From Chloroflexota bacterium (GTDB taxonomy: Bacteria > Chloroflexota > Anaerolineae > Anaerolineales > VGOW01), in NCBI GenBank assembly GCA_016197225.1, contig JACPWC010000014.1, forward strand, positions 1-64,000: DNA of 64,000 bases. The letters are read 5' to 3'. The notes beneath the pieces are model-generated. The model had not been told where the DNA came from, made no database searches, and was given only the letters and a program-made list of their open reading frames with translations. Of the stretch, positions 1 to 64,000 are shown piece after piece (within the stretch, counting starts at the first letter, position 1; each line of letters starts with the position of its first letter). The position numbers were made by a program, and so were the translations under genes.

Positions 1-1
1 A

Positions 2-1048
2 CAGTCGGCAGGCATTGAATTGGTGGATATTACCTCGGTGGACGACGAGCCTTCCGACGAGGATATTGAAGAGGCTGAAGAGGAAGAGAACAGCCTGCGC
101 GACTTGTCTCAGGACGACACCTATCTTTCGGCCATTGATGCCGACGACACCATTGGCCTGTACCTGAAAGAGATTGGCCGCGTGCCCCTGCTGGTGGCCG
201 CCGAGGAAGTGGCGCTGGCGAAGCGCATGGAGAAGATGAAGTTCGCCCGCGAGCGGCTGGCCAAGGGCGGCAAGATCACGCCCCGCAGACGCGCCGGTCT
301 TCAGTACGACATTGACGACGGTTGGGCCGCCCGCGAACACCTCATCACCGCCAACTCGCGCCTGGTGATCAGCGTCGCCAAAAAATACATGGGCCGGGGC
401 GTCCCGTTTCTCGATCTGATTCAGGAAGGCAACATTGGCCTGATAAGAGCCGCTAAGAAGTTCGACTACAAGCGCGGCCACAAGTTCAGCACCTATGCCA
501 CCTGGTGGATCCGTCAGGCCGTCACCCGCGCCATTGCCGATCAGGGCCGCACCATCCGGGTGCCGGTTCACATGGGCGACCAGATCAACAAGCTTCTGCG
601 CGTCTCACATTCGCTCACTCAGGAACTGGGCCGTGACCCGACGGTTGACGAACTGGCCGAAGCCCTCAACGTCACTCCGAAGAAAGTGGAGTCGATGATC
701 CAGATCGCCCGCCGCCCGCTCTCGCTGGAAACGCCGACGGACGAAGAGGAAGATTCGGTGTTGGGCGACTTTATTCAGGACGAAGACAGTCCGGCCCCGG
801 TGGAAGTTGCCACCCGCAACTTGCTCCGCGAGCAAATTCAGGAAGTGTTGGGCACGTTGCCGCCGCGCGAAGTTCGCATTCTGCAATTGCGTTATGGCCT
901 GCTTGACGGTGAAAGTTACACGCTTGAGGAAGTGGGCAAGAAGATGGGCGTCACTCGCGAACGGGTTCGCCAGATCGAAGCCCAGGCTCTCAGCCGCCTG
1001 CGGCATCCATCACATCGGCGCAAATTGCGAGACTATCTCAAAGAATAG
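2..1048 (+). CDS. sigA: Primary RNA polymerase sigma factor (SigA/RpoD), 5' end cut by the window
   Basis: Group 1 sigma factor that directs RNA polymerase to housekeeping promoters. The frame is open to the first base, so the true start lies outside; the TTG at 20 is only the first possible internal start (342 residues from there). An acidic stretch is followed by region 1.2 ([13 protein letters not shown], about residues 46-58), the conserved region 2 core with the -10 recognition helix ([17 protein letters not shown], about 156-172), region 3, and a region 4 helix-turn-helix ending in [15 protein letters not shown] near the C-terminus. The region 2 and 4 motifs are those of essential RpoD proteins rather than alternative sigmas. 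A strong terminator follows the stop, so it is the last gene of its transcript. Confidence 0.96.
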
Positions 1049-1065
1049 CTTGCGTTTTCCAGAGA

Positions 1066-1100
1066 GGGGCGCGGTCGTCAGGCCGCGCCCCTTTTAATTT
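1066..1100 (+). terminator. Rho-independent terminator after sigA
   Basis: Perfect 9-bp GC stem (GGGGCGCGG at 1066-1074 with CCGCGCCCC at 1083-1091), 8-nt loop, followed by TTTTAATTT. It sits 18 bases after the sigA stop and separates sigA from the next operon. Confidence 0.9.
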
Positions 1101-1113
1101 CAAAAACATACAA

Positions 1114-1141
1114 TTGACTCAAGCCGTTCTCTGGTTATACT
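1114..1141 (+). promoter_or_regulatory. Sigma70-type promoter of the aldehyde oxidoreductase operon
   Basis: TTGACT at 1114-1119 and TATACT at 1136-1141 with a 16-base spacer, just after the sigA terminator. A strong Shine-Dalgarno (GGGGAGG, about 1162-1168) precedes the ATG at 1178. It may drive the following oxidoreductase and ABC importer genes together, since no other convincing promoter is seen up to 6030. Confidence 0.7.
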
Positions 1142-1177
1142 ATTGTCTTACAAATCGAGCCGGGGAGGTGGACAACG

Positions 1178-3037
1178 ATGCGGTACGTGTACGCAGGCAA
1201 AATCCTACAGGTTGATCTCAGCGCCAGAACGCACTCAGTTCGCCCAATCACAGACTCCGAAGTTCATACTTATCTTCTTGGCAGTGGGCTGGCGGCCAAA
1301 ATTTATCTCGATTGGATAGAAGCCAACGGCGTTGTTGACGCGCTCGATCCGCGCAACCCTCTCATCATCCTCAACGGCTTACTCTCCGGCACTTTCAGCC
1401 CCACCGGTTGCCGGTCGTCGTGGTGTGGCCGTTCGCCGGCCACCGGTATTTGGAACGAGGCCAACCTGGGCGGCCACTGGGGCGCAGAACTTCGCTTCTC
1501 TGGCTGGGACGGCATCATCGTCACCGGCCGGGCCGACAGGCCTGTTTATCTTTGGGTGACGGGTGAGACGGTGGAATTCCGTGACGCCTCTCATCTGTGG
1601 GGCAAAGATCACTATGATACTTACGATGCGCTTCTGGCCGAGACTGACGAGAAGGCGCGGGCGGCCACAATTGGCCAGGCGGGCGAGAACCTGGTGAAGC
1701 TGGCCGGGGTGGTGCAGGGCGGCCACTCGCACTCGCGCATGGCGGCGCGCGGCGGCATGGGCGCGTTGATGGGGTCGAAGAATCTCAAGGCCATTGTCGT
1801 GCGTGGCAAGGATAAGCCGACCTATGCCGATGCCAAAGGCTTTCACACCTACGTCAAAGAATCGAATAAGTTCATCGGGGACGCGGCGGCGTGCGAGTCC
1901 CTGCATCTTGTTGGCACGGCAGGCGGCCACCCGACCACCGACAAGTTTGGCGACAACGCCATTATGAACTGGCGCGGCGGCAACTGGACGGAAGGAACGA
2001 TCAAAACGTCCGGCCAGGAGATTGCCAAAACAATTTTTACCAAGCATACGTATTGTCACGCCTGTCCGATCGGTTGCGGCAAGGCGGTGGAAGTGAAAGA
2101 TGGCAAGTATGCGGGCGTGTGGGGCGAAGGGCCGGAATACGAAACCCTGTGCGGCTTCGGCTCGAATTTGCAGATTGACGATGTCAAGGCCATCGCCGCT
2201 TTCCATGATATGTGCAATCGCTACGGCATGGATGTGATCTCGGTCTCAAGCGTGCTGGCCTGGGCCTGGGAAGCATTTGAAAAGGGCGTGATCACTGCGG
2301 CTGACACCGGCGGCCTCGAACTCAAGTGGGGCGATGACGAAGCCGTGATGGCGATGATTCACAAGATTGCCCTGCGCCAGGACGTGGGCGATGTGCTGGC
2401 TGAGGGTGTGCGCGCCGCCGCACAGAAGTTTGGCAAGGGCAGTGAGAAGTATGCCATGCACGTCAAAGGCCTGGAGATGCCTTACCACGACCCGCGCGGC
2501 TTTGTGAGCATGGCCGCCAACTACGCCACCGCCAATCGCGGCGCGTGCCACCTCGAGGCAATTTCTTACTGGCGCGGCGTGGGCATTGAGTGGAAGGGCT
2601 GGCAGGAGGGCGACAAACAGGAATGGATTGACAGCAAACGTTTCGACTCGACGATTGCCGCCGAAGTGGCAATTGACTTCCAAAACTTCATGTCCACTTA
2701 TAACCCGCTCGGCCTGTGTAAGTTCATCACCAAAGGCGGCTACACTCCGGCGCAGACGGCTGAACTGGTGAACAAGGCCATCGGCTGGAATTGGACCGGG
2801 GCCGATTTGCTGGAGACGGGCGCCCGTCTCTTCAACCTCAAACGGGCGATCAATGTCAAACTTGGCGTCAGCCGCAAAGACGACGTTTTGCCGTATCGTC
2901 TGGAACACGAAGCGCGACCCACCGGCACGGCGGCGGGCGTTCTGCCGGATATGAACCGTATCCTGCCCGACTATTACCGGCTTCGCAAGTGGGACGAGAA
3001 CGGCGTGCCCATGGCTGAGGCGTTGATGCCGGTTTGA
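1178..3037 (+). CDS. aor: Tungsten-type aldehyde:ferredoxin oxidoreductase
   Basis: Family enzymes oxidise aldehydes to carboxylic acids with ferredoxin as acceptor, using a tungsten bis-pterin cofactor and one [4Fe-4S] cluster in the cytoplasm. The length (619 residues) is that of a complete AOR. The N-terminal domain has the cofactor-binding stretch around GIWNEANLGGHWGAELRFSG. The cluster ligands appear as C293-x2-C296-x3-C300 (CHACPIGC) with the distal cysteine C514 in NPLGLCKF. It is first in a transcript that continues into an ABC importer and lies upstream of a molybdenum hydroxylase block, so it may oxidise an aldehyde arising from the imported compound. The actual substrate cannot be read from sequence; paralogues in this family are diverse. 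Confidence 0.9.
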   Translation: MRYVYAGKILQVDLSARTHSVRPITDSEVHTYLLGSGLAAKIYLDWIEANGVVDALDPRNPLIILNGLLSGTFSPTGCRSSWCGRSPATGIWNEANLGGHWGAELRFSGWDGIIVTGRADRPVYLWVTGETVEFRDASHLWGKDHYDTYDALLAETDEKARAATIGQAGENLVKLAGVVQGGHSHSRMAARGGMGALMGSKNLKAIVVRGKDKPTYADAKGFHTYVKESNKFIGDAAACESLHLVGTAGGHPTTDKFGDNAIMNWRGGNWTEGTIKTSGQEIAKTIFTKHTYCHACPIGCGKAVEVKDGKYAGVWGEGPEYETLCGFGSNLQIDDVKAIAAFHDMCNRYGMDVISVSSVLAWAWEAFEKGVITAADTGGLELKWGDDEAVMAMIHKIALRQDVGDVLAEGVRAAAQKFGKGSEKYAMHVKGLEMPYHDPRGFVSMAANYATANRGACHLEAISYWRGVGIEWKGWQEGDKQEWIDSKRFDSTIAAEVAIDFQNFMSTYNPLGLCKFITKGGYTPAQTAELVNKAIGWNWTGADLLETGARLFNLKRAINVKLGVSRKDDVLPYRLEHEARPTGTAAGVLPDMNRILPDYYRLRKWDENGVPMAEALMPV

Positions 3038-3055
3038 ATCTGATAAGCCCTGAAT

Positions 3056-4342
3056 ATGCTTGAAACTGAAACTCTTGAGCCGCCGGGGGTGGCCGTCTCC
3101 CGGCCATTTGGCAGTGTTCGCCTCCAGCGCGGGTTGCCGACGGCGCTGGCGGTTGGCATGATCGTGATCGGGGTGATCATCACCGTGGCCCATCTTGTCA
3201 TGCCGCTGGCTGACCCAACGTTGGTCGAGTCTACGCCCGGCCAGCTTGCCATTTGGGTCGCGGCGCGCAACAAGCTTGACGAGGTGTCGGTGTTGGGCGC
3301 GGCGCGGCTGGCGCTGGCGGCAATGGGCGTTCTGGCCGCCGCGCTCTCTGCGTTCAGCCTCTACGTTCTGACACGCCGCCCAGGCAAGAGTCGGGTGGCC
3401 CTGTTGTGGGCCTTGCTCGGTTTTGATCTATTGCTCTTGAACATTCCGGCCGAGTTCGGGTCGGCTTTATATCCCCTGATGCTGGCGGGCATTGCCCTGG
3501 CGCTGGTGGCCCTGTTTATAGCGCCGGGCCATGTCTCGCGGGCGCTGGGGGTGATGGTGGTGATTTCGGCCCTGCTGTGGTTCTGGGAAGTTTATATTGC
3601 GTTGGGCAATGCCACCGGCAACGTTTTGCCGCTCACCGATTTCCCGTGGAAGATGCCGCACTGGCAGAACATCGCCGAGCAGTTGTTGCAACCGGCGCGG
3701 CGCAACGGGCCGACGTTGCTGGTCGGCATTCTGGCCGAGGCGGCGTTGTTCACCTGGCGCGAAGCGTTTGCCGGTTTTGTGGCCGGCAGTGTCTTGGGGT
3801 TCGTTTTAGGCGTGATCTTCGCGCACTCAAAACTGCTGGAGCGGGCTTTGTTACCTTACGCCATTGCTTCGCAGACGGTGCCGATCCTGGCAATTGCGCC
3901 CATGATCGTGAGCGGGCTGGGCGCAGGCTGGTTGCCGGTGGCGGTCATTTCGGCTTACCTCACTTTTTTCCCGGTGACGGTCAACACCTTGCGCGGCCTG
4001 CTCTCGCCTGACCCGACGGCAGTTGAACTGATGCGTTCGTACGCGGCGCCGCAGTGGGCGGTGTTGTGGAAACTGCGCGTGCCGGCGGCCCTGCCTTATA
4101 TTTTTACGGCGCTCAAAGTATCGGCCACGGCCAGCGTGGTGGGAGCCATTGTCGGCGAACTGCCCTCCAGCCGCAGTGACGGTTTGGCCGCCGCCATTTT
4201 GCGCGCCAGCGGCAACTATGCCTCCGAGCCGGAGAAATTATGGGCCGCCATCGTGATCGCTTCGCTGGTTGGCATTCTCTTTTTTGTGGCTGTGTCTCTG
4301 ATTGAGAGTTGGGTAATGCGCCGCCGCCCGGTTGCTGAATAA
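3056..4342 (+). CDS. ABC transporter permease with extra N-terminal membrane domain (NitT/TauT-like)
   Basis: Inner-membrane subunit of an importer. The C-terminal ~210 residues are a normal MetI-like permease with the EAA loop (ELMRSYAAPQWAVLWKLRVP region, about residues 323-345) that docks on the ATPase. The first ~200 residues add several hydrophobic segments (about 24-48, 82-106, 120-190) not found in the standard ~250-residue permease, making it 428 residues long. It begins 18 bases after the oxidoreductase stop and is followed within 20 bases by the ATPase gene, so it is one operon. A second, normal-sized permease follows, so the importer probably works with a heterodimeric channel. Ligand inferred from context: a pyrimidine- or ureide-like compound. 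Confidence 0.85.
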   Translation: MLETETLEPPGVAVSRPFGSVRLQRGLPTALAVGMIVIGVIITVAHLVMPLADPTLVESTPGQLAIWVAARNKLDEVSVLGAARLALAAMGVLAAALSAFSLYVLTRRPGKSRVALLWALLGFDLLLLNIPAEFGSALYPLMLAGIALALVALFIAPGHVSRALGVMVVISALLWFWEVYIALGNATGNVLPLTDFPWKMPHWQNIAEQLLQPARRNGPTLLVGILAEAALFTWREAFAGFVAGSVLGFVLGVIFAHSKLLERALLPYAIASQTVPILAIAPMIVSGLGAGWLPVAVISAYLTFFPVTVNTLRGLLSPDPTAVELMRSYAAPQWAVLWKLRVPAALPYIFTALKVSATASVVGAIVGELPSSRSDGLAAAILRASGNYASEPEKLWAAIVIASLVGILFFVAVSLIESWVMRRRPVAE

Positions 4343-4362
4343 GAACTCAGGAGCTAGATTTT

Positions 4363-5136
4363 ATGAGCGTGGTTTCGGTCCAGAACGTCAATAAAGTATT
4401 TGGCGCTAACAGCAGTGAACAGGTTGTGGCCCTTCAGGATATTAATCTGGAAATTGGCGCGAATGAATTTGTGTCTTTCATCGGCCCCTCAGGCTGTGGC
4501 AAGTCTACGTTGTTGAGATTGATTGCCGATTTGCTCTCGCCCACGTCCGGGCAGGTGTCGGTCAACGGCAAGCCGCCTCACCAGGCCCGGCTGGATCGTG
4601 ATTACGGCTTTGTCTTTCAAGCGCCGACGCTTTACGAGTGGCGAAGCGTGAGCCAGAACGTGCAACTGCCGTTGGAGATCATGGGCATCCCGCCGCAGAA
4701 GCGGGCCGAGCGGGCCGGCGAAATGCTGAAGCTGGTGGAACTGGAAAAGTTTGGCCGCCACTATCCCTGGCAGTTGTCGGGCGGCATGCAACAGCGGGTG
4801 GCTATTGCCCGCGCCCTGGCCTTTCAACCGGCGCTGTTGCTCATGGACGAGCCGTTCGGTGCCCTGGACGAATTTACCCGCGAGCGCATGAACATGGAAC
4901 TGCTCAAGATTTGGGGCCAGACCGGCGGCACGGTAGTTTTCGTGACTCACAGCATTGCCGAAGCCGTGTTTTTATCGAGCCGGGTGGTCGTCATGTCGTC
5001 CCGACCGGGCCGCATCACCAAAGTCTTGGAGATTGACCTGCCGCGCCCGCGAACCTTTGAGACGCGCGAGGACGAGCGTTTTTTTGCCGCCGTGACTGAA
5101 GTGCGTGAAAGCCTGCGAGAAGCCTATGGCGCATGA
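4363..5136 (+). CDS. ABC transporter ATP-binding protein (NitT/TauT/thiamine-precursor type)
   Basis: Energises the importer encoded on both sides. All ATPase motifs are visible in 257 residues: Walker A GPSGCGKST (about 41-49), Q-loop FVFQAP, signature LSGGMQQRVAIARAL, Walker B LLLMDEP and the switch histidine in VTHS. There is no C-terminal regulatory domain, as usual for SsuB/TauB-like proteins. The stop overlaps the start of the next permease by 11 bases, indicating translational coupling. Confidence 0.93.
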   Translation: MSVVSVQNVNKVFGANSSEQVVALQDINLEIGANEFVSFIGPSGCGKSTLLRLIADLLSPTSGQVSVNGKPPHQARLDRDYGFVFQAPTLYEWRSVSQNVQLPLEIMGIPPQKRAERAGEMLKLVELEKFGRHYPWQLSGGMQQRVAIARALAFQPALLLMDEPFGALDEFTRERMNMELLKIWGQTGGTVVFVTHSIAEAVFLSSRVVVMSSRPGRITKVLEIDLPRPRTFETREDERFFAAVTEVRESLREAYGA

Positions 5137-5944
5137 ATTGGCCTCCTCGGAACAGCCGCTCGCGCGCCGCCTGGCCGAACGCGTTCGGTATTATGCGCCG
5201 ACGATTATCACCGCCGTGGCGGTGTTGCTGGCCTGGGAACTGATCGTCCGCGTCTTCAACATCCAGCAGTTCCTCGTCCCAAAGCCGTCCAGCATCGTGG
5301 CCGCTTTTGTTGACCAGCGCGGCATTTTGGCTGGCAAGGTGTTTAACACCTTGCGAAGCGCGGTCGGCGGTTTCGTCCTGGGCAGTATCGCCGGAATCCT
5401 GGTCGCGTTGATCACCGCCCGCTGGGCGATCTTGAGCCAGGCCATGATGCCGTTCGCCATCGCCGCCAACTCGGTGCCCATCGTTGCTTTCTCGCCGATC
5501 CTGTTCAACTGGTTCGGCCCCAGCAATCCCTTCTCGTGGATGGCGATTGTAGCCGTGATTGTTTTCTTTCCGGTGATGATCAACATGGTGCGCGGCCTGA
5601 CCCAGGTTGATCCGCGCGCGCTGGAGTTGATGCGCTCCTACGCCGCCAGCGATTTCAAGACCCTGTTTGCCCTGCGTATTCCCAACGCCCTGCCGTTTCT
5701 GTTCAGCGCCTTGCGAGTGGCGACGGTGTTGAGCATGATCGGCGCGGTGGTGGCCGACTTCTTTGGCGTCGAGCGGGCGACGATCGGCAAATACATCACC
5801 CAGGAGTCGGCCAGCTTCAAATTTGAAAACACCTGGGCCGCCATTTTGCTGGTAAGCGTGATCGGCATTGTCTTTTACCTGATCGTTGCCCTGGCCGAGC
5901 GCGCCATCATGCCCTGGCATGTGTCAGTTCGAAAAAGTGAATAG
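5126..5944 (+). CDS. ABC transporter permease (NitT/TauT-like)
   Basis: Second channel subunit of the importer, 272 residues, with about six hydrophobic segments and the EAA loop ALELMRSYAASDFKTLFALR. The start ATG at 5126 is chosen because it gives the normal family N-terminus (MAHELASSEQ) and a short overlap with the ATPase gene; an ATG at 5105 in the same frame would add seven residues. Regulation is presumably that of the operon starting at 1178. Confidence 0.9.
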   Translation: MAHELASSEQPLARRLAERVRYYAPTIITAVAVLLAWELIVRVFNIQQFLVPKPSSIVAAFVDQRGILAGKVFNTLRSAVGGFVLGSIAGILVALITARWAILSQAMMPFAIAANSVPIVAFSPILFNWFGPSNPFSWMAIVAVIVFFPVMINMVRGLTQVDPRALELMRSYAASDFKTLFALRIPNALPFLFSALRVATVLSMIGAVVADFFGVERATIGKYITQESASFKFENTWAAILLVSVIGIVFYLIVALAERAIMPWHVSVRKSE

Positions 5945-6030
5945 AAGGGGGGGATGCCTGGCTAGTCAAGAACGAGTCCAACCACGTACAACAATTGACA
6001 CGATTTACACACTTTAGGAGGAGATGAAAG

Positions 6031-7161
6031 ATGAAACACAAAGTTTTGCATGTCGCCAGCCTGTTGCTGATCGCTGGCCTGTTGCTCACCGCCTGCGGCG
6101 GGCCGGCGGCTACCACCGAAGCGCCGCCGGCGGCCACTGAACCACCGGCAGCGATGGTCCCCGTCCGCCTGCAATTGCAGTGGGTGGCCCAGTCGCAGTT
6201 CGCCGGTTACTACGCCGCAGTCGCCGAAGGGTACTACAAGGAAGAAGGCCTGGATGTGACCATTCTCGAAGGCGCGCCGGATATTGTTCCCCAGCAGGTG
6301 TGCGCCAACGGCGGGGCGGAATTCTGCCTCTCGTGGGTGCCCAAGGCATTGGAGTCGCGGGAAGGCGGCGCTCCCCTGGTCAACATCGGCCAGGTCTTTC
6401 AACGCAGTGGCACGCTGGAAGTGTCGTTTGCCAGCAAGGGCATCAAGAGCGTTGCCGATCTCGACGGCAAGCGCGTGGGCGTTTGGGACTTTGGCAATGA
6501 GCACGAAGTGTTTGCCGCTTTGCGGGCCGAGGGCATTGACCCCGAGGACGCGGGCGACGTGACGATCAAGATTCAGCCGTTCGACATGACCCTGCTGTTG
6601 ACCGACGAAATTGACTCCGCCGAAGCCATGACCTACAACGAGTATGCTCAGGTGCTGGAGCAGGTGAACCCGGCCACTGGCGAACTCTACAAGCCGGAAG
6701 ACCTGAGCGTGATTAATTTCAATGAGGTCGGCACGGCGATGTTGCAGGACGCAGTCTGGGCAACGGAAAGCTACCTCAGCACCCCTGGAAATGAAGACGT
6801 AGCGGTGAAATTCCTGCGCGCTTCTTACCGGGGCTGGATTTTCTGCCGCGACAATTTTGACGCCTGCGTGAATCACGTGTTGGCCGCCGGCCCGACCCTG
6901 GGCGAGAGCCACATGCGCTGGCAGTTGAACGAAATCAACAAACTCATTTGGCCGTCGCCAAACGGCATTGGCCTGATGGACAAGGCCCAGTGGGATCAGA
7001 CTGTTCGGGTGGCCAAGGAAGGCAAGGTTCTCAGCAAAGACCCGGATGCGGGCGCGTACCGCACCGACCTGGCCCAGAAGGCGCTCGAAGGAATCTCGGG
7101 CGACACCAAGGGCGCAAACTTCGCGCCAATTACGGTTGAACTAAAACCGGGCGGCGAATAA
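6031..7161 (+). CDS. ABC substrate-binding lipoprotein, NMT1/THI5-like
   Basis: Extracytoplasmic receptor of the preceding importer. A strong Shine-Dalgarno (AGGAGGAGA) precedes the ATG. The N-terminus is a lipoprotein signal (hydrophobic core, lipobox LLTAC), followed by a low-complexity A/T/P linker and an NMT1-like fold beginning VRLQLQWVAQSQFAGYY. This is the family that binds pyrimidine precursors, riboflavin and related aromatic ligands. 376 residues, complete. Its place directly before a molybdenum hydroxylase/dihydropyrimidinase block suggests a heterocyclic ligand such as a pyrimidine or hydantoin; this is inference from neighbourhood. Confidence 0.9.
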   Translation: MKHKVLHVASLLLIAGLLLTACGGPAATTEAPPAATEPPAAMVPVRLQLQWVAQSQFAGYYAAVAEGYYKEEGLDVTILEGAPDIVPQQVCANGGAEFCLSWVPKALESREGGAPLVNIGQVFQRSGTLEVSFASKGIKSVADLDGKRVGVWDFGNEHEVFAALRAEGIDPEDAGDVTIKIQPFDMTLLLTDEIDSAEAMTYNEYAQVLEQVNPATGELYKPEDLSVINFNEVGTAMLQDAVWATESYLSTPGNEDVAVKFLRASYRGWIFCRDNFDACVNHVLAAGPTLGESHMRWQLNEINKLIWPSPNGIGLMDKAQWDQTVRVAKEGKVLSKDPDAGAYRTDLAQKALEGISGDTKGANFAPITVELKPGGE

Positions 7162-7214
7162 GCTGTGACACGGTGACAAAGTGAATGGGTGACAGGGTGA
7201 GTCAATTCACCCTG
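7162..7214. repeat. GTGACA-type short repeat with terminal palindrome
   Basis: Several copies of GGTGACA/GTGA words (CGGTGACA, GGGTGACAGGGTGA) fill the gap after the lipoprotein gene. They end in a perfect inverted repeat, CAGGGTGA / TCACCCTG (7193-7214), with a 6-base loop. No T-run follows, so it is not a clear terminator. The element reaches into the place where the next gene's ribosome-binding site should be. Confidence 0.6.
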
Positions 7215-7234
7215 AACCAGCCTCGTTTGATTAC

Positions 7235-8086
7235 ATGGCCCCCGACTCGCTGGAAGGTGCGCTGGCCCTCAAAACCGAACACGGCGACGACGCTAAATTT
7301 CTGGCCGGCGGCCAAAGCCTGATCCCGGCCATGAACTTCCGCTTGGCCCAGACCGCGCTCCTCATTGATGTCAACAATCTGAAAGAACTCGATTACATCC
7401 GCCGCGACGCCAACGGCGATTTGCATCTTGGCGCGCTCACCCGGCAGAGGCGGCTGGAACGTGATCCGCTGGTGAAGCAATACGCGCCTTTGTTGCACGA
7501 GGCGATGCCCTGGGTCGCCCATCCGCAAATTCGCAATCGCGGCACGCTGGGCGGCAGCCTGGCTCACGCCGACCCGGCGGCGGAGTTGCCGGTCATTGCC
7601 CTGGCGCTTGGCGCGCGTCTCAGAGCGCAAACCGCGCGTGATGAGCGTTGGATCACCGTTGACGATTTTTTTCGCGGACTCTTTACAACCGATCTGGCTT
7701 CTGACGAAATGCTGGTGGAGGTGGTTCTGCCGCCTCTGCCACCCCGAACCGGCGCGGCCTTCATCGAATTTTCGCGGCGGCGCGGCGATTACGCCATGCT
7801 GGGCCTGGCCGCTATCGTAACGTTGAACGAGAGCGGCGCTTGCGAAAAGGCGCGGCTGGTTTACTTGAACGCCGGCGACGGCCCGGTGGACGCAAAGCAA
7901 GCCGCCGATTTGCTGAAGGGGCAGAAACCATCTGCCGAAGTTTTTGCGGCGGCGGCCAGTCTCGCCGCCGAACAGGAAATCAACCCGATGGGCAGTATTC
8001 ACGCTTCGCCAGATTATCAACGGCATCTGGCGCGTGTTCTCACCGGACGCGCCCTCAAGCAGGCATTCGCCCGAGCCAGCCAATGA
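7235..8086 (+). CDS. Molybdenum hydroxylase FAD subunit (CoxM/XdhB-like)
   Basis: Medium subunit of a xanthine dehydrogenase-family hydroxylase; passes electrons from the 2Fe-2S subunit to FAD. Visible are the FAD-binding loop AGGQSLIPAMNFRL near the N-terminus and NRGTLGGSLAHADPAAE around residue 100. Length 283, slightly short. Family members begin with the motif x-F-x-Y-x-x-P; here FDY lies immediately upstream of the ATG at 7235, in frame and open back to 7193, so the real start may be further upstream. The only codon there resembling a start is ATT at 7205, inside a palindromic repeat. The stop overlaps the next start (ATGA). Confidence 0.88.
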   Translation: MAPDSLEGALALKTEHGDDAKFLAGGQSLIPAMNFRLAQTALLIDVNNLKELDYIRRDANGDLHLGALTRQRRLERDPLVKQYAPLLHEAMPWVAHPQIRNRGTLGGSLAHADPAAELPVIALALGARLRAQTARDERWITVDDFFRGLFTTDLASDEMLVEVVLPPLPPRTGAAFIEFSRRRGDYAMLGLAAIVTLNESGACEKARLVYLNAGDGPVDAKQAADLLKGQKPSAEVFAAAASLAAEQEINPMGSIHASPDYQRHLARVLTGRALKQAFARASQ

Positions 8087-8580
8087 GCGAACTTCATCCT
8101 ATCAAAGTAATAATCAACGGAAACACCTACGAGCGGCAGGTTGAGGCTCGTTTATTGCTCAGCGATTTTCTCCGGCACGAACTGGGCCTGAGCGGAACGC
8201 ATGTGGGTTGTGAGCACGGCGTATGCGGCGCTTGCACAATTTTGTTCGACGGGGCGGCGGTGCGCTCGTGCATCATGTTTGCCGTGCAGGCGGACGGCCA
8301 CGAACTGGCGACCGTGGAAAGTTTAGCCAAGAACCAGAATGAACTGCATCCGCTTCAGCAAGCATTCCACGAAGCGCACGGCCTGCAATGCGGCTTCTGC
8401 ACGCCGGGCTTTCTAATGACCCTCGTTCCGTTCCTGCAAGAGAACCCAAGCCCGACTGAGGCAGAAATTCGTGAGGCCATCTCCGGCAACCTCTGCCGTT
8501 GCACCGGCTACCAGCATATTGTGGATGCGGTGAAGCTGGCGGCGGAGAAAATGAAGTCAACAGTGGTCAGCAGTCAGTGA
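8083..8580 (+). CDS. Molybdenum hydroxylase 2Fe-2S subunit (CoxS/XdhC-like)
   Basis: Small subunit, 165 residues, carrying two [2Fe-2S] clusters that shuttle electrons from the Mo site to FAD. The plant-ferredoxin-type cluster motif CEHGVCGAC is followed by its fourth cysteine, and the C-terminal helical domain has the second cluster motifs CGFC and CRC. The ATG at 8083 overlaps the upstream stop in an ATGA. A longer upstream frame exists but lies inside the FAD-subunit gene and is not used. The last codons lie in a CAGTGGTCAGCAGTCAGTG-type repeat shared with 29477-29523. Confidence 0.94.
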   Translation: MSELHPIKVIINGNTYERQVEARLLLSDFLRHELGLSGTHVGCEHGVCGACTILFDGAAVRSCIMFAVQADGHELATVESLAKNQNELHPLQQAFHEAHGLQCGFCTPGFLMTLVPFLQENPSPTEAEIREAISGNLCRCTGYQHIVDAVKLAAEKMKSTVVSSQ

Positions 8581-8585
8581 ACAGT

Positions 8586-9911
8586 GTGAACTTGTCATCT
8601 GGTCTTCCTGCTCTTGCGCGCGCGCTTCGCTCCGGCGAACTACCGATTGCTGAATACTTGTCTCTACTGGAAGCGCAATTCTTGGCGCGCGAGCCTTCAG
8701 TGTCGGCCTTCGTGGCTGAAGAAGGACGGTTTGAGCGATTGCGCGGCGAGGCCGAGACTCTGCTGGCGCAATATCCCGATCCTGAAGTTCGACCGCCTCT
8801 GTTCGGGATACCGATCGGCGTCAAGGACATTTTTCACGTCGCCGGTTTCACTACCCGCGCCGGGAGCAAACTGCCGCCGGAGATTCTGCAAGGCCCGGAA
8901 GCTGAAAGCGTAACCTTGCTCAAAAAAGTGGGCGCGTTGATCTTGGGCAACACGGTGACGACGGAGTTCGCCTACTTCGGCCCCGGCCCGACGTGCAACC
9001 CGCATAACATTGAACATACTCCCGGCGGCTCCAGCAGCGGCTCGGCGGCGGCGGTGGCGGCGGGCATGTGTCCACTCACGCTTGGGACTCAAACTATCGG
9101 CTCCATCGTTCGACCGGCTTCTTTTTGTGGCGTCGTCGGTTACAAACCAACTTATGATCGAATCTCACGAGCGGGTGTCATCCCTCTCTCGCCGTCACTC
9201 GATCACATTGGCCTTTTCACCGTTGACGTGGCCGGGGCGCAGTTGGCGGCCAGTTTGCTTTGTCGAGATTGGACGCGAAGCGCAGAGATTAGAGATTTGA
9301 AGAAGCCTGTGCTCGGCATCCCCGAAGGACCGTATCTTAACCGCGCCTCAACCGAAATGCTGGAACACTTCCGCGCCACCTGTCGCAAGTTGGCTAAGGC
9401 TGGCTACGAACTCAGGCCAGTGAATGCCATGCCGGATTTTGATGCGATCTACGAACGACATTTTCTGATCACAAATGCCGAAGCGGCGCGAGTTCATCAA
9501 GAGTGGTTTCCGCGCTTTCGCGATCTCTACCATTTCAAAACAGTTGAAAAGCTTGAAGCGGGGCGGGCGGTTTCGGATGAGGCGCTGGCGCAGGCACTGG
9601 GCGAACGCGAGAAGTTTTCAGACACAATAACTCGCCTGATGGACGAACACCAGATCGATCTCTGGATTTCACCTTCTGCGGTCGGGCCGGCACCCAAAGG
9701 CCTCGACAGCACCGGCGACCCGGTGATGAACCTGCCCTGGAGTCAGGCCGGCCTGCCGTCCATCAACCTGCCCTCTGGCCGCAGTTCAGACGGCTTGCCT
9801 CTGGGTCTGCAACTGACTGCCCGCTGGCAGGACGATGAGGAGTTGTTTGAGTGGGCGATAGATTTTGAAAAGCTATTGGCAATAACGAATAACGAAAATG
9901 CCTTTCATTAA
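8586..9911 (+). CDS. Amidase-signature family hydrolase
   Basis: Hydrolyses a C-N amide or ureido bond in the cytoplasm using the Ser-cisSer-Lys triad. The triad is visible: K80 in GVKDIF, the GGSSSGS loop at 147-153, and nucleophile S173 in TIGSIVRPA (numbering from 8586). About 441 residues, full length. The start is uncertain: GTG at 8577, GTG at 8586 or TTG at 8592 all fall in a short repeat with no clear ribosome-binding site, and the open frame extends back into the 2Fe-2S gene. It sits between the Mo-hydroxylase subunits and the FdrA-type carbamoyltransferase genes, suggesting it cleaves an open-chain ureido or amide intermediate. The exact substrate is unknown. Confidence 0.88.
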   Translation: MNLSSGLPALARALRSGELPIAEYLSLLEAQFLAREPSVSAFVAEEGRFERLRGEAETLLAQYPDPEVRPPLFGIPIGVKDIFHVAGFTTRAGSKLPPEILQGPEAESVTLLKKVGALILGNTVTTEFAYFGPGPTCNPHNIEHTPGGSSSGSAAAVAAGMCPLTLGTQTIGSIVRPASFCGVVGYKPTYDRISRAGVIPLSPSLDHIGLFTVDVAGAQLAASLLCRDWTRSAEIRDLKKPVLGIPEGPYLNRASTEMLEHFRATCRKLAKAGYELRPVNAMPDFDAIYERHFLITNAEAARVHQEWFPRFRDLYHFKTVEKLEAGRAVSDEALAQALGEREKFSDTITRLMDEHQIDLWISPSAVGPAPKGLDSTGDPVMNLPWSQAGLPSINLPSGRSSDGLPLGLQLTARWQDDEELFEWAIDFEKLLAITNNENAFH

Positions 9912-11595
9912 AAGTGAAACACGCTCCGGCGCCTACTACGACTCGGCAGTGCTCATGCAATTGCAACGCGGCCTGCTCGGCCTGCCCGGCGTGCTCGACT
10001 CGGGCGCGGTGATGGGCACGCCCGCCAACCTTGAACTACTAGAGCAGAGCGGCCTGCTCACCGACGACGCCAAGAAAGCCGGCGTCAACGATCTGCTGAT
10101 CGTCGTCAAGGCCGAATCGGACGGGGTCGTCGCCGAGGCGTTGGGACAGGTTGATTCATTGTTGGCCCGACGCCGCTCGGCAGTTGCTCAAGAATTCCGC
10201 CCCAAGAGTTTGGAGACGGCGGTTCAGCAATTGCCGGAAGCGAACTGGGTGCTGGTGTCGGTTCCGGGCCGGTTCGCCGCCGGCGTGGCCCGTGAGGCGC
10301 TCAATCTTGGCAAGCATGTTTTTCTCTACAGCGACAACGTTTCGCTTGAAGACGAAATTGCCTTGAAGAAAACAGCGCAGGCGAAAGGCTTGTTAGTGAT
10401 GGGGCCGGATTGCGGCACGGCCATCATCAATGGCGTCGGCCTCGGTTTTGCCAACCGGGTTCGGCGTGGGCCAATCGGCGTGGTGGGCGCGTCTGGCACG
10501 GGGACTCAAGCAGTGACGGCCCGCATTCACAATCTGGGGTCGGGCGTGTCGCACGCCATCGGCACCGGCGGGCGCGACCTCAAATCGGAAGTGGGCGCGA
10601 TCACCGCGCACCAGGCGTTGGATGTGCTGGCTTGCGATCCTGAAACTAAAGTCATCGTGCTGATCTCAAAACCGCCCGCCGCGAACGTGGCCACAAAGTT
10701 GCTGGCCGCCGCCCAGGCTTCCGGCAAGCCGGTCGTCGTGGACTTCATCGGTTACCCGCCCCCGGCCCGAAAGCTGGACAATCTCCATTTTTCGGCGGGT
10801 TTGAGTGAGGCGGCGGAGATCGCGGTGAAGCTATTAGAGGATTGGAGAATTAGAGAATTCTCTAACGCGAAGCGTCCACGCTTCGCGTCCGATCTCTATT
10901 TGCGGGGTTTATTTTCTGGCGGCACGCTTGCCTACGAAACCATGCTCGGTTTGCAAGCAGTTCTCTCGCCGCTTTATTCCAATTCTCCAATCTCTGATTC
11001 TCAAATTCTCCCCGACCCGCTGAAGAGCCAGGCTCACACCATCGTGGATTTAGGCGACGAGGTATTTATGGTTGGCCGCCTGCATCCGATGATTGACAAC
11101 GATCTCCGGTTGCGCCGCCTCAAACAAGAAGCCGCCGACCCCGAGACAGGCCTGATCCTGCTGGACGTTGTTCTCGGCGAAGGCGCGCACCCAGACCCGG
11201 CGAGCGAGCTTGCGCCTGCGATTGCCGAGATTACGAGATCAGAGAATCGGAGAATTGAAGTGGTGACGATGGTGATCGGCACCGACTCCGATCCGCAAAA
11301 CGTGGAGTCGCAGGTGGAACGGTTGAAGGCGGCAGGGGCGATTGTGTTCCGCACGGCGACTGGGGCGATTGAGTATGTGGCTCGGCGCATGAGTCAGCCA
11401 CCCGACAGTGTCGGCCTCCCCGTGTCGCTCGATTCGTTCAATCAACCTTTAGCCGCCATCAACGTTGGCCTGGAGTCGTTTTACGAAAGTCTGGTCGGGC
11501 AGGGGGCGCAGGCTGTGCAAGTAGACTGGAAGCCTCCGGCGGGCGGCAACGAAAAGCTGGCCGCGATTTTGGCGAAGATGAAGAAGAAGAAATAG
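9898..11595 (+). CDS. fdrA: FdrA family protein (AllF-like catabolic carbamoyltransferase subunit)
   Basis: 565 residues, close to the ~555 of E. coli FdrA. It has a succinyl-CoA-synthetase-like architecture: a Rossmann-type N-terminal half, then a glycine-rich nucleotide/phosphate loop ASGTGTQ followed by SGVSHAIGTGGRDL. Recent E. coli work, as I recall it, assigns FdrA-YlbE-YlbF (AllFGH) to oxamate carbamoyltransferase in allantoin breakdown. Here all three partners are present in one block (this gene, 11652-12914, 17562-18449), so a carbamoyl-phosphate-producing step is likely. The gene overlaps the amidase by 14 bases. Three segments (about 10833-10895, 10976-11014, 11231-11260) are copies of an intergenic repeat read in frame, adding peptides such as EDWRIREFSNAKRPRFA; these are unlike the rest of the protein. 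Confidence 0.9.
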   Translation: MPFIKSETRSGAYYDSAVLMQLQRGLLGLPGVLDSGAVMGTPANLELLEQSGLLTDDAKKAGVNDLLIVVKAESDGVVAEALGQVDSLLARRRSAVAQEFRPKSLETAVQQLPEANWVLVSVPGRFAAGVAREALNLGKHVFLYSDNVSLEDEIALKKTAQAKGLLVMGPDCGTAIINGVGLGFANRVRRGPIGVVGASGTGTQAVTARIHNLGSGVSHAIGTGGRDLKSEVGAITAHQALDVLACDPETKVIVLISKPPAANVATKLLAAAQASGKPVVVDFIGYPPPARKLDNLHFSAGLSEAAEIAVKLLEDWRIREFSNAKRPRFASDLYLRGLFSGGTLAYETMLGLQAVLSPLYSNSPISDSQILPDPLKSQAHTIVDLGDEVFMVGRLHPMIDNDLRLRRLKQEAADPETGLILLDVVLGEGAHPDPASELAPAIAEITRSENRRIEVVTMVIGTDSDPQNVESQVERLKAAGAIVFRTATGAIEYVARRMSQPPDSVGLPVSLDSFNQPLAAINVGLESFYESLVGQGAQAVQVDWKPPAGGNEKLAAILAKMKKKK

Positions 11596-11651
11596 AGGAT
11601 TGGACGCTTCACGTCAGAGAATTCTCCAATCCTCAAATTCTCCAATTCTCT
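11593..11651. repeat. GGATTGGAGAATT-family repeat between fdrA and the DUF1116 gene
   Basis: The short gap consists of AGAGGATTGGA, a small hairpin-like insert, then AGAATTCTCCAATCC and AATTCTCCAATTCTCT. The same words recur at 10833, 10976, 11231, 12911, 13413, 14299, 34856, 39827 and 60751. It leaves no normal ribosome-binding site before the next ATG. Confidence 0.7.
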
Positions 11652-12914
11652 ATGGATGAAACTATGGACATAGAACACGCAAACTTAACTGCTGTAACGC
11701 GCATGATGGACGCCCGACCGATTCTGAAAGGGGTGGCAACAGCGCGTGACGTGATTCCCGGCATGAAAGACAACCTGTTTCTGCACGCCGGGCCGCCGAT
11801 TACGTGGCAACGGATGTCTGGCCCGATGCGGGGCGCGGTGATCGGAGCCATGATGCTTGAGGGCATGGCGAAGACAGAAGCCGAGGCAATTGCCCTGGCC
11901 GAGAAAGGCGCGGTGGAGTTTGCACCCAACCACGAGCACGGCGCTGTCGGGCCGATGGCGGGCGTGACTTCGCCCTCGATGAAGGTTTACATTGTCGAGA
12001 ATGTCACTCACGGCAATAAAGCTTACTGTAATTTCAATGAAGGTTACGGCAAAGTTTTGCGAATGGGCGCGTTCAGCGATGAGGTGATCACCAAACTGCG
12101 GTGGATCAACGACACGTTTGCGCCCATCGTCGGCGAGGCGATTGAAGCCAGCGGCGAGGGCCTGGATATTCGCGCCTTGCTGGCCGAGGCCTTGCACATG
12201 GGCGATGAAGGCCACAATCGCAATAAGGCCGGGTCGTTGCTGTTCCTCAAGTGGCTGGCCCCCTTCATCGCCAAAGTGGCAAAGGATAACAACGTCGAAA
12301 GTGAAGTGTTGAAGTTTATCTGCGACAACGCCTTGAGCGTGCTGAACCCGGTGATGGCGGCTTGCAAGGCGATGACCGACGCGGCGCACGGTATCGAGGG
12401 TAGCACCCTCGTCAGCACCATGGCCCGCAATGGCACCGACTTTGGCATCCGGGTGAGCGGGCTGGGCGACCGCTGGTTCACTGCGCCCGCCGAAGTGCCG
12501 CAGGGTTTATGGTTCCCCGGTTTCACCGCCGCCGACGCCAACCCCGACATCGGCGACAGTGCCATCACCGAAACGGCAGGCATCGGCGGGTTCGCTATGG
12601 CGACGGCCCCGGCCATTGTCACCTTTGTGGGTAGCACACCTAGAGAAGCCGTGAACGCCACGCTCGAAATGTACGAAATCACCGTCGCCGAGCACAAGCA
12701 TTTCACCATGCCCGTGCTGGATTTTCGCGGCACACCGACCGGCATTGACATCCGCAAGGTGATTGAGAAAAGCATCCTGCCGCGCATCAACACCGGTGTG
12801 GCCCACCGCCTGCCGGGCATTGGGCAAGTGGGCGCGGGGCTGGTGAGGCCGCCGATGGCGATTTTTGAGGAGGCGTTGATCGCATATGCGGAGAAGTACG
12901 GACTGGAGAATTAG
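11652..12914 (+). CDS. ylbE: DUF1116 protein (YlbE/AllG-like), carbamoyltransferase subunit
   Basis: 420 residues, matching E. coli YlbE in length (~419). The family is found beside FdrA, and in E. coli is part of the catabolic carbamoyltransferase acting on oxamate. Conserved-looking glycine- and histidine-rich stretches include HAGPPITWQRMSGPMRGA, PNHEHGAVGPMAGV and HRLPGIGQVGAGLVRPP. No signal peptide or membrane segment. The start ATG at 11652 lies directly in a dispersed repeat; a second in-frame ATG is four codons later (MDETMD). Role inferred: with FdrA and the DUF2877 protein, transfer of a carbamoyl group from a ureido intermediate to phosphate or an acceptor. Confidence 0.9.
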   Translation: MDETMDIEHANLTAVTRMMDARPILKGVATARDVIPGMKDNLFLHAGPPITWQRMSGPMRGAVIGAMMLEGMAKTEAEAIALAEKGAVEFAPNHEHGAVGPMAGVTSPSMKVYIVENVTHGNKAYCNFNEGYGKVLRMGAFSDEVITKLRWINDTFAPIVGEAIEASGEGLDIRALLAEALHMGDEGHNRNKAGSLLFLKWLAPFIAKVAKDNNVESEVLKFICDNALSVLNPVMAACKAMTDAAHGIEGSTLVSTMARNGTDFGIRVSGLGDRWFTAPAEVPQGLWFPGFTAADANPDIGDSAITETAGIGGFAMATAPAIVTFVGSTPREAVNATLEMYEITVAEHKHFTMPVLDFRGTPTGIDIRKVIEKSILPRINTGVAHRLPGIGQVGAGLVRPPMAIFEEALIAYAEKYGLEN

Positions 12915-12932
12915 AGGATTGGAGGATTTGGG
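12911..12932. repeat. GGATTGGAGAATT-family repeat, left flank of the four-helix gene
   Basis: TTAGAGGATTGGAGGATTTGGG follows the DUF1116 stop immediately. A related copy in the opposite orientation lies at 13413-13442, so the small gene between them is bracketed by repeats. Confidence 0.6.
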
Positions 12933-13415
12933 ATGCCCACTTCCTTTGAAGATTTGAAAGTATTGAAATCAGCCGAGGCGATTGCCGACTCCGTTTACAA
13001 GAGCGCGGAACAATGGAATGAGTTTGCGCGCGATGTGGTAGGTAAGCAGATTGCCCGCGCCGCCGATTCCGTTGGCGCAAACATTGCCGAGTCATTTGGC
13101 CGTTTCCACTTTGGCGAGAAAGTTCAGTTTCTATATTACGCCCGCGGCAGTGTGTTCGAGACCAAATACTGGCTCAATCGGGTTGCCGCGCGAAACTTGA
13201 TGGTCTCCACCGAGTCGCAGAAATACGCGAGCCAACTGACTGACATCGCCCGCCAGCTTAATCTCTTTATTGCCAGCCTGAAGGGCCAGCGTTCCGGCGA
13301 AATCACCGTCGCCAAAACCCTCCGCGAAAACCCTGTTGAATACGCCTCCGGCCTGCCAGACGATTTCCCCAACATCCTCTTTGACGAAAGCGACTTGGCC
13401 TGGCTGGAATCCTAA
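12933..13415 (+). CDS. Four-helix bundle protein (23S rRNA IVS / S23 family)
   Basis: 160 residues, mostly amphipathic helix, with the family hallmarks FEDLKVLKSAEAIADSVYK at the N-terminus and GANIAESFGRFHFGEK in the middle. Members occur widely, often encoded in insertions (including intervening sequences of 23S rRNA genes) with no agreed biochemical role. It has no obvious link to the catabolic block it sits in and is bracketed by copies of the same short repeat, which suggests it arrived as a unit. The start ATG at 12933 gives the normal family N-terminus. Confidence 0.85.
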   Translation: MPTSFEDLKVLKSAEAIADSVYKSAEQWNEFARDVVGKQIARAADSVGANIAESFGRFHFGEKVQFLYYARGSVFETKYWLNRVAARNLMVSTESQKYASQLTDIARQLNLFIASLKGQRSGEITVAKTLRENPVEYASGLPDDFPNILFDESDLAWLES

Positions 13416-13442
13416 TTCTCCAATCCTCCAATTCTCTATTCC
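13413..13442. repeat. GGATTGGAGAATT-family repeat, right flank of the four-helix gene
   Basis: CTAATTCTCCAATCCTCC followed by AATTCTCTATTCC, starting at the stop of the four-helix gene. It is the reverse orientation of the copy at 12911-12932. Confidence 0.6.
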
Positions 13443-13458
13443 CAAAAGGAAACCAACC

Positions 13459-14298
13459 ATGAAAATCTACGACCTCTCTCAAGACCTAAACCAAGACTGT
13501 TCCTTCTGGCCGTTCTACCCGCCGTTTGAAGTGAAGTACATCAAACGCAAGGCCGAGCATGGGGTGAATGCCCAATACATCATGACTTCCAATCACATGG
13601 GCACGCACCTGGACGCGCCGCGCCACTTTGTGACAAAGGGCAAGACGATTGACCAACTGCCCATCGAGTGGCTGTACGGCCCGGGCGTGATCGTGGACGT
13701 GAGCGACATTTGTGACGACCTGGCGCTCTTCACGCCAAAGGATTTGGAAGACCGGGCCGACATCCGCGAGCGCGACATTCTCTTCATCCACACCGGCTGG
13801 CACAGGTATTCGTTCTTCAGCCCCGACGCCGACGAAGAACGATACATCCAGCGCCACCCCGGCCCGCACTTCAGCATTTGCGACTGGCTGTTGAAGAAGA
13901 AGATTCACGTCTGGGGCGTGGACATGATCTCCACCGACCACCCGATGAACCTACCCATTGGCCGCTTTCTGGGCAAGGGTGGCCTCGAACACTGGCAGAA
14001 AGTGCGGGCCAAGAGCGAAGCCAAATTCGGCAAAGAGAATATGGACAAGCTCTTCCCCGACTCGGCCTATCAACTCACGCACAATGCGCTGTTTCCGCAC
14101 GATTGCGTCCATGTCGAAAACCTCGGCGGCGAGATGGGCAACCCGGCTCTCCACAACCGCCGCCTCACCCTGGGCGCGATGCCGTGGAAGTTCAAGGGCG
14201 GCGAGGCCGCGTTCTGCCGGGCGTTTGCCATTGTGGATGACGCGCCGAAGGCGGCTAAACCGGCAGCCAGGAAAACGGCGGCGAAGAAGCGCAAGTGA
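13459..14298 (+). CDS. Cyclase-family metal-dependent hydrolase (kynurenine formamidase/isatin hydrolase type)
   Basis: Family enzymes hydrolyse N-formyl or cyclic amide bonds with Mn or Zn. The N-terminal motif MKIYDLSQDL and the metal motif SNHMGTHLDAPRHF (HxGTHxDxPxH) are plain to see, and a GVDMISTDHPMNLPIGR stretch forms the later active-site region. 279 residues; the C-terminal ~20 are a basic Ala/Lys tail (AAKPAARKTAAKKRK). The ATG at 13459 is chosen because it gives the family N-terminus; the open frame upstream lies in the four-helix gene. In this operon a ring-opening or ureido/amide hydrolysis step is likely. Confidence 0.9.
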   Translation: MKIYDLSQDLNQDCSFWPFYPPFEVKYIKRKAEHGVNAQYIMTSNHMGTHLDAPRHFVTKGKTIDQLPIEWLYGPGVIVDVSDICDDLALFTPKDLEDRADIRERDILFIHTGWHRYSFFSPDADEERYIQRHPGPHFSICDWLLKKKIHVWGVDMISTDHPMNLPIGRFLGKGGLEHWQKVRAKSEAKFGKENMDKLFPDSAYQLTHNALFPHDCVHVENLGGEMGNPALHNRRLTLGAMPWKFKGGEAAFCRAFAIVDDAPKAAKPAARKTAAKKRK

Positions 14299-14362
14299 TC
14301 AATCCTCTAATTCTCCAATTCTCTAATTTGAGATTGGAGAATTAGAGAAGTGGAGAATTTGC
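14299..14362. repeat. GGATTGGAGAATT-family repeat forming a hairpin
   Basis: Two opposed copies: CTCTAATTCTCCAATTCTC and GAGATTGGAGAATTAGAG, separated by a few bases, give a long AT-rich hairpin between the cyclase gene and the large Mo-hydroxylase gene. No run of T follows, so it is listed as a repeat rather than a terminator. Confidence 0.7.
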
Positions 14363-16702
14363 ATGGCAACTCGATATTTCGGCGAACGGATCAAACGCAA
14401 CGAAGACGCCCGCCTGCTCACCGGCCAGGCTTTGTTTGTGGATGACGTTCAACTGCCGGGAATGTTGCACGCCGCCTTTCTGCGAAGCTCGTATGCTCAC
14501 GCGCGAATCAAGGGGATTGACGTTTCAGCCGCCTTGCAGAGGCCGGGCGTGATCGCGGTTTACACCGCCCACGACCTGGGCGATTACTGGAAGCCGGGGC
14601 CGCTGTTGGTGTCGCCGCCGCCCGTGCCGGGCCGCATCTTCCACGAACGGACGCAAGTCCCACTGGCGAAAGACAAGGTGCGATTTGTGGGCGAGCCGAT
14701 TGCCGTCGTCATCGCCGAGAGCCGCTACATTGCCGAAGATGCGCTGACCGACATTCACGTTGACTTTGAAGCCCTGCCAGTGGTGGCTGATCTTGAAAAG
14801 GCGGCCCAACCTGACTCGGCGCGAGTGCATGATGATTTGGATTCGAATGTGGCCGCCCACATCGTCCAACGCAAAGGGAGCGACTATCAAACGGCCAGAG
14901 CCAAAGCCGACGTCGTCATCAAGCGCCGCTTTCATTACGATCACGGCGCGGCGGCGGCGATGGAGAACCGGGGCATCGTGGCCCAGTGGGAGGCCCGCGC
15001 CGGAAAGTTGACCGTGTGGGAGACCACCCAGGCCCCGGTTGTCATGCGCGCTTTCTACTCCGCCATGTTGGGCCTTTCGGAGAATCAGGTGCGGGTGATC
15101 GCGCCGTTCATCGGCGGCGGCTTTGGGCCGAAGATCATGATGTGGTATCAGGAAGAAGCCGTCATCCCCTGGGCGGCGATGAAACTCAACCGGCCTGTGA
15201 AGTGGATCGAAGATCGCTCCGAAAACTTTTATGCTACCACCCAGGAGCGCAACCAGATTCATGACGCCGAGATTGCGTTGACAAAAGACGGCCTCATCCT
15301 TGGCGTTCACGATGTCTTTCTGCACGACGCGGGCGCGTACGATCCCTACGGGTTGACCGTCCCTTTGAATAGCCAGTGTACTCTGCTCGGGCCGTATCAC
15401 ATCCCCAACTATTATTCTGAATTCACGGCCTTGTTCACCAACAAACCCATCGTCACCCCGTATCGCGGCGCGGGGCGGCAACACGGCGTGTTTGTCATCG
15501 AGCGCCTGCTGGACATCGCCGCCAGGCAGTTGGGCCTTGATCGCACCGAAATTCGCCGCCGCAACTACATCCCGCCCGATAAGTTCCCCTACAACAACGA
15601 AGTGATCTACCAAGACTTCGCGCCGCTGACTTACGACAGTGGCAACTATCAACCGATCATGGACAGGGCGCTGGAAATGATCGGCTACGAAAAGTTCATC
15701 AAAGAGGAGCAACCCAAACTGCGGGCTGAGGGCAAACACGTTGGCATCGGCGTGGTGGCTTACGTTGAGGGAACAGGTATCGGGCCGTACGAAGGGGCGC
15801 GAGTGAAGGTGCAGGCCAGCGGCAAAGTGTCGGTTGCCACCGGCGTGGGCACGCAGGGACAGGGGCACTTTACGGTGTTCGCTCAAGTCGCTGCCGAGCA
15901 GTTGGGCGTGGATGTGAAAGATGTGGAAGTGGTGACGGGCGACACGGATCAGTTTTATTGGGGCGCGGGCACGTTCGCCAGCCGGGGCGCGGTCGTGGCT
16001 GGCAATGCCATCAATGAGGCGGCCAAAGATGTGCGCCAGAAAATTTTGCGGCTGGCCGCTGAGCAGTTTGAATGCGCCGAAGAAGATTTGGAACTAACGA
16101 ATGGCGTGGTGCGAGTGAAAGGCGTTCCCCAGAAGACAATCAAACTGGGCGAGTTGGCGGTGAAGGCCAATCCCATGCGTGGGGCGGTCAAACCGGGAAC
16201 CATCCCCGGCCTGGAGGCTACCAACTACTTCGGCCCGGCCAGCGGCGCAACCGCCGCCGGAGTCCATGCGATGATCGTCGAAGTTGACCCGGAGACAATG
16301 AACGTGGAAATCAAAAAATACGTCGTCGTTCACGACTGCGGCACAGTGATCAATCCGCTTATTCTTGAAGGCCAGGTGCAGGGCGGCGTGGCGCAAGGCA
16401 TCGGCAACGCTTTCTATGAGCAACTTATCTTCGACGAGAATGGGCAACTCCTCAACGGCACATTCATGGATTATCTGCTCCCGACGGCGTTGGAAGTGCC
16501 GCCAATTGAGTCGGGTCACACGGTGACGCCGTCCCCGTTGAATCCGATGGGCACGAAAGGCGCGGGCGAGGCCGGGGCGATTCCAGTGGGGCCGTTGTTT
16601 GTGCAGGCGGTGGAAGATGCTTTGCAAAACCGTATTGAAATTTTGGAGTGCCCGGTCAGCCCGAAGCGGTTGTGGGAGTTGGCCCAGAACAGGTATCCAT
16701 GA
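14363..16702 (+). CDS. Molybdenum hydroxylase large subunit (xanthine dehydrogenase/CoxL family)
   Basis: Catalytic subunit binding the Mo-pterin cofactor and hydroxylating a heterocycle or aldehyde carbon with water. 779 residues, full length for separate-subunit enzymes. The N-terminal a/b hammerhead domain (GERIKRNEDARLLTGQALFVDD) is followed by cofactor loops such as FIGGGFGPKIM, YRGAGRQHGVF and GTQGQGHFT. The catalytic glutamate is in the conserved GAGEAG loop (E736). The CO-dehydrogenase AYxCSFR loop is absent; YRGAGR is found instead, so a CO oxidase is unlikely. Its FAD and Fe-S subunits are 6 kb upstream (7235-8580), an unusual split by five intervening genes. Candidate substrates by context: purine, pyrimidine or hydantoin-like rings. 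Confidence 0.92.
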   Translation: MATRYFGERIKRNEDARLLTGQALFVDDVQLPGMLHAAFLRSSYAHARIKGIDVSAALQRPGVIAVYTAHDLGDYWKPGPLLVSPPPVPGRIFHERTQVPLAKDKVRFVGEPIAVVIAESRYIAEDALTDIHVDFEALPVVADLEKAAQPDSARVHDDLDSNVAAHIVQRKGSDYQTARAKADVVIKRRFHYDHGAAAAMENRGIVAQWEARAGKLTVWETTQAPVVMRAFYSAMLGLSENQVRVIAPFIGGGFGPKIMMWYQEEAVIPWAAMKLNRPVKWIEDRSENFYATTQERNQIHDAEIALTKDGLILGVHDVFLHDAGAYDPYGLTVPLNSQCTLLGPYHIPNYYSEFTALFTNKPIVTPYRGAGRQHGVFVIERLLDIAARQLGLDRTEIRRRNYIPPDKFPYNNEVIYQDFAPLTYDSGNYQPIMDRALEMIGYEKFIKEEQPKLRAEGKHVGIGVVAYVEGTGIGPYEGARVKVQASGKVSVATGVGTQGQGHFTVFAQVAAEQLGVDVKDVEVVTGDTDQFYWGAGTFASRGAVVAGNAINEAAKDVRQKILRLAAEQFECAEEDLELTNGVVRVKGVPQKTIKLGELAVKANPMRGAVKPGTIPGLEATNYFGPASGATAAGVHAMIVEVDPETMNVEIKKYVVVHDCGTVINPLILEGQVQGGVAQGIGNAFYEQLIFDENGQLLNGTFMDYLLPTALEVPPIESGHTVTPSPLNPMGTKGAGEAGAIPVGPLFVQAVEDALQNRIEILECPVSPKRLWELAQNRYP

Positions 16703-17565
16703 TTCTGATCACAGGTGCGGGCGGCAAAACCGGAAAGGCAGTTATCAAAGCATTGGCGGCCAAAGGGGAAGCTGTCCGCGCGTTTGTTCACCGAAGCGAG
16801 CAGGCATCAGCAGTGCAAGTGTTGGGCGTGCGCGATGTGGCGGTAGGCGACTTTCATGACGGAGGCGCGATCCGAAAAGCCATGGAAGGGGCGCGGGCGA
16901 TTTACCACATTTGCCCAAACGTGAACCCTGATGAAGTAGCGATTGGCCGCAATGCCATTACCGTCGCCCAAGCCACTGGGACTGAACACTTCGTCTATCA
17001 CTCGGTTCTGCACCCACAGGCCGAGGCGATGCCGCATCACTGGAACAAACTGCGCGTCGAGGAGATGCTATTTGAGTCGGGCCTGCCGTTCACCATTCTT
17101 CAGCCGACGACCTACATGCAAAATATTCTGGCAGGCTGGCAGAGCATTTTCGAAGATGGCGTATTTCGTGTTCCGTATCCCGTCGAAACAAAATTGAGCT
17201 TGGTGGATTTGGAAGACGTAGCCGAAGCCGCCGCCGCCATGCTGACCGAGCCGGGTCACGCCGGGGCAACTTATGAATTGGTGGGCACTCCGGTGCTGAC
17301 TCAAATCGAAGTTGCCGATGTGTTGAGCAGGAATCTTGGGCGCCCCGTTCGCGTTGAAACCGAATCTGTCGAAGCGTGGGAGGAGCGGGCGCGGACGTCG
17401 GGCATGGGCGATTATCAGCGCGAAACGCTGATCCAGATGTTTCGTTATTACAAGCGTCACGGCCTGATGGGTAACTCCAACGTGCTGGGCTGGTTGCTCC
17501 GCCGCCCGCCGACGACGTTTGAGGCCTTTGTGGAAAGAATGGTGCGTGAACGGTCGCAAGCATGA
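16699..17565 (+). CDS. NmrA-like NAD(P)-binding oxidoreductase
   Basis: Atypical short-chain dehydrogenase/NmrA family, 288 residues. The N-terminal Rossmann motif ITGAGGKTGKAV (GxxGxxG) binds NAD(P). The family includes quinone reductases and redox sensors that lack catalytic residues; no clear YxxxK pair stands out. The ATG at 16699 overlaps the stop of the Mo subunit (ATGA) and the gene ends in an ATGA overlap with the next, so it is tightly translated with them. Its job in the block (redox step or regulation) cannot be decided from sequence. Confidence 0.85.
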   Translation: MILITGAGGKTGKAVIKALAAKGEAVRAFVHRSEQASAVQVLGVRDVAVGDFHDGGAIRKAMEGARAIYHICPNVNPDEVAIGRNAITVAQATGTEHFVYHSVLHPQAEAMPHHWNKLRVEEMLFESGLPFTILQPTTYMQNILAGWQSIFEDGVFRVPYPVETKLSLVDLEDVAEAAAAMLTEPGHAGATYELVGTPVLTQIEVADVLSRNLGRPVRVETESVEAWEERARTSGMGDYQRETLIQMFRYYKRHGLMGNSNVLGWLLRRPPTTFEAFVERMVRERSQA

Positions 17566-18449
17566 TCTCTCTCGCCGCCATTTCTCTCACGCCCTCAGCT
17601 CGCGAATGGCTCTCGGCAACCACGACCGCTCGCGTCCTCAACTCTTTTGACCGCGCCTGCAATCTCATCAATCAAAACAACGACATCCTGGCCCTGGTGG
17701 CCTCTGAGCGCGGCCTGACTCCGTTTGCGATGGTCGTGGCTTCGGAAGAGCGGTTTCCTTTTCGGGCGGTGACGGAGTCGAGCATAGTGAGGATTGAAAG
17801 CCGGCGCTTCAGCGTTGGGCCTTTGCAAATCACGATTGATACGCCGCGCCTGTGGAACCCGATTCCGGATTGGGCGGCAGTGCGGCAGATGTTTGCCGAT
17901 CACTTTGAACTGCCTGAAGCTTTGCCGGCAACGGCGCTGGAAGTTTCTCCCGCCGGTAGTCTGCTTGAGTTGTTTCTGAGTCCTGAGAGGCGAACCGCCA
18001 GCGCGCCGATGCTTGACCGGGCGGCGCAAGGGGCCAACAAACTTGTCGCCGGCTTGCATGCCGGCTCACTTGAACAGTGTGTTGCGGGCGCAAAAATGCT
18101 GGCCGGGGCCGGTGGCGGGCTGACTCCAGCGGGCGATGATTTCATCGTCGGCGTGTTGCTTGCGGCGTGGGCCGGACTCTTCGGCGAGCGAAGCGAGGGC
18201 AGGGAGCAGATGGGGCAAGCCATCGCACAGACGGCGGCCCCGTTGACGACGACGTTGTCGGCGGCGTATCTGCATGCGGCGGCGCGGGGTGAGTGTATGA
18301 TCCACTGGCACGATCTCTTTGCGGCGTTGTTGGCCTCAAATGAGTCTGCTGTGCGTGAGGCCCTTCGAGCATTGACTTCTGTGGGCCACACTTCTGGCGC
18401 GGATGCGTTGGCCGGATTTCTTTTTGTTGGCGTGAAGGAACTTTCGTAA
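17562..18449 (+). CDS. ylbF: DUF2877 protein (YlbF/AllH-like), carbamoyltransferase subunit
   Basis: 295 residues; E. coli YlbF is ~271. The DUF2877 signature GAGGGLTPAGDDFIVGVLLAAW lies around residues 183-204. In E. coli, and in most genomes, this gene accompanies fdrA and ylbE; here it is 4.6 kb from the DUF1116 gene but in the same overlapping run (ATGA overlap on the left, TAATG on the right), which supports a three-component carbamoyltransferase. Annotation of the family as AllH is from recent E. coli work; the substrate here may differ because the neighbours are dihydropyrimidinases rather than allantoinase. Confidence 0.88.
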   Translation: MISLAAISLTPSAREWLSATTTARVLNSFDRACNLINQNNDILALVASERGLTPFAMVVASEERFPFRAVTESSIVRIESRRFSVGPLQITIDTPRLWNPIPDWAAVRQMFADHFELPEALPATALEVSPAGSLLELFLSPERRTASAPMLDRAAQGANKLVAGLHAGSLEQCVAGAKMLAGAGGGLTPAGDDFIVGVLLAAWAGLFGERSEGREQMGQAIAQTAAPLTTTLSAAYLHAAARGECMIHWHDLFAALLASNESAVREALRALTSVGHTSGADALAGFLFVGVKELS

Positions 18450-19870
18450 TGAAGACATTGCTCAAAGGTGGGACAGTGGTCACCGCCTCAGACACGATTC
18501 AAGCGGACGTGTTGATTGACGGGGAAACCGTCGTCTTGCTGGGACAGAGTTTGCCTGAAGATGAAGCCGTCGTTGTGGACGCGTCCGGAAAATTTATTCT
18601 GCCGGGGGCGATTGACGTTCACACCCACCTCGATCTGCCCATGATGGGCACTTGCTCGTCGGACGATTTTTACACCGGCCACAAAGCGGCGGCCTTTGGC
18701 GGCACGACGAGCCACATTGATTTTGCCATTCAGTCCAAAGGCGAAACTTTGTATCAGGCGCTCGAAGCATGGCACGCCAAAGCGCGCGAGAGGGCGGTGA
18801 TTGATTACGGCTTCCACATGACGATTACCGACCCAACCGAGGCGGCGCTGAATGAAATTCCGAGCATGGTCAACTACGGCGTCACCACCATCAAAATTCT
18901 CATGGCCTACAAGGGCCGCCTGCAAGTGGACGACACCGGACTCTTCAAGTCGCTGATCAAAACCGCCGAGGCCGGGATGTTGCTGATGGTTCATGCCGAG
19001 AACGGCGATGCGATTGAGGTGTTGATCCAGGATGCGCTGGCTCGCGGCAACCTTTCTCCTGTTCACCACGCCCTCACCCGCCCACACTGGTGTGAAGCCG
19101 AAGCCACTTTGCGGGCGATTGCGCTGGCCGCCGTCGCCGAAGCGCCGTTGTACGTGGTTCACATGACGTGTCAGGCGGCGGTGGAGCAGTTGACTTACGG
19201 GCGCGAGCGCGGCCTGAAGGTGATGGGCGAGACCTGCCCGCAATATCTCTTTTTCACCGCCGATAATTTGCGGCAGGAGGATGGCGCGAAATGGGTGTTC
19301 TCGCCGCCGGTTCGTACCAAGACCGACAACGAGTATTTGTGGCGGGCGTTGGCGCGTGGCGAACTGCAAACCATCGGCACCGATCATTGCCCTTTCCCGT
19401 TTGACGGGGACAAGCCGATGACTTACGAAGGCCAGCCGTTCTCTCGGGCGGGCAAAGAGTTGGGGCGCGACGACTTCACCAAGATTCCAAATGGCGCGCC
19501 GGGGATTCAAGACCGGATGCCCGTGTTGTGGACGTGTGGTGTCGGGGCTGGCCGTCTCACCGTGAACCAACTGGTGGAACTGTGTTGCACCCAACCGGCC
19601 AAGATTTTCGGCCTCTATCCGCGCAAAGGCACGGTTGCGGTTGGCTCGGATGCCGACCTGGTGGTATGGGATCCGAAACTCAGGAAGACGATGGGGGTTG
19701 CTACATCACACCAGCGCACCGACTATAATTTGTACGAAGGCAAGGAAGTGACCGGCTGGCCGGAGAAGGTGTTTTCGCGTGGCCGCCTGCTGGTGGATGG
19801 CGACAGGTGGCACGGCAAAGCGGGCACGGGTGCGTATCTGGCGCGCAAGGCGCACGCGTTGGTGCTATGA
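18449..19870 (+). CDS. hydA: Dihydropyrimidinase/hydantoinase (first of a tandem pair)
   Basis: Amidohydrolase that opens dihydropyrimidine or hydantoin rings to N-carbamoyl amino acids. 473 residues. Binuclear metal ligands are visible: H58 and H60 in DVHTHLDLP, the carboxylated lysine K155 in LMAYKG, H182 in VHAENGD, a later His in YVVHMTC, and the Asp in GTDHCPF. It shares most of these blocks, and exact length, with the gene at 20192. It overlaps the DUF2877 stop (TAATG). The expected N-carbamoyl product is a plausible donor for the FdrA/DUF1116/DUF2877 enzyme. Confidence 0.94.
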   Translation: MKTLLKGGTVVTASDTIQADVLIDGETVVLLGQSLPEDEAVVVDASGKFILPGAIDVHTHLDLPMMGTCSSDDFYTGHKAAAFGGTTSHIDFAIQSKGETLYQALEAWHAKARERAVIDYGFHMTITDPTEAALNEIPSMVNYGVTTIKILMAYKGRLQVDDTGLFKSLIKTAEAGMLLMVHAENGDAIEVLIQDALARGNLSPVHHALTRPHWCEAEATLRAIALAAVAEAPLYVVHMTCQAAVEQLTYGRERGLKVMGETCPQYLFFTADNLRQEDGAKWVFSPPVRTKTDNEYLWRALARGELQTIGTDHCPFPFDGDKPMTYEGQPFSRAGKELGRDDFTKIPNGAPGIQDRMPVLWTCGVGAGRLTVNQLVELCCTQPAKIFGLYPRKGTVAVGSDADLVVWDPKLRKTMGVATSHQRTDYNLYEGKEVTGWPEKVFSRGRLLVDGDRWHGKAGTGAYLARKAHALVL

Positions 19871-19890
19871 GAGATTGAGGAGTGAACCAG

Positions 19891-20109
19891 ATGCAAGACG
19901 AACACGCTATTTACCCCAAACCCTGGAAGCCGGATGCGTTTCAAGTCGGCAAAGTTTACGAGTGGTATGTTGGCGCGTTTTTTGTCCGCGAAGAATGTGT
20001 GAGGCGCGATGACCAAGAGCGATGCTTCTACTTTCGTGAGTTAAGCCGCGTGCTCGATCCCAAACACATGACCTGGCCGGAGAACGGGCCAACGGCGATA
20101 AACAATTAG
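19891..20109 (+). CDS. Small protein of unknown function between the two hydantoinases
   Basis: 72 residues from the ATG at 19891, which has GAGG at good distance; a GTG at 19882 in the same frame is too close to it. The sequence is aromatic- and charge-rich (KPWKPDAFQVGKVYEWYVGAF, then CVRRDDQERCFYFREL), with two cysteines and no membrane segment. I do not recognise a family. Position between two dihydropyrimidinase genes in the same orientation suggests co-expression. It may be real because its frame is bounded by a plausible ribosome-binding site, but it is short. Confidence 0.5.
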   Translation: MQDEHAIYPKPWKPDAFQVGKVYEWYVGAFFVREECVRRDDQERCFYFRELSRVLDPKHMTWPENGPTAINN

Positions 20110-20123
20110 TGCCTATCTGAATA

Positions 20124-20170
20124 GCTCGCCAAACCCTTAGGGTCTCCAAGACCCTAAGGGTTTGGCGAGC
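20124..20170. repeat. Perfect 22-bp palindrome (AAACCCTTAGGGTCT family)
   Basis: GCTCGCCAAACCCTTAGGGTCT (20124-20145) and its exact complement at 20149-20170 are separated by three bases. Shorter relatives are at 23505-23537, 44174-44203 and 63739-63780. It lies just before the Shine-Dalgarno of the second hydantoinase, so it could form a hairpin in the leader. Confidence 0.85.
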
Positions 20171-20191
20171 AGGCTCTTAGGAGGCTCACTT

Positions 20192-21613
20192 ATGAAAACC
20201 CTTATCAAAAATGGAACCCTTGTCACCGCTGCCGAAAGCTTCAAGGCTGACCTGTTGATGGACGATGGCAAGATCGCCCTTATCGGCGCGAGCTTGCCTG
20301 CTGGCGATGCTCAGGTGGTGGATGCAACTGGCAAGTATGTTCTGCCGGGGGCGATTGATGTCCACACGCACCTCGAACTGCCCTTTGGCGGCACGGTGTC
20401 GTCCGACGATTTTTACAGCGGCCACAAGGCGGCGGCCTTCGGCGGCACGACCTTCCACATTGACTTTGCCATTCAGGCCAAAGGCGAAACTTTACACCAG
20501 ACCGTCGAACGCTGGCACAAAAAGTCCGACCACAAGGCCGTGCTGGACTTCGGCTATCACATGGCGATTGCCGACCTGACCGACGATGTGCTGAATGAAA
20601 TTCCGAAGATGGGGCCGGAGGGCATTCCGTCCCTCAAACTGTTCATGGCCTACAAAGGCATCTTGCAAGTTGACGACACGACTCTGTTCAAGACGCTGAT
20701 GAAGGCCGCCGAGGCCGGGATGCTGGTGATGGTTCACGCCGAGAACGGCGACGCGATTGACGTGCTGGTGAAAAAGGCGCTGGCCGAAGGCCATACCGCG
20801 CCGGAATGGCACGCCCTCACCCGGCCCGACTGGGTGGAAGGGGAAGCGACGGGGCGGGCGGTGGCCCTGGCCGGGGTGGCCGGCGCCCCGTTGTACGTCG
20901 TTCACGTCACCTGTGCCAAAGCGGTTGATCAACTCGCTTATGGCCGCGCGCGCGGTCTCAACGTGATGGGCGAGACGTGCGTCCAGTATTTCCACTTTAC
21001 GGTTGACGACCTGCGCAAGCCGGACGGCGCCAAGTGGGTGTGCTCGCCGCCGGTGCGCACCAAAGCCGACAATGCTTACTTGTGGAACGCGGTGAAGACC
21101 AACGCCCTGCAAGTCGTCTCCACCGATCACTGCCCGTTCTTGTATGATGGCACGAAGGGGATCGAATACGAAGGCCAGCCGTTCCAGATCGCGGGCAAGG
21201 AGTTGGGCAAGGGCGACTTCTCTAAGATTCCGAATGGCCTGCCGTGCATTGAAGACCGGATGTTGATTTTGTGGAGCTACGGCGTGGGGCAGGGCCACTT
21301 CAGCATGAACCGCCTGGTGGAGTTGACCAGCACCAACCCGGCCAAGATTTTTGGGCTGTATCCAAAGAAAGGGACATTGGCAGTTGGTTGTGACGCCGAT
21401 GTTGCGATCTGGGATCCAAATAAGAAGAGAACGATGAGCGCCGCCAACTCGCACCAGCGAACAGACTACAACTTGTATGAAGGATGGGAGATCACGGGCG
21501 CGCCGGAGAAAGTTTACCGGCGCGGCGAACTGCTGGTGGACGGCGACAAATGGCATGGCAAGCCAGGCACGGGCAAGTGGGTGCCGCGCTCAACGCACGC
21601 GCCGATCGTATAA
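20192..21613 (+). CDS. hydA: Dihydropyrimidinase/hydantoinase (second of a tandem pair)
   Basis: 473 residues, clearly a paralogue of the gene at 18449 (same length, collinear motifs). Metal ligands are intact: DVHTHLELP, LFMAYKG, VHAENGD, YVVHVTC and TDHCPF. The start at 20192 has a strong AGGAGG Shine-Dalgarno, unlike the overlapping starts upstream, so it may be translated independently. Differences in the substrate loop region (CSPPVRTKADNAYLWNAVK versus FSPPVRTKTDNEYLWRALA) could mean a different ring specificity. Both copies look functional. Confidence 0.94.
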   Translation: MKTLIKNGTLVTAAESFKADLLMDDGKIALIGASLPAGDAQVVDATGKYVLPGAIDVHTHLELPFGGTVSSDDFYSGHKAAAFGGTTFHIDFAIQAKGETLHQTVERWHKKSDHKAVLDFGYHMAIADLTDDVLNEIPKMGPEGIPSLKLFMAYKGILQVDDTTLFKTLMKAAEAGMLVMVHAENGDAIDVLVKKALAEGHTAPEWHALTRPDWVEGEATGRAVALAGVAGAPLYVVHVTCAKAVDQLAYGRARGLNVMGETCVQYFHFTVDDLRKPDGAKWVCSPPVRTKADNAYLWNAVKTNALQVVSTDHCPFLYDGTKGIEYEGQPFQIAGKELGKGDFSKIPNGLPCIEDRMLILWSYGVGQGHFSMNRLVELTSTNPAKIFGLYPKKGTLAVGCDADVAIWDPNKKRTMSAANSHQRTDYNLYEGWEITGAPEKVYRRGELLVDGDKWHGKPGTGKWVPRSTHAPIV

Positions 21614-21625
21614 GCGCATTCATTC

Positions 21626-23500
21626 GTGGACACCCAATATCTTCTGCAAAACGCCGCCTTAGAAGCGGCGGCGAACGGAATTGTAATCACCGATAGCCTG
21701 GGCCGAATTATCTGGGTGAATTCAGCCTTCACTCGCCTTACCGGCTATACCGCTGAAGAAGCCGTGGGGCAGACAACACGCTTGCTGAGATCGGGTTTTC
21801 ACGATCAGACCTTCTATCAGACTTTGTGGCAGACAGTTCTTTCCGGGCAGGCCTGGCATGGCGAAATGGTCAATCGCCGCAAAGACGGCAGCTTGTATAC
21901 CGAAGAGCAAACGATCACCCCGGTTCGGAACGGGCACGGCGAAATCACCAATTTCATTGCCGTCAAACAGGACATCAGCCGGCGCAAGCGGGCCGAGGAT
22001 ATGTTGCGCCGCCAGTTGGACGAGCTGGAGGTGTTGCACACGGCGGCGGTGGCCGGGGCGGCGGCCACAGACGTGGAGGCGTTGATCGAACAGACGATTC
22101 AGATGATCGGCGAGCGGCTTTATCCTTCCGGCAGTTTAGGCGTCGGGCTGGTGGATGAAGCCGCCAATGTTTTACGCATCCACTGCTTTTATCAGGGCGG
22201 ACATCAGAAGCGCACCTCGCCGCTTAACCAGGGCCTCACTGGCAAGGTGTTGGCAACCGGCCAGCCGATCCGATTATCCAGAGTAACTCGCAAAGTGGAC
22301 ACTGGCCTGCTTCCGGGCCTTCTGTCGCGGCTGTGTGTGCCACTCAAATTGGGCGAGCGGATTGTGGGCGTGATCGGCGCCGACAACGCCCAGGAGGGCG
22401 CTTTCACCGAAGCCGACGAGCAATTGCTGACGACGATTGCCGGGCAGTTGGCGGTTGCCATTGAGAAGTTGCGACTCTACCAGGACGCTGCTCGAGTGGC
22501 CGAGCGCCGGGCTGTTGTTTATCGGGCCACCGAGGCAATCAGCGCCAGCCTGGATTTGGAACAGGTTTATTCAGCTATCCATCAGGCCATTGTTCAACTG
22601 ATGCCGGGCGAAGACATCGTCATTGCCCTGTTGGACGAACAACGAACAGAACTGGAAAACGTCTATTTTGTCGAGCAGGGCGAGCGCCTGCCTTCCATTC
22701 GATACCCGGCGAATCGCGGCTTGGGCGGCCATATTGTCGCCGCCGGAAAATCAGTGCAATTGGGAAACATGGCCCTGGATATGCCGGACATTCAACTGGC
22801 CTATTACGATGTGGGACAAACCCGATCGTTGTTGGCCGTGCCGCTGTTGCTAAAAGGGCAGGCGATTGGAATGTTGTCGGCTCAAAGCTACCAGACAAAC
22901 GCTTATACGATTGACGATCGAGAGATGTTGGAGCTACTGGCTTATCACGCGGCCATTGCCATTGATAACGCCCGCCTGTTCAATAAAGTCCAACGATTAG
23001 CCGTCATTGATTCTCTCACCGGCCTCTACAACCGCCGCCAGTTTTTCGCCCTGGCTGTGCGCGAGTTTGAGCGTTCCCGGCGCTACCACGAGCCTTTGTC
23101 GGCCATCATGTTTGATATTGATTACTTCAAGCGCATCAACGACACCTACGGTCACGCCGTCGGCGATCAGGTGTTGCACCTGATTGCCGAGCAGTGCCAG
23201 GGTTGTATGCGCGAGACAGACCTGCTGGGCCGCTACGGCGGCGAAGAATTTGTCGTCCTGTTGCCGGTTACCGATCGTCACAACGCCCTGATCGGCGCGG
23301 AACGCTTGAGCCGGTGTATTGCCCAGTTGTTTATTTCCACTGACGTCGGGCCTCTCACCGTCACCATCAGCCTGGGCGTGGCAACGATGGACTCTACCTG
23401 CGCCGATGTGGAAACACTGCTCGACCGCGCCGACCAGGCCATGTACGCCGCCAAACGGGCGGGCCGGAATCAGGTGAAGGTCTACGAGCCGCCGGCCTGA
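21626..23500 (+). CDS. Diguanylate cyclase with PAS, two GAF and GGDEF domains
   Basis: Soluble sensor that would make cyclic di-GMP from GTP. 624 residues starting at a GTG (21626). Order: PAS (about 5-120, with TDSLGRIIWVNSAFTRLTGY), GAF (about 140-285), GAF (about 310-450), GGDEF (about 460-620). The active-site motif is GGEEF, which is catalytic, and an RxxD inhibitory site (RETD) lies five residues before it, so product feedback inhibition is expected. It has no membrane segment. It begins 12 bases after the hydantoinase stop, so it may be co-transcribed with the catabolic block, but a functional tie is not shown. Confidence 0.93.
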   Translation: MDTQYLLQNAALEAAANGIVITDSLGRIIWVNSAFTRLTGYTAEEAVGQTTRLLRSGFHDQTFYQTLWQTVLSGQAWHGEMVNRRKDGSLYTEEQTITPVRNGHGEITNFIAVKQDISRRKRAEDMLRRQLDELEVLHTAAVAGAAATDVEALIEQTIQMIGERLYPSGSLGVGLVDEAANVLRIHCFYQGGHQKRTSPLNQGLTGKVLATGQPIRLSRVTRKVDTGLLPGLLSRLCVPLKLGERIVGVIGADNAQEGAFTEADEQLLTTIAGQLAVAIEKLRLYQDAARVAERRAVVYRATEAISASLDLEQVYSAIHQAIVQLMPGEDIVIALLDEQRTELENVYFVEQGERLPSIRYPANRGLGGHIVAAGKSVQLGNMALDMPDIQLAYYDVGQTRSLLAVPLLLKGQAIGMLSAQSYQTNAYTIDDREMLELLAYHAAIAIDNARLFNKVQRLAVIDSLTGLYNRRQFFALAVREFERSRRYHEPLSAIMFDIDYFKRINDTYGHAVGDQVLHLIAEQCQGCMRETDLLGRYGGEEFVVLLPVTDRHNALIGAERLSRCIAQLFISTDVGPLTVTISLGVATMDSTCADVETLLDRADQAMYAAKRAGRNQVKVYEPPA

Positions 23501-23504
23501 CCTG

Positions 23505-23537
23505 AAACCCTAAAAGTCTTCAAGACCTTTAGGGTTT
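23505..23537. terminator. Hairpin between convergent genes (AAACCCTAAAG family), probable bidirectional terminator
   Basis: AAACCCTAAA (23505-23514) pairs with TTTAGGGTTT (23528-23537) with additional pairing of AAGTCTT and AAGACCT inside. It sits in the 49-base gap between two convergent genes. It belongs to the repeat family also seen at 20124 and 44174; a terminator role is inferred from position. Confidence 0.55.
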
Positions 23538-23549
23538 GGAAATAGGCCC

Positions 23550-24092
23550 TCAGGTTTTCACCGCCTTGAGTACGTCGGCGATTTCCGGGTAATCTCCAGC
23601 ATAATCGTTGACGTAAACATAGCGAATGATGCCCGTCTGAGCGACGACGAACAGGCCGCCGAGCATAGCCGTGTCTCCGGTTGCCCGGCCTTGGGTGAAA
23701 CCGGCTTGAGTGGCGCGAATGCTGGCAACGTATAACTTAGGCTCCAGCAGCTGACCCAGCCCGCGGCGCTTGAGGCCCCAGGCGAAATGAACGTCGTTCG
23801 TCTCATTTGCCAGGCAGGTGACGCTGGGCGCAAGTTTGCCGCCGTACCTCGCGGCGTGTTTTGGCTTGCCAATACCGACCGCCACAATTTTCAAACCGGC
23901 GGCCCTGATTTCATCTTTGTTCTGCTCCAACTGAGCAAGCATGTGGCGGCAGTGTAGTCAGCCAAAGTGCCGCAGGAAGGTGAGCAGGACCGGCCCGTCA
24001 CGCCAGGTTTCGGCCAGCGCCACTGGCTGGCCGTTCACATCCAACACAATACTTTCCGGCGCGCGGTCGCCGACGTTGAGTTTGCTTTCCAC
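23550..24092 (-). CDS. Probable selenocysteine-containing peroxiredoxin-like protein (UGA at the peroxidatic position)
   Basis: Thioredoxin-fold AhpC/TSA-like (PRXL2-type) antioxidant protein of about 180 residues. The frame runs from a GTG at 24092 (AAGG nine bases upstream), through one in-frame TGA at 23960-23958, to the stop at 23550, with no frameshift. The TGA is codon 45 and falls where the family motif FLRHFG-C-x-x-C-R has its first cysteine: here FLRHFG-U-L-H-C-R, with C48 intact. The N-terminal part (VGDRAPESIVLDVNG) and the C-terminal part (GIGKPKHAARYGG, then LYVASIRATQAGFTQGRA) fit one protein. A hairpin meeting the bacterial SECIS pattern follows the UGA. The alternative is a nonsense mutation or sequencing error. 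An in-frame ATG exists at 24140 without a good ribosome-binding site. Confidence 0.78.
23922..23943 (-). promoter_or_regulatory. Candidate bacterial SECIS hairpin for UGA recoding
   Basis: In the mRNA, UUGCUC (23938-23933) pairs with GAGCAG (23927-23922) around a 5-nt apical loop AGUUG. The loop begins 25 nt after the UGA, inside the 16-37 nt window known for bSECIS elements, and one of its first two bases is G, as the consensus requires. Lower pairing CAU/AUG may extend the stem. SelB binding is inferred, not shown. Confidence 0.65.
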
Positions 24093-24149
24093 TGAGTCTA
24101 GCCTTTCGTCATAGAGTTTGGAGCAAGGCAATTCTATCAAACATCTTGT

Positions 24150-24178
24150 ATTAGTATCTGAGGGAATCGTGCTATACT
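24150..24178 (+). promoter_or_regulatory. Probable promoter of the pan operon
   Basis: A good -10, TATACT, at 24173-24178; the -35 is weak (TTAGTA at 24151-24156, spacer 16). The predicted transcript has a ~90-base leader containing a GAGACG...CGTCTC inverted repeat (around 24203-24250) and the Shine-Dalgarno AAAGGAG before the panB ATG. Confidence 0.55.
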
Positions 24179-24273
24179 TTGAGCGCCGCTTGTATCCCCG
24201 GAACGAGACGGCTGAACAAATGCAACCCTCATCTTATCCCCGGGCGTCTCACTTTATTCAAAGGAGATAGCCA

Positions 24274-25179
24274 ATGTCCGCTCAACCTTCCTCCGATCGC
24301 AAAAAAATAACCACCCTCACCTTTCGCCAGCGCAAAGAGCACGGCGAGGCGATCTCTATGCTGACGGCATATGATTACGCCACTGCATTGGCCGCCGACC
24401 AGGCCGGGATCGACTCTCTGCTGGTCGGCGATTCGCTGGGCATGGTGGTGCTGGGCTATGAGAACACGCTTCAGGTCACGATGGAGGACATGCTTCATCA
24501 TGCCAAAGCCGTGTCGCGTGGCGCCAGGAAATCGTTGCTCATTGGCGACATGCCCTTCATGTCGTATCAGGTTTCGGCAACCGAGGCGGTGCGTAATGCT
24601 GGCCGTTTTTTGGCCGAAGCCGGGATGGATGCCGTCAAGCTGGAGGGCGGGCGCGAAGTCGCGTCCACCATCGAAGCAATTATCAACGCCGGCATTCCAG
24701 TGGTCGGCCACATCGGCCTTACACCGCAGTCCATTCACAAACTCGGCGGCTACCGCGCACAGGGCCGCACCGCCCGCGCCGCCCGTCATTTGCTTGAGGA
24801 CGCCCTCATTCTGGAAGACTCGGGGTGTTTTGCGGTGGTGTTCGAAGCGGTGCCCGACCGCCTGGCAGAGTTGATCTCACAAAAGCTCACTATTCCTACC
24901 ATTGGCATTGGAGCCGGGGCCGGGTGTGACGGACAGGTGCTCGTCACCCACGATTTGCTTGGCCTGTTCGACCGTTTCACGCCCAAGTTCGTCAAGCGGT
25001 ACGCCGACCTGAATGCTGAAATGTTGCGCGCCTTTGCGGAATACAAAAAGGACGTGGCGACTCATGTTTTCCCGGCTGAAGAACACGCTTACTCAATCCC
25101 CGACGACGAATGGCGCGCTTTGTTGACCGATCTCGAATCAGAGCCGATCGAGTATCCTCATCACCTGCACCTGGCGTAA
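24274..25179 (+). CDS. panB: 3-methyl-2-oxobutanoate hydroxymethyltransferase
   Basis: First dedicated step of pantothenate synthesis: transfers a hydroxymethyl group from 5,10-methylene-THF to ketoisovalerate, giving ketopantoate. 301 residues including a hydrophilic N-terminal extension. The metal and substrate blocks MLTAYDYATALAADQAGID, LLVGDSLGMVVLGYENT and KLEGG are present, and the catalytic Glu lies in VVFEAVP. First of three adjacent pan genes. It starts after a strong ribosome-binding site. Confidence 0.96.
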   Translation: MSAQPSSDRKKITTLTFRQRKEHGEAISMLTAYDYATALAADQAGIDSLLVGDSLGMVVLGYENTLQVTMEDMLHHAKAVSRGARKSLLIGDMPFMSYQVSATEAVRNAGRFLAEAGMDAVKLEGGREVASTIEAIINAGIPVVGHIGLTPQSIHKLGGYRAQGRTARAARHLLEDALILEDSGCFAVVFEAVPDRLAELISQKLTIPTIGIGAGAGCDGQVLVTHDLLGLFDRFTPKFVKRYADLNAEMLRAFAEYKKDVATHVFPAEEHAYSIPDDEWRALLTDLESEPIEYPHHLHLA

Positions 25180-25191
25180 ACGATAGCAAAC

Positions 25192-26097
25192 ATGTTCGTC
25201 ATCGTCGGCACGGGTGCGCTCGCTTCGTTGTTTGCGGCGCGGCTGGCCCGCTGCACCTCAGGCCCGCTGTGGATGCTGGGCACTTGGGCGGAAGCCGTCG
25301 CGGCTATCAACACCACGGGGATCGTAGTGGAAACCGGGTCGGGCGCGGAAACCGTTCGTGTAAAAGCGACGGCTGACCCTGATCAGTGTTCCGGCGCGGA
25401 AGCCGCCATCGTGCTGGTAAAGTCATGGCAAACAGGACGAGCGGCCAGACAGATCACCTCGTTTCTCGCTCCGTCGGGTGTGGCCCTCACGTTGCAAAAC
25501 GGCCTGGGTAATCTGGAGACGCTCGGCGCAGAACTGGGCGTGGAGCGGACAGCGCTTGGTATTACGATGCAGGGCGCAACTTTGCTTGGCCCGGGCCGCG
25601 TGCGAGAAGGCGGGCGCGGCCCAATTCACCTGGCCGATCACCCTCGACTTGGCTCAGTTGTTGCGCTTCTTCGCGATGGCGGTTTTGAAGTTCATCTTGC
25701 GCCTGACGTTACGCCGCTGATCTGGGGTAAGCTCGTCGTCAACGCGGCCATCAACGCCCTCACTGCCTTGCTTCGCGTCACAAACGGCGAGTTGCTCAAC
25801 CGGCCCTCGGCGCTAGCCCTGGCCGACGAAGCCGCCCGCGAAGTTGCCGCCGTAGCCGCCGCTAAAAACATCACCTTGCCTTTTTCTGATCCTGTCTTGC
25901 GCGCTCATGAAGTGATGCGCCTGACCGCTCACAACCGCTCCTCGATGCTTCAGGATGTGTTGCGTAACGCGCCAACCGAAGTGGAGGCGATTAATGGCGC
26001 GGTGGTTCGTGAGGCGCATGTTTTGAATGTGAGTACGCCTGTCAATGAAATGTTATGGCGGCTGGTGACGGCCCTTGCCCAAGAACACTCAACATGA
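25192..26097 (+). CDS. panE: 2-dehydropantoate 2-reductase
   Basis: Reduces ketopantoate to pantoate with NADPH. 301 residues. The Rossmann loop is at the very N-terminus (IVGTGALASLFAARLA), with the KSWQT and LTLQNGLGN blocks after it and the catalytic lysine region WGKLVVNAAINALTAL in the C-terminal domain. It lies 12 bases after panB and overlaps panC by ATGA, so panB-panE-panC form one operon covering pantoate formation and its condensation with beta-alanine. Confidence 0.93.
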   Translation: MFVIVGTGALASLFAARLARCTSGPLWMLGTWAEAVAAINTTGIVVETGSGAETVRVKATADPDQCSGAEAAIVLVKSWQTGRAARQITSFLAPSGVALTLQNGLGNLETLGAELGVERTALGITMQGATLLGPGRVREGGRGPIHLADHPRLGSVVALLRDGGFEVHLAPDVTPLIWGKLVVNAAINALTALLRVTNGELLNRPSALALADEAAREVAAVAAAKNITLPFSDPVLRAHEVMRLTAHNRSSMLQDVLRNAPTEVEAINGAVVREAHVLNVSTPVNEMLWRLVTALAQEHST

Positions 26098-26930
26098 ATA
26101 CTTTTGCCACGATTTCCGATCTCCGTCGCGCCCGCCTTGCCCTCGCCGGCACACTCGGCCTGGCGCCGACGATGGGCGCTCTCCACGAAGGCCACCTCTC
26201 GCTGGTTCGCCGGGCCAAAGCCGAAAACGATCATGTGGGCGTGAGCATCTTTGTCAACCCGGCTCAGTTTGGGCCAAATGAAGACCTTAGCCGCTATCCG
26301 CGCGATCTGGATCGTGACTTGAGCCTGCTGGCTGAAGCCGGGGCTGATCTGGTGTGGACGCCGACTCCTGAAATCGTGTACCCGCCCGGTTTCCAAACCT
26401 TTGTCGCCGTCGAACAAGTCGCTTTGCCGCTTGAAGGGCAGGCCCGCCCCGGCCATTTTCGCGGTGTGGCGACTGTCGTCGCCAAACTCTTCAATGTCTT
26501 CACGCCCGATCGCGCTTACTTCGGCCAGAAAGACGCTCAACAAGTGGCCGTCATCAAACGCATGGCCGATGATCTCAATTTTCCACTTGAGATTGTCGCC
26601 TGCCCAACTGTGCGCGAGCCGGACGGTTTGGCAATGAGCAGTCGTAATGCTTACCTTAGCCCAGACGAGCGCAAGGCCGCCACTGTTTTATATCGCGCTC
26701 TTTCCGCCGCTAGAAATGCTTTCGACAAAGGCGAGCGGGGAGGTGATACGTTGCGCGCCATCCTTTCTTCGACAATTGCCGGCGAGCCGCTGGCTCGGAT
26801 AGATTATGTTTCTGTGGCTGACCACCGCACACTGACGGAATTGGACCGAATTCCTGACAACGGTGTTTTGCTTTCGCTGGCGGTGAGGATTGGGGCAACG
26901 CGGTTGATTGATAACTTCTTGCTGGAATAA
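26094..26930 (+). CDS. panC: Pantothenate synthetase
   Basis: ATP-dependent condensation of pantoate with beta-alanine. 278 residues. Nucleotidylyltransferase motifs are clear: PTMGALHEGHLSLVRRA (HxGH-type), FVNPAQFGPNEDLSRYPRD, FGQKDAQQ and the KMSKS-like MSSRNAYLS. The start ATG at 26094 overlaps the panE stop; an upstream in-frame ATG at 26055 lies inside panE and is not used. No panD is seen in the window, so the source of beta-alanine is open; dihydropyrimidinase products are one possibility. Confidence 0.96.
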   Translation: MNTFATISDLRRARLALAGTLGLAPTMGALHEGHLSLVRRAKAENDHVGVSIFVNPAQFGPNEDLSRYPRDLDRDLSLLAEAGADLVWTPTPEIVYPPGFQTFVAVEQVALPLEGQARPGHFRGVATVVAKLFNVFTPDRAYFGQKDAQQVAVIKRMADDLNFPLEIVACPTVREPDGLAMSSRNAYLSPDERKAATVLYRALSAARNAFDKGERGGDTLRAILSSTIAGEPLARIDYVSVADHRTLTELDRIPDNGVLLSLAVRIGATRLIDNFLLE

Positions 26931-26972
26931 TGAGCGGCTCGCTGACCGAACGCTCCGAAAAGAATTCGCTTT

Positions 26973-27947
26973 ATGCACAACGCTCTCACTGACGTGCCCG
27001 GTTTGAAGGTTGGGCATTGGACAAATCTCGAAGCCGCAACGGGTTGCACGGTGGTGCTGTGCCCCGTTGGCGCAGTCGCCGGAGTGGATGTGCGCGGCTC
27101 GGCTCCCGGCACTCGCGAGACGGCCCTGCTGGATCCGGTTTCCCTGATCCAGAAAGTTCATGCCGTCGTGCTGGGCGGCGGCAGTGCCTTCGGGCTGGCC
27201 GCCGCCGATGGCGTGATGCGCTGGCTTGAAGAGCGCGGTTATGGCTACGACACGGGCGTTGCCAAAGTGCCCATCGTGCCAGCCGCCATCTTGTTTGACC
27301 TGAGCATTGGCCGGTCGGACGTTCGACCAGATTCTGCCGCCGGCTACGCCGCCTGTGAAGCCGCCACCGAGGGGCCGGTTGCGCAGGGCAACGTCGGCGC
27401 CGGTACCGGCGCAACCGTCGGTAAGATGCTTGGATTCAAACAAGCCACAAAAGCCGGTTTGGGCACTGCCAGCAAACAAATCAGCGGCGGCATCACCGTG
27501 GCCGCGCTGACCGCCGTGAATGCGTTTGGCGATGTCTACGATCCTGAGACTCGCCGAATAATTGCCGGAGCGCGCAAAATTATCGGCGGCGGCTTTGCCG
27601 ACTCGATGGAATTTGCCGAGAGCATGATCGGCCAAAATATTTCCAAGTTCGCCCCGGGCCGGAACACCACCCTGGCAGTCGTCGCCACCAATGTGGCGTT
27701 GACAAAAAGCGGAGCGACAAAGATGGCCCAGATGGCTCACGACGGTCTGGCTCGTGTCATCCGCCCGGTACACACTATGTTTGATGGCGACACGATCTTT
27801 GCCCTTTCCCTCGGCGACAAACAAGCCGACTTGAGTTTGATCGGCGCGCTGGCGGCTGATGTGCTGGCGAAGGCCGTGATTTCAGCCGCCAACGCCGCCG
27901 AGTCCCTGGCCAACATCCCGGCGGCGCGCGATCTCAAAGCAGGCTGA
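26973..27947 (+). CDS. P1 family (DmpA/NylC-type) self-cleaving peptidase
   Basis: N-terminal nucleophile hydrolase family containing L-aminopeptidase/D-esterases, beta-aminopeptidases and nylon-oligomer hydrolases. 324 residues. The N-terminal LTDVPGLKVGHWTN and glycine-rich VVLGGGSAFGLAAADGV are typical. The likely autocleavage site is N231|T232 in APGRNTTLAVVATN, where Thr would become the nucleophile, as in NylC. No signal peptide. It stands directly behind the pan operon; because relatives release beta-amino acids, a role in supplying beta-alanine is conceivable but unproven. Confidence 0.87.
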   Translation: MHNALTDVPGLKVGHWTNLEAATGCTVVLCPVGAVAGVDVRGSAPGTRETALLDPVSLIQKVHAVVLGGGSAFGLAAADGVMRWLEERGYGYDTGVAKVPIVPAAILFDLSIGRSDVRPDSAAGYAACEAATEGPVAQGNVGAGTGATVGKMLGFKQATKAGLGTASKQISGGITVAALTAVNAFGDVYDPETRRIIAGARKIIGGGFADSMEFAESMIGQNISKFAPGRNTTLAVVATNVALTKSGATKMAQMAHDGLARVIRPVHTMFDGDTIFALSLGDKQADLSLIGALAADVLAKAVISAANAAESLANIPAARDLKAG

Positions 27948-27993
27948 TCTTCAATTTCAACCACCCTGCAAGCTTCAATTTGAAATTCGGAAT

Positions 27994-28022
27994 TGTAGGG
28001 CGAATTGTCAATTCGCCCTACA
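27994..28022. repeat. Short palindrome GTAGGGCGAATTG/CAATTCGCCCTAC
   Basis: TGTAGGGCGAATTG and CAATTCGCCCTACA are perfect complements separated by one base, after the peptidase gene. It could act as a hairpin terminator, but the A/T-run on either side is short. Likely a dispersed repeat. Confidence 0.6.
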
Positions 28023-28086
28023 AAAATCGGCCAAACTCGATTTATCAAACAGGCTCTGATGATTTGGCGGGCTTTCTATTCCAAAG

Positions 28087-28115
28087 CCTGTTGAGGAATG
28101 CGGCCTGTGTATAAT
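28087..28115 (+). promoter_or_regulatory. Probable promoter of the aminotransferase gene
   Basis: Consensus -10 TATAAT at 28110-28115; the -35 is poor (CCTGTT at 28087, spacer 17). The start codon follows 24 bases later with AAGGAGA between, giving a very short leader. Confidence 0.5.
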
Positions 28116-28138
28116 TGGCGGCAACTAAGGAGACTCCC

Positions 28139-29470
28139 ATGACCCCCGAAGAAATCGTTGCTCTTACCAAAAAGCACTCATTCTTTTCCTGGTCGGCGCA
28201 GGACGCCGTCAACCCGATTCCGATGGAAAAAGCCAAAGGCGTTTATTTCTGGGATGCCTACGGCAAGCGCTACCTGGACTTGAACTCGCAGTTGATGTGC
28301 GTCAACATCGGCCACGGCGACCGGCGGGTGATTGACGCCATCAAGGCTCAGGCTGAAGAACTGGTTTACGCCGGGCCGAGCATGGCTACCCGCGTCCGCG
28401 CCGAGATCGGCCAACTGCTGGCCGAAGTGACTCCCGATGGCCTCAAGAAGTTCTTCTTCACCCTCGGCGGCGCGGAAGCCAACGAGAACGCGATCAAAAT
28501 GGCGCGCGGCTTCACCGGGCGGCAGAAGATCATCGCCCGCTACCGTTCCTATCACGGCTCCACCGCCGCCGCCATCACCCTCACCGGCGACCACCGCCGC
28601 TGGGCCAACGAACCCGGCATCCCTGGCGTCATCCACGTTTTCGATCCTTACAAATATCGCAGTCAGTTGTATCAGGAAGGCGACAGCGACGAAGTCTTTG
28701 CCCGCAAGTGCCTGGATCAGATGGAAGAAGTGATCATGTACGAAGGGCCGCACACCATCGCCGCCATCTTCATCGAAACCGTCACCGGCACCAACGGCAT
28801 CATCATCCCGCCCGACGGCTACTTGCAGGGCCTGCGCCAGATTTGCGACAAGCACGGTATTCTGTTGATCTGCGACGAAGTGATGTGCGGCCTGGGGCGC
28901 ACCGGCGAGTGGTTTGCCGTTGACCATTGGAAAGTTGTGCCAGACCTGATCACCATGGCCAAAGGTTTGACTTCGGCTTACATGCCGCTGGGGGCAATCG
29001 CCATCAACGAAAAAATCGCCGACTACTACAAAGACAAAGTCTTCTACGGCGGCCTGACCTACAGCGCCCACCCGATGAGTTTAGCCGCCGCCGTCGCCAA
29101 CCTGAAGGTGATGAAGGAAGATGACATCGTGGGCAACTCGAAGCGCATGGGCAAAGTCATGGCTGGAATGCTCGACGACCTCAAGGCCGAACATCCGTCG
29201 GTGGGCGACGCGCGCTCGATTGGTTTGTTCGGCGTGATTGAGCTGGTGAAGAACCGGAAGACGAAAGAGCCGATGGGGCCTTACGTCGGCGCCAGCCCGG
29301 AGATGGCGAAGCTGGGCGCGTATCTCAAAGAAAACGGCATCTATAATTTCACCTGGCGCAACATGCTTCACACCAACCCGCCGCTCTCCATTAACGAATC
29401 CGAACTGCGTGAGGCGTTTGAGGTGATCAACAAGGCGCTGGAGATTACGGACAAGGCGGTTGCTGAGTAG
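28139..29470 (+). CDS. Class III PLP-dependent aminotransferase
   Basis: 443 residues. Fold-type I enzyme of the beta-alanine/taurine/omega-amino acid:pyruvate group. The PLP lysine is in MAKGLTSAYMPLGA, with the Asp of CDEVMCGLGRTGEW before it, and a substrate-loop region near the N-terminus (HSFFSWSAQDAVNPIPM) like that of taurine-pyruvate and related aminotransferases. Its own promoter and AAGGAGA site precede it. Placed near pantothenate genes and upstream of a CoA transferase, it could convert beta-alanine or a similar omega-amino acid to a semialdehyde; the exact substrate cannot be fixed by eye. Confidence 0.9.
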   Translation: MTPEEIVALTKKHSFFSWSAQDAVNPIPMEKAKGVYFWDAYGKRYLDLNSQLMCVNIGHGDRRVIDAIKAQAEELVYAGPSMATRVRAEIGQLLAEVTPDGLKKFFFTLGGAEANENAIKMARGFTGRQKIIARYRSYHGSTAAAITLTGDHRRWANEPGIPGVIHVFDPYKYRSQLYQEGDSDEVFARKCLDQMEEVIMYEGPHTIAAIFIETVTGTNGIIIPPDGYLQGLRQICDKHGILLICDEVMCGLGRTGEWFAVDHWKVVPDLITMAKGLTSAYMPLGAIAINEKIADYYKDKVFYGGLTYSAHPMSLAAAVANLKVMKEDDIVGNSKRMGKVMAGMLDDLKAEHPSVGDARSIGLFGVIELVKNRKTKEPMGPYVGASPEMAKLGAYLKENGIYNFTWRNMLHTNPPLSINESELREAFEVINKALEITDKAVAE

Positions 29471-29476
29471 TAGTCG

Positions 29477-29523
29477 GTGAACAGTGATCAGTAATCAGTG
29501 GGACTTCACTGATCACTGTTCAC
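29477..29523. repeat. GTGAACAGTGATCAGT inverted repeat
   Basis: GTGAACAGTGATCAGT (29477-29492) and ACTGATCACTGTTCAC (29508-29523) are perfect 16-base complements. A related CAGTCAGTGAACAGTG copy lies at about 8560-8590 across a gene junction. Dispersed repeat. Confidence 0.7.
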
Positions 29524-29545
29524 TGATAACTGATTACTCGTGCGA

Positions 29546-29950
29546 ATGGCAGAAAACGATACCGAAAATCTTGGCTCCTGCCCCAACTGCGGCGGCGCAT
29601 TCGAGTCGGTTCGCGTCGGGCCTTACGTCATTGACCGTTGCGCGAAATGTAGCGGACTGTGGCTCGACGAACACGAGCTGGAGCGTATCCTGGCGATTGA
29701 CCACAGCGCCCTCAAACAGAAGCGCGCCAGCACCGACCCCGGCCTCAACAAGTCGGGCAAGAAGGGGCGGTGTCCCCGGTGTGGCGGCATCTTGATCAAG
29801 CTCACCAACTTGCGGGCCAACGTCACCACCGACTCGTGCACGATCTGCTACGGCGTCTTTCTCGACGCCCACGAACTCGACGCTTTCGACCACCCCAATC
29901 TGGCAGGCCGCGTCGGCCAGCTTCTCCGCAAACTCGTCGGGCGCGGCTGA
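29546..29950 (+). CDS. Zinc-ribbon protein with two TFIIB-type zinc fingers
   Basis: 134 residues. Two copies of a zf-TFIIB motif: CPNCGGAFESVRVG...CAKCSGLWLDEHEL and CPRCGGILIKL...CTICYGVFLDAHEL, each with two C-x2-C pairs for zinc. Small cytosolic proteins of this sort are common and uncharacterised. The ATG at 29546 is preferred over a GTG at 29540. Its stop overlaps the next start (TGATG), so it is probably co-translated with the CoA transferase. Confidence 0.85.
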   Translation: MAENDTENLGSCPNCGGAFESVRVGPYVIDRCAKCSGLWLDEHELERILAIDHSALKQKRASTDPGLNKSGKKGRCPRCGGILIKLTNLRANVTTDSCTICYGVFLDAHELDAFDHPNLAGRVGQLLRKLVGRG

Positions 29951-31110
29951 TGCCAATCTCTAATCTCAGAATAATTGATCTGACCGAAGCCCTCGCCGGC
30001 CCCTACTGCACTATGATGCTCGGCGATCTCGGCGCAGACGTGATCAAGATCGAGCGCCCCGGCGCAGGCGACCAATCGCGCAAGTGGGGGGCGAAACGAC
30101 CGGACGGCGAGAGCGCCTACTTCTGCTCCACTAATCGCAACAAACGCAGTCTTACGCTCGATCTCAAACAGCCCGCCGCGCAAGATGTCATGCGCCGCCT
30201 GCTCGTCACTGCCGACGTGTTGGTGTGCAACGTGCCGCGCCTCGACAGCCTCAAGCGCCTCGGCCTGCATCCTGATGACGTGCGCGCCGCCTACCCAAAG
30301 CTCATCTATTGCGCCATCTCCGGTTACGGCCACAGCGGGCCGAACGCCGGGCTGGGGGGCTACGACCTCGTCGCCCAGGGTGAGGCGGGCCTGATGTCAA
30401 TCACCGGCACGCCCGAGTCCGCGCCCATTCGCTATCCCATTCCATTGGCCGACATGACAACCGGCATGTATTCGGCGCTGGCCATTCTGGCGGCGGTGAT
30501 TACCAGACAGGCGACGGGACAGGGCCAATTCATTGACATGAGCCTGCTCGAAAGCCAGGCGGCGTGGACGACGATTGTGGCCGCCGACTACTTTGCCACC
30601 GGCGGCCCGCCCAAACCCATTGGCAACGATCATCCCAGCATCGTGCCTTATCAGGTCTTTCACACCGCCGACAAACCGATCATCATCGCCGTTGGCACCG
30701 ACAAGCTGTGGGCGGCTTTTTGTGAAGTCCTGAGTTTGGGGTCGGAAGTCCGTGACGACCCGCGCTTTGCCGACAATCCGGCCCGCGTTGCCAATCGTCA
30801 ATCACTAATCCCCATTCTCCAGTCTCAACTTTCGACTCAGTCTGCCGACTACTGGCTTCCACGCCTGCGCACCGCCGAGATTCCGTGCGGCCCCATCAAC
30901 GCCATCCCCGATTTGTTGAACGACCCGCACTATCTCGCCCGCGAAAACCTGGTCGCGTTTGGCGGCCTCACCATGCTTGCCAACCCGATGAAGCTTGCAG
31001 GCACACCGCCCAGCTATCGCCTGCCGCCGCCGAGGTTGGGCGAACACTCGCGGGAAATTCTGAAGTCGCTGGGCTACTCTGAAAGCGAGATCGGGAGGCT
31101 ACTGGGTTAA
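29950..31110 (+). CDS. CaiB/BaiF-type (class III) CoA transferase
   Basis: Moves CoA between carboxylic acids without a covalent enzyme-CoA thioester of class I. 386 residues. Motifs: ALAGPYCTMMLGDLGADVIKIE at the N-terminus (split here for length: ALAGPYC, GDLGADVIKIERPG), NRNKRSLTLDL, and the catalytic aspartate in QFIDMSLLES. The first codons (CCAATCTCTAATCTC) and a later stretch (about 30800-30830) resemble the GGATTGGAGAATT repeat. It overlaps the zinc-ribbon gene. Its acyl substrate is unknown. Confidence 0.92.
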   Translation: MPISNLRIIDLTEALAGPYCTMMLGDLGADVIKIERPGAGDQSRKWGAKRPDGESAYFCSTNRNKRSLTLDLKQPAAQDVMRRLLVTADVLVCNVPRLDSLKRLGLHPDDVRAAYPKLIYCAISGYGHSGPNAGLGGYDLVAQGEAGLMSITGTPESAPIRYPIPLADMTTGMYSALAILAAVITRQATGQGQFIDMSLLESQAAWTTIVAADYFATGGPPKPIGNDHPSIVPYQVFHTADKPIIIAVGTDKLWAAFCEVLSLGSEVRDDPRFADNPARVANRQSLIPILQSQLSTQSADYWLPRLRTAEIPCGPINAIPDLLNDPHYLARENLVAFGGLTMLANPMKLAGTPPSYRLPPPRLGEHSREILKSLGYSESEIGRLLG

Positions 31111-31146
31111 CAAAAAAATAGCTGCCCGTAGCCCTTGGGAGACAAG

Positions 31147-31270
31147 CATCCTGAGCGGAGGCCCACGTGCTGTTCGTGGGCCGTAGTCGAACGCTTCGCG
31201 TGCGGCACATGCGCGAAACCCGCGTCCTTCGACTGCGGGTCGGGACTGCACCGACCCTCCGCTCAGGACG
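31147..31270. repeat. TCCTGAGCGGAG dispersed repeat, large stem
   Basis: TCCTGAGCGGAG (31149-31160) and CTCCGCTCAGGA (31257-31268) bracket ~96 bases with an internal hairpin GCCCACG/CGTGGGC and TCGAAC/GTCCTTCGA words. No coding frame with family resemblance is seen in 31111-31331. Read as a composite repeat. Confidence 0.65.
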
Positions 31271-31289
31271 CTACTCGTGAGCAGGTGCG

Positions 31290-31328
31290 TAAAAAAAAAC
31301 TGCCCCGGCTGTCAGCCGGGGCAGTTTG
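31290..31328 (-). terminator. Rho-independent terminator of the acyltransferase gene
   Basis: ACTGCCCCGGC and GCCGGGGCAGT form an 11-bp stem with a 5-base loop (31299-31326). On the minus strand it is followed by nine T, directly after the acyltransferase stop. Confidence 0.92.
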
Positions 31329-31331
31329 CGC

Positions 31332-31985
31332 TCAGAGGCCATTTGGCCTGAATTGGATTTCACCGAACTGGTGCGGGAACTTGCCGGCGATGCCGGCGTA
31401 AAACTGGCGGATGATCTCCAGATCAGCTTCCATGTTGCCGGTCGGCACAATCGTCGGGCCGACGCCCCCAACCTTGCGCCCGTAATCCAAATAAGCCAAC
31501 GCAATCGGAACCTGGGCCTTAAGAGCGATTTGATAGAAGCCGGATTTCCAGTAAGCAACCTTCTTTCGCGTCCCCTCGGGCGTAATGCCCAACAGCAGGC
31601 GGTCATACTGCTTGAAGGCGGCCACCATCTGGTCAACCACGTTTTGGGCCGCGCTCCGGTTGATGGGGATGGCGCCGAACCAGCGAATGACTTGCCCGAT
31701 CACCGGCCAGCGCGTCGCCGAGTCTTTCACCATATAGCCGATGTGCCAGTTCCGCATCAGACCGATAGCAAAGGCGCAAATCAGGCCGATGGGCAAATCC
31801 CAGTTGGAGGTGTGCGGGGCCACAATGAGCACGACCTTCGAGTCGGCTGGTAGTTGGGCATCCACTTTCCAGCCGATGAGCCGGAGCAGGAACTGGCCGA
31901 GGCGTTGTAGAGCGCCACTGCCGTAGCCCAATGTTGATATTTTGTGATTGGTGTTTTGTAGAGTCATGGTGTCGAGTTTTGCCAA
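31332..31985 (-). CDS. PlsC-like 1-acylglycerol-3-phosphate acyltransferase
   Basis: 217 residues. The acyltransferase motif H-x4-D appears in APHTSNWDLP, followed by the GAIPINRS block and TPEGTRKK (the family FPEGTRS-like motif). Such membrane-associated enzymes acylate lysophosphatidate; the short MTLQNTN-type start at 31967 is an alternative to the ATG at 31985. It is transcribed away from the argG leader and ends in a strong terminator, so it is a single-gene unit. Confidence 0.88.
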   Translation of the reverse strand: MAKLDTMTLQNTNHKISTLGYGSGALQRLGQFLLRLIGWKVDAQLPADSKVVLIVAPHTSNWDLPIGLICAFAIGLMRNWHIGYMVKDSATRWPVIGQVIRWFGAIPINRSAAQNVVDQMVAAFKQYDRLLLGITPEGTRKKVAYWKSGFYQIALKAQVPIALAYLDYGRKVGGVGPTIVPTGNMEADLEIIRQFYAGIAGKFPHQFGEIQFRPNGL

Positions 31986-32027
31986 TCATACTACAGAGTT
32001 GCGCCATCTTTCAGGCACAATCCACAA

Positions 32028-32056
32028 TGGACAGCCCGCCCCGGCCCGGATAAGAT
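32028..32056 (+). promoter_or_regulatory. Promoter of the argG leader transcript
   Basis: TGGACA at 32028-32033 and TAAGAT at 32051-32056, spacer 17. The expected start of transcription (~32063) is at or one base before the ATG of the leader peptide, so that peptide would be translated from a leaderless message. Confidence 0.6.
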
Positions 32057-32063
32057 TGGGCCA

Positions 32064-32141
32064 ATGTTCAGTTTTTCGCGTCGTTCCAGCCGTCGTTTTT
32101 CCTGCAACCCCGTTCCGGGCCAGGCGGCTGTCCGCGCTTAA
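32064..32141 (+). CDS. Arginine-rich leader peptide of argG (attenuator)
   Basis: 25-codon frame beginning MFSFSRRSSRRF and ending at TAA 32139-32141. Five of its codons are Arg (CGT CGT, CGT CGT, CGC), four of them within six codons (32079-32096). It is followed 29 bases later by an intrinsic terminator and then argG, an arginine-synthesis gene. The layout is that of ribosome-mediated attenuation. It has no Shine-Dalgarno; a leaderless start is proposed because the -10 box is seven bases upstream. Confidence 0.65.
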   Translation: MFSFSRRSSRRFSCNPVPGQAAVRA

Positions 32142-32168
32142 GCTGAATCTGATTTTCTTTCGCGCATA

Positions 32169-32200
32169 AAGCCCTCCGAGTCCCGGAGGGCTTTTTATTT
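32169..32200 (+). terminator. Leader terminator upstream of argG
   Basis: AGCCCTCCG (32170-32178) and CGGAGGGCT (32184-32192) form a 9-bp stem, followed by TTTTTATTTT. It lies between the Arg-rich leader frame and argG, with no complete gene upstream to terminate on this strand. An alternative pairing that would disrupt it was not resolved by eye. Confidence 0.85.
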
Positions 32201-32203
32201 TAG

Positions 32204-32276
32204 CCACGAATCGCTTCGCGCCAATTTGCACGAATTGATTTTTTGTTCGTGATAATCCGTGTAATTCGTGGCAAGG
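32204..32276. repeat. CACGAATT / TTCGTG dispersed repeat
   Basis: CCACGAATCGCTTCGCG...TTTGCACGAATTGA...TTCGTGATAATCCGTG...TAATTCGTGG forms a long imperfect hairpin between the leader terminator and the argG ribosome-binding site. Related CGAAGT/TTCGTG words recur at 56838-56900. Confidence 0.6.
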
Positions 32277-32294
32277 AAAGAGGAGACAATTAGC

Positions 32295-33560
32295 ATGTCA
32301 AAGAAGGATGTCAAGAAAATAGTGTTGGCGTATTCGGGCGGGCTGGATACGTCCACCATTGTGCCGTGGCTGAAGGAGAATTACCCCAGTTCGGAAGTGG
32401 TGTGCTTCTGCGCTGACATCGGCCAGAATGAAGACCTATTGGGCGTGCCGGCCAAAGCCATCGCCTCGGGCGCAATCAAGTGTGTGGTGAAGGATTTGAA
32501 AGAGGAATTTGCCAAAGACTATCTCTTCAAATTGCTCAAGTCCGGCGCAGTGTACGAGCATAAATATCTGCTTGGCACTTCGATTGCCCGGCCTCTGATC
32601 GCCACCCATCAGGTGAAGGTGGCTGAGGAGGAAGGGGCGGACGCCGTCTCACACGGTTGCACCGGCAAAGGCAACGATCAGGTGCGGTTTGAACTGACAT
32701 TCACTGCCCTCAATCCCCGTCTCAAAGTCATCGTCCCCTGGCGCGAGTGGGACATCCGCTCACGGGAGGACGCGATTGCCTACTGCAAGAAACACAACGT
32801 GCCGGTGACGGCGACGACCAAATCCATTTACAGTCGCGACGATAATTTGTGGCATCTCTCGCACGAGGGCGGTTTGTTGGAGAACCCGGCCAATGAGCCG
32901 GAAGAGGCCATGTTCCAGCGGTCGGTTTCCCCTGAGAATGCGCCCGACACGCCCGAATATGTTGAGGTCACGTTCGAGAAGGGCGAGCCGGTGGCGGTGA
33001 ATGGCGAGTCGTTGTCAGCTTACAAACTGATCGCCAAGTTAAACGAAGTCGGCGGCAGGCACGGCGTGGGCCGGGTCGATCTGGTGGAGAACCGCCTGGT
33101 CGGGATCAAGTCGCACGGCGTGTACGAAACGCCGGGCGGCTCTCTGCTGGTAGCCGCGCATCGCGAGTTGGAGGCGATCTGCCTCGACAAAGAAACCTTG
33201 CATTACAAGCAACAGGTCGGCCTCAAGTACGCCGATCTGGTTTATAACGGCCAGTGGTACACACCCATTCGTGAAGCAATTGATGCTTTCATCGAAGTGA
33301 CCCAGCGGCACGTGAGCGGCACGGTGAAGCTCAAGCTGTACAAGGGCAACATCATCACCGCCGGGCGCTGGAGCGAGAACTCGCTCTACCGTGAGGACTT
33401 CGCCACCTTCGGCAAGGAGGACGTGTATGATCAGTCGGACGCCGAAGGCTTTATCACCCTCTTCGGCTTGCAGATGAAGGTGAACGCGATGCTGGACATT
33501 GCGGCCAAAGGGCAGACGCGCTATCGCGAGCCGGACTACTCGAAGTTCAAACGGGATTAG
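32295..33560 (+). CDS. argG: Argininosuccinate synthase
   Basis: Joins citrulline and aspartate with ATP, the penultimate step of arginine synthesis. 421 residues from the ATG at 32295, which has AGGAG eight bases upstream; an in-frame ATG at 32268 lies in a repeat. The N-terminal PP-loop [11 protein letters not shown] binds [15 protein letters not shown] and the GVYETPGG block are family hallmarks. It is followed by argH and is preceded by an attenuator with arginine codons, so repression by arginine is likely through transcription termination. Confidence 0.97.
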
Positions 33561-33587
33561 CCTTACCCCCTCCCCGGCCTTCGGCCA

Positions 33588-33638
33588 CCCCTCCCCCTCT
33601 CCTGAGCGAAGCAACATCGCTCAGGAGAGGGGGAGGGG
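33588..33638. repeat. Perfect 22-bp inverted repeat between argG and argH
   Basis: Arms at 33588-33609 and 33617-33638 (CCCCTCCCCCTCTCCTGAGC... and its complement), loop AGCAACA. The gap 33561-33669 consists almost wholly of this C-rich/G-rich element and partial outer copies. No T-run; not a normal terminator. Confidence 0.85.
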
Positions 33639-33669
33639 ACGGGGGTAGGGGTGAGGACGGAAGGCGGCT

Positions 33670-35052
33670 ATGACTCTTTGGGGCGGGCGGTTTGAAGGCA
33701 AGATCGATCCGCTGGCGATGCAGTTGAATGCGTCGCTGGCGGTGGACAAGCGGTTGTGGGATGCCGACATTTGCGGGAGCGTGGCCTGGGCGAGGGCGCT
33801 AGCGCGAGCGGGCGTAATCACAGCGGCAGAGGCCGACAAACTGTGCGCCGGTTTGCAAACGGTGTGGGCCGAATTCAACGACGGTTCGTTTGCATTTGCG
33901 GCGAGCGATGAGGACATTCACACAGCCGTGGAACGGCGGTTGGGCGAGATCGTCGGCGAGGTGGCCGGCAAACTGCACACCGGGCGCAGTCGCAACGATC
34001 AGGTGGCGACCGACTTTCGATTATGGACGATGGAGGCAATTGGTGTTCTGGTGAATCGCGTAGGCACTTTGCAGTCCACTCTCGTCGCCAAAGCCGAGGC
34101 TGAACTCGAAACGATTCTGCCGGGCTACACGCACACCCAACGCGCCCAGCCAATCCTGTTCAGCCACTGGTTGCTGAGTCACTTCTGGGCGTTGGAGCGA
34201 GACAAAGAGCGGCTGGCTCAGACTCGAGGGCGAGCGGACGTGATGCCGCTCGGATCGGCGGCGCTGGCCGGGACCGGGTTTCCAATTGATCGGGCCGCGT
34301 TGGCCGCCGACTTAGGGTTTGCCATCGTGGCCCCGAACAGCCTTGATGCGGTGGCCGACCGCGACTTCGCCGCCGAGTTTCTTTTCGATTGCGCCCTCAT
34401 TGGCTCGCATCTTAGCCGCCTGGCCGACGCGCTGATTTTGTATTCGACAACAGAGTTCGGGTTTGTGGAGATGGCCGACGCTTACTCAACCGGCTCCAGC
34501 ATCATGCCTCAGAAGAAGAACCCGGATATGCTTGAACTGGCGCGGGGCAAGGCCGGAACGTTGATCGGGTTGTTGACCGGCTTGCTTTCGGTTTTGAAGG
34601 GATTGCCGTCGGCTTACGACAAAGACTTGCAGGAGGACAAAGCCCCGGTCTTTGCCGCCTTTGATATGTTGGACGTGTTACTGCCGGTGGTGGCCGGAAC
34701 AGTGGCGACGATGGCGGTGAACCGGGAGCGGATGCGGGCGGCGGTGGACTCGAGCCTGCTGGCGACCGAGTTGGCAGATTATTTAGTCAGGAAGGGCGTG
34801 CCATTTCGGGCGGCGCACGGCGTTGTCGGTAAGATGGTGCGAATGGGGATCGAGAGAGGATTGGAGATTGGAGAATTGAAATTGGATGATTTGCGTGAGA
34901 TCAGCCCGGCGTTCGACGAGGACGTTCGGGCCGCCTTCAACGCCGCCACGGCGGTGGCGGCCCGAAACGTGATCGGCGGCACCGCCCCGGAGTCGGTTCG
35001 GGATCAACTCGAGGCGGCCAAATCGTTAATCGAAACCGGCTCATCAACTTGA
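33670..35052 (+). CDS. argH: Argininosuccinate lyase
   Basis: Splits argininosuccinate to arginine and fumarate. 460 residues. N-terminal LWGGRFEGKIDPLAMQLNAS, HTGRSRNDQVATD and the superfamily signature GSSIMPQKKNPD (with the catalytic Ser loop) are all present. Around 34856-34885 the text GGATTGGAGATTGGAGAATTG is a copy of the dispersed repeat read as LEIGELK, in a place where homologues carry a similar ERGLxLxxL helix, so function is probably kept. Confidence 0.97.
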   Translation: MTLWGGRFEGKIDPLAMQLNASLAVDKRLWDADICGSVAWARALARAGVITAAEADKLCAGLQTVWAEFNDGSFAFAASDEDIHTAVERRLGEIVGEVAGKLHTGRSRNDQVATDFRLWTMEAIGVLVNRVGTLQSTLVAKAEAELETILPGYTHTQRAQPILFSHWLLSHFWALERDKERLAQTRGRADVMPLGSAALAGTGFPIDRAALAADLGFAIVAPNSLDAVADRDFAAEFLFDCALIGSHLSRLADALILYSTTEFGFVEMADAYSTGSSIMPQKKNPDMLELARGKAGTLIGLLTGLLSVLKGLPSAYDKDLQEDKAPVFAAFDMLDVLLPVVAGTVATMAVNRERMRAAVDSSLLATELADYLVRKGVPFRAAHGVVGKMVRMGIERGLEIGELKLDDLREISPAFDEDVRAAFNAATAVAARNVIGGTAPESVRDQLEAAKSLIETGSST

Positions 35053-35088
35053 ACAAACGAAGGCGCGAGATGTTATGCAGGATTGCTC

Positions 35089-35117
35089 ATGACCCTTGCT
35101 TCAAGTCATGATAAATT
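35089..35117 (+). promoter_or_regulatory. Probable promoter of the lysW attenuator
   Basis: ATGACC at 35089-35094 (four of six consensus bases) and TAAATT at 35112-35117, spacer 17. A TCATGAC...GTCATGA inverted repeat (35088-35112) overlaps it and could be an operator. Predicted transcription start (~35124) coincides with the leader peptide ATG, as in the argG leader. Confidence 0.45.
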
Positions 35118-35124
35118 TGGCCTA

Positions 35125-35193
35125 ATGTTTACAGTTGCTCTACCCAAGCGTGAGTTCCGTCTGCCGAGCCGTCCCAAATGGGGTCTCGGTTAG
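35125..35193 (+). CDS. Lys/Arg-rich leader peptide of the lysW operon (attenuator)
   Basis: 22-codon frame, MFTVALPKREFRLPS then RPKWGLG and TAG at 35191-35193. It holds three Arg (all CGT: codons 9, 12, 16) and two Lys codons. Ribosomes paused at these would cover the 5' arm CCGAG (35164-35168) of the hairpin that hides the antiterminator strand. No Shine-Dalgarno; likely leaderless. Like the argG leader it begins with Met-Phe. Confidence 0.62.
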   Translation: MFTVALPKREFRLPSRPKWGLG

Positions 35194-35269
35194 TTTGGCT
35201 TGGGTAAGCACTTTGAAGTTTTAGGCCACGCGAACGGAGACCCCTCACTTTGAGGGGTTTTTTATTTTT
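35164..35269 (+). promoter_or_regulatory. Transcription attenuator upstream of lysW
   Basis: Three mutually exclusive parts are visible: a protector hairpin CCGAG...CTCGG (35164-35189, inner CCC/GGG); an antiterminator GGGGTCTC (35180-35187) exactly complementary to GAGACCCC (35237-35244); and an intrinsic terminator ACCCCTCA/TGAGGGGT (35240-35258) followed by TTTTTTATTTTT. GAGACCCC contains the terminator's 5' arm. TTTAGGCCACG at 35220-35230 is repeated in the leader at 44050-44040. Expected logic: arginine (or lysine) shortage stalls the ribosome, frees GGGGTCTC and allows read-through. Confidence 0.75.
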
Positions 35270-35271
35270 CC

Positions 35272-35306
35272 AGACCTGTCAGGTTTGTTGGAAACCTGAC
35301 AGGTCT
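35272..35306. repeat. Perfect 15-bp palindrome AGACCTGTCAGGTTT
   Basis: AGACCTGTCAGGTTT (35272-35286) and its complement (35292-35306), loop GTTGG, between the attenuator terminator and the lysW ribosome-binding site. Dispersed-repeat-like; no T-run. Confidence 0.8.
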
Positions 35307-35327
35307 ACTGAAAAGGAGACTATGATA

Positions 35328-35492
35328 ATGGCTACTTGTCCTGAATGCGAAGGCGCTTTGACTCTCGGCGGCGACGTGCAGAGCGGTGAGATCGTCGTCT
35401 GCGGCGATTGCGGGGTTGATCTTGAAGTGATCAGCCTTGCGCCCCTTTCGCTGTCGCTGGCTCCCCAGGAAGCGGAAGACTGGGGGGAATAA
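35328..35492 (+). CDS. lysW: Amino-group carrier protein LysW
   Basis: 54-residue carrier whose C-terminal glutamate gamma-carboxylate is amidated by the amino group of alpha-aminoadipate or glutamate, protecting it through the following steps. Two zinc-binding C-x2-C motifs (CPEC, CGDC) and the diagnostic C-terminus EDWGE are present. Start chosen at the ATG 35328 (AGGAG nine bases upstream, MATCPEC...); an ATG two codons earlier is too close to the site. It heads the run lysW-lysX-argC-lysZ-(methyltransferase)-lysJ-...-lysK. Confidence 0.96.
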   Translation: MATCPECEGALTLGGDVQSGEIVVCGDCGVDLEVISLAPLSLSLAPQEAEDWGE

Positions 35493-35496
35493 ATAG

Positions 35497-35535
35497 CAAA
35501 TAACCAGTAACCGAGAATCGGTTACTGGTTATTTG
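35497..35535. repeat. Perfect 17-bp palindrome between lysW and lysX
   Basis: CAAATAACCAGTAACCG (35497-35513) and its complement (35519-35535), loop AGAAT. It starts seven bases before... the end of the short lysW-lysX gap and occupies most of it (35493-35551). No U-rich tail. Confidence 0.75.
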
Positions 35536-35551
35536 TTATTGCTGAGAACTT

Positions 35552-36206
35552 ATGAAGATTGGCGTTTTATACTCGCGTGTGCGAGTCGAAGAGAAGTGGT
35601 TGTTTGAGGCGCTGGACAAGCGTGGGCCGGATGGGGTCAGCTATGACAGGATTGACGACCGCGAGGCCAAATTCAATTTGGACGCGCCCGGCGAGTGGTT
35701 GAACTACGACGTGGTGCTGGAACGCGGTGGTGCTCAAACCGGTGATCGGCTCGTGGGGGCGGATGGTGTCGAAGATCAACGACCGCGAGGCGGCGGAGGC
35801 CGTCCTTGAGCATCGTGAAGTGCTGGGCAACTATCAGCACCAGATTTTTTATATTCAAGAACTCATTCGCAAGCCGGGCCGAGACATCCGGGCCTTTGTG
35901 GCCGGCGACGAAACGATGACGGCGATTTATCGCACCTCGGAGCATTGGATCACCAACACGGCGCGCGGCGGTAAAGGGAGCGTGTGTCCGGTAACGCCTG
36001 AGTTGAATGAAATCTGTCGGGCCGCCGCCGAGGCGGTGGGCGGCGGGGTTCTGGCCATTGACCTGCTGGAAGACCCCGACCGGGGCTTGCTGGTCAACGA
36101 AGTCAATCACACCATGGAGTTCCACACGACTGTGCCGACGACTGGCGTGGACATTCCGGGCAAGATTATTGATTACACAGTGCAAGTTGGGAAGGCAAGG
36201 AAATGA
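35552..36206 (+). pseudogene. lysX: LysX/ArgX ligase gene with internal deletion and frameshift
   Basis: ATP-grasp ligase that attaches alpha-aminoadipate or glutamate to LysW. The N-terminal 58 residues are normal (MKIGVLYSRVRVEEKWLFEA to DVVLER), then the frame runs into nonsense and stops at 35809. The C-terminal 158 residues ([20 protein letters not shown] to the end, with [20 protein letters not shown] and NEVNHTMEF) are in the +1 frame from 35727. Homologues have about 70 more residues between DVVLER and VVLKP, so roughly 200 bases of the central domain are missing. GTGGTGCT occurs on both sides of the junction (35711 and 35727). It could be a real lesion or an assembly error; no other intact lysX is in the window. 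Confidence 0.85.
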
Positions 36207-36228
36207 AGGAAATGGGGGAAAAGGGTTG

Positions 36229-37266
36229 ATGGCGATTCGGGTTTCGATAGTTGGGGCGTCGGGGTACACCGGCGGCGAGTTACTGCGGCTGTTGCTGTTT
36301 CACCCGCAGGTGGAAGTCTATCAAGCCATCTCTAACAGCGCCGCCGGCGAGTTCATCCACAGCCAGCATCCCAATTTGCGCAAGCGAACGCAGTTACAAT
36401 TCACCAGCCGCGATGCGCTGAAGGAGTGCGATGTGCTGTTTCTGGCGACGCCGCACGGCGAGTCACAGAAGCAGATTGAGCGCTGGGCAAAGTTTGCGCC
36501 GAAGATCGTTGACCTCTCGGCGGACTTTCGCTTGCGCGACGCGGCGCTGTACGAACGCTGGTACGGCGAGAAGCACGCCGCGCCCGACTGGCTGGGAAAG
36601 TTTGTGTACGGCCTGCCGGAACTTCAGCGCGAGGCCATAAAGACGGCGAATTACATCAGTGGGGTGGGGTGCAACGCGACGGCGTCCAATTTAGCCCTCC
36701 TGCCTCTAGTAAAGGCTGATCTGCTCCACCCGACCCAACCCATTGTTGTGGATGTCAAAACCGGATCGTCCGAGGGTGGCGCGACGGTCAACCCCGGCTC
36801 ACATCACCCTGAAAAGAGTCACTCGGTGCGTTCGTACGCCCCAATCGGCCACCGCCACACCGCCGAAATTATCCAGGAACTTGGTTTGCATGATGTGCAT
36901 TTGAGCATGACAGCCGTGGACTTGGTGCGCGGGGTGTTGGCTACGGCCCATGCCTTTCTCAAGCCAGGCGTGACTGAAAAGGATTTGTGGCGGGCGTACC
37001 GGGCGGCGTACAGCAACGAGCCGTTTGTGCGGATCGTGAAAGACCGGGGCGGCATCCACCGCGTGCCCGACCCCAAAATTCTCGCCGGGTCAAATTACGC
37101 CGACGTGGGCTTTGAGCTTGATTCTGAAACCGGGCGGTGCGTGGCACTGGCGGCGATTGACAACCTGATGAAGGGTGCGGCGGGCAGTGCCGTGCAGGCC
37201 ATGAACATCATGTGCGGATTTGAGGAAACGGTGGGGCTGGAATTTCCGGGCCTGCACCCGATTTAA
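36229..37266 (+). CDS. argC: LysY/ArgC: LysW-aminoadipyl/glutamyl-phosphate reductase
   Basis: NADPH-dependent reduction of the carrier-bound acyl phosphate to the semialdehyde. 345 residues from the ATG at 36229; the open frame upstream lies in lysX. Rossmann motif VGASGYTGGELLRLL; catalytic cysteine C148 in SGVGCNATASN; HRHTAEI later. The AGC-type N-acetyl-glutamyl reductases and LysY share the fold; the neighbouring lysW marks it as the carrier-dependent version. Confidence 0.94.
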   Translation: MAIRVSIVGASGYTGGELLRLLLFHPQVEVYQAISNSAAGEFIHSQHPNLRKRTQLQFTSRDALKECDVLFLATPHGESQKQIERWAKFAPKIVDLSADFRLRDAALYERWYGEKHAAPDWLGKFVYGLPELQREAIKTANYISGVGCNATASNLALLPLVKADLLHPTQPIVVDVKTGSSEGGATVNPGSHHPEKSHSVRSYAPIGHRHTAEIIQELGLHDVHLSMTAVDLVRGVLATAHAFLKPGVTEKDLWRAYRAAYSNEPFVRIVKDRGGIHRVPDPKILAGSNYADVGFELDSETGRCVALAAIDNLMKGAAGSAVQAMNIMCGFEETVGLEFPGLHPI

Positions 37267-37370
37267 TGGGACGCAGATAAACGCAGATACACACAGATTT
37301 TTTATCTGTGTTCACACCTGCACTTGCGTTCCGGTGCAAGTGTCTGTGTAAATCTGTGTCCAATACACTG
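37267..37370. repeat. GACGCAGATAAACGCAGAT dispersed repeat before lysZ
   Basis: GGACGCAGATAAACGCAGATACACACAGATTTTTTATCTGTG followed by CACTTGCG...GCAAGTG and TGTGTAAATCTGTGTCC; the first words recur at 40771-40800. It fills the gap between argC and lysZ and forms an imperfect hairpin. Shown here in parts only; key words are ACGCAGATAAACGCAGAT and ATCTGTG. Confidence 0.7.
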
Positions 37371-38174
37371 ATGATTGTTGTGAAAATGGGCGGTACAACC
37401 GGCGTGAATGTGGAAGCGGTGATGGCCGACATTGCCGTGCAAGTGCGCGCCGGGCAGAAGATGGTAGTAGTGCACGGCGGTTCGGGTGAGACGAACGCTA
37501 TTTCGGAGCAACTCGGCCACCCGCCGCGATTTGTCACTTCGCCGTCAGGTTTCACCTCACGCTACACCGATCGGGCGACGCTCGAAATTTTTGCGATGGT
37601 GACGGCGGGCAAAATAAATACGTTGCTAGTAGAGAAATTGCAGAAGCTGTGCGTCAACGCTTTCGGTCTGTCGGGCGTGGACGGGCGGTTGATGGTAGCA
37701 AAACGCAAAGATGCTATTCGTATCGTCGAGAACAGCAAACAGCGGATTTTACGGGATGATTACACAGGGAAGATCGAAGAAGTAAATAGTTATTTGTTAT
37801 TGATGTTATTGGATAACGGTTACACGCCGGTGATTGCGCCGCTAGCGATCTCGCCCGAAGGCGACGCGCTGAACGTGGACGCCGATCGGGCGGCAGCGAT
37901 GGTGGCCGGGGCCGTGGCGGCTGAACAGTTGATCATCCTCTCCAACGTGCCGGGCCTGCTCCGCAATTTTCCCGACGAGAGTTCGCTCATCGCACACATT
38001 GACAAGGCGAAGGTAGAACAATCCCTTGAATTTGCCGAGGGGCGGATGAAGAAGAAGGTGCTGGGCGCGAGTGAGGCGCTGGGCCTGGGCGTGGCGAAGG
38101 TGGTGTTCGCCGATGGCCGCGTAGAGACTCCGGTGGTGAATGCGCTGGCGGGCAAAGGAACAGTGATCTCGTAA
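37371..38174 (+). CDS. lysZ: LysZ/ArgB: LysW-aminoadipate/glutamate kinase
   Basis: Amino acid kinase phosphorylating the carrier-bound substrate. 267 residues from the ATG at 37371 (MIVVKMGGTTGVN), the family N-terminus; the longer frame reads through a repeat. Lys-Gly loop VVKMGG, VVHGGSGETN, and SGVDGRLMVAKRK substrate region are visible. The stop overlaps the next start (TAATG). Confidence 0.93.
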   Translation: MIVVKMGGTTGVNVEAVMADIAVQVRAGQKMVVVHGGSGETNAISEQLGHPPRFVTSPSGFTSRYTDRATLEIFAMVTAGKINTLLVEKLQKLCVNAFGLSGVDGRLMVAKRKDAIRIVENSKQRILRDDYTGKIEEVNSYLLLMLLDNGYTPVIAPLAISPEGDALNVDADRAAAMVAGAVAAEQLIILSNVPGLLRNFPDESSLIAHIDKAKVEQSLEFAEGRMKKKVLGASEALGLGVAKVVFADGRVETPVVNALAGKGTVIS

Positions 38175-38881
38175 TGTTCTCAAAGTCAGCGGCTTTCTAT
38201 GATGCAATTTACGCCGCCGTCGGCAAGGACTACGGGCGTGAAGTTGAAATTTTGCACGCGCTTATTCAAGAGCATAAACGTTCCGCCGGCAACAGCTTGT
38301 TGGACGTTGCTTGCGGTACGGGAAGCCACATTCTTCATCTAAGGCAACACTACGACGTCTCCGGCCTCGACCTCGACCCAAGCATCTTGAAGGTTGCCCG
38401 CCAGCGTTGTCCAGATGTGAACTTCTATCAGGCCGACATGGCCGATTTTCAGCTTGACCACCAGTTCGATGTAGTCACCTGCTTATTCAGTTCAATCGGC
38501 TATGTCAAAACAGTGGAGGGACTTGGGAGGGCCATTGCGACCATGAAGCGGCATTTGCAACCTGACGGCCTGTTAGTTGTCGAGCCGTGGTTCGCGCCTG
38601 ACGACATGCGCTCCGGCTACGTCCACGGCGTGTTTGTCGATCAACCTGACCTCAAGATCGCCCGTATGAGTGTTACCGTAATCGCCGACAAGGTTTCTTC
38701 GTTCGACTTTCATTATCTTGTTGCTACGCCGAACGGCGTGGAGCATTTTGTCGAGCATCACGCGCTTGGCCTGTTCACACACGACGAATATTTGTCTGCC
38801 TTCCACGCCTGCGGACTAGAGGCGATCCACGACGTTAAAGGTCTAGACGAACGTGGCCTGTATCTCAGCCTCAACGTCTGA
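38174..38881 (+). CDS. Class I SAM-dependent methyltransferase
   Basis: 235 residues. SAM-binding motif LLDVACGTGSHILHL (about 42-56), motif II GLDLDP, and YQADMADF as motif III. It resembles small-molecule N- or C-methyltransferases such as those acting on amino sugars. It interrupts the carrier-protein operon between lysZ and lysJ with overlapping translation, which suggests co-expression, but no methylation step is known in this pathway. Function unassigned. Confidence 0.85.
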   Translation: MFSKSAAFYDAIYAAVGKDYGREVEILHALIQEHKRSAGNSLLDVACGTGSHILHLRQHYDVSGLDLDPSILKVARQRCPDVNFYQADMADFQLDHQFDVVTCLFSSIGYVKTVEGLGRAIATMKRHLQPDGLLVVEPWFAPDDMRSGYVHGVFVDQPDLKIARMSVTVIADKVSSFDFHYLVATPNGVEHFVEHHALGLFTHDEYLSAFHACGLEAIHDVKGLDERGLYLSLNV

Positions 38882-38921
38882 CTGGCTATCTGACCATTTG
38901 ACTACCCGACTACCTGACCAC

Positions 38922-40106
38922 ATGACTATTCAAGACCTCGAATCCCAATACACTTCCGGCCTGTACACCAAACGCCCCATCGCCATCGTTCGCGGCAGTG
39001 GGGCGCATTTGTGGGACAGCGACGAGAACGAATACATTGACTGCGTGGGCGGGCAGGGGGCAGGCAACCTGGGCCACGCCAACCCGGCAGTGACGGCGGC
39101 CATTGTCGCTCAGGCCCAGACGCTCATCAGTTGCCCGGAGATGTTTTACAACGATCGTCGGGCCGAGTTGATCCAGAAATTGATCGGCATTGCGCCGAAG
39201 GGCATCCAGCGCGCTTACCTGTGCAGTTCCGGCACGGAGGCCGTGGAAGCGTGCCTCAAGTTCGCGCGGATTGCGACGGGCCGCAAAGAAGTTGTGGCGA
39301 CGATGCGCGGCTTTCATGGCCGGACGATTGGGGCGCTCTCGGCGACGTGGGAGAAGAAATACCGCGAGCCGTTCGAGCCGTTGTGGCCCGGTTTCAAACA
39401 CGTGGCCTACAACGACCTGGCCGCCCTCGAGGCCGCCGTCACCGACCAGACGGCGGGCGTGATTCTGGAAGTGGTGCAGGGCGAGGGCGGGGTGCGGCCC
39501 GGCACGCTAGAATTTTTGCGCGGCGCGCAAAAGCTGTGCCGCGAGCGCGGGGCGATGTTAATCGTTGACGAAGTGCAGACCGGATTCGGGCGCACGGGCA
39601 AGATGTTTGCTTGCGAGCATTACGGCCTGGAGCCGGACTTGATGGCGCTGGCAAAGTCCATCGCCGGCGGCCTGCCGATGGGCGCGGCGTTGATTGGCGA
39701 ACGGGTGGGGCAACTGCCGCCGCAGGTGCATGGCTCGACGTTCGGCGGCAACCCGCTGGCGTGCGCGGCCTCGCTGGCGGCGATTGAGTATTTGCAGGCG
39801 AACCGTTTACCTGAGAGAGTTGCGGAGATGGGAGATTGGTGGATTGGAGAATTGAAGAGAATTGAATCGCCGCTGATTCGTGAAGTGCGCGGGCTGGGGT
39901 TGATGGTGGGGATTGAACTCAAGCAAAAGGTGACGCCGTTTTTGCAGGCGTTGATGGCTAAAGGTGTGCTGGCCCTGCCTGCCGGGTTGACCGTCTTGCG
40001 GTTCCTGCCGCCGCTGGTGATTGAAGAGGCCGACTTGGTGCGGGTGGTGGAAGCGGTGAGGGAAGTACTGGCAGAGCCGGTCAAAGCGGGCGTTGTTGAA
40101 GAATAA
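38922..40106 (+). CDS. lysJ: LysJ/ArgD: LysW-aminoadipate/glutamate semialdehyde aminotransferase
   Basis: PLP-dependent aminotransferase giving LysW-lysine or LysW-ornithine. 394 residues from the ATG at 38922 ([10 protein letters not shown]); an upstream ATG at 38853 falls inside the methyltransferase gene. The PLP lysine is in [27 protein letters not shown] and [16 protein letters not shown] are family blocks. At 39827-39868 the sequence GATTGGTGGATTGGAGAATT, part of the dispersed repeat, is read as the segment [11 protein letters not shown]. The short CTATCTGACC/CTACCTGACC words just before the start are also repetitive. Confidence 0.94.
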
Positions 40107-40129
40107 GAACCTGTCTCTAAACTGGTGTT

Positions 40130-40197
40130 AGGTGACTGTCACCGGGGAGAGAAATGCCTGAATTTCACCGCATAGCATTGCCCGGTGACAGTCACCT
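40130..40197. repeat. Perfect 17-bp inverted repeat AGGTGACTGTCACCGGG
   Basis: Arms 40130-40146 and 40181-40197, with 34 bases between. Each arm is itself partly palindromic (GGTGACTGTCACC). Located between lysJ and the pseudouridine synthase gene. Confidence 0.8.
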
Positions 40198-40212
40198 TGC
40201 TAAAATGGCGAG

Positions 40213-40782
40213 ATGCGCTACCTGCTGTTTTACAAGCCGTTCGAGGTGATGTCAGCCTTCACCGACCCGGAAGGGCGAAAGACGCTCGGCGACTTTATCG
40301 AGGTGAAGAATGTGTATTCGGCAGGGCGGCTGGATTACGACAGTGAAGGGTTGTTGCTGTTGACCGACGATGGCGAAGTCATTCATCGGTTGACCGACCC
40401 GGAGTTTGATCACCCAAAGACTTATCTGGCGCAAGTGGAAGGCGTGGCGACGGAAGAAGCCGTGCGACGGTTGCGCGAGGGTGTGATTTTGCGCGGCGAG
40501 AGGACCAAGGCGGCTGAGGCCGAGATCGTGACTGACCCGCTTGTGCCGCCGCGCCCGGTGCGCGATTATCACCCTGCAACGTGGATGAAGGTGGTTTTGC
40601 GCGAGGGCAAGAAGCGGCAACTGCGGCGGATGACGGCGGCGGTGGGCTTGCCGTGCTTGCGGCTGGTGCGAGTGGCGATTGGGCCGCTGACGTTGGGCGA
40701 TCTTCAACCGGGGCAGTGGCGGTGGTTGACGGCTGAAGAAGAGCATCTTCTATTGAAGTCGCTCAGGTTAGGACGCAGATAA
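40213..40782 (+). CDS. RsuA/RluE-family rRNA pseudouridine synthase
   Basis: Isomerises a uridine in rRNA. 189 residues, single catalytic domain without the S4 domain, as in RluE. The start MRYLLFYKPFEVMSAFTD is typical (K-P loop), and the catalytic aspartate is D41 in AGRLDYDSEGLLLLT. The later HHPA/RPVRDYHPATWMKV and EGKKRQLRRM blocks bind RNA. Unrelated to amino acid synthesis but transcribed in the same direction. Confidence 0.92.
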   Translation: MRYLLFYKPFEVMSAFTDPEGRKTLGDFIEVKNVYSAGRLDYDSEGLLLLTDDGEVIHRLTDPEFDHPKTYLAQVEGVATEEAVRRLREGVILRGERTKAAEAEIVTDPLVPPRPVRDYHPATWMKVVLREGKKRQLRRMTAAVGLPCLRLVRVAIGPLTLGDLQPGQWRWLTAEEEHLLLKSLRLGRR

Positions 40783-40802
40783 ACGCAGATGAACGCGGAT
40801 TT
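40771..40802. repeat. GGACGCAGATAAACGCAGATGAACGCGGAT repeat covering the lysK start
   Basis: A copy of the ACGCAGATAAACGCAGATGA repeat (also at 37267). It spans the end of the pseudouridine synthase gene and supplies the lysK start codon (ATGAACGCGGAT at 40789). Confidence 0.75.
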
Positions 40803-41892
40803 TGATGAAATAGGTTTTCTGGAAGGTCTTCTGAAAATTTATAGCCCCTCCCGTGACGAGGCTGAGGCAGTGAATTACCTTGTGGCGCAGATGAAGGTGC
40901 TGGGCTACGAGGCGATAGCTGACGGGGCAGGCAATGCAATTGGAGTGATGGGCGACGGGCCAGCCGAGATCATGTTGCTCGGCCACATTGACACCGTGCC
41001 GGGCTTCATTGAGGTGGCTCGCGACGGCGACGTTCTGCGCGGGCGGGGGGCGGTGGACGCGAAAGGGCCGCTGGCCTGTTTTGTGGCAGCAGGGGCGCTT
41101 GCAGGTCAAGTGGCCGGGCGGCGGATTACGGTGATTGGGGCGGTTGGCGAGGAAGGCGACTCGCGGGGAGCGAAACATCTACTGCAATCGCGGCTACACG
41201 CTTCGCGCGCTCCTACGATGATCATCATCGGCGAGCCGAGCGGCTGGGAGCGGGTGACGCTGGGCTACAAGGGGAGCGCGTGGTACGAGTTTACGGCGAA
41301 GCGGACGCTGGCGCACACTTCGGCGCAAAGCGAGAGCGCCTGCGAAGCGGCGGTGAGTTTTTGGAACCGGCTGACGGCGCAGGCGGCGGCGATGAATGCC
41401 GACAAGCCCAGGATGTTCGATCAGCTTTTGCCGACGTTGCGCGGGATGGTGTCAGAGTCGGACGGGTTTGTAGAGACGGCTAAACTGAAACTTGGTTTGC
41501 GCCTGCCGCCGGGGTTGGGCGTGGAGGCGTTGACGGCCATTGTTTCAGAGGTGGCGTCACCGGATCAAATTGAATTGCTCGACGGCGTCCCGGCCTATCG
41601 AGCAGAAAAGAACACGCCGCTGGTGCGATCATTTCTGGCCGCCATTCGCGGGGAAGGCGGGGAGCCTGGCTTCACCGTCAAATCCGGCACGTCGGATATG
41701 AATCTTGTGGCCCCTGTTTGGAATTGCCCGACAGTGGCTTACGGGCCGGGCGACTCGTCGCTTGACCACACGCCGGACGAGCACATTTTGATTCCGGAGT
41801 ATCGGCGGGCGGTGAGAGTGCTGGCGAGAGTGTTGGGCGATGATCGACAGACTTCCGAAGTCTCGCCGGTGTTTGGCGCTTCGGAAGTCTGA
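40789..41892 (+). CDS. lysK: LysK: [LysW]-lysine/ornithine hydrolase (M20 family)
   Basis: Zinc carboxypeptidase that releases lysine or ornithine from the LysW C-terminal glutamate. 367 residues. Metal and catalytic residues: GHIDTVPG (H, D), VDAKGPL (D), GEEGDSRGA (catalytic and metal Glu) and IIIGEPSGW; the last metal His is in the C-terminal region. The start codon and first residues (MNADFDE) come from a dispersed repeat, with no clean Shine-Dalgarno. A second repeat-like stretch (GCTACACGCTTCGCGCGCTCC, at about 41192) codes for LHASRAP. It closes the carrier pathway. Confidence 0.93.
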   Translation: MNADFDEIGFLEGLLKIYSPSRDEAEAVNYLVAQMKVLGYEAIADGAGNAIGVMGDGPAEIMLLGHIDTVPGFIEVARDGDVLRGRGAVDAKGPLACFVAAGALAGQVAGRRITVIGAVGEEGDSRGAKHLLQSRLHASRAPTMIIIGEPSGWERVTLGYKGSAWYEFTAKRTLAHTSAQSESACEAAVSFWNRLTAQAAAMNADKPRMFDQLLPTLRGMVSESDGFVETAKLKLGLRLPPGLGVEALTAIVSEVASPDQIELLDGVPAYRAEKNTPLVRSFLAAIRGEGGEPGFTVKSGTSDMNLVAPVWNCPTVAYGPGDSSLDHTPDEHILIPEYRRAVRVLARVLGDDRQTSEVSPVFGASEV

Positions 41893-41904
41893 CCTCAGAT
41901 TGCT

Positions 41905-43317
41905 CTAGACTTCGTAATACAAATAAAATTCATACGGATGCGGGCGCAAGCGGATCGGGTCTATTTCGCGCGAGCGCTTGAACTGCAACCAGACATCAAT
42001 CACATCCTGAGTGAACACGCCGCCCTCAAGCAGGAAGGCGTGGTCGGCTTCGAGCGCGGCCAGGGCTTCGGGCAGTGAGCCGGGCACTTGCTTGATCTTT
42101 CTGGCCTCTTCGCCGTGCAATTCAAACAGGTCGTAGTCGGCAGGCTCGCCGGGATCGATCTGATTCTTGATGCCGTCGAGGCCGGCCATAAGCATGGCGG
42201 CGAAGGCCAGGTAAGGATTGGCCGCCGGGTCGGGGCAACGGAACTCGATGCGTTTGGCCTTCGGATTTTCAGAATACATGGGAATGCGGACAGCGGCGGA
42301 GCGGTTGCGGCGTGAGTATACGAGATTGACAGGCGCTTCAAAGCCGGGCACCAGACGATGATAGGAGTTCACGGTCGGAGCCACGAGGGCCAGCAGAGCC
42401 GGGGCGTGCTTGAGTAGCCCGCCGATGTAATACCTGGACAACTGCGACAGTCCGGCGTAGCCTTTGGTGTCGGCCATCAAGGTCTTGCCCTCTTTCCACA
42501 GACTCTGGTGAACGTGCATGCCGGAGCCGTTGTCGCCCCAGATCGGCTTGGGCATGAAGGTCACGGTCTTGCCTTTGGACTTGGCGTAGTTCTTGATGAC
42601 GTATTTGTACATCATCAAATGATCGCCCATCTTCACTAGCGGCGAGAAGCGCATGTCAATTTCGCACTGGCCGGCGGTCGCCACTTCGTGGTGGTGAACT
42701 TCCACCGGGACCCCGGCCTTCATCAGTTCCAGCACCACCTCCGAGCGGAAGTCCTGCAGGGTGTCCATCGGCGAAACCGGGAAGTAGCCTTCCTTCCAGC
42801 GCGGAATGTGACCCAGGCCCGGCTTGTCGGAATTCCAGATGCCCTCGCCGCTGTCAATGGCGTAATGGGCGCTGTGCTGATCCTGCGCATAGCTCACGCT
42901 GTCGAAGACGAAGAACTCGGCCTCCGGCCCCCAATAGGATTCGTCGGCAACGCCCGTGCTTTTGAGATAAGCTTCGGCCTTTTGGGCAATGTAGCGCGAG
43001 TCGCGGGTGTAGGGTTCGCCCGTCAGCGGGTCTTTGACGTTGCACACCAGCGACAGGGTAGGCACGGCGCAAGCCGGATCAACGACGGCGGTCGTCGGGT
43101 CGGGGATCAGGATCATATCCGATTCGTGGATGGACTGAAAGCCGCGAATGGATGATCCGTCGAAGCCGACTCCTTCGGTGAAGACGGCCTCTTCGAGTTC
43201 CTCGATGGGCGAGGAAAAATGCTGCCACAAGCCGATTAAGTCCACGAACTTGTAATCCACGAACTTCAGGCCGTTGGCTTGGGCAAAGGCGATAACTTCT
43301 TTGGGTGTAGTCGTCAT
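41905..43317 (-). CDS. glnA: Glutamine synthetase type I
   Basis: Makes glutamine from glutamate, ammonia and ATP. 470 residues, GSI-beta length. Conserved blocks [42 protein letters not shown] and [15 protein letters not shown] are present. The site adenylylated in enteric enzymes (NLYDLPPEE) is here DLFELHGEE, with Phe at 398 instead of Tyr, so control by adenylylation is unlikely. It follows a LysE-type exporter on the minus strand (27-base gap), and both probably depend on the promoter and leader terminator at 44123-43993. Confidence 0.97.
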
Positions 43318-43344
43318 AGTTTCTCCAGCAAATTGAGTGTTGTG

Positions 43345-43974
43345 TTAGAGCAAAGCGCCAAACATTTGTGACGCCAACGTGAAACCGAAAATGATCATGG
43401 TTGCGCCGCAGGCGAAGGTAATGATGCGGAACGCCAGCGGGTTGAGCATTTGCTTGCCAAAGCGCACGGCCAGGGCCATGATGAAAGCCCACAGGAACAC
43501 ACCGCTGAGGAAGCCGGTGATAAAGGCCGTTGTCTGGCCGGCATTGCCGCCCACCACGCCGCCAGCCACCAGCGCCCCGCCAACCGAGAGCCAGTAACCC
43601 ACGGCCATCGGATTCGCCATTGAAATCGCCGCGCCGGTTCGGAACGCGCCCTGCCTGTCCCTGGCATCGGCGGTTGCCTGAATGGCTGTTTGTTTTAGGG
43701 CGTCGCGCATCCCCATCGCGCCCAGATACACCAGCAGGCCCACGCCGGCAATGCCCAGCCCATTACGAAAGAAATCAATCTGCGCCAGTGGGGCCAAGCC
43801 GATCAGGGCGGCGATGCACCACGTCAGGTCGCCAATGATGGAACCAAGCTGCACCCGCAGAGCCGGGCCAAAGCCGCCGCGCAGGCCGCGCCGGATAGTT
43901 TCCAGGGCAACCGGGCCGGGCGGGGCGCTAAACGAAATGGCGATGATAGCGCCGGCAATGGCGGTTGAAAGCAT
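43345..43974 (-). CDS. LysE/RhtB-family amino acid exporter
   Basis: 209 residues, about six hydrophobic segments, with the N-terminal family signature SFSAPPGPVALETIRRGLRGGF. Exporters of this family remove lysine, arginine, homoserine or threonine. It is preceded by the Shine-Dalgarno CAGGAG and a leader with an intrinsic terminator, and followed by glnA. The link to glutamine synthetase and the shared leader motif with lysW suggest a role in basic amino acid or nitrogen balance (inference). Confidence 0.87.
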   Translation of the reverse strand: MLSTAIAGAIIAISFSAPPGPVALETIRRGLRGGFGPALRVQLGSIIGDLTWCIAALIGLAPLAQIDFFRNGLGIAGVGLLVYLGAMGMRDALKQTAIQATADARDRQGAFRTGAAISMANPMAVGYWLSVGGALVAGGVVGGNAGQTTAFITGFLSGVFLWAFIMALAVRFGKQMLNPLAFRIITFACGATMIIFGFTLASQMFGALL

Positions 43975-43992
43975 ATTGTCTCCTGGTCGGTT

Positions 43993-44123
43993 AAAACAGA
44001 GACGCCTCCAGCATCACACTTTGGTGTGTTTGGAGGCGTCGTGGCCTAAATTTATACAGTTAGGTTGCCGCGTAGTGTCTGGCAACGCCGCAAACTATAT
44101 CATGGGAAGGTCATGAGCGTCAA
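43993..44123 (-). promoter_or_regulatory. Promoter, structured leader and terminator of the LysE-like/glnA unit
   Basis: Promoter TTGACG (44123-44118), 18-base spacer, TATAGT (44099-44094). The predicted ~100-nt leader has hairpins TTGCC...GGCAA and CCTAA...TTAGG, a possible closing stem GGCGT (44089-44085) with ACGCC (44039-44035), and then a strong terminator GACGCCTCCA/TGGAGGCGTC (44040-44001) followed by TCTGTTTT. ACGCC is shared by the closing stem and the terminator, so the two compete: the layout of a riboswitch or attenuator. It has no usable leader peptide. TTTAGGCCACG (44050-44040) matches the lysW leader. Confidence 0.65.
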
Positions 44124-44173
44124 TAACAAAAATTTGGATGGAAGGATAGGGCAGGATGACTAAGAATCCGTCC

Positions 44174-44203
44174 GCCAAACCCTTAGGGTCTCTAAGACCC
44201 AAA
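44174..44203. repeat. Imperfect AAACCCTTAGGGTCT palindrome
   Basis: CCAAACCCTTAGGGTCTCTAAGACCC: a degenerate member of the family at 20124. It is between the subtilase stop and the LysE-like leader; may help stop transcription of the subtilase gene. Confidence 0.6.
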
Positions 44204-44223
44204 CTTTGCAAAGAGATTTCAGG

Positions 44224-47208
44224 CTACGGCGTGTCTACGCGGACGATGGTTGGGTTAGGCATGCCTGTCGAGCCGCTGTAGGCCACACTGCCGAGATACT
44301 TGGTGGCCGGGGCCAGGCCGCTGAAGGCAAGGTTGATTGCGCCAGTGCTGCCAAGAGTGGCAGAAGCAGGCGCGCTCACCGTCATGTTACCGGCCGCGGC
44401 GCTACCCAGCGCCCAGGTGAACAGTGTGTAGTTCGCATCCGGCCCGTCAGTCTGCCAGCCGTGGACGACTACGGTGTAGTTGCCCGCGGCCGGGTTGAGC
44501 AGGTTGACCTCTTCTGCCGAAGTGCCGCCGCCGCTTGACCCGACGAGCGCGCCGCCACTGTTGAACACGTAGAGGTCAATGTCGTCTGCGCCGTCGGTGA
44601 AGTCGTCAAACAGCGAGAACCGGGCATAGGTGGCGCCAGCCGGGATGGCGACCGAGTGCAGCGTAATGCCGACGCCACTCCCTAAAGCCGTGTTGATGTC
44701 ATTGGCCGGGTCATCAACCACGTTGCCGGTGAATGAGGTCGCCGGGATCAGGCCGCGCGCCGTTGCCGTGAACGCGCCGGTGTAGCCGAAGGTCACGTTG
44801 TAGCTGAGCGGGCCGCCATTGCCGGAGATGGAAACCGGAGCCGACAGAGCCACCGGGCGCAGGGCGATCTGGCTCTTCACCACGTGGCCCTTGTTGCCGG
44901 TCAGCACGAGGGCGCCGAAGGTGTAACTATTCAACGGGGCAGTCGTTCTCGTGAAACTGACATTGTAGGTGAAGGACTGACCCGGGTTCACGGTAAATGA
45001 AGCAGGCAGAACCACAGTGATGCCCGTCAGCCCGGTGAAGGAAGCTGTGTAAGTTTCTTTCTGGTTGCTGACGTTGGTCACGGTGCGGGTGACAGTCTGC
45101 GCGCCCGCCAGCGCGCCAACGGCGATGGAGGGGTAGTTTAAGTTGCTCGGATCAATCACGGTTGCGCCAAAGGCGGCGCAGGTAGCCGACGGCAGTTGGC
45201 CCGTGCCGCACATGAAGCCGAGATAGTCGAGGAAGCCTGCGTTGTAGACCAGGCCGGGATTCACCGCACTGTTCGGAACTACCTGACCGGCGCCGTAACC
45301 AAAGGAGTTGCCGGGGATGGCGGAGCCGTTGTTGCGGGTCTGGCTGGCTGTGGTCATGAAGGCCGACTTAATCATCGCCGGCGTCCAATCAGGGTGAGCC
45401 TGCTTCAGCAGAGCGCCCAGACCAGCCATGTGCGGGCTGGACATGGACGTGCCGCTCAGGAAATCCCAGTTGCGGCCGCCTGCCGCCGGGGACACCGCCG
45501 CCAGCACATCAACGCCGGGAGCCATGATGTCGGGCTTGAGTAGGTCGCCATCGCCAGCCAGAGCCGGGCCACGAGAAGAGAAAGCGGCGACATCAGGTGC
45601 TACTGCACCGGCCACTTGTTGGCCCTGGCTCAATGAGGCTGTGGCGCCGGCGGTCGCCGCGTAAACGCGGACGGCGGCGCGGTCTGTAACTTGCAGGTGC
45701 ACAGTCGGCACGAAGTGCAGGTCGGCGTTGAGCGAGTTCACGTTGGTGTTGGTCAGAATCATGCCCACACCACCGGCCATTTGAACGGCCAGGCTCTTAT
45801 CCACGCGGGCGTTGGTGCCACGATCACAGACGACAATCTTGCCGGTCACAACAGCCGGGTCAAGCGTGCCAGAGAAGCACAGTTGAACCTGCGTTGGGTT
45901 AGCGCCGGGCAGGCCGGCCACAGTCGAAAGGATAAGCGAAGAAGATGGAACCGCCGCTCCGAGACCGACGCCGGTGTAGGTAGCGCCATTGCCCAGAGTT
46001 ACGGTTGCCTGGTAGAGGCGGTCGTGCGTGCCGGCGGCAACAGTGGTCAGCCACGGGCTGTTGTGGGCCACGGTGCTGGCTCCGGGGCCGCTATTGCCAG
46101 CCGAGGCGGCCACAAACACACCAGCGTCGGCGGCGAACAGGAAAGCGATTTCGACCGGGTCGCGGAAGCTGGTGGTCGAGCCGCTGATCGAGAAGTTGAT
46201 CACGTCTACGCCGTCGGCCACCGCCTGATCAATGGCGGCAACACTGTCTGAGCTGAAACAGCCGCCCTGATCGCGGCCCCAGCAAACTTTGTAAGCCGCA
46301 ATGCGCGCGCGCGGGGCCATGCCGCTGATTGCGCCCAGGTTGATGCCGTCAACGATAGCCGTCACACCGGAGTTGCCGGCGGCTGTGCTGGCGGTGTGAG
46401 ACCCGTGGCCGTCGGCGTCGCGGGCAGAGGCGTACTCGAACGGGAAGGAGGCTTTCACGGCCTCGTCTCCGCCGAAGCCGGCATTGAACCATTGCGCGCC
46501 GATCATCTTTTGGTTGCAGTTCGAAGCGGGGAATTCTTCGCCGGGCGTGCACTTGCCGTGCCAGCCGGGGATCTGGTGAAAGTCCAGCTTGCCATCCTGC
46601 GTGCCGTTGCCGTTTGTGCCGGTGCGATCACTGAAGCTGGGGTTCTCGGGCCAGATGCCGGTGTCTACCACGCCGACAATCACACCCTCGCCGGCGTTCC
46701 CCACGCCGCCGAGTTGATCCCACAGGCCGCCTGGGGCCGTCAGCCCCAGGAAAGCGGGAGTGGATGAAGTATCCATGTGGCTCAACGTGTCTTTGGTCAC
46801 TGCGGCCACGCCGGCAGTCGCTTTGAGGCTGGCCACTTGCGCGTCGGACAGTTCGGCGGCAAAACCGTTGAACGTGTAACGGAAGTCGTAGAGCTTGCGT
46901 CCGCCGCCAACGCCGTTGAGTACGTCGTTGTGGCGATTGTCCAAATAGCTTACGTAGTTGATGACATCGGGGCTGTTGGGATCGATCTTCTGGCCCTTGT
47001 TGGGTTTGGTGGCCTTCAGCCCGCTAATGCCGCCCTTGTAAGCGGCGACAGGGTCTTCGAGCATTTGAACAATATAGACGCCGTTTGAGACCCCTTTGCC
47101 ATTTCCTTTTACATCTGGATCGCCGGCGGCAAACAAGCCGCCGGTGGAGGCGGCCAGCAGGAGCGCCAGGACAGCGACAACGGTGAGTAATTTCCCTCTC
47201 AGATTCAT
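44224..47208 (-). CDS. Secreted subtilisin-family serine protease with PA and pre-peptidase C-terminal domains
   Basis: 994 residues. A Sec signal peptide (MNLRGKLLTVVAVLALLLAA, then STGGLFAAG) is followed by an inhibitor I9 propeptide (LYDFRYTFNGFAAELSDAQV), then an S8 catalytic domain with Asp182 (VVDTGIWPE), His268 (DGHGSHTAS) and Ser588 (GTSMSSPHMAG). A PA domain is inserted between His and Ser (about 390-490), as in plant-type subtilases. The C-terminal part has an fn3-like region and a PPC domain (DDFTDGADDIDLYVFN, VVVHGWQTD). Exported protein degrader. It has a long ~430-base upstream gap with several hairpins. Confidence 0.95.
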   Translation of the reverse strand: MNLRGKLLTVVAVLALLLAASTGGLFAAGDPDVKGNGKGVSNGVYIVQMLEDPVAAYKGGISGLKATKPNKGQKIDPNSPDVINYVSYLDNRHNDVLNGVGGGRKLYDFRYTFNGFAAELSDAQVASLKATAGVAAVTKDTLSHMDTSSTPAFLGLTAPGGLWDQLGGVGNAGEGVIVGVVDTGIWPENPSFSDRTGTNGNGTQDGKLDFHQIPGWHGKCTPGEEFPASNCNQKMIGAQWFNAGFGGDEAVKASFPFEYASARDADGHGSHTASTAAGNSGVTAIVDGINLGAISGMAPRARIAAYKVCWGRDQGGCFSSDSVAAIDQAVADGVDVINFSISGSTTSFRDPVEIAFLFAADAGVFVAASAGNSGPGASTVAHNSPWLTTVAAGTHDRLYQATVTLGNGATYTGVGLGAAVPSSSLILSTVAGLPGANPTQVQLCFSGTLDPAVVTGKIVVCDRGTNARVDKSLAVQMAGGVGMILTNTNVNSLNADLHFVPTVHLQVTDRAAVRVYAATAGATASLSQGQQVAGAVAPDVAAFSSRGPALAGDGDLLKPDIMAPGVDVLAAVSPAAGGRNWDFLSGTSMSSPHMAGLGALLKQAHPDWTPAMIKSAFMTTASQTRNNGSAIPGNSFGYGAGQVVPNSAVNPGLVYNAGFLDYLGFMCGTGQLPSATCAAFGATVIDPSNLNYPSIAVGALAGAQTVTRTVTNVSNQKETYTASFTGLTGITVVLPASFTVNPGQSFTYNVSFTRTTAPLNSYTFGALVLTGNKGHVVKSQIALRPVALSAPVSISGNGGPLSYNVTFGYTGAFTATARGLIPATSFTGNVVDDPANDINTALGSGVGITLHSVAIPAGATYARFSLFDDFTDGADDIDLYVFNSGGALVGSSGGGTSAEEVNLLNPAAGNYTVVVHGWQTDGPDANYTLFTWALGSAAAGNMTVSAPASATLGSTGAINLAFSGLAPATKYLGSVAYSGSTGMPNPTIVRVDTP

Positions 47209-47629
47209 TTCAGTTTCTCCTCATAGCAAATTGACGAAGATAGGTAGGTGTTGATTTGGTAAGCTACGTTCAGAAGTCTGGTCAAAGGCCCTATGATTTG
47301 CGGCATCACCTCCCGGGTTTTGGGTTTAAGAACGACTCAGTTGTGGCTGAGATACTGACAGATGCGTTTCGTGATGAAATAGGTTCGAGCCGTTCCCCCT
47401 GGACAGGCCCGAGTGCGGTTATTAATGATGGTGGCTGACAACAAACGGTTTGGTGGATGGCGAGGCCAGCAGGGAGGGTGGGGCTGCTGGCCTCGCCGAG
47501 GAGGGGAATGTTTACTGGTAGTCGGGAGTTGAAGGGAGAGGGCCGCCAAGACAACAGAGACGCCCCTGAAAAGGGGCAAGCTCCGCCATAGGTGACATCC
47601 CTCGATACAAACGCTCTCAGATTGATGAA
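47209..47629 (-). other. Long untranslated upstream region of the subtilase gene
   Basis: No frame here looks like a protein. It contains a perfect 14-bp hairpin GGCGAGGCCAGCAG/CTGCTGGCCTCGCC (47459-47497), a smaller hairpin GCCCC/GGGGC around 47560-47580, and the Shine-Dalgarno GAGGAGA just before the ATG at 47208. No recognised riboswitch consensus was found. Confidence 0.5.
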
Positions 47630-47657
47630 CAAAAAAAGCCAGCCCTCAACGGCCGGT
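47630..47657 (-). terminator. Intrinsic terminator downstream of the DUF5667 gene
   Basis: On the minus strand CCGGCC (47656-47651) pairs with GGCTGG (47644-47639), loop GTTGAG, then CTTTTTTT. It ends the sigma/DUF5667 transcript about 130 bases after the stop. Confidence 0.75.
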
Positions 47658-47683
47658 TTCGCTACTAAGCTCCCCGAAGGCCC

Positions 47684-47758
47684 GCCGATCCAACTTGTCT
47701 CATCGGCAAGCGACCAAATGAGGTCTCCGGTTCATCGCATCCTACGATATAACCGAAG
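47684..47758 (-). ncRNA. Possible structured RNA between the DUF5667 stop and its terminator
   Basis: On the minus strand CTTCGGTT (47758-47751) pairs with AACCGGAG (47732-47725) around an inner ATCG/CGAT stem, and GCCGAT/ATCGGC (47707-47684) forms a second hairpin that competes with a CTCAT/ATGAG pair. It is followed by the terminator at 47630. It might be a 3'UTR-derived RNA or simply part of the terminator region; no known family was recognised. Confidence 0.3.
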
Positions 47759-47785
47759 TTGAACAAAAAAAGATACGCCAACCGG

Positions 47786-48988
47786 CTATTTACACTTGGG
47801 TTTGCCGCTGGCGTTGGTGGGGCAGGCGGTTGGGGCGGGGTTGCTTTCGGCTGGCGGGGTAGCGGTGGCCGATGAGGGGGCGGGCGTGCAATAGTTGGGC
47901 GAGTTGGGATTATTGGCGTTACAGTTTGGGGCTGTTGCCGGGTTAGCCCCGTTGTTGCCATTATTGCCGTCCGCATTGCCATTGTGGGAAGTTGGCGCAG
48001 GCGTTGAGGCGCCGGCCTGTTGCGCGCTCGTAGTTTCTATCTTCCTGGCCTGGCCGGGCGGGGTATGAGCTTGTTGAGGCTCTGTGGGCTGTTGGGGAGG
48101 CGCGAGTGTGCCGGTAGGCGGCTGAAGCACAATGGCGATAGTAGTGGCCGTTGGGTTGGATGAGGTTTGTGCCGCCTCGGTTGTGACCGACGTTGTGGTG
48201 GCCTCGACGGCGGTGAGGGTGAGAGTCGGGGTTGAGGTGGGTGAGGCGGTTTCACCGGGGAAGCCGCCGTCCTTTTGAATCGCGGCGGTGGCTTGTTGAA
48301 TCGACTCCTGCAAGGCCCGATCAAGTTCCACCTGGAGATGCGAGGGCGCTGTTGCTTTTACCTGTTCCAGGATGGCCTGCTGTTGCTGGGTTTCGGTAAC
48401 GATGTTTTGGATAAGGGCCGGTTGGCTGTCTTTGGGCGCGAATTGAAGGGCGTCCAGAGCGGCCCCGGTTTCGGCGGTGATTTCGGCGGCCAACACAGCT
48501 ATGGCTTCTGAATTGGCGAAGCCGCGTTCGGCCAGGGCGGCCAGTTCATTCAGTCGGCGCTCGGCAAACAGGGTGTGGAGCGCGGCTTTGTTGGAGGCCG
48601 GAGTGAGGAGCAGTTGCACCGACTCGCCGGTTCGTTTAACCGGATACAACGCATCGCCGGGCAAGCTGTCTGCAGAGGCGGTCACAGCTCCGGCGCTGAT
48701 GAAGAAGAAGATCAGGGTGGCAAGGGCAACAACCCATTTGAGCGGCAAGCCGAACAAGCCGGCTCTGTTAGGCCGCGGGGCGCGAGTGCGCTGGCGCACC
48801 CGGGCCTCCAGGCGACGGGCGGCTTCGGGTGAGATGGCGGGCGCTCGCCAGGCCCGCAAGGCCTGGGCGGCTTGAAGCTGGGCTTTGAGGCCGGGCATGT
48901 CTGGAAAGAGGGCCAGACATTCCGCCGCCGTTTTTCGCCCGGCTTCGATCTCGGTCAAGCAATAAGCAAGCGCTTCTTCGGGTGTCAT
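47786..48988 (-). CDS. DUF5667 membrane protein, likely partner of the adjacent ECF sigma factor
   Basis: 400 residues. A cytoplasmic N-terminal segment (MTPEEALAYCLTEIEAGR) is followed by one membrane helix (about 79-103, WVVALATLIFFFISAGAVTA) and a DUF5667 region (SLPGDALYPVKRTGESVQLLL) outside. The last ~170 residues are Pro/Thr/Ala/Asn-rich and disordered. It overlaps the ECF sigma gene by ATGA, the usual arrangement for a sigma factor and its membrane anti-sigma or sensor. DUF5667 is common in actinobacteria and Chloroflexota; its anti-sigma role here is inferred. Confidence 0.82.
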   Translation of the reverse strand: MTPEEALAYCLTEIEAGRKTAAECLALFPDMPGLKAQLQAAQALRAWRAPAISPEAARRLEARVRQRTRAPRPNRAGLFGLPLKWVVALATLIFFFISAGAVTASADSLPGDALYPVKRTGESVQLLLTPASNKAALHTLFAERRLNELAALAERGFANSEAIAVLAAEITAETGAALDALQFAPKDSQPALIQNIVTETQQQQAILEQVKATAPSHLQVELDRALQESIQQATAAIQKDGGFPGETASPTSTPTLTLTAVEATTTSVTTEAAQTSSNPTATTIAIVLQPPTGTLAPPQQPTEPQQAHTPPGQARKIETTSAQQAGASTPAPTSHNGNADGNNGNNGANPATAPNCNANNPNSPNYCTPAPSSATATPPAESNPAPTACPTNASGKPKCK

Positions 48989-49563
48989 AGGTCGAGTTTG
49001 CGGGCCAGGGTTTGCAAGGCCCGGTGTTGCATGGCTTTGACAGCGCCCACAGTTTTACCCATGAGGCGCGCTGTGTCTTCCAAACTGTACCCTTCAATAA
49101 ACCGCAACTGAATCACGGTCTTCTGTTCGTCGGTGAGCGAGGCAATCTCCTGGCTCAACTGGTTGGAGTCCATTCGAAGCCCGGCCCACGTTTCCGGGTC
49201 GGCTCCGTTATCCACAATGGCTTCAGAGAGTTCTTCAATTGGCCGTCGTGTTGCGCGCCGATAGTCAATCAACCGGTCGTGGGCGATTCGGAAGAGCCAG
49301 GCCGCCAGCGGCACGCCCCGGTCGTTGAAACGCGGCAGGCCCTCTGTCATTTTCAGAAACACTTCGCCGGTCAGGTCTTCGGCCACCGCTGATTCGTTGA
49401 CGCGGAAATAGAAATAGCGGTAGATGGCCGACACGTGCCGGTTGTAAAGTTCGGCGGCGGCATCTGCATCGCCCTCCTGGGCGCGCCTGATGAGAGTGGA
49501 CTCTTCAGAATGATCAATCGTGGGCACGTGGGGCTTCTTGAGGCTCCGGTTTGTGCCTTGCAT
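48985..49563 (-). CDS. ECF-type RNA polymerase sigma factor
   Basis: 192 residues from the ATG at 49563. Region 2 (AAELYNRHVSAIYRYFYFRV, then AEDLTGEVFLKM) and region 4 with the helix-turn-helix (EGYSLEDTARLMGKTVGAVKAM) are present; no region 1 or 3. The open frame continues upstream to 49755, but this would overlap the tRNA-Gln gene and add non-conserved sequence, so it is rejected. A TATAAT overlaps the chosen ATG, so a later start such as the GTG at 49530 is possible. Probably controlled by the co-transcribed DUF5667 protein. Confidence 0.88.
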   Translation of the reverse strand: MQGTNRSLKKPHVPTIDHSEESTLIRRAQEGDADAAAELYNRHVSAIYRYFYFRVNESAVAEDLTGEVFLKMTEGLPRFNDRGVPLAAWLFRIAHDRLIDYRRATRRPIEELSEAIVDNGADPETWAGLRMDSNQLSQEIASLTDEQKTVIQLRFIEGYSLEDTARLMGKTVGAVKAMQHRALQTLARKLDL

Positions 49564-49641
49564 TATAAACCGCGCCGGGTGAGAGTTTGGATACTCTTTG
49601 GTCAGTAAATAATGACGAAAGTCATGGGGGGAAAGTGACTG

Positions 49642-49680
49642 CCGCAAAACAAAACACCCAACTCGTTTTGAGTTGGGTGC
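49642..49680 (-). terminator. Terminator of the tRNA-Gln gene
   Basis: CACCCAACTC/GAGTTGGGTG (49655-49679), 10-bp stem, 5-base loop; on the minus strand followed by TTTTGTTTTG. It lies ~50 bases downstream of the tRNA. Confidence 0.88.
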
Positions 49681-49731
49681 TTTCGCCGAAGCGGGCAAGC
49701 CAGGGCTTGCCGAGCGCCTGTTCAAGTCAGG

Positions 49732-49802
49732 CTGGGGGACGTGGAGTCGAACCACGGCTCACGGATCCAGAATCCGCTGTTCTGCCACTAAACTATCCCC
49801 CA
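49732..49802 (-). tRNA. trnQ: tRNA-Gln (anticodon CTG)
   Basis: 71 nt on the minus strand. Acceptor stem TGGGGGA (49802-49796) pairs with TCCCCCA (49739-49733), discriminator G at 49732. The anticodon stem GCGGA/TCCGT encloses the loop TTCTGGA, giving anticodon CTG (49770-49768), which reads CAG. The T-loop GTTCGACTC and the weak, AT-rich D-arm are normal. CCA is not encoded. Confidence 0.95.
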
Positions 49803-49828
49803 GTGCGCCGGAAATTTTACCACATTTG

Positions 49829-49901
49829 GAGGTTGGAAGTTTGAAGTTGGAGGTTGGATGACGGCTTCGATCTCCAACTTCCAATCTCCAATCTCCAACC
49901 T
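49829..49901. repeat. GGTTGGAAGTTTGAAGTTGGAGG repeat, inverted halves
   Basis: GGAGGTTGGAAGTTTGAAGTTGG... (49829-49858) and TCTCCAACTTCCAATCTCC... (49869-49901) are roughly complementary, forming a long imperfect hairpin between rocD and the tRNA. It is related to the GGATTGGAGAATT family. Whole arms are not written out here because of length. Confidence 0.6.
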
Positions 49902-51107
49902 CTACTTCATATTCAACACCTCGCGAATCGCCGGCAGCGCCCCGTCAATGGTGTCCCGGTCAATGATCAACGGCGGGGCAAAACGGATGACGTTGTCGTG
50001 CGTCTCTTTGCACAGGATACCGCGCTCCTTGAGGGCTTCGCAGAAGCGGCGCGCGCCGCCGGCCTCAACCTTTAATTCCACGCCGATGAAGAGTCCCTTG
50101 CCGCGCACTTCTTTCACGTGGGGGCTGGGAATCTCGGCCAACTGTTCCAAAAAATATTCGCCCAGCACCGCCGAGTTCTGTACCAGCTTTTCTTCGACGA
50201 TCACTTTGAGCGCGGCCCGGCCTACGGCGCAGGCCAGCGGGTTGCCGCCAAACGTCGAGCCATGCTCGCCCGGCTTGAACAGGCCCATGATCTCACGCGA
50301 CGACAACACTGCCGACACCGGGTAGACTCCGCCGCTCAGGGCCTTGCCAATAATCACCACGTCGGGCCGGGTGTTTTCGTGTTCAAAGGCAAAGAGCTTG
50401 CCGGTGCGGCCCAGGCCGGTTTGAATCTCGTCGGCGATCAGCAGGGCGTTGTGCTTGTCGCAAATTTCGCGCAGGCGTTTGAGGTAACCCTCAGGCGGGA
50501 TGATGACGCCGGCTTCCCCCTGGATCGGCTCGACCAGCACGGCGGCGGTGTCCGGGGTGATGGCGTTTTCGACGGCGGCAGAGTCGCCGTAAGAAACGGT
50601 GACGAAGCCGGGCGTGAAGGGGCCAAACGAATCTTTGTACGAGGGTTCGCTGGAGAACGAGACGATGGTGATGGTGCGCCCGTGAAAGTTTCCGGCGACG
50701 GTGACGATCTCGGCCCTGTTCTGCGGAATGCCTTTCACCGTGTGGCCCCACTTGCGGGCCAGCTTCAGCGCCGTCTCCACCGCTTCAGCGCCCGAGTTCA
50801 TGGGCAGGCTCATCTCGAAGCCGGTCAGTTCGCATAGCTCTTTCATGAACGGGCCAAGCTGATCGTTGCGGAAGGCGCGCGAGGTCAGAGTCACTTTGCC
50901 GGCCTGCTCGATGAGGGCTTCGATGATTTTGGGGTGGCAGTGGCCCTGGTTCACCGCCGAGTAGGCGGCCAGACAATCCAGATACTTCTTGCCGTTCACG
51001 TCCTCGACCCACACGCCGTGTGCTTCGCGGATCACCACATCCAACGGCTTGTAGTTGTGAGCGCCATATTGGTTTTCGAGATTGATGTAAGTTTGTGAAT
51101 TTGTCAT
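49902..51107 (-). CDS. rocD: Ornithine aminotransferase
   Basis: Converts ornithine and 2-oxoglutarate to glutamate semialdehyde and glutamate. 401 residues from the ATG at 51107 ([19 protein letters not shown], the typical N-terminus); a TTG at 51131 would add eight residues. The PLP lysine is in [17 protein letters not shown], and [18 protein letters not shown] and [13 protein letters not shown] are family blocks. It lies close behind gltX on the same strand. Since the window also holds an ornithine/arginine route, it may connect arginine to glutamate or proline. Confidence 0.94.
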
Positions 51108-51134
51108 GTCGTGAATCGCATCAAGCGACAAGCG

Positions 51135-52652
51135 TCAAACGTCTCCTTGACGTTTATCGCCTGACGTTTGACGAAGCAGTTCTTCTGCCTGCGCTAAACG
51201 GTTGAACACCACTTCTCTGTTCAACAAGGCCATGGTCTCAAACAGCGGCGGGCTGACGGTTTGGCCGGTGACGGCGGCCCGCAGAATGCCGAACAGTTGG
51301 CCGGGTTTGAGGTTGAGTTCTTCGGCCAGCGCCCGCATCGGTTGCTCGGCGGTGGCGTGATCGAGAACGGGCAGTGACTGAAGCAGAGCAACGGACTTTT
51401 GCAGAGCGGACAGCGCGCCCGCCGCCGTGAGGCCTTTAGGAATCAACGACTCGGTCGTCGGTGTCACCGTCTCCCGGAAAAAGAACCCGGCCATGTCCAC
51501 CGCCTCGTCCAGGGTGGCGATGCGAACCTGGATGAGGGGCACGATCCGGCTCAGGGCGGCCTCGTCGGTCTTCAATCCGGCCTGATCAAAATAGGGCTTG
51601 ATGCGCGCCGCCAACTCGGCCTGGGGCAGGTTGCGAATGTACAGGCCGTTGAAGTAGTCGAGCTTGTCGAAGTTCACGCCGGCGGGGGCCGGGTTGAGGC
51701 GCTCCAGGCTGAAACCGGCGATCATCTCGTCCAGCGAGATCACGTCGGTCTTGTCGTCCAGACTCCAGCCCATCAGGGCAATCCAGTTGCGCACGGCCTC
51801 CGGCAGGTAGCCCAGCTCGTGCATGTCGCGGACGAAGATCGAGTGGCCCTCTTCGGCCTTGAGGTTGGCGCTCTCGCGTTTGCTCATCTTGCCCTTGCCG
51901 CTCGGCTTGAGGAAGACCGAGAGATGCACCCACTGCGGCTCGTCCCAGCCGAAGGCGCGAAGGAGGAGGGCGTGTTTGGGCAGAGACGGTATCCACTCGG
52001 AGCCGCGCAACACGTGGGTGATGCCCATCAAATGATCGTCCACCATCGCCGCCAGATGATAGAGCGAGAGTCCGTCCGACTTGAGGATAATGAAGTCGTC
52101 GAGGGTGCTGTTGTCTACGGTGATGCCGCCGCGAATCAGATCGTGAACCGTGGTCTTGCCGCTTTCGGGAACCTTGAAGCGGATGACACCAGACTCGCCG
52201 CCAGCCTTGCGCGCTTTGGCTTCATCGAGCGGAATGTCCCGGCAGTGGCCGTCGTAACGCGACTGGCGCTTGAGGGCCTGCTGTTCGCGGCGCAGGGTCT
52301 CCAGCCGCTCTTTGGCGCAGAAGCAGTAATAGGCTTTGCCGCTTTCCACCAACTGCTCGGCATGGGCGCGGTAAATGTCGGCCCGCTGGCTCTGAATGTA
52401 AGGCGCGTGCGGGCCGCCCACGTCCGGCCCCTCGTCCCAGTGCACGCCCAGCCAGCGCAGGCCGTCCATTTGCTCTTCCATCGCGCCGGGCACAAAGCGC
52501 GTCTGGTCGGTGTCTTCGATGCGCAGGATGAACTGGCCGCCGGTTTGTTTGGCGAGCAGGTAGTTGTAGAGGGCGGTGCGCGCCCCGGCCACGTGCAGGG
52601 TTCCGGTAGGCGAGGGCGCAAAACGAACGCGGGCGGGTTTCAAGTCGGACAT
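51135..52652 (-). CDS. gltX: Glutamyl-tRNA synthetase
   Basis: 505 residues. Class I synthetase with the HIGH equivalent in RFAPSPTGTLHVAGARTALY (about residue 17-21), FILRIEDTDQTR, and the KMSKR signature KGKMSKRES. The C-terminal anticodon-binding domain is complete. The last codons (TTGACGTTTGA...TCAAACGTC words at 51127-51175) are part of a short repeat. No paralogous GluRS or Gln-specific enzyme is seen in the window; the tRNA-Gln nearby could be charged by this enzyme if it is non-discriminating. Confidence 0.97.
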   Translation of the reverse strand: MSDLKPARVRFAPSPTGTLHVAGARTALYNYLLAKQTGGQFILRIEDTDQTRFVPGAMEEQMDGLRWLGVHWDEGPDVGGPHAPYIQSQRADIYRAHAEQLVESGKAYYCFCAKERLETLRREQQALKRQSRYDGHCRDIPLDEAKARKAGGESGVIRFKVPESGKTTVHDLIRGGITVDNSTLDDFIILKSDGLSLYHLAAMVDDHLMGITHVLRGSEWIPSLPKHALLLRAFGWDEPQWVHLSVFLKPSGKGKMSKRESANLKAEEGHSIFVRDMHELGYLPEAVRNWIALMGWSLDDKTDVISLDEMIAGFSLERLNPAPAGVNFDKLDYFNGLYIRNLPQAELAARIKPYFDQAGLKTDEAALSRIVPLIQVRIATLDEAVDMAGFFFRETVTPTTESLIPKGLTAAGALSALQKSVALLQSLPVLDHATAEQPMRALAEELNLKPGQLFGILRAAVTGQTVSPPLFETMALLNREVVFNRLAQAEELLRQTSGDKRQGDV

Positions 52653-52759
52653 TCAAGCCTTTCAGGGTTCGCGGGAAATAGTGGGAAAGAAGGAAAAGCC
52701 GGTGGTTGAACCGGCTGGGGAATTATATCAAGAGGGTTGAGTGGCAAGCAGACAGTTCA

Positions 52760-52798
52760 CCAAGAATATTCACCGCAGAGATCGCAGAGATTTTCCAG
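52760..52798. repeat. CACCGCAGAGATCGCAGAGA dispersed repeat
   Basis: CACCAAGAATATTCACCGCAG followed by AGATCGCAGAGA, between gltX and the HEPN gene. It is of the same style as the ACGCAGATAAACGCAGAT family elsewhere. No gene is seen in 52653-52881. Confidence 0.5.
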
Positions 52799-52881
52799 TC
52801 GATGCTGACGAGCGTGCGAAATCGTTATCTCGGAATGAGCCGCGGGCACTAGCGAGTTGGTGGCCGTTGGCTCGATGGAGA

Positions 52882-54150
52882 TTATGCCGCGCATTGATGC
52901 GAATAATCTTCACCAATATGCCAAACATCCCGCCGTGGGTCCCTGAGCCAGTTGACAAGGCTACGCTGCGAAACAATTTGAAGGAGCAGCAAGTGGTCCT
53001 CTGCATGGCGTTGTGCTGACAAGAAGTCAATATCGACACGACTGGCATGGCTGCCATGAACGAGTGCACTTCGGACGTCATATAGGGTCTGTCGCCGACT
53101 TTCGAGAGCCGGGATAACTGTACCAAACCGCTTGACGTGCCGCTTGAAGAGTTGTGTAGGCCCTGTACCAGTTGGCTTTCCGCACGCTTTGCATATCGCG
53201 GTCTTTGTTTGTGGCAGCAAGCACTCGATAGCCGTTGAGAATGCGACCCCTGCGATTGACGGTTCGGAGTGGAATTGAATACCGATCGCATACCAGTAAC
53301 TAGCGCGTACAAAGGAGTCCATCTTTTCGCGGTTGAGTGACTGAATAAGCTCAAGGTCATCGGCCAGAGAACTTGGGATGAGTAACTCCGAGTCCTTAGG
53401 CCATAGTCGTTCGTAGTAGTCGTCACCCTTGAGAATTGGGGCGGGCTCAAACTCGCGAATCGGAAAGTCATCTTGCTGTCCACCTTCTGTAGTAGAGAAG
53501 CTTGGATGAACGAGGTGGTTTTGAGGGACGCCGCTAGGTTTGAGAAGTGCCCAGACCCGCCCGGATGGCCAATGCACGAAGCGGATATGCCCGGCAAGCA
53601 AGAGTGTGAAAAGATACTGGTAACGGTCGAGGGCACGGAGCGTGCGATTGCTTTCCAGGAACGGGTTCGGACTGCGCGGAACTCGAACTTCAAGTAAAAA
53701 CGGAAACGGTGGCCCCAAGTGTCCGCCCATGAATTGGTTGGGCAACCCGTGGTCAAACCAGTCGAGTCCCTTCCCGATTACCGTTGTATCTGGGCAAGGG
53801 CCAATACGGACTGAGTCATTCCACATATAGGTGCCGGCCAGCGGACGCTCTGAAAACAGAACACGGCTAGCTACGAGCGTTCCGTGAGTGTGGGCAGCTT
53901 CAGTTCTTGCGCGCTCCAATAGTGCCTCTTGCGCTTTGACGGATTGCAATGCTGGCCCTGGCTCTATGCTGCTTATCCGGCCACTCTTGAATCGTATGCG
54001 GGCGAACAATTCAGCGTTCGCTGAACTAGTGCGGTACTCAACCATACTAGCGGATAGTATCTGCGCGCTCGCGCCAACAGCCAGTGAGAGAATCGGTTCA
54101 ATCTCGCGGTCATCTTCTACGCACTCGCGTAGGCGTTCAAGCAACGTCAT
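52882..54150 (-). CDS. Accessory protein with C-terminal Apea-like HEPN domain
   Basis: 422 residues. The C-terminal third has the HEPN hallmarks: a helical region with AGVAFSTAIECLL and the R-x4-H motif R360-SALV-H365 (RSALVHG), typical of HEPN/Apea-type RNases and nucleotide-binding proteins. A C-x2-C pair (CKAC, about 325) precedes it. The first ~280 residues are not recognised. Base composition is visibly lower in G+C than the neighbours, and codon use is less biased, suggesting horizontal acquisition. Apea-like HEPN proteins are suspected of defence or stress roles; nothing here proves it. Confidence 0.75.
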   Translation of the reverse strand: MTLLERLRECVEDDREIEPILSLAVGASAQILSASMVEYRTSSANAELFARIRFKSGRISSIEPGPALQSVKAQEALLERARTEAAHTHGTLVASRVLFSERPLAGTYMWNDSVRIGPCPDTTVIGKGLDWFDHGLPNQFMGGHLGPPFPFLLEVRVPRSPNPFLESNRTLRALDRYQYLFTLLLAGHIRFVHWPSGRVWALLKPSGVPQNHLVHPSFSTTEGGQQDDFPIREFEPAPILKGDDYYERLWPKDSELLIPSSLADDLELIQSLNREKMDSFVRASYWYAIGIQFHSEPSIAGVAFSTAIECLLPQTKTAICKACGKPTGTGPTQLFKRHVKRFGTVIPALESRRQTLYDVRSALVHGSHASRVDIDFLSAQRHAEDHLLLLQIVSQRSLVNWLRDPRRDVWHIGEDYSHQCAA

Positions 54151-54347
54151 GGGATGTCTTGGGTGGCATAACCATTAAGGATTGGTGCGGCGCGGTGTGT
54201 ACGAGATCGTCTCCGGCTCAGGTCGGCCGCTGCCGCATAATCTTAAGTCGAACGAAGCTCCATCCAATTTACCTCAAATACATGGGAAACGCAATCTCGC
54301 TTTCCGGTGTCAGATGAAGTGTGCTATTATCGGCTCTGGAGGCTAAC

Positions 54348-54587
54348 ATGAACGTTGTTCCCATTCAAGTCACTGACGAGGGCGTACTCATTCCGAAAGT
54401 GTATCTGCACGAAGCCGCTGAGGTGGAAGTTGAGATAACGGCAGAGTATGTCATCGTCCGGCCAAAAGGCCGGCAGGCTGCTGAGTCTCCTGCCCAACGC
54501 CGCAAACCAGTTCGCATTTACAGCCCGCAATTAGCCAATCGAAAGCAGGCAAAAGATTTTGCGTTGAAAGTAACTGTAGAGTCGTGA
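54348..54587 (+). CDS. AbrB/MazE-like small DNA-binding protein (antitoxin-like)
   Basis: 79 residues from the ATG at 54348. The N-terminal part VVPIQVTDEGVLIPKVYL then VEVEITAEYVIVRPKG has the swapped-hairpin pattern of SpoVT-AbrB antitoxin-like proteins. The C-terminus is basic (AQRRKPVRIYSPQLANRKQAK). The stop is one base before the next start, so the two genes form a pair. Low G+C compared with the surroundings. Confidence 0.6.
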   Translation: MNVVPIQVTDEGVLIPKVYLHEAAEVEVEITAEYVIVRPKGRQAAESPAQRRKPVRIYSPQLANRKQAKDFALKVTVES

Positions 54588-54588
54588 T

Positions 54589-54966
54589 ATGGCCCAATAC
54601 GACTCTGAGCAATTTGATCCGCCCGCGCCGATTGCGATTGTGGTAATACGCAACCCCGAAACGCAGTCCAGCGCATTGAACGTGCCGATGCTGATTGACA
54701 CTGGCGCTGATGTGACGCTCATTCCTCGAGCGGTTGCCGAGCAACTTGGCCTCGCTACAGCAGATGACGGTCTCTATGAATTGTCGAGCTTCAATGGCGG
54801 GTTGAGTTCAGCCGTTGCTGTTCAAGCTGAACTGCAATTTTTGCGGCGAACCTTTCGCGGGCAATTCCTTCTGATTGACCAACCCATCGGCATTCTTGGC
54901 CGAAACGTTCTCAATACCGTGCGCCTTGTGCTTGATGGCCCACGATTAAGTTGGGACGAGGCGTAA
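54589..54966 (+). CDS. Retropepsin-like aspartic protease domain protein
   Basis: 125 residues forming a single aspartyl protease lobe. The catalytic motif D37-T-G-A is in MLIDTGADVTLIPRAVAEQL, and the second hydrophobic-Gly motif is in PIGILGRNVLN, as in retropepsins; it would need to dimerise. No retroelement genes are near, so it is a cellular-type retropepsin. It directly follows the AbrB-like gene with a one-base gap, an arrangement like a toxin-antitoxin unit. Its role is unknown. Confidence 0.75.
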   Translation: MAQYDSEQFDPPAPIAIVVIRNPETQSSALNVPMLIDTGADVTLIPRAVAEQLGLATADDGLYELSSFNGGLSSAVAVQAELQFLRRTFRGQFLLIDQPIGILGRNVLNTVRLVLDGPRLSWDEA

Positions 54967-54979
54967 ATGCTTCACCTTC

Positions 54980-55666
54980 TCATCTCGCATACCTCACCGT
55001 CGTCCTCAAAATAAAATACGCCGCCAGCAGTGAGCCACGCACCGTGCCGCTCACCTTCGACTTCCCGGCCAGGCGCGGGTGGTGGCTCACCGGCACTTCC
55101 ACGATTCTGGCCCCGCGCCGGGCGGCCTTGACCATCATCTCCGTCGGCCAGCCAAACGTCATTTCGCGCATGTCCAGATTCGCCAACAGGTCGGCGCGAA
55201 TGGCGCGGTAGGGGCCTAAGTCGGTGACGGCCACGCCGTAGAGTCGGCGCATCAACCAGGCCGTCAGCCAGTTGCCAAAGCGCTGGTGGGGCAACATGGC
55301 CTCGCGTTCGCGCTCGCCTTCCAGCAGGCGCGAGCCTAGCACCAGATCGGCAGAGCCGTTTCGCAGAGGCGCAAGCAGGGCGGGCAATTCCGCCGGGTCA
55401 GAACTCCAATCGCCGTCGAGAAAGACGATGACCTCAGCGGACTCGGCAGCGCGCACTCCGGCGGCGCAGGCGAAGCCGTAACCCCGGCGCGGTTCGCTTA
55501 CCACGCGCGCCCCGGCTTCCCCGGCAACTGCTACCGTGTTGTCCGTCGAGCCGTTGTCGGCCACAATTACTTCCACCCGATCCTCGGCGTCTCGCGGAAT
55601 CGTTGCGATCAGTCTGGGCAAGTTCTCGGCTTCGTTGAGGGCGGGGATGATGATGGCGATGTTCAT
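54980..55666 (-). CDS. Family 2 glycosyltransferase (polyprenol-phosphate sugar synthase type)
   Basis: 228 residues from the ATG at 55666 (MNIAIIIPALNEAENLPRLI). GT-A fold with VIVADNGSTDNT and the DxD-like DGDWSSDP. It is most like dolichol/undecaprenyl-phosphate mannosyl- or glucosyltransferases without a membrane tail. Convergent with the retropepsin gene (13-base gap). Confidence 0.88.
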   Translation of the reverse strand: MNIAIIIPALNEAENLPRLIATIPRDAEDRVEVIVADNGSTDNTVAVAGEAGARVVSEPRRGYGFACAAGVRAAESAEVIVFLDGDWSSDPAELPALLAPLRNGSADLVLGSRLLEGEREREAMLPHQRFGNWLTAWLMRRLYGVAVTDLGPYRAIRADLLANLDMREMTFGWPTEMMVKAARRGARIVEVPVSHHPRLAGKSKVSGTVRGSLLAAYFILRTTVRYAR

Positions 55667-55708
55667 AAGAGTTGATTGAGGGTTCTGGTTCAGCCTGTCA
55701 ACGAATTG

Positions 55709-55770
55709 CATAACGAATAAACGAATGTATCGCGGTCATCTATTCGTTTATTCGTTGCCTATTCGTTGAC
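55709..55770. repeat. AACGAATAAACGAAT repeat
   Basis: CATAACGAATAAACGAATG and CTATTCGTTTATTCGTTG form an inverted pair (with TATTCGTTGACAG after it) in the 167-base gap between divergent genes. It may contain the promoters, but no clear pair of boxes was found. Confidence 0.6.
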
Positions 55771-55833
55771 AGTGACCACCCAGTCATAACAAAAGTCTTA
55801 CCGGCCACTCTTCCGCTATGATAAACTAACTTC

Positions 55834-56868
55834 ATGAACACGTTCGCCCTTCTCGCTCTTGGCGCCCTCATCGGCCTGCCGCTCGGCTACGTCATGCAAC
55901 GCACCCGCCTGTGCTTCAACTCGGCCTACCGCACCGCGCTTTTGCAGAAAGACTTCACGCTTCTGCGAATGATCCTGCTCGCCATCCTCATTCAAATGGT
56001 CGGCCTGTACACGCTGGCGCAGTTCGGCCTCGGCGGGGTGAGCGTGAACGTCGTGCCGTTCTTCATCGTTGCCAACATCCTCGGCGGCTTTGTCTTCGGT
56101 ATTGCCATGACGTTCGCCGAAGGTTGCTCCAGCACAGTCTGGTATCGCGTGGGCAACGGCAACCTCGGCGCGCTGGTGACGTTGATCGGCTTTGCGATTG
56201 GCGAATGGATCGTAGAGACCTGGGATCCGCTGGCGGCGATTCGTGGCCCGGAACTCAAACCCGACTCGGGAGCAATCGCCACCCTTCCCAACTTCCTCGG
56301 CCTCTCGCCCTGGCTCATCGTGATCCCGCTTGCGCTCCTCGCCGCCGCGTGGCTGTGGCGCGTGCGCTCGTCAACGTCAAACTATCTTGGCGGTTGGAAC
56401 TGGCGATTAGGCGGACTCTTGCTTGGACTGATCGGCACAGCGGCCTGGCTCGTGGCCTGGCCGACTGGCTGGCATTACGGCGTTGGCGTGGTTGGGGCGA
56501 CCGGCCCCTGGGTGTCGGCCTTGTTCAAAGGGCTGGCCGTCTTGAACTGGGGAAGCTTCATGATCGCCGCCATGCCCTTCGGCGCGCTCGTCGCCGCGTT
56601 GCAATATCGTGAGTTCAAGTGGCAAGTGCCAAACTTGCCCAGCACCGTTCGTATGACTCTAGCGGGGTTGATCATGGGCGTGAGCGCCACGTTTGCCGGC
56701 GGGTGCAACATCGGTCATGGCTTCAGCGGCCTGCCCACGCTGGCTCTGTCGTCCATCGTCGCCACGCTCTTCACTTTTCTCGGCGCAACGGTTGGAGTTT
56801 ATTGGCGATTTATCAGGCCACAGCCGATTCGACTCCACGAAGTCACACGAAGTGATACAAAGATATAA
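55834..56868 (+). CDS. YeeE/YedE-type (TsuA-like) sulfur-compound transporter
   Basis: 344 residues with about nine to ten membrane helices. The three conserved cysteine motifs of thiosulfate transporters are present: RLCFN (near residue 28), EGCSS (about 100) and GGCNIGHG (about 292). These cysteines pass thiosulfate through the pore in characterised members. Alone in its region, so the sulfur substrate cannot be confirmed. The gene ends in a repeat region. Confidence 0.9.
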   Translation: MNTFALLALGALIGLPLGYVMQRTRLCFNSAYRTALLQKDFTLLRMILLAILIQMVGLYTLAQFGLGGVSVNVVPFFIVANILGGFVFGIAMTFAEGCSSTVWYRVGNGNLGALVTLIGFAIGEWIVETWDPLAAIRGPELKPDSGAIATLPNFLGLSPWLIVIPLALLAAAWLWRVRSSTSNYLGGWNWRLGGLLLGLIGTAAWLVAWPTGWHYGVGVVGATGPWVSALFKGLAVLNWGSFMIAAMPFGALVAALQYREFKWQVPNLPSTVRMTLAGLIMGVSATFAGGCNIGHGFSGLPTLALSSIVATLFTFLGATVGVYWRFIRPQPIRLHEVTRSDTKI

Positions 56869-56900
56869 CCCTTTCGTGTTCCTTCGTGCCCCTCGTGGAT
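56838..56900. repeat. CGAAGTCACACGAAGTGATAC / TTCGTGTTCCTTCGTG repeat spanning a gene junction
   Basis: Contains CACGAAGTCACACGAAG and TTTCGTGTTCCTTCGTGCCC. It covers the last codons of the YedE-type gene and the first of the next. Similar in style to 32204-32276. Written here in parts. Confidence 0.55.
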
Positions 56901-58381
56901 CAACAGCGGCTCTCGCCCTCCTCGGCCTCGCCAGCCTTGCCATTTGGGCGAGCGTGCCAGCTTTAGCGCCTCTGCGCGGCCCGTCGCTCCTCGACTACCT
57001 CCCGCGCTACTTCGCAACCTTCGCCCTCTACCTCGCCGCTCTCCTCGTTCTCTCCCTTTCGCCGCCGCTCCCCCGCGCCCCGGCCCTCATCTTCCTCTTC
57101 GCCATCCTCTTCCGCCTCCCGCTCCTCACCACGCCTCCCACGCTCTCCGATGATGTCTATCGTTACCTTTGGGATGGCAACGTGCAGAACGCCGGCGTGA
57201 ACCCTTACGCTCATCGCGTGGACGCGCCCGCCCTCGACGACCTCGCCACGCCCAACCGCGCCCTGGTCAACAACCCGCAAATGGCTTCGCCGTACCTGCC
57301 GGTTGCGCAAGTCTTCTTCGCTGTCGTCGTTCGCCTCGCGCCCGAGTCGGTGGCGGCCTTTCAGATCGCGACCATGATCTTCGATTTGATCACCGGCCTG
57401 CTGATCACGATCCTGCTTCGCCGGTTGGGCCGCCAGCCCGCGTGGGCACTCGTTTACCTGTGGAATCCCCTCGTCGTCGTCGAGTTCGCCCACGGCGCGC
57501 ATGTGGACGCGCTGATGGTGATGCTGATGGTGACCGCCCTTGCGCTTCACGTTTGGCGTTTGACGTTTGACGCCAGCCCCATCCTTCTCGCCCTCGCCAC
57601 CCTCGTCAAACCCATCCCGGTCTTACTGCTCCCAATTCTGATTCCGCGCTGGGGTTGGAAGCGAACATTGGTTTATGGATTGACGGTCTTCGCGGGGTTG
57701 GCGGCCTACTCAGGGGCAGGGTGGGGGCTGACGACAGACCTCTCGGCAGGAACCGGCCTCTTTGGCGCAACGCGAATCTATTTGCAGTTGTGGAACTTCA
57801 ACGGCGGCTTATATCACTGGCTGGAAGTTTTGCTCACCGGCTATCGCACCGAAGGCGCTGTGCCAGCCGGGACGCCGGGAATTGAATTGGCAAAGGTGAT
57901 GTGCACGGGGTTGTTATTAGTCGTATTGGTTGTTGTATTCTGGCGCAGCCGCTCCGCGAAACTTTCCACAACAGAGGCGGCCAAACTCTGGATCATTCCC
58001 GTCTTTGCCTACTTGCTCCTCACGCCGACGGTCAATCCCTGGTACCTCGCGCCGTTTATCGCACTCGTGGTTTTCGCAATCCCTGAAACACAAGGAGGCA
58101 AGGAAACAAGGGGACAAGGATTCCTCTCCCTTTCTCCCCTTCTCCTTGTCCCCCTCTCCGCTCTCTACTTCTCCGCCTCAGCCGCCCTCTCTTACCTCAC
58201 GTACCTCGATCCGCTGAACTTCCGCGAGACGGACTTCGTGCGGCGCTGGGAATACCTGCCCGTTTACGGCCTGTTGCTGGGCGCGCTGGCCGGCGCTCTG
58301 TATCACCGTCACCGCCGCCACGTAGCCGAAGCTCAACACGTAAACGACGAGCCAGGGCACGAACCCCCACCGGCCCTGTAG
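56876..58381 (+). CDS. Multi-spanning membrane glycosyltransferase (GT87/PMT-like, DUF2029 type)
   Basis: About 501 residues with 10 or more hydrophobic segments. The acidic motif TPPTLSDDVYRYLWDGNV in the first extracytoplasmic loop and NPYAHRVDAP are typical of GT-C mannosyltransferases using lipid-linked sugars. The start is uncertain: GTG at 56876 or 56852, both inside a dispersed repeat. Two repeat-like insertions are read in frame (about 57546-57575, GTTTGACGTTTGACG; and 58091-58151, with inverted GGGGACAAGGA/TCCTTGTCCCC). Its 3' end overlaps the convergent glycosyltransferase gene by 204 bases. Confidence 0.85.
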   Translation: MFLRAPRGSTAALALLGLASLAIWASVPALAPLRGPSLLDYLPRYFATFALYLAALLVLSLSPPLPRAPALIFLFAILFRLPLLTTPPTLSDDVYRYLWDGNVQNAGVNPYAHRVDAPALDDLATPNRALVNNPQMASPYLPVAQVFFAVVVRLAPESVAAFQIATMIFDLITGLLITILLRRLGRQPAWALVYLWNPLVVVEFAHGAHVDALMVMLMVTALALHVWRLTFDASPILLALATLVKPIPVLLLPILIPRWGWKRTLVYGLTVFAGLAAYSGAGWGLTTDLSAGTGLFGATRIYLQLWNFNGGLYHWLEVLLTGYRTEGAVPAGTPGIELAKVMCTGLLLVVLVVVFWRSRSAKLSTTEAAKLWIIPVFAYLLLTPTVNPWYLAPFIALVVFAIPETQGGKETRGQGFLSLSPLLLVPLSALYFSASAALSYLTYLDPLNFRETDFVRRWEYLPVYGLLLGALAGALYHRHRRHVAEAQHVNDEPGHEPPPAL

Positions 58382-59710
58382 CCCGACGACGAAGGCGCAC
58401 CACACGGCGAAGACGCCCGCCGCCATTTCACCCCACACCCAGCGATCTTGTTTGAGCGCGTAGCCGCTATGCTCCCAGCGCTCTTCCGAGTGGCGTACGG
58501 CAAACTTGGGCGTGCGCTGAAACGCGCCGCGCCCCGGCAGAAGCAAGCCGGCCAGCGCGGCGTTGCTGTTGTTGAGCGAGAGGCCGATGCCCAGCAGAAT
58601 CAGGCCGGGGATCAGTTTGAGGCGTTCCGGCCAGGTTGGGCCGTCGGCGGTTCGGGCGGCCAGGAACAACAGCGGCGGCCCCACCGCCGAGATCATCAGC
58701 AGTGGAATCCAGCGCAACATTGGCGAGTTGGAAAAACTGATCGGCAGGGACAGGATCATCACCAGCAGGATCAGCGGATGCACCAGATAGGCGGTGAGGT
58801 GCAATGCGCCTTCAAGTTTGATGGCGAGTGGTTGCGGCGAGCGCAACAGCGGCCAGAGCAGTTTGCGCGCCGTTTGCAGACTGCCTTTGGCCCAGCGCGC
58901 CTGCTGGTTTTTATAGGCCGTCATTTGCGCCGGAAGTTCGGCGGGCACGGTCACGTTTGGCAGAAATTCGATGCGCCAGTTTTTGAGTTGGGCGCGATAG
59001 CTCAAGTCCAAATCTTCGGTGAGGGTGTCGCCCTGCCAGCCGCCCGCGTCTTCAATGCAGGCTCGCCGCCAGACTCCGCCCGTGCCGTTGAAGTTGAGGA
59101 ACAAGCCATTCCGGGCGCGGGCCGTTTGCTCGACCACAAAGTGGCCGTCCACGCCGAGTGCCTGTAGTTGAGTGAGCAGTGAGTAGTTGCGGTTGAGATG
59201 CGACCAGCGCGCCTGAACACAGCCCGCCCGCGGGTCGGCGAACCAGGGCAGGGCGCGGCGCAGGAAGTCGGGCGGCGGCACGAAGTCGGCGTCGAAGATG
59301 GCGATGAACTCGCCCTGCGCCTGCGTCAGGCCTGCGGCCAGCGCCCCGGCTTTGTAGCCGTCGCGTTTGGCGCGGTGCAGGTGGACGATGTTGAGGCCGT
59401 TGACTTGGGCGCGAGCGACGAGCGAGGCCGCCAGCTCCGTCGTTGCATCCGTCGAGTCGTCTAGCACTTGCACTTCAAGCAGATGGCGTGGATAGTCAAG
59501 AGCGGCCACCGCTGAGATCAATCGCTCAACCGTGTGCAATTCGTTGAAGAGGGGAAGCTGAACCGTCACCCGCGGCCAAACATCCAACATCGGCGGCCCC
59601 ACCCGAGTCGCGGCCCGGCGATACAGCCAGAGCAGGTAGAGGCTGTTGAAGCCGTAGAGGGCCAGCAGGATCGAAGTCAGCGCGTAGAGGGTTTCGACGA
59701 TGATCATCAT
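58178..59710 (-). CDS. CesA-like processive family 2 glycosyltransferase
   Basis: 510 residues. N-terminal membrane helix, then a GT2 domain with DDSTD, DADFVPP, the TED motif (TLTEDLDLSYRAQL) and the processive QxxRW signature as QQARWAKGS, then several C-terminal membrane helices. Likely polymerises or transfers hexoses (glucomannan-synthase-like). Its last ~65 residues are rich in Q, A and R, have no membrane character, and overlap the convergent GT87-like gene, so the natural C-terminus may have been extended. Confidence 0.9.
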   Translation of the reverse strand: MMIIVETLYALTSILLALYGFNSLYLLWLYRRAATRVGPPMLDVWPRVTVQLPLFNELHTVERLISAVAALDYPRHLLEVQVLDDSTDATTELAASLVARAQVNGLNIVHLHRAKRDGYKAGALAAGLTQAQGEFIAIFDADFVPPPDFLRRALPWFADPRAGCVQARWSHLNRNYSLLTQLQALGVDGHFVVEQTARARNGLFLNFNGTGGVWRRACIEDAGGWQGDTLTEDLDLSYRAQLKNWRIEFLPNVTVPAELPAQMTAYKNQQARWAKGSLQTARKLLWPLLRSPQPLAIKLEGALHLTAYLVHPLILLVMILSLPISFSNSPMLRWIPLLMISAVGPPLLFLAARTADGPTWPERLKLIPGLILLGIGLSLNNSNAALAGLLLPGRGAFQRTPKFAVRHSEERWEHSGYALKQDRWVWGEMAAGVFAVWCAFVVGLQGRWGFVPWLVVYVLSFGYVAAVTVIQSAGQRAQQQAVNGQVFPAPHEVRLAEVQRIEVREVREGG

Positions 59711-60750
59711 TCAACCGGCATGAGCCAGATTCGTTCGCGGGGAAGATGCAACTGAATCGCATCGCCAGGGCGGCAGGTGATGTAAGGCGGCGAGGTGATC
59801 TCCAGTGTGCCGCCGCCGACGAGCACCCGGCACCGCGCCGATTCGCCCTGATACGTCCAGGCCGCCACTTGCCCGGCCAGCGTGTTCGCCCCGTTCGGCC
59901 CGAACTGAATGGCCTCCGGCCGGATCGTCGCCAGCACCGGGCCGTCGGGAAGCGAACTGGGATTGACCGCGAACGCGCCCCACTCGGTTTCGATGAGGTC
60001 GCCGCGCTTGCGAGCCGGGAAGATGTTGAGGCCGCCGAAGAACCGGGCCACTCGCGCCTCAGCCGGGCGCTCGTAGAAGTCCTGCGGTCTGCCCATTTGA
60101 GTCACGGCTCCGTCCATCATCAAGGCCACCCGGTCGGCAATTGCCACCGCTTCAGCCTGATCGTGGGTGACAAACAGAGTTGTGATCCCGGACTGCTTTT
60201 GCAGGCTGACGATGTCGGCCCGCAGTTCTTCGCGCAGTTCAGGATCAAGATTGCTCAACGGTTCGTCAAGGAGGAGCAGTTTGGGCCGCACGACCAGCGC
60301 CCGCGCCAGGGCCACTCGTTGGCGTTGCCCGCCCGAAAGTTCGTCGGTCCAACGAGACTCAAAGCCGGGGAGCCGCACCAGGGCCAGGGCTTCGGCCACG
60401 CGCCGCTTGATTTCGTCGCGCCCGACGCGCCGCATTTTCAGTCCAAAGGCCACATTGTCGGCCACCGACATGAACGGAAAGAGAAGATGCCCCTGAAAGA
60501 CCATCACCGCTCCCCGCTTTTCGGGCGGCACGCGCAACACCGATTCGTCGTCGAAGACAATGTCGCCGGACGTAGGATCGAGCAGTCCGGCGATCAGCCG
60601 CAGAGTCGTCGTCTTGCCACAACCCGACGGGCCGAGCAGGGCCACCAACTCACCCGACTCAACGCGCAAAGAGACCTCGCGCAGAGCGGCCACTGGCCCG
60701 GCACGAGAGGGAAAGTCTTTGGTGAGGCGGGTGAGGGTGAGGGAAGTCAT
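59707..60750 (-). CDS. ABC transporter ATPase with TOBE domain (MalK/PotA/CysA type)
   Basis: 347 residues. Walker A GPSGCGKTT, signature LSGGQRQRVALARAL, Walker B LLLLDEP, switch His in VTHD, and a C-terminal TOBE domain (ATIRPEAIQFGP, AWTYQGES). The next genes on the same strand upstream are a family 3 amino-acid binding protein and two polar amino-acid permeases, which normally pair with a short GlnQ/HisP-type ATPase without TOBE. Either this subsystem uses a non-cognate ATPase or the partner lies elsewhere. Confidence 0.92.
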   Translation of the reverse strand: MTSLTLTRLTKDFPSRAGPVAALREVSLRVESGELVALLGPSGCGKTTTLRLIAGLLDPTSGDIVFDDESVLRVPPEKRGAVMVFQGHLLFPFMSVADNVAFGLKMRRVGRDEIKRRVAEALALVRLPGFESRWTDELSGGQRQRVALARALVVRPKLLLLDEPLSNLDPELREELRADIVSLQKQSGITTLFVTHDQAEAVAIADRVALMMDGAVTQMGRPQDFYERPAEARVARFFGGLNIFPARKRGDLIETEWGAFAVNPSSLPDGPVLATIRPEAIQFGPNGANTLAGQVAAWTYQGESARCRVLVGGGTLEITSPPYITCRPGDAIQLHLPRERIWLMPVE

Positions 60751-60825
60751 AGAGATTAGAGATTGGAGATTAGAGAATTGGAAATGCCATCAATCTCCAA
60801 TTCTCCGATTCTCCAATCTCTGTTT
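60751..60825. repeat. GGATTGGAGAATT-family hairpin between ABC genes
   Basis: The whole gap is AGAGATTAGAGATTGGAGATT..., a few bases, then TCAATCTCCAATTCTCCGATT and CTCCAATCTCTG: two inverted halves of the family described at 14299. It forms a long hairpin. Arms are quoted in part. Confidence 0.75.
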
Positions 60826-61680
60826 TCAGGGCCAAACTTCCATCTGTCCGCCGAGCGGCAGGTGAACCTCGGCCTCCGGGCCAAGCCACTTGTCGTAGAT
60901 GGCGGCGTACGTTCCATCTTTCCACATTTCCTGTAAGGCGTAGTTGACGGCGTCGCGCCAGGCCGAGTCGTTCACCGGCAGGCCAATGCCAAACTGCACA
61001 GGGTTGATGCCGCCGGGCAGGAGCACCAGGTTCGCGTCGCCGGCGGCCAGAGCCAGCAGGGTGATGCCGTCTTCGGCGTAGCCGTCTACCGCGCCGTCGC
61101 GCAAGGCTTGCACCGCCGCCACCTTGTCGGTGAACTCGACGATCTCGGTCGCCGGGCCGCCGTGCTCGGCCACATATTTCTTCCAGGCGTCAATCGCCGA
61201 GCTTCCGGCGTTCAGGGCCACCTTCTTGCCGAACAAGTCTTCCAGCGAGTCAATGCCGCTGTCCTGGCGCACCATGAACGTCTGGCTGTCCCAAAAATAA
61301 GTAAGGCTGAAGTCTACAGCATCTTCACGCTTGCGGGTGTGGTTCATGCTGGCCACGGCCATATCAATTTTGCCTTCCTGCAAAAAGCTGATGCGTGTGG
61401 TTTCGTCTACCTTCACCTGCTCGATCTTCACGTTCAGCCGCCGGGCCAGTTCGTTCGCCAGGTCAACGTCGAAGCCCACCCAGTTGCCGTTCGGGTCAAT
61501 GTAACTCAACGGCGGGTTGTCGAAACGGACGCCGGCTCGAACTACGCCGGCGGCCCGCACTTTGTCCAACGTGGACTGGGTCGCTGTCGAGGCCGGGGCC
61601 ACCGCCGCCGACTGGCAGGCCGTCACCAGGAACATCGCACTTACAACTAATAGAATAGTCTTTCGTAGATTCACAGTCAT
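60826..61680 (-). CDS. Polar amino-acid ABC binding lipoprotein (family 3)
   Basis: 284 residues. Lipoprotein signal with lipobox LVTAC, then a family 3 solute-binding fold: VRAGVRFDNPPLSYIDPNG, VGFDVDLANELARRL, MAVASMNHTRKREDAVDFS. Binds glutamate, glutamine, lysine/arginine or similar; the specificity cannot be read by eye. Followed on the transcript by the ATPase. Confidence 0.92.
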   Translation of the reverse strand: MTVNLRKTILLVVSAMFLVTACQSAAVAPASTATQSTLDKVRAAGVVRAGVRFDNPPLSYIDPNGNWVGFDVDLANELARRLNVKIEQVKVDETTRISFLQEGKIDMAVASMNHTRKREDAVDFSLTYFWDSQTFMVRQDSGIDSLEDLFGKKVALNAGSSAIDAWKKYVAEHGGPATEIVEFTDKVAAVQALRDGAVDGYAEDGITLLALAAGDANLVLLPGGINPVQFGIGLPVNDSAWRDAVNYALQEMWKDGTYAAIYDKWLGPEAEVHLPLGGQMEVWP

Positions 61681-61747
61681 TCACTCCTTGTGTATTTTTT
61701 TGAAGCCTGTTTATAGACGACCTGACTCGTTGCTTTCTTACTTCCTC

Positions 61748-62467
61748 TCATAAATTCGCCAGGTTGCTCAGTTGATCAGCCAGCCGCCCGCGCCTCTCCC
61801 AGCGAGCGGCCAGGCGCGAGGCGAGCAGGGCAACGGCGGCGTACATCAGCCCGACGGTGAAATAGACGGGGACCCAGTAGATCGAATTGCGAATATCGCT
61901 CCCCAGCGCCGACCGGGCGACCGTCATCAACTCTCCGACGCCCAGCACCACGACCACCGACGAATCTTTGAATAGCGAGATGGCCTGCCCGGTGAAGGCG
62001 GGCAACATCACCCGCAACGCGTAGCGCAGGCGGACGAAGAAAAATATCTGCCAGCGGTTGGCGCCCATCAGCCGCGCCGAGTCGATCAGGGTGGGCGGCA
62101 CGGCGGCCAGCCCGGCGCGCACAATCTCGGCCTGATAGGCTGAGGTGTAAAGCGTAAGCGCCGCCAACGTTGAGGTCAACGGACTGAAGTCCAGTCCGAA
62201 GCGCCTGCCGCCGATCACTTGATGGATAAGCAGGAGCAGTAACACCAGCGGCAGGCCGCGCAAGACTTCAACGTAGAGCGCCGTGAGCCGCCGAGCGGGG
62301 GCAACCGACGAAGCCCGGCCTGCGCCGACAAACAGCGCCAGAAGAAATCCGGAACCAATCGCCAGCGCCGAGATGAGGAGGCTCAACACAAGCCCGCCCG
62401 GCCTCTGGCCCGGAAAGCCAAAGAGCAGGTTGGGCAAAATCGAGAGGATGAAGTCGAACGCAGTCAT
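61748..62467 (-). CDS. Polar amino-acid ABC permease
   Basis: 239 residues from the ATG at 62467, which overlaps the upstream permease stop (ATGA); the longer frame runs into that gene. About five hydrophobic segments and a HisM/GlnP-type loop IDSARLMGANRWQIFFFVRL. Works as a heterodimer with the next permease. Confidence 0.92.
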   Translation of the reverse strand: MTAFDFILSILPNLLFGFPGQRPGGLVLSLLISALAIGSGFLLALFVGAGRASSVAPARRLTALYVEVLRGLPLVLLLLLIHQVIGGRRFGLDFSPLTSTLAALTLYTSAYQAEIVRAGLAAVPPTLIDSARLMGANRWQIFFFVRLRYALRVMLPAFTGQAISLFKDSSVVVVLGVGELMTVARSALGSDIRNSIYWVPVYFTVGLMYAAVALLASRLAARWERRGRLADQLSNLANL

Positions 62468-63189
62468 TCGGTAAGTTTGCGCGGCCCCAGCAAGGCGCGG
62501 CGCAACAATTGGGCAAACACCCACGAGGACAGCCAGTATAAGACTGAGGTCAGCAACAGCAGTTCTATGGCGTAGAACGAGCGGGTGATGGACGTTTGCA
62601 TGGCTTTGAAGAGTTCGGGCACGGCGACGAAGGCGGCCAGGGCTGTGTTCTTCATGTTGTGGATGAGTCTCGTGATCACCGCCGGCGAAGCGGCGCGCAG
62701 GCCGTGCGGCAACAGGATGTGGCCGAAGGCTCTGGCCGGCGAGGCGCCGAGAGCGCGAGCCGCCTCCCAGTGTTCACGGGCCAGCGTGCCGACACCCGCT
62801 CGAAACAGTTCGGCGATGTAGGCGCTGGTGTTGAGCGTCAGCCCCAGCGCCGCCGCCAGCGCGTAATACGGAATCACCAGCCCGGTAAGTTGGCTCAGGG
62901 TATTCACTACATTGTTGTCAAAGAACAACGCCCGTCTTGCTTCCGGGCTGAAGGCGTTGGGCAGAGCGTAGGCCCAAAAGACGATGGCGACGAGGGCGGG
63001 CACGTTGCGAAAGACTTCGACGTAAATAGTCCCCAGGCTACGCGCCGCCGGTGAAGCCGACAACTTCAGCCAACCCACGCACACGCCCAGCCCCAGTGCA
63101 GCGGCGGACGTGAGGAGGGTGAGGGCGATGGTGGCGGCCAGCCCGTTGAGGAGCAGAGCAGCGGTTTCTGAAGTGAGCCAGGGGAACAT
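62464..63189 (-). CDS. Polar amino-acid ABC permease
   Basis: 241 residues from the ATG at 63189 (MFPWLTSETAALLLNG). Membrane segments and the loop REHWEAARALGASPARAFGHILLP match the HisM/GlnP group. The start lies three bases inside the end of the DoxX gene, so DoxX and the ABC genes may share a transcript. Confidence 0.92.
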   Translation of the reverse strand: MFPWLTSETAALLLNGLAATIALTLLTSAAALGLGVCVGWLKLSASPAARSLGTIYVEVFRNVPALVAIVFWAYALPNAFSPEARRALFFDNNVVNTLSQLTGLVIPYYALAAALGLTLNTSAYIAELFRAGVGTLAREHWEAARALGASPARAFGHILLPHGLRAASPAVITRLIHNMKNTALAAFVAVPELFKAMQTSITRSFYAIELLLLTSVLYWLSSWVFAQLLRRALLGPRKLTE

Positions 63190-63190
63190 A

Positions 63191-63685
63191 TCACCACAAC
63201 GGCAACTTCGGTTCGCCAAAGCGTTTGAGCAGGTAAGCGTCCACGCCCGCACTGCGGCCGGCGCGCGCCAGCAGGCACACGCCTAAAATGCTGATCGGCA
63301 TCCAATAAGCCCAGGGCCAGTCGTGGCCGTAGCTGGCGAGAAAGGTGTTGATGAGGAAGAAGATGCCGCCCAGGCTGAAGAGCGGGGTGAAGAAGCCGAC
63401 GATCAGCGCCAGCCCCAGCAGTAGTTCGGCGACGAGTTGAAACGGGGCAAAGACTCCGCGAACCGGCAGGATGACGTTGTTGATGAAAGCGGCGTACCAG
63501 GTCAGCGGGTTTTCGGATTGCGGGAAGACGTTGGTGAAGAAGTTTTGCAGGCCGTCGGGCGTGTAGAAGCCTTTGAGCAGGTTGCTGTACCAGGTGGTGA
63601 TGAACACCAGGCCGACCATGATTCGCAAGAGCGTAAGCCAGAAGAGAGGGGTTTGAGGGTCTTTGAGTGATGATGGAAGTTTCAT
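63191..63685 (-). CDS. DoxX-family membrane protein
   Basis: 164 residues, four hydrophobic helices, with the DoxX-like N-terminus LLRIMVGLVFITTWYSNLLKG and an internal LVAELLLGLALIVGFFTPLFSLGG segment. The family includes the small subunit of thiosulfate:quinone oxidoreductase and uncharacterised membrane proteins involved in redox stress. A role cannot be assigned from the neighbours. Confidence 0.87.
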   Translation of the reverse strand: MKLPSSLKDPQTPLFWLTLLRIMVGLVFITTWYSNLLKGFYTPDGLQNFFTNVFPQSENPLTWYAAFINNVILPVRGVFAPFQLVAELLLGLALIVGFFTPLFSLGGIFFLINTFLASYGHDWPWAYWMPISILGVCLLARAGRSAGVDAYLLKRFGEPKLPLW

Positions 63686-63738
63686 GAAGGAATGCGCCTT
63701 TCAGACAATAGATGCAACAACTTTCCAAAATCTTACTA

Positions 63739-63780
63739 ACTCGCCAAACCTTAGGGTCCGCTTCGCGAGATCCTAAAGGT
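63739..63780. repeat. CTCGCCAAACCTTAGGGTCC imperfect palindrome
   Basis: CTCGCCAAACCTTAGGGTCC and GATCCTAAAGGTTTAT around a CGCTTCGCGA core; a diverged member of the family at 20124. It directly follows the stop of the partial gene at 63781, so it may act as its terminator hairpin. Confidence 0.6.
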
Positions 63781-63999
63781 TTATCTGGCGCTCAAAAATG
63801 CGCGAGTATGCCTGGCCCGGTGCGATGGCAGAGCCGCCAACTCAATGCACAGCCGCTCCAGTTCGGCGGCGGTGTCCACATCGTACCAGGTTGGGAGTTG
63901 AGAGACGGCCAACCCGTCCTCGGCGGCCAGAGCCAGCGTGTCGCGGGCGACGTTTGGTGTGCTCATTTTTACCTCGCGCAAGAGTCGTGGCGCGGGGCG
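63781..63999 (-). CDS. DUF2064/TIGR04282-type glycosyltransferase-like protein, C-terminal part only
   Basis: The frame is open to the right edge of the window, so the gene starts outside. The visible ~73 residues match the C-terminal signature of the family: STPNVARDTLALAAEDGL then LPTWYDVDTAAELERL and the HTRAFL end. Relatives are cytosolic nucleotidyl/glycosyltransferase-like proteins, some linked to arsenosugar formation. Confidence concerns the family only. Confidence 0.75.
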   Translation of the reverse strand, partial: RPAPRLLREVKMSTPNVARDTLALAAEDGLAVSQLPTWYDVDTAAELERLCIELAALPSHRARHTRAFLSAR

Positions 64000-64000
64000 C

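Follow-up and report, generated by a model that had tools for sequence, protein, structure and literature searches.

Gene Organization and the Interrupted Frame

The window (the whole stretch of 64,000 nucleotides analysed here) belongs to a draft genome of 4.8 Mb and carries, on the minus strand at 23550..24092, a GTG-initiated frame of 180 codons plus a stop codon. Its sole interruption is a TGA at codon 45 (23958..23960, minus strand), the TGA at its end being the stop. When this internal codon is translated as selenocysteine (Sec), the residues around it read exactly FLRHFG-U-L-H-C-R, and the second cysteine of the motif, Cys48, is encoded at 23949..23951 (minus strand). The initial annotation had described a minus-strand frame open except for one TGA at codon 45, lying inside an FLRHFG-C-x-x-C-R motif with the second cysteine kept, and translation confirmed both statements. 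As the GC content by codon position is similar 5' and 3' of the TGA, both flanks look coding. A standard ORF listing contains only the ATG ORF 3' of the TGA (23550..23942, 130 amino acids), and standard annotation would cut the gene short, dropping its active site.

A possible ribosome-binding site, AAAGG, is located 9 nt 5' of the GTG (24102..24106, minus strand), as judged from the sequence only. Beyond the other end of the gene, an inverted repeat assigned to neither strand, AAACCCTAAAGGTCT-TGA-AGACTTTTAGGGTTT (23505..23537), has a computed fold of -20.5 kcal/mol and is a probable terminator common to the selenoprotein gene and a convergent GGDEF gene; it is absent from the list given by the terminator scan. 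The consecutive pantothenate genes panB-panE-panC (24274-26930, plus strand) are divergent from the selenoprotein gene, and the ORFs listed for panE and panC overlap. Elsewhere in the window, two adjoining amidohydrolase (dihydropyrimidinase-like) genes on the plus strand (18449-19870 and 20162-21613) look like a tandem duplication.

Conservation of the UGA Codon in Homologues

Among distinct homologous sequences, 55 have UGA exactly at this position and 24 have a Cys codon. In an alignment of 36 full-length homologues, no residue other than Sec or Cys occurs at position 45, so the UGA site pairs with one or the other throughout, and Arg41 is the sole other invariant residue. The same codon is TGA in six homologues sharing 45-55% identity with the gene (L021-L026) and in one from the same class, outside the order (L072, 51% identity); more broadly, its conservation extends to homologues across many families within the phylum. 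A peptide-pattern scan of the contigs returned a single locus (L009), where the frame around the match is SCO-like and lacks the motif seen here.

In a maximum-likelihood tree of 65 sequences, about seven Sec/Cys changes are needed, so that the two states are clustered yet interconvert. In three relatives (L023, L024 and L025), the Sec gene is immediately preceded by a Cys (CxxC) paralogue in tandem with it. Since the tree puts this paralogue near the Sec clade of the gene studied here, the tandem pair may have arisen by duplication followed by a Sec-to-Cys change.

The presence of selA follows that of the TGA homologue: across 101 related genomes, it was detected in 42 of the 45 with a TGA homologue versus 33 of the 56 without (Fisher p = 7e-5, an indicative value, as the genomes are related and the TGA position was not individually checked for the weakest matches). 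Among the three genomes with a TGA homologue and no regular selA, one has selA split in two frames and two are drafts; selA was not found in the UGA-bearing relatives G009 and G060, both of them draft genomes.

The SECIS Hairpin

Immediately downstream of the UGA, a bacterial SECIS (bSECIS) hairpin, UUGCUC-AGUUG-GAGCAG, can be formed at 23922..23938 (minus strand). Its 6-bp stem and AGUUG loop are as initially described; the 25-nt distance given for its start is true of the loop, which begins at nt +26 after the UGA, and not of the stem, which begins at nt +20. Published rules for bSECIS elements specify a loop of 3-9 nt with a G in its first two positions, a stem of 4-16 bp, and a distance of 16-37 nt from the UGA (PMC13188914). 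With a 5-nt loop, 6 bp and a 25-nt spacer, the hairpin lies within these ranges, in agreement with the initial annotation. When the same peptide was recoded synonymously (n = 1000), an equally stable hairpin with a G in loop positions 1-2 was obtained in 0.8% of cases (p = 0.008).

The energy of the element is borderline with regard to the published limit (MFE <= -7.5 kcal/mol; PMC13188914). The hairpin by itself has about -5.8 to -6.8 kcal/mol; within the 40-55 nt after the UGA, an alternative fold, isoenergetic with the hairpin, reaches -7.1 kcal/mol, and the UGA plus 60 nt reaches -11.1 kcal/mol with the hairpin included. The main support for the hairpin is, strongly, its conservation across relatives, not its energy at this locus. 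Of the 55 distinct UGA genes, 47 have a hairpin whose loop contains GU (AGUU, GGU or GGUCU), versus 1 of the 24 Cys genes, and the hairpin energies of the two groups differ with p = 1e-6, a value that is only indicative for related, non-independent sequences. In the 18 members with a tetraloop, compensatory replacement of both bases is seen at five of the six stem pairs, and the covariation score of the stem is 0.594, versus 0.211 for shuffled sequences and at most 0.166 with the arms slid. The need to encode Gln-Leu may impose part of the constraint on the loop, but it can explain neither the covariation of the stem nor the absence of the hairpin in Cys genes.

Selenocysteine Machinery and Other Selenoprotein Genes

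The source genome contains selA, selB, selC and selD, all four of the genes for which it was checked. The tRNA-Sec is detected with 72.6 bits (anticodon TCA according to ARAGORN), selA with 537 bits, selB with 356 bits, C-terminal part included, and selD with 371 bits. The selD gene (L019, C37:1757-2695) itself has one in-frame TGA, in ...SCAGUAAKLDP, and would thus encode a Sec-containing selenophosphate synthetase. Mis-binning of the contig was considered; as the panB beside the selenoprotein gene is closest (77%) to a genome of the same genus, the placement of the contig is supported. In that genus, selA is above the cut-off in the four other genomes (4/4).

A scan of the genome for AhpC-TSA proteins yielded two further TGA genes, which probably encode additional selenoproteins. 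One (L107, C9:56576-56935) is TlpA/ResA-like, with the motif FGUINC followed by what appears to be a textbook SECIS, AUUCCCUC-GGU-GAGGGAAU, with an 8-bp stem and its loop at +27. The other (L102, C44:16471-16851) is PrxQ-like, with the motif FTDTU, in which Sec occupies the true peroxidatic position.

Family Assignment and Active Site

The product matches the NF040769 model (SelL-related redox protein) over residues 10-177 (E 3.7e-34), that is, at full length, with a score of 117.8-117.9 bits, just under the curated cut-off of 120. As the score is below this cut-off, the protein is related to NF040769 rather than a formal member of it. All 36 aligned homologues match the same model. The product also scores above the cut-offs of PF00578 (AhpC-TSA; 45.9 bits, cut-off 26), with U45-L-H-C48 as a UxxC motif, and of PF13911 (AhpC-TSA_2, PRXL2 group; 39.3 bits, cut-off 27), whose xGCxxCR motif is present with Sec for the first Cys. 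Neither the UxxU motif of selenoprotein L (SelL) proper, UxxC standing in its place, nor the classical peroxiredoxin signature PxxxTxxC/U is found in it.

The position of Sec45 was assessed by comparison with characterized folds. Aligned on Mycobacterium AhpE, the family profile places ...FlRHfGClfCre... over ...FFPLAFTGICQGE..., so that Cys48 falls on Cys45, the peroxidatic residue of AhpE, and Sec45 on Thr42 of TxxC. The best full-length match of solved structure is PRXL2B (prostamide/prostaglandin F synthase, PDB 9us9; E 2.3e-7), in which LRRFGCVVCR lies under LRHFGULHCR. The ResA motif aligns in the same region, and in both PRXL2B and ResA the counterpart of Sec45 is the first Cys of CxxC. 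On the basis of these three alignments, Sec45 is assigned to the thioredoxin-type nucleophile position, and Cys48 is its expected resolving partner. The initial placement of Sec at the peroxidatic position is contradicted by the AhpE alignment. The description of the protein as peroxiredoxin-like stands insofar as PF00578 is concerned, but not in the sense of a classical peroxiredoxin, a thioredoxin-like UxxC oxidoreductase being indicated instead. A reaction of Sec45 with peroxides could nevertheless be conceived by analogy, since the Sec of glutathione peroxidase (UxxT) reacts with them. A single-sequence AlphaFold2 model of the selenoprotein has a pLDDT of 32.

Peroxiredoxin (Prx)-like thiol:disulfide oxidoreductases with UxxC or UxxU motifs are a known prokaryotic selenoprotein family (PMC9312934, PMC13188914, PMC1794560). 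The gene resembles them by its AhpC-TSA domain, its UxxC, a SECIS immediately following its UGA, and the existence of Cys homologues elsewhere, and no kind-defining difference was found in a comparison made by these features. It shares with SelL the full-length match and a Sec in the redox motif, but differs by its UxxC, where SelL, as well as the related loci L036, L038, L053 and L055, has UxxU. With PRXL2B and the PRXL2/SelU group, the likeness lies in FGCVVCR aligned to FGULHCR and in the PF13911 score; the solved enzyme, however, has Cys in both places, the similarity is distant, and the substrate need not coincide. AhpE (Rv2238c) and PrxQ/Bcp belong to the same fold family by sequence, and C48 occupies the position of their peroxidatic Cys, but in these peroxiredoxins the place of Sec45 is taken by Thr. 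Sequence comparison thus points to an additional member, or a close outlier, of the already catalogued SelL-related/Prx-like selenoproteins.

Interpretation and Alternative Explanations

The position of the UGA, the conservation of the SECIS, the Sec machinery, and the family were all established computationally. The explanation retained, with a probability of about 0.95, is that 23550..24092 encodes a selenoprotein in which UGA45 is decoded as Sec through the hairpin and SelB, yielding a thioredoxin-fold SelL-related/Prx-like/PRXL2 product with a U-x-x-C active site. The core of the initial annotation, Sec at a redox-active site served by a bacterial SECIS, is upheld. From these data, we infer the translation, chemistry, substrate type, and electron donor. 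The hairpin just 3' of UGA45 would recruit SelB with Sec-tRNA(UCA), the Sec being supplied by SelA and SelD, and UGA45 would be read as selenocysteine; the recognition of bSECIS elements is specific to the species in part. The selenolate of Sec45 would most likely attack a substrate in its oxidised form, either a disulfide or a hydroperoxide; Cys48 would then resolve it as a selenenylsulfide, and a thiol donor such as thioredoxin would reduce the latter.

The reading of the initial annotation, a classical peroxiredoxin (1-Cys/2-Cys) with Sec in place of the peroxidatic Cys, can draw on the PF00578 match, the sequence similarity to AhpE, and the genuine TxxU peroxiredoxin encoded elsewhere in the genome. 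We consider it very improbable, given the missing PxxxTxxC signature, the alignment of AhpE Cys45 and Thr42 with Cys48 and Sec45, respectively, and the presence of FGCxxCR at this site in PRXL2B, the best full-length PDB match. The two explanations that dispense with Sec deserve still less credence. The first, a Cys gene (now a pseudogene) whose TGA is due to nonsense mutation or sequencing error, would fit a codon one point change away from TGC/TGT and the existence of Cys homologues, but it is made highly implausible by the recurrence of UGA at this codon, together with covarying hairpins, in dozens of independent genomes, by an intact frame and codon bias on either side, and by a full Sec machinery. 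Just as implausible is a separate shorter gene starting at the downstream ATG (23942-23550), the upstream part not being co-translated: mechanical ORF calling does deliver this 130-amino acid ORF with its ATG at 23942, but the 44 upstream codons match the N-terminus and conserved residues of the family, and the short form would be devoid of either active-site residue. A promoter-like site for it was not found, in a scan of little power.

With the selenoprotein reading, the established view of Sec decoding is unchanged. The gene and its relatives indicate that this order commonly has Sec-dependent SelL-like redox proteins, in which Sec and Cys alternate naturally and the SECIS covariation is well defined; they are useful for annotation and for testing the gain offered by Sec over Cys.

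Relatives with Two UGA Codons

The UxxU members of the family (L053, at 73-630 on the minus strand, L036, L038 and L055) have two UGA codons 9 nt apart, followed by only one hairpin. Counted from the first UGA of L053, the loop is at +26; counted from the second, it is at +17. As the loop is also at +17 in single-Sec relatives (L058, L059, L062 and L066), one hairpin may serve both UGAs. In SelL, the two Sec are two residues apart and, in animals, a single SECIS is used for both (PMC3316567). A bolder proposal, rather unlikely in our opinion, is that the Sec clade (the gene itself, L021-L026 and L072) might form a separate SelL-like subfamily acting on a substrate of its own, and that, in the family at large, the UxxU members would use one short SECIS for two UGAs. 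If one short element did serve two UGAs, bacterial Sec decoding would accept a loop at +17 or at +26.
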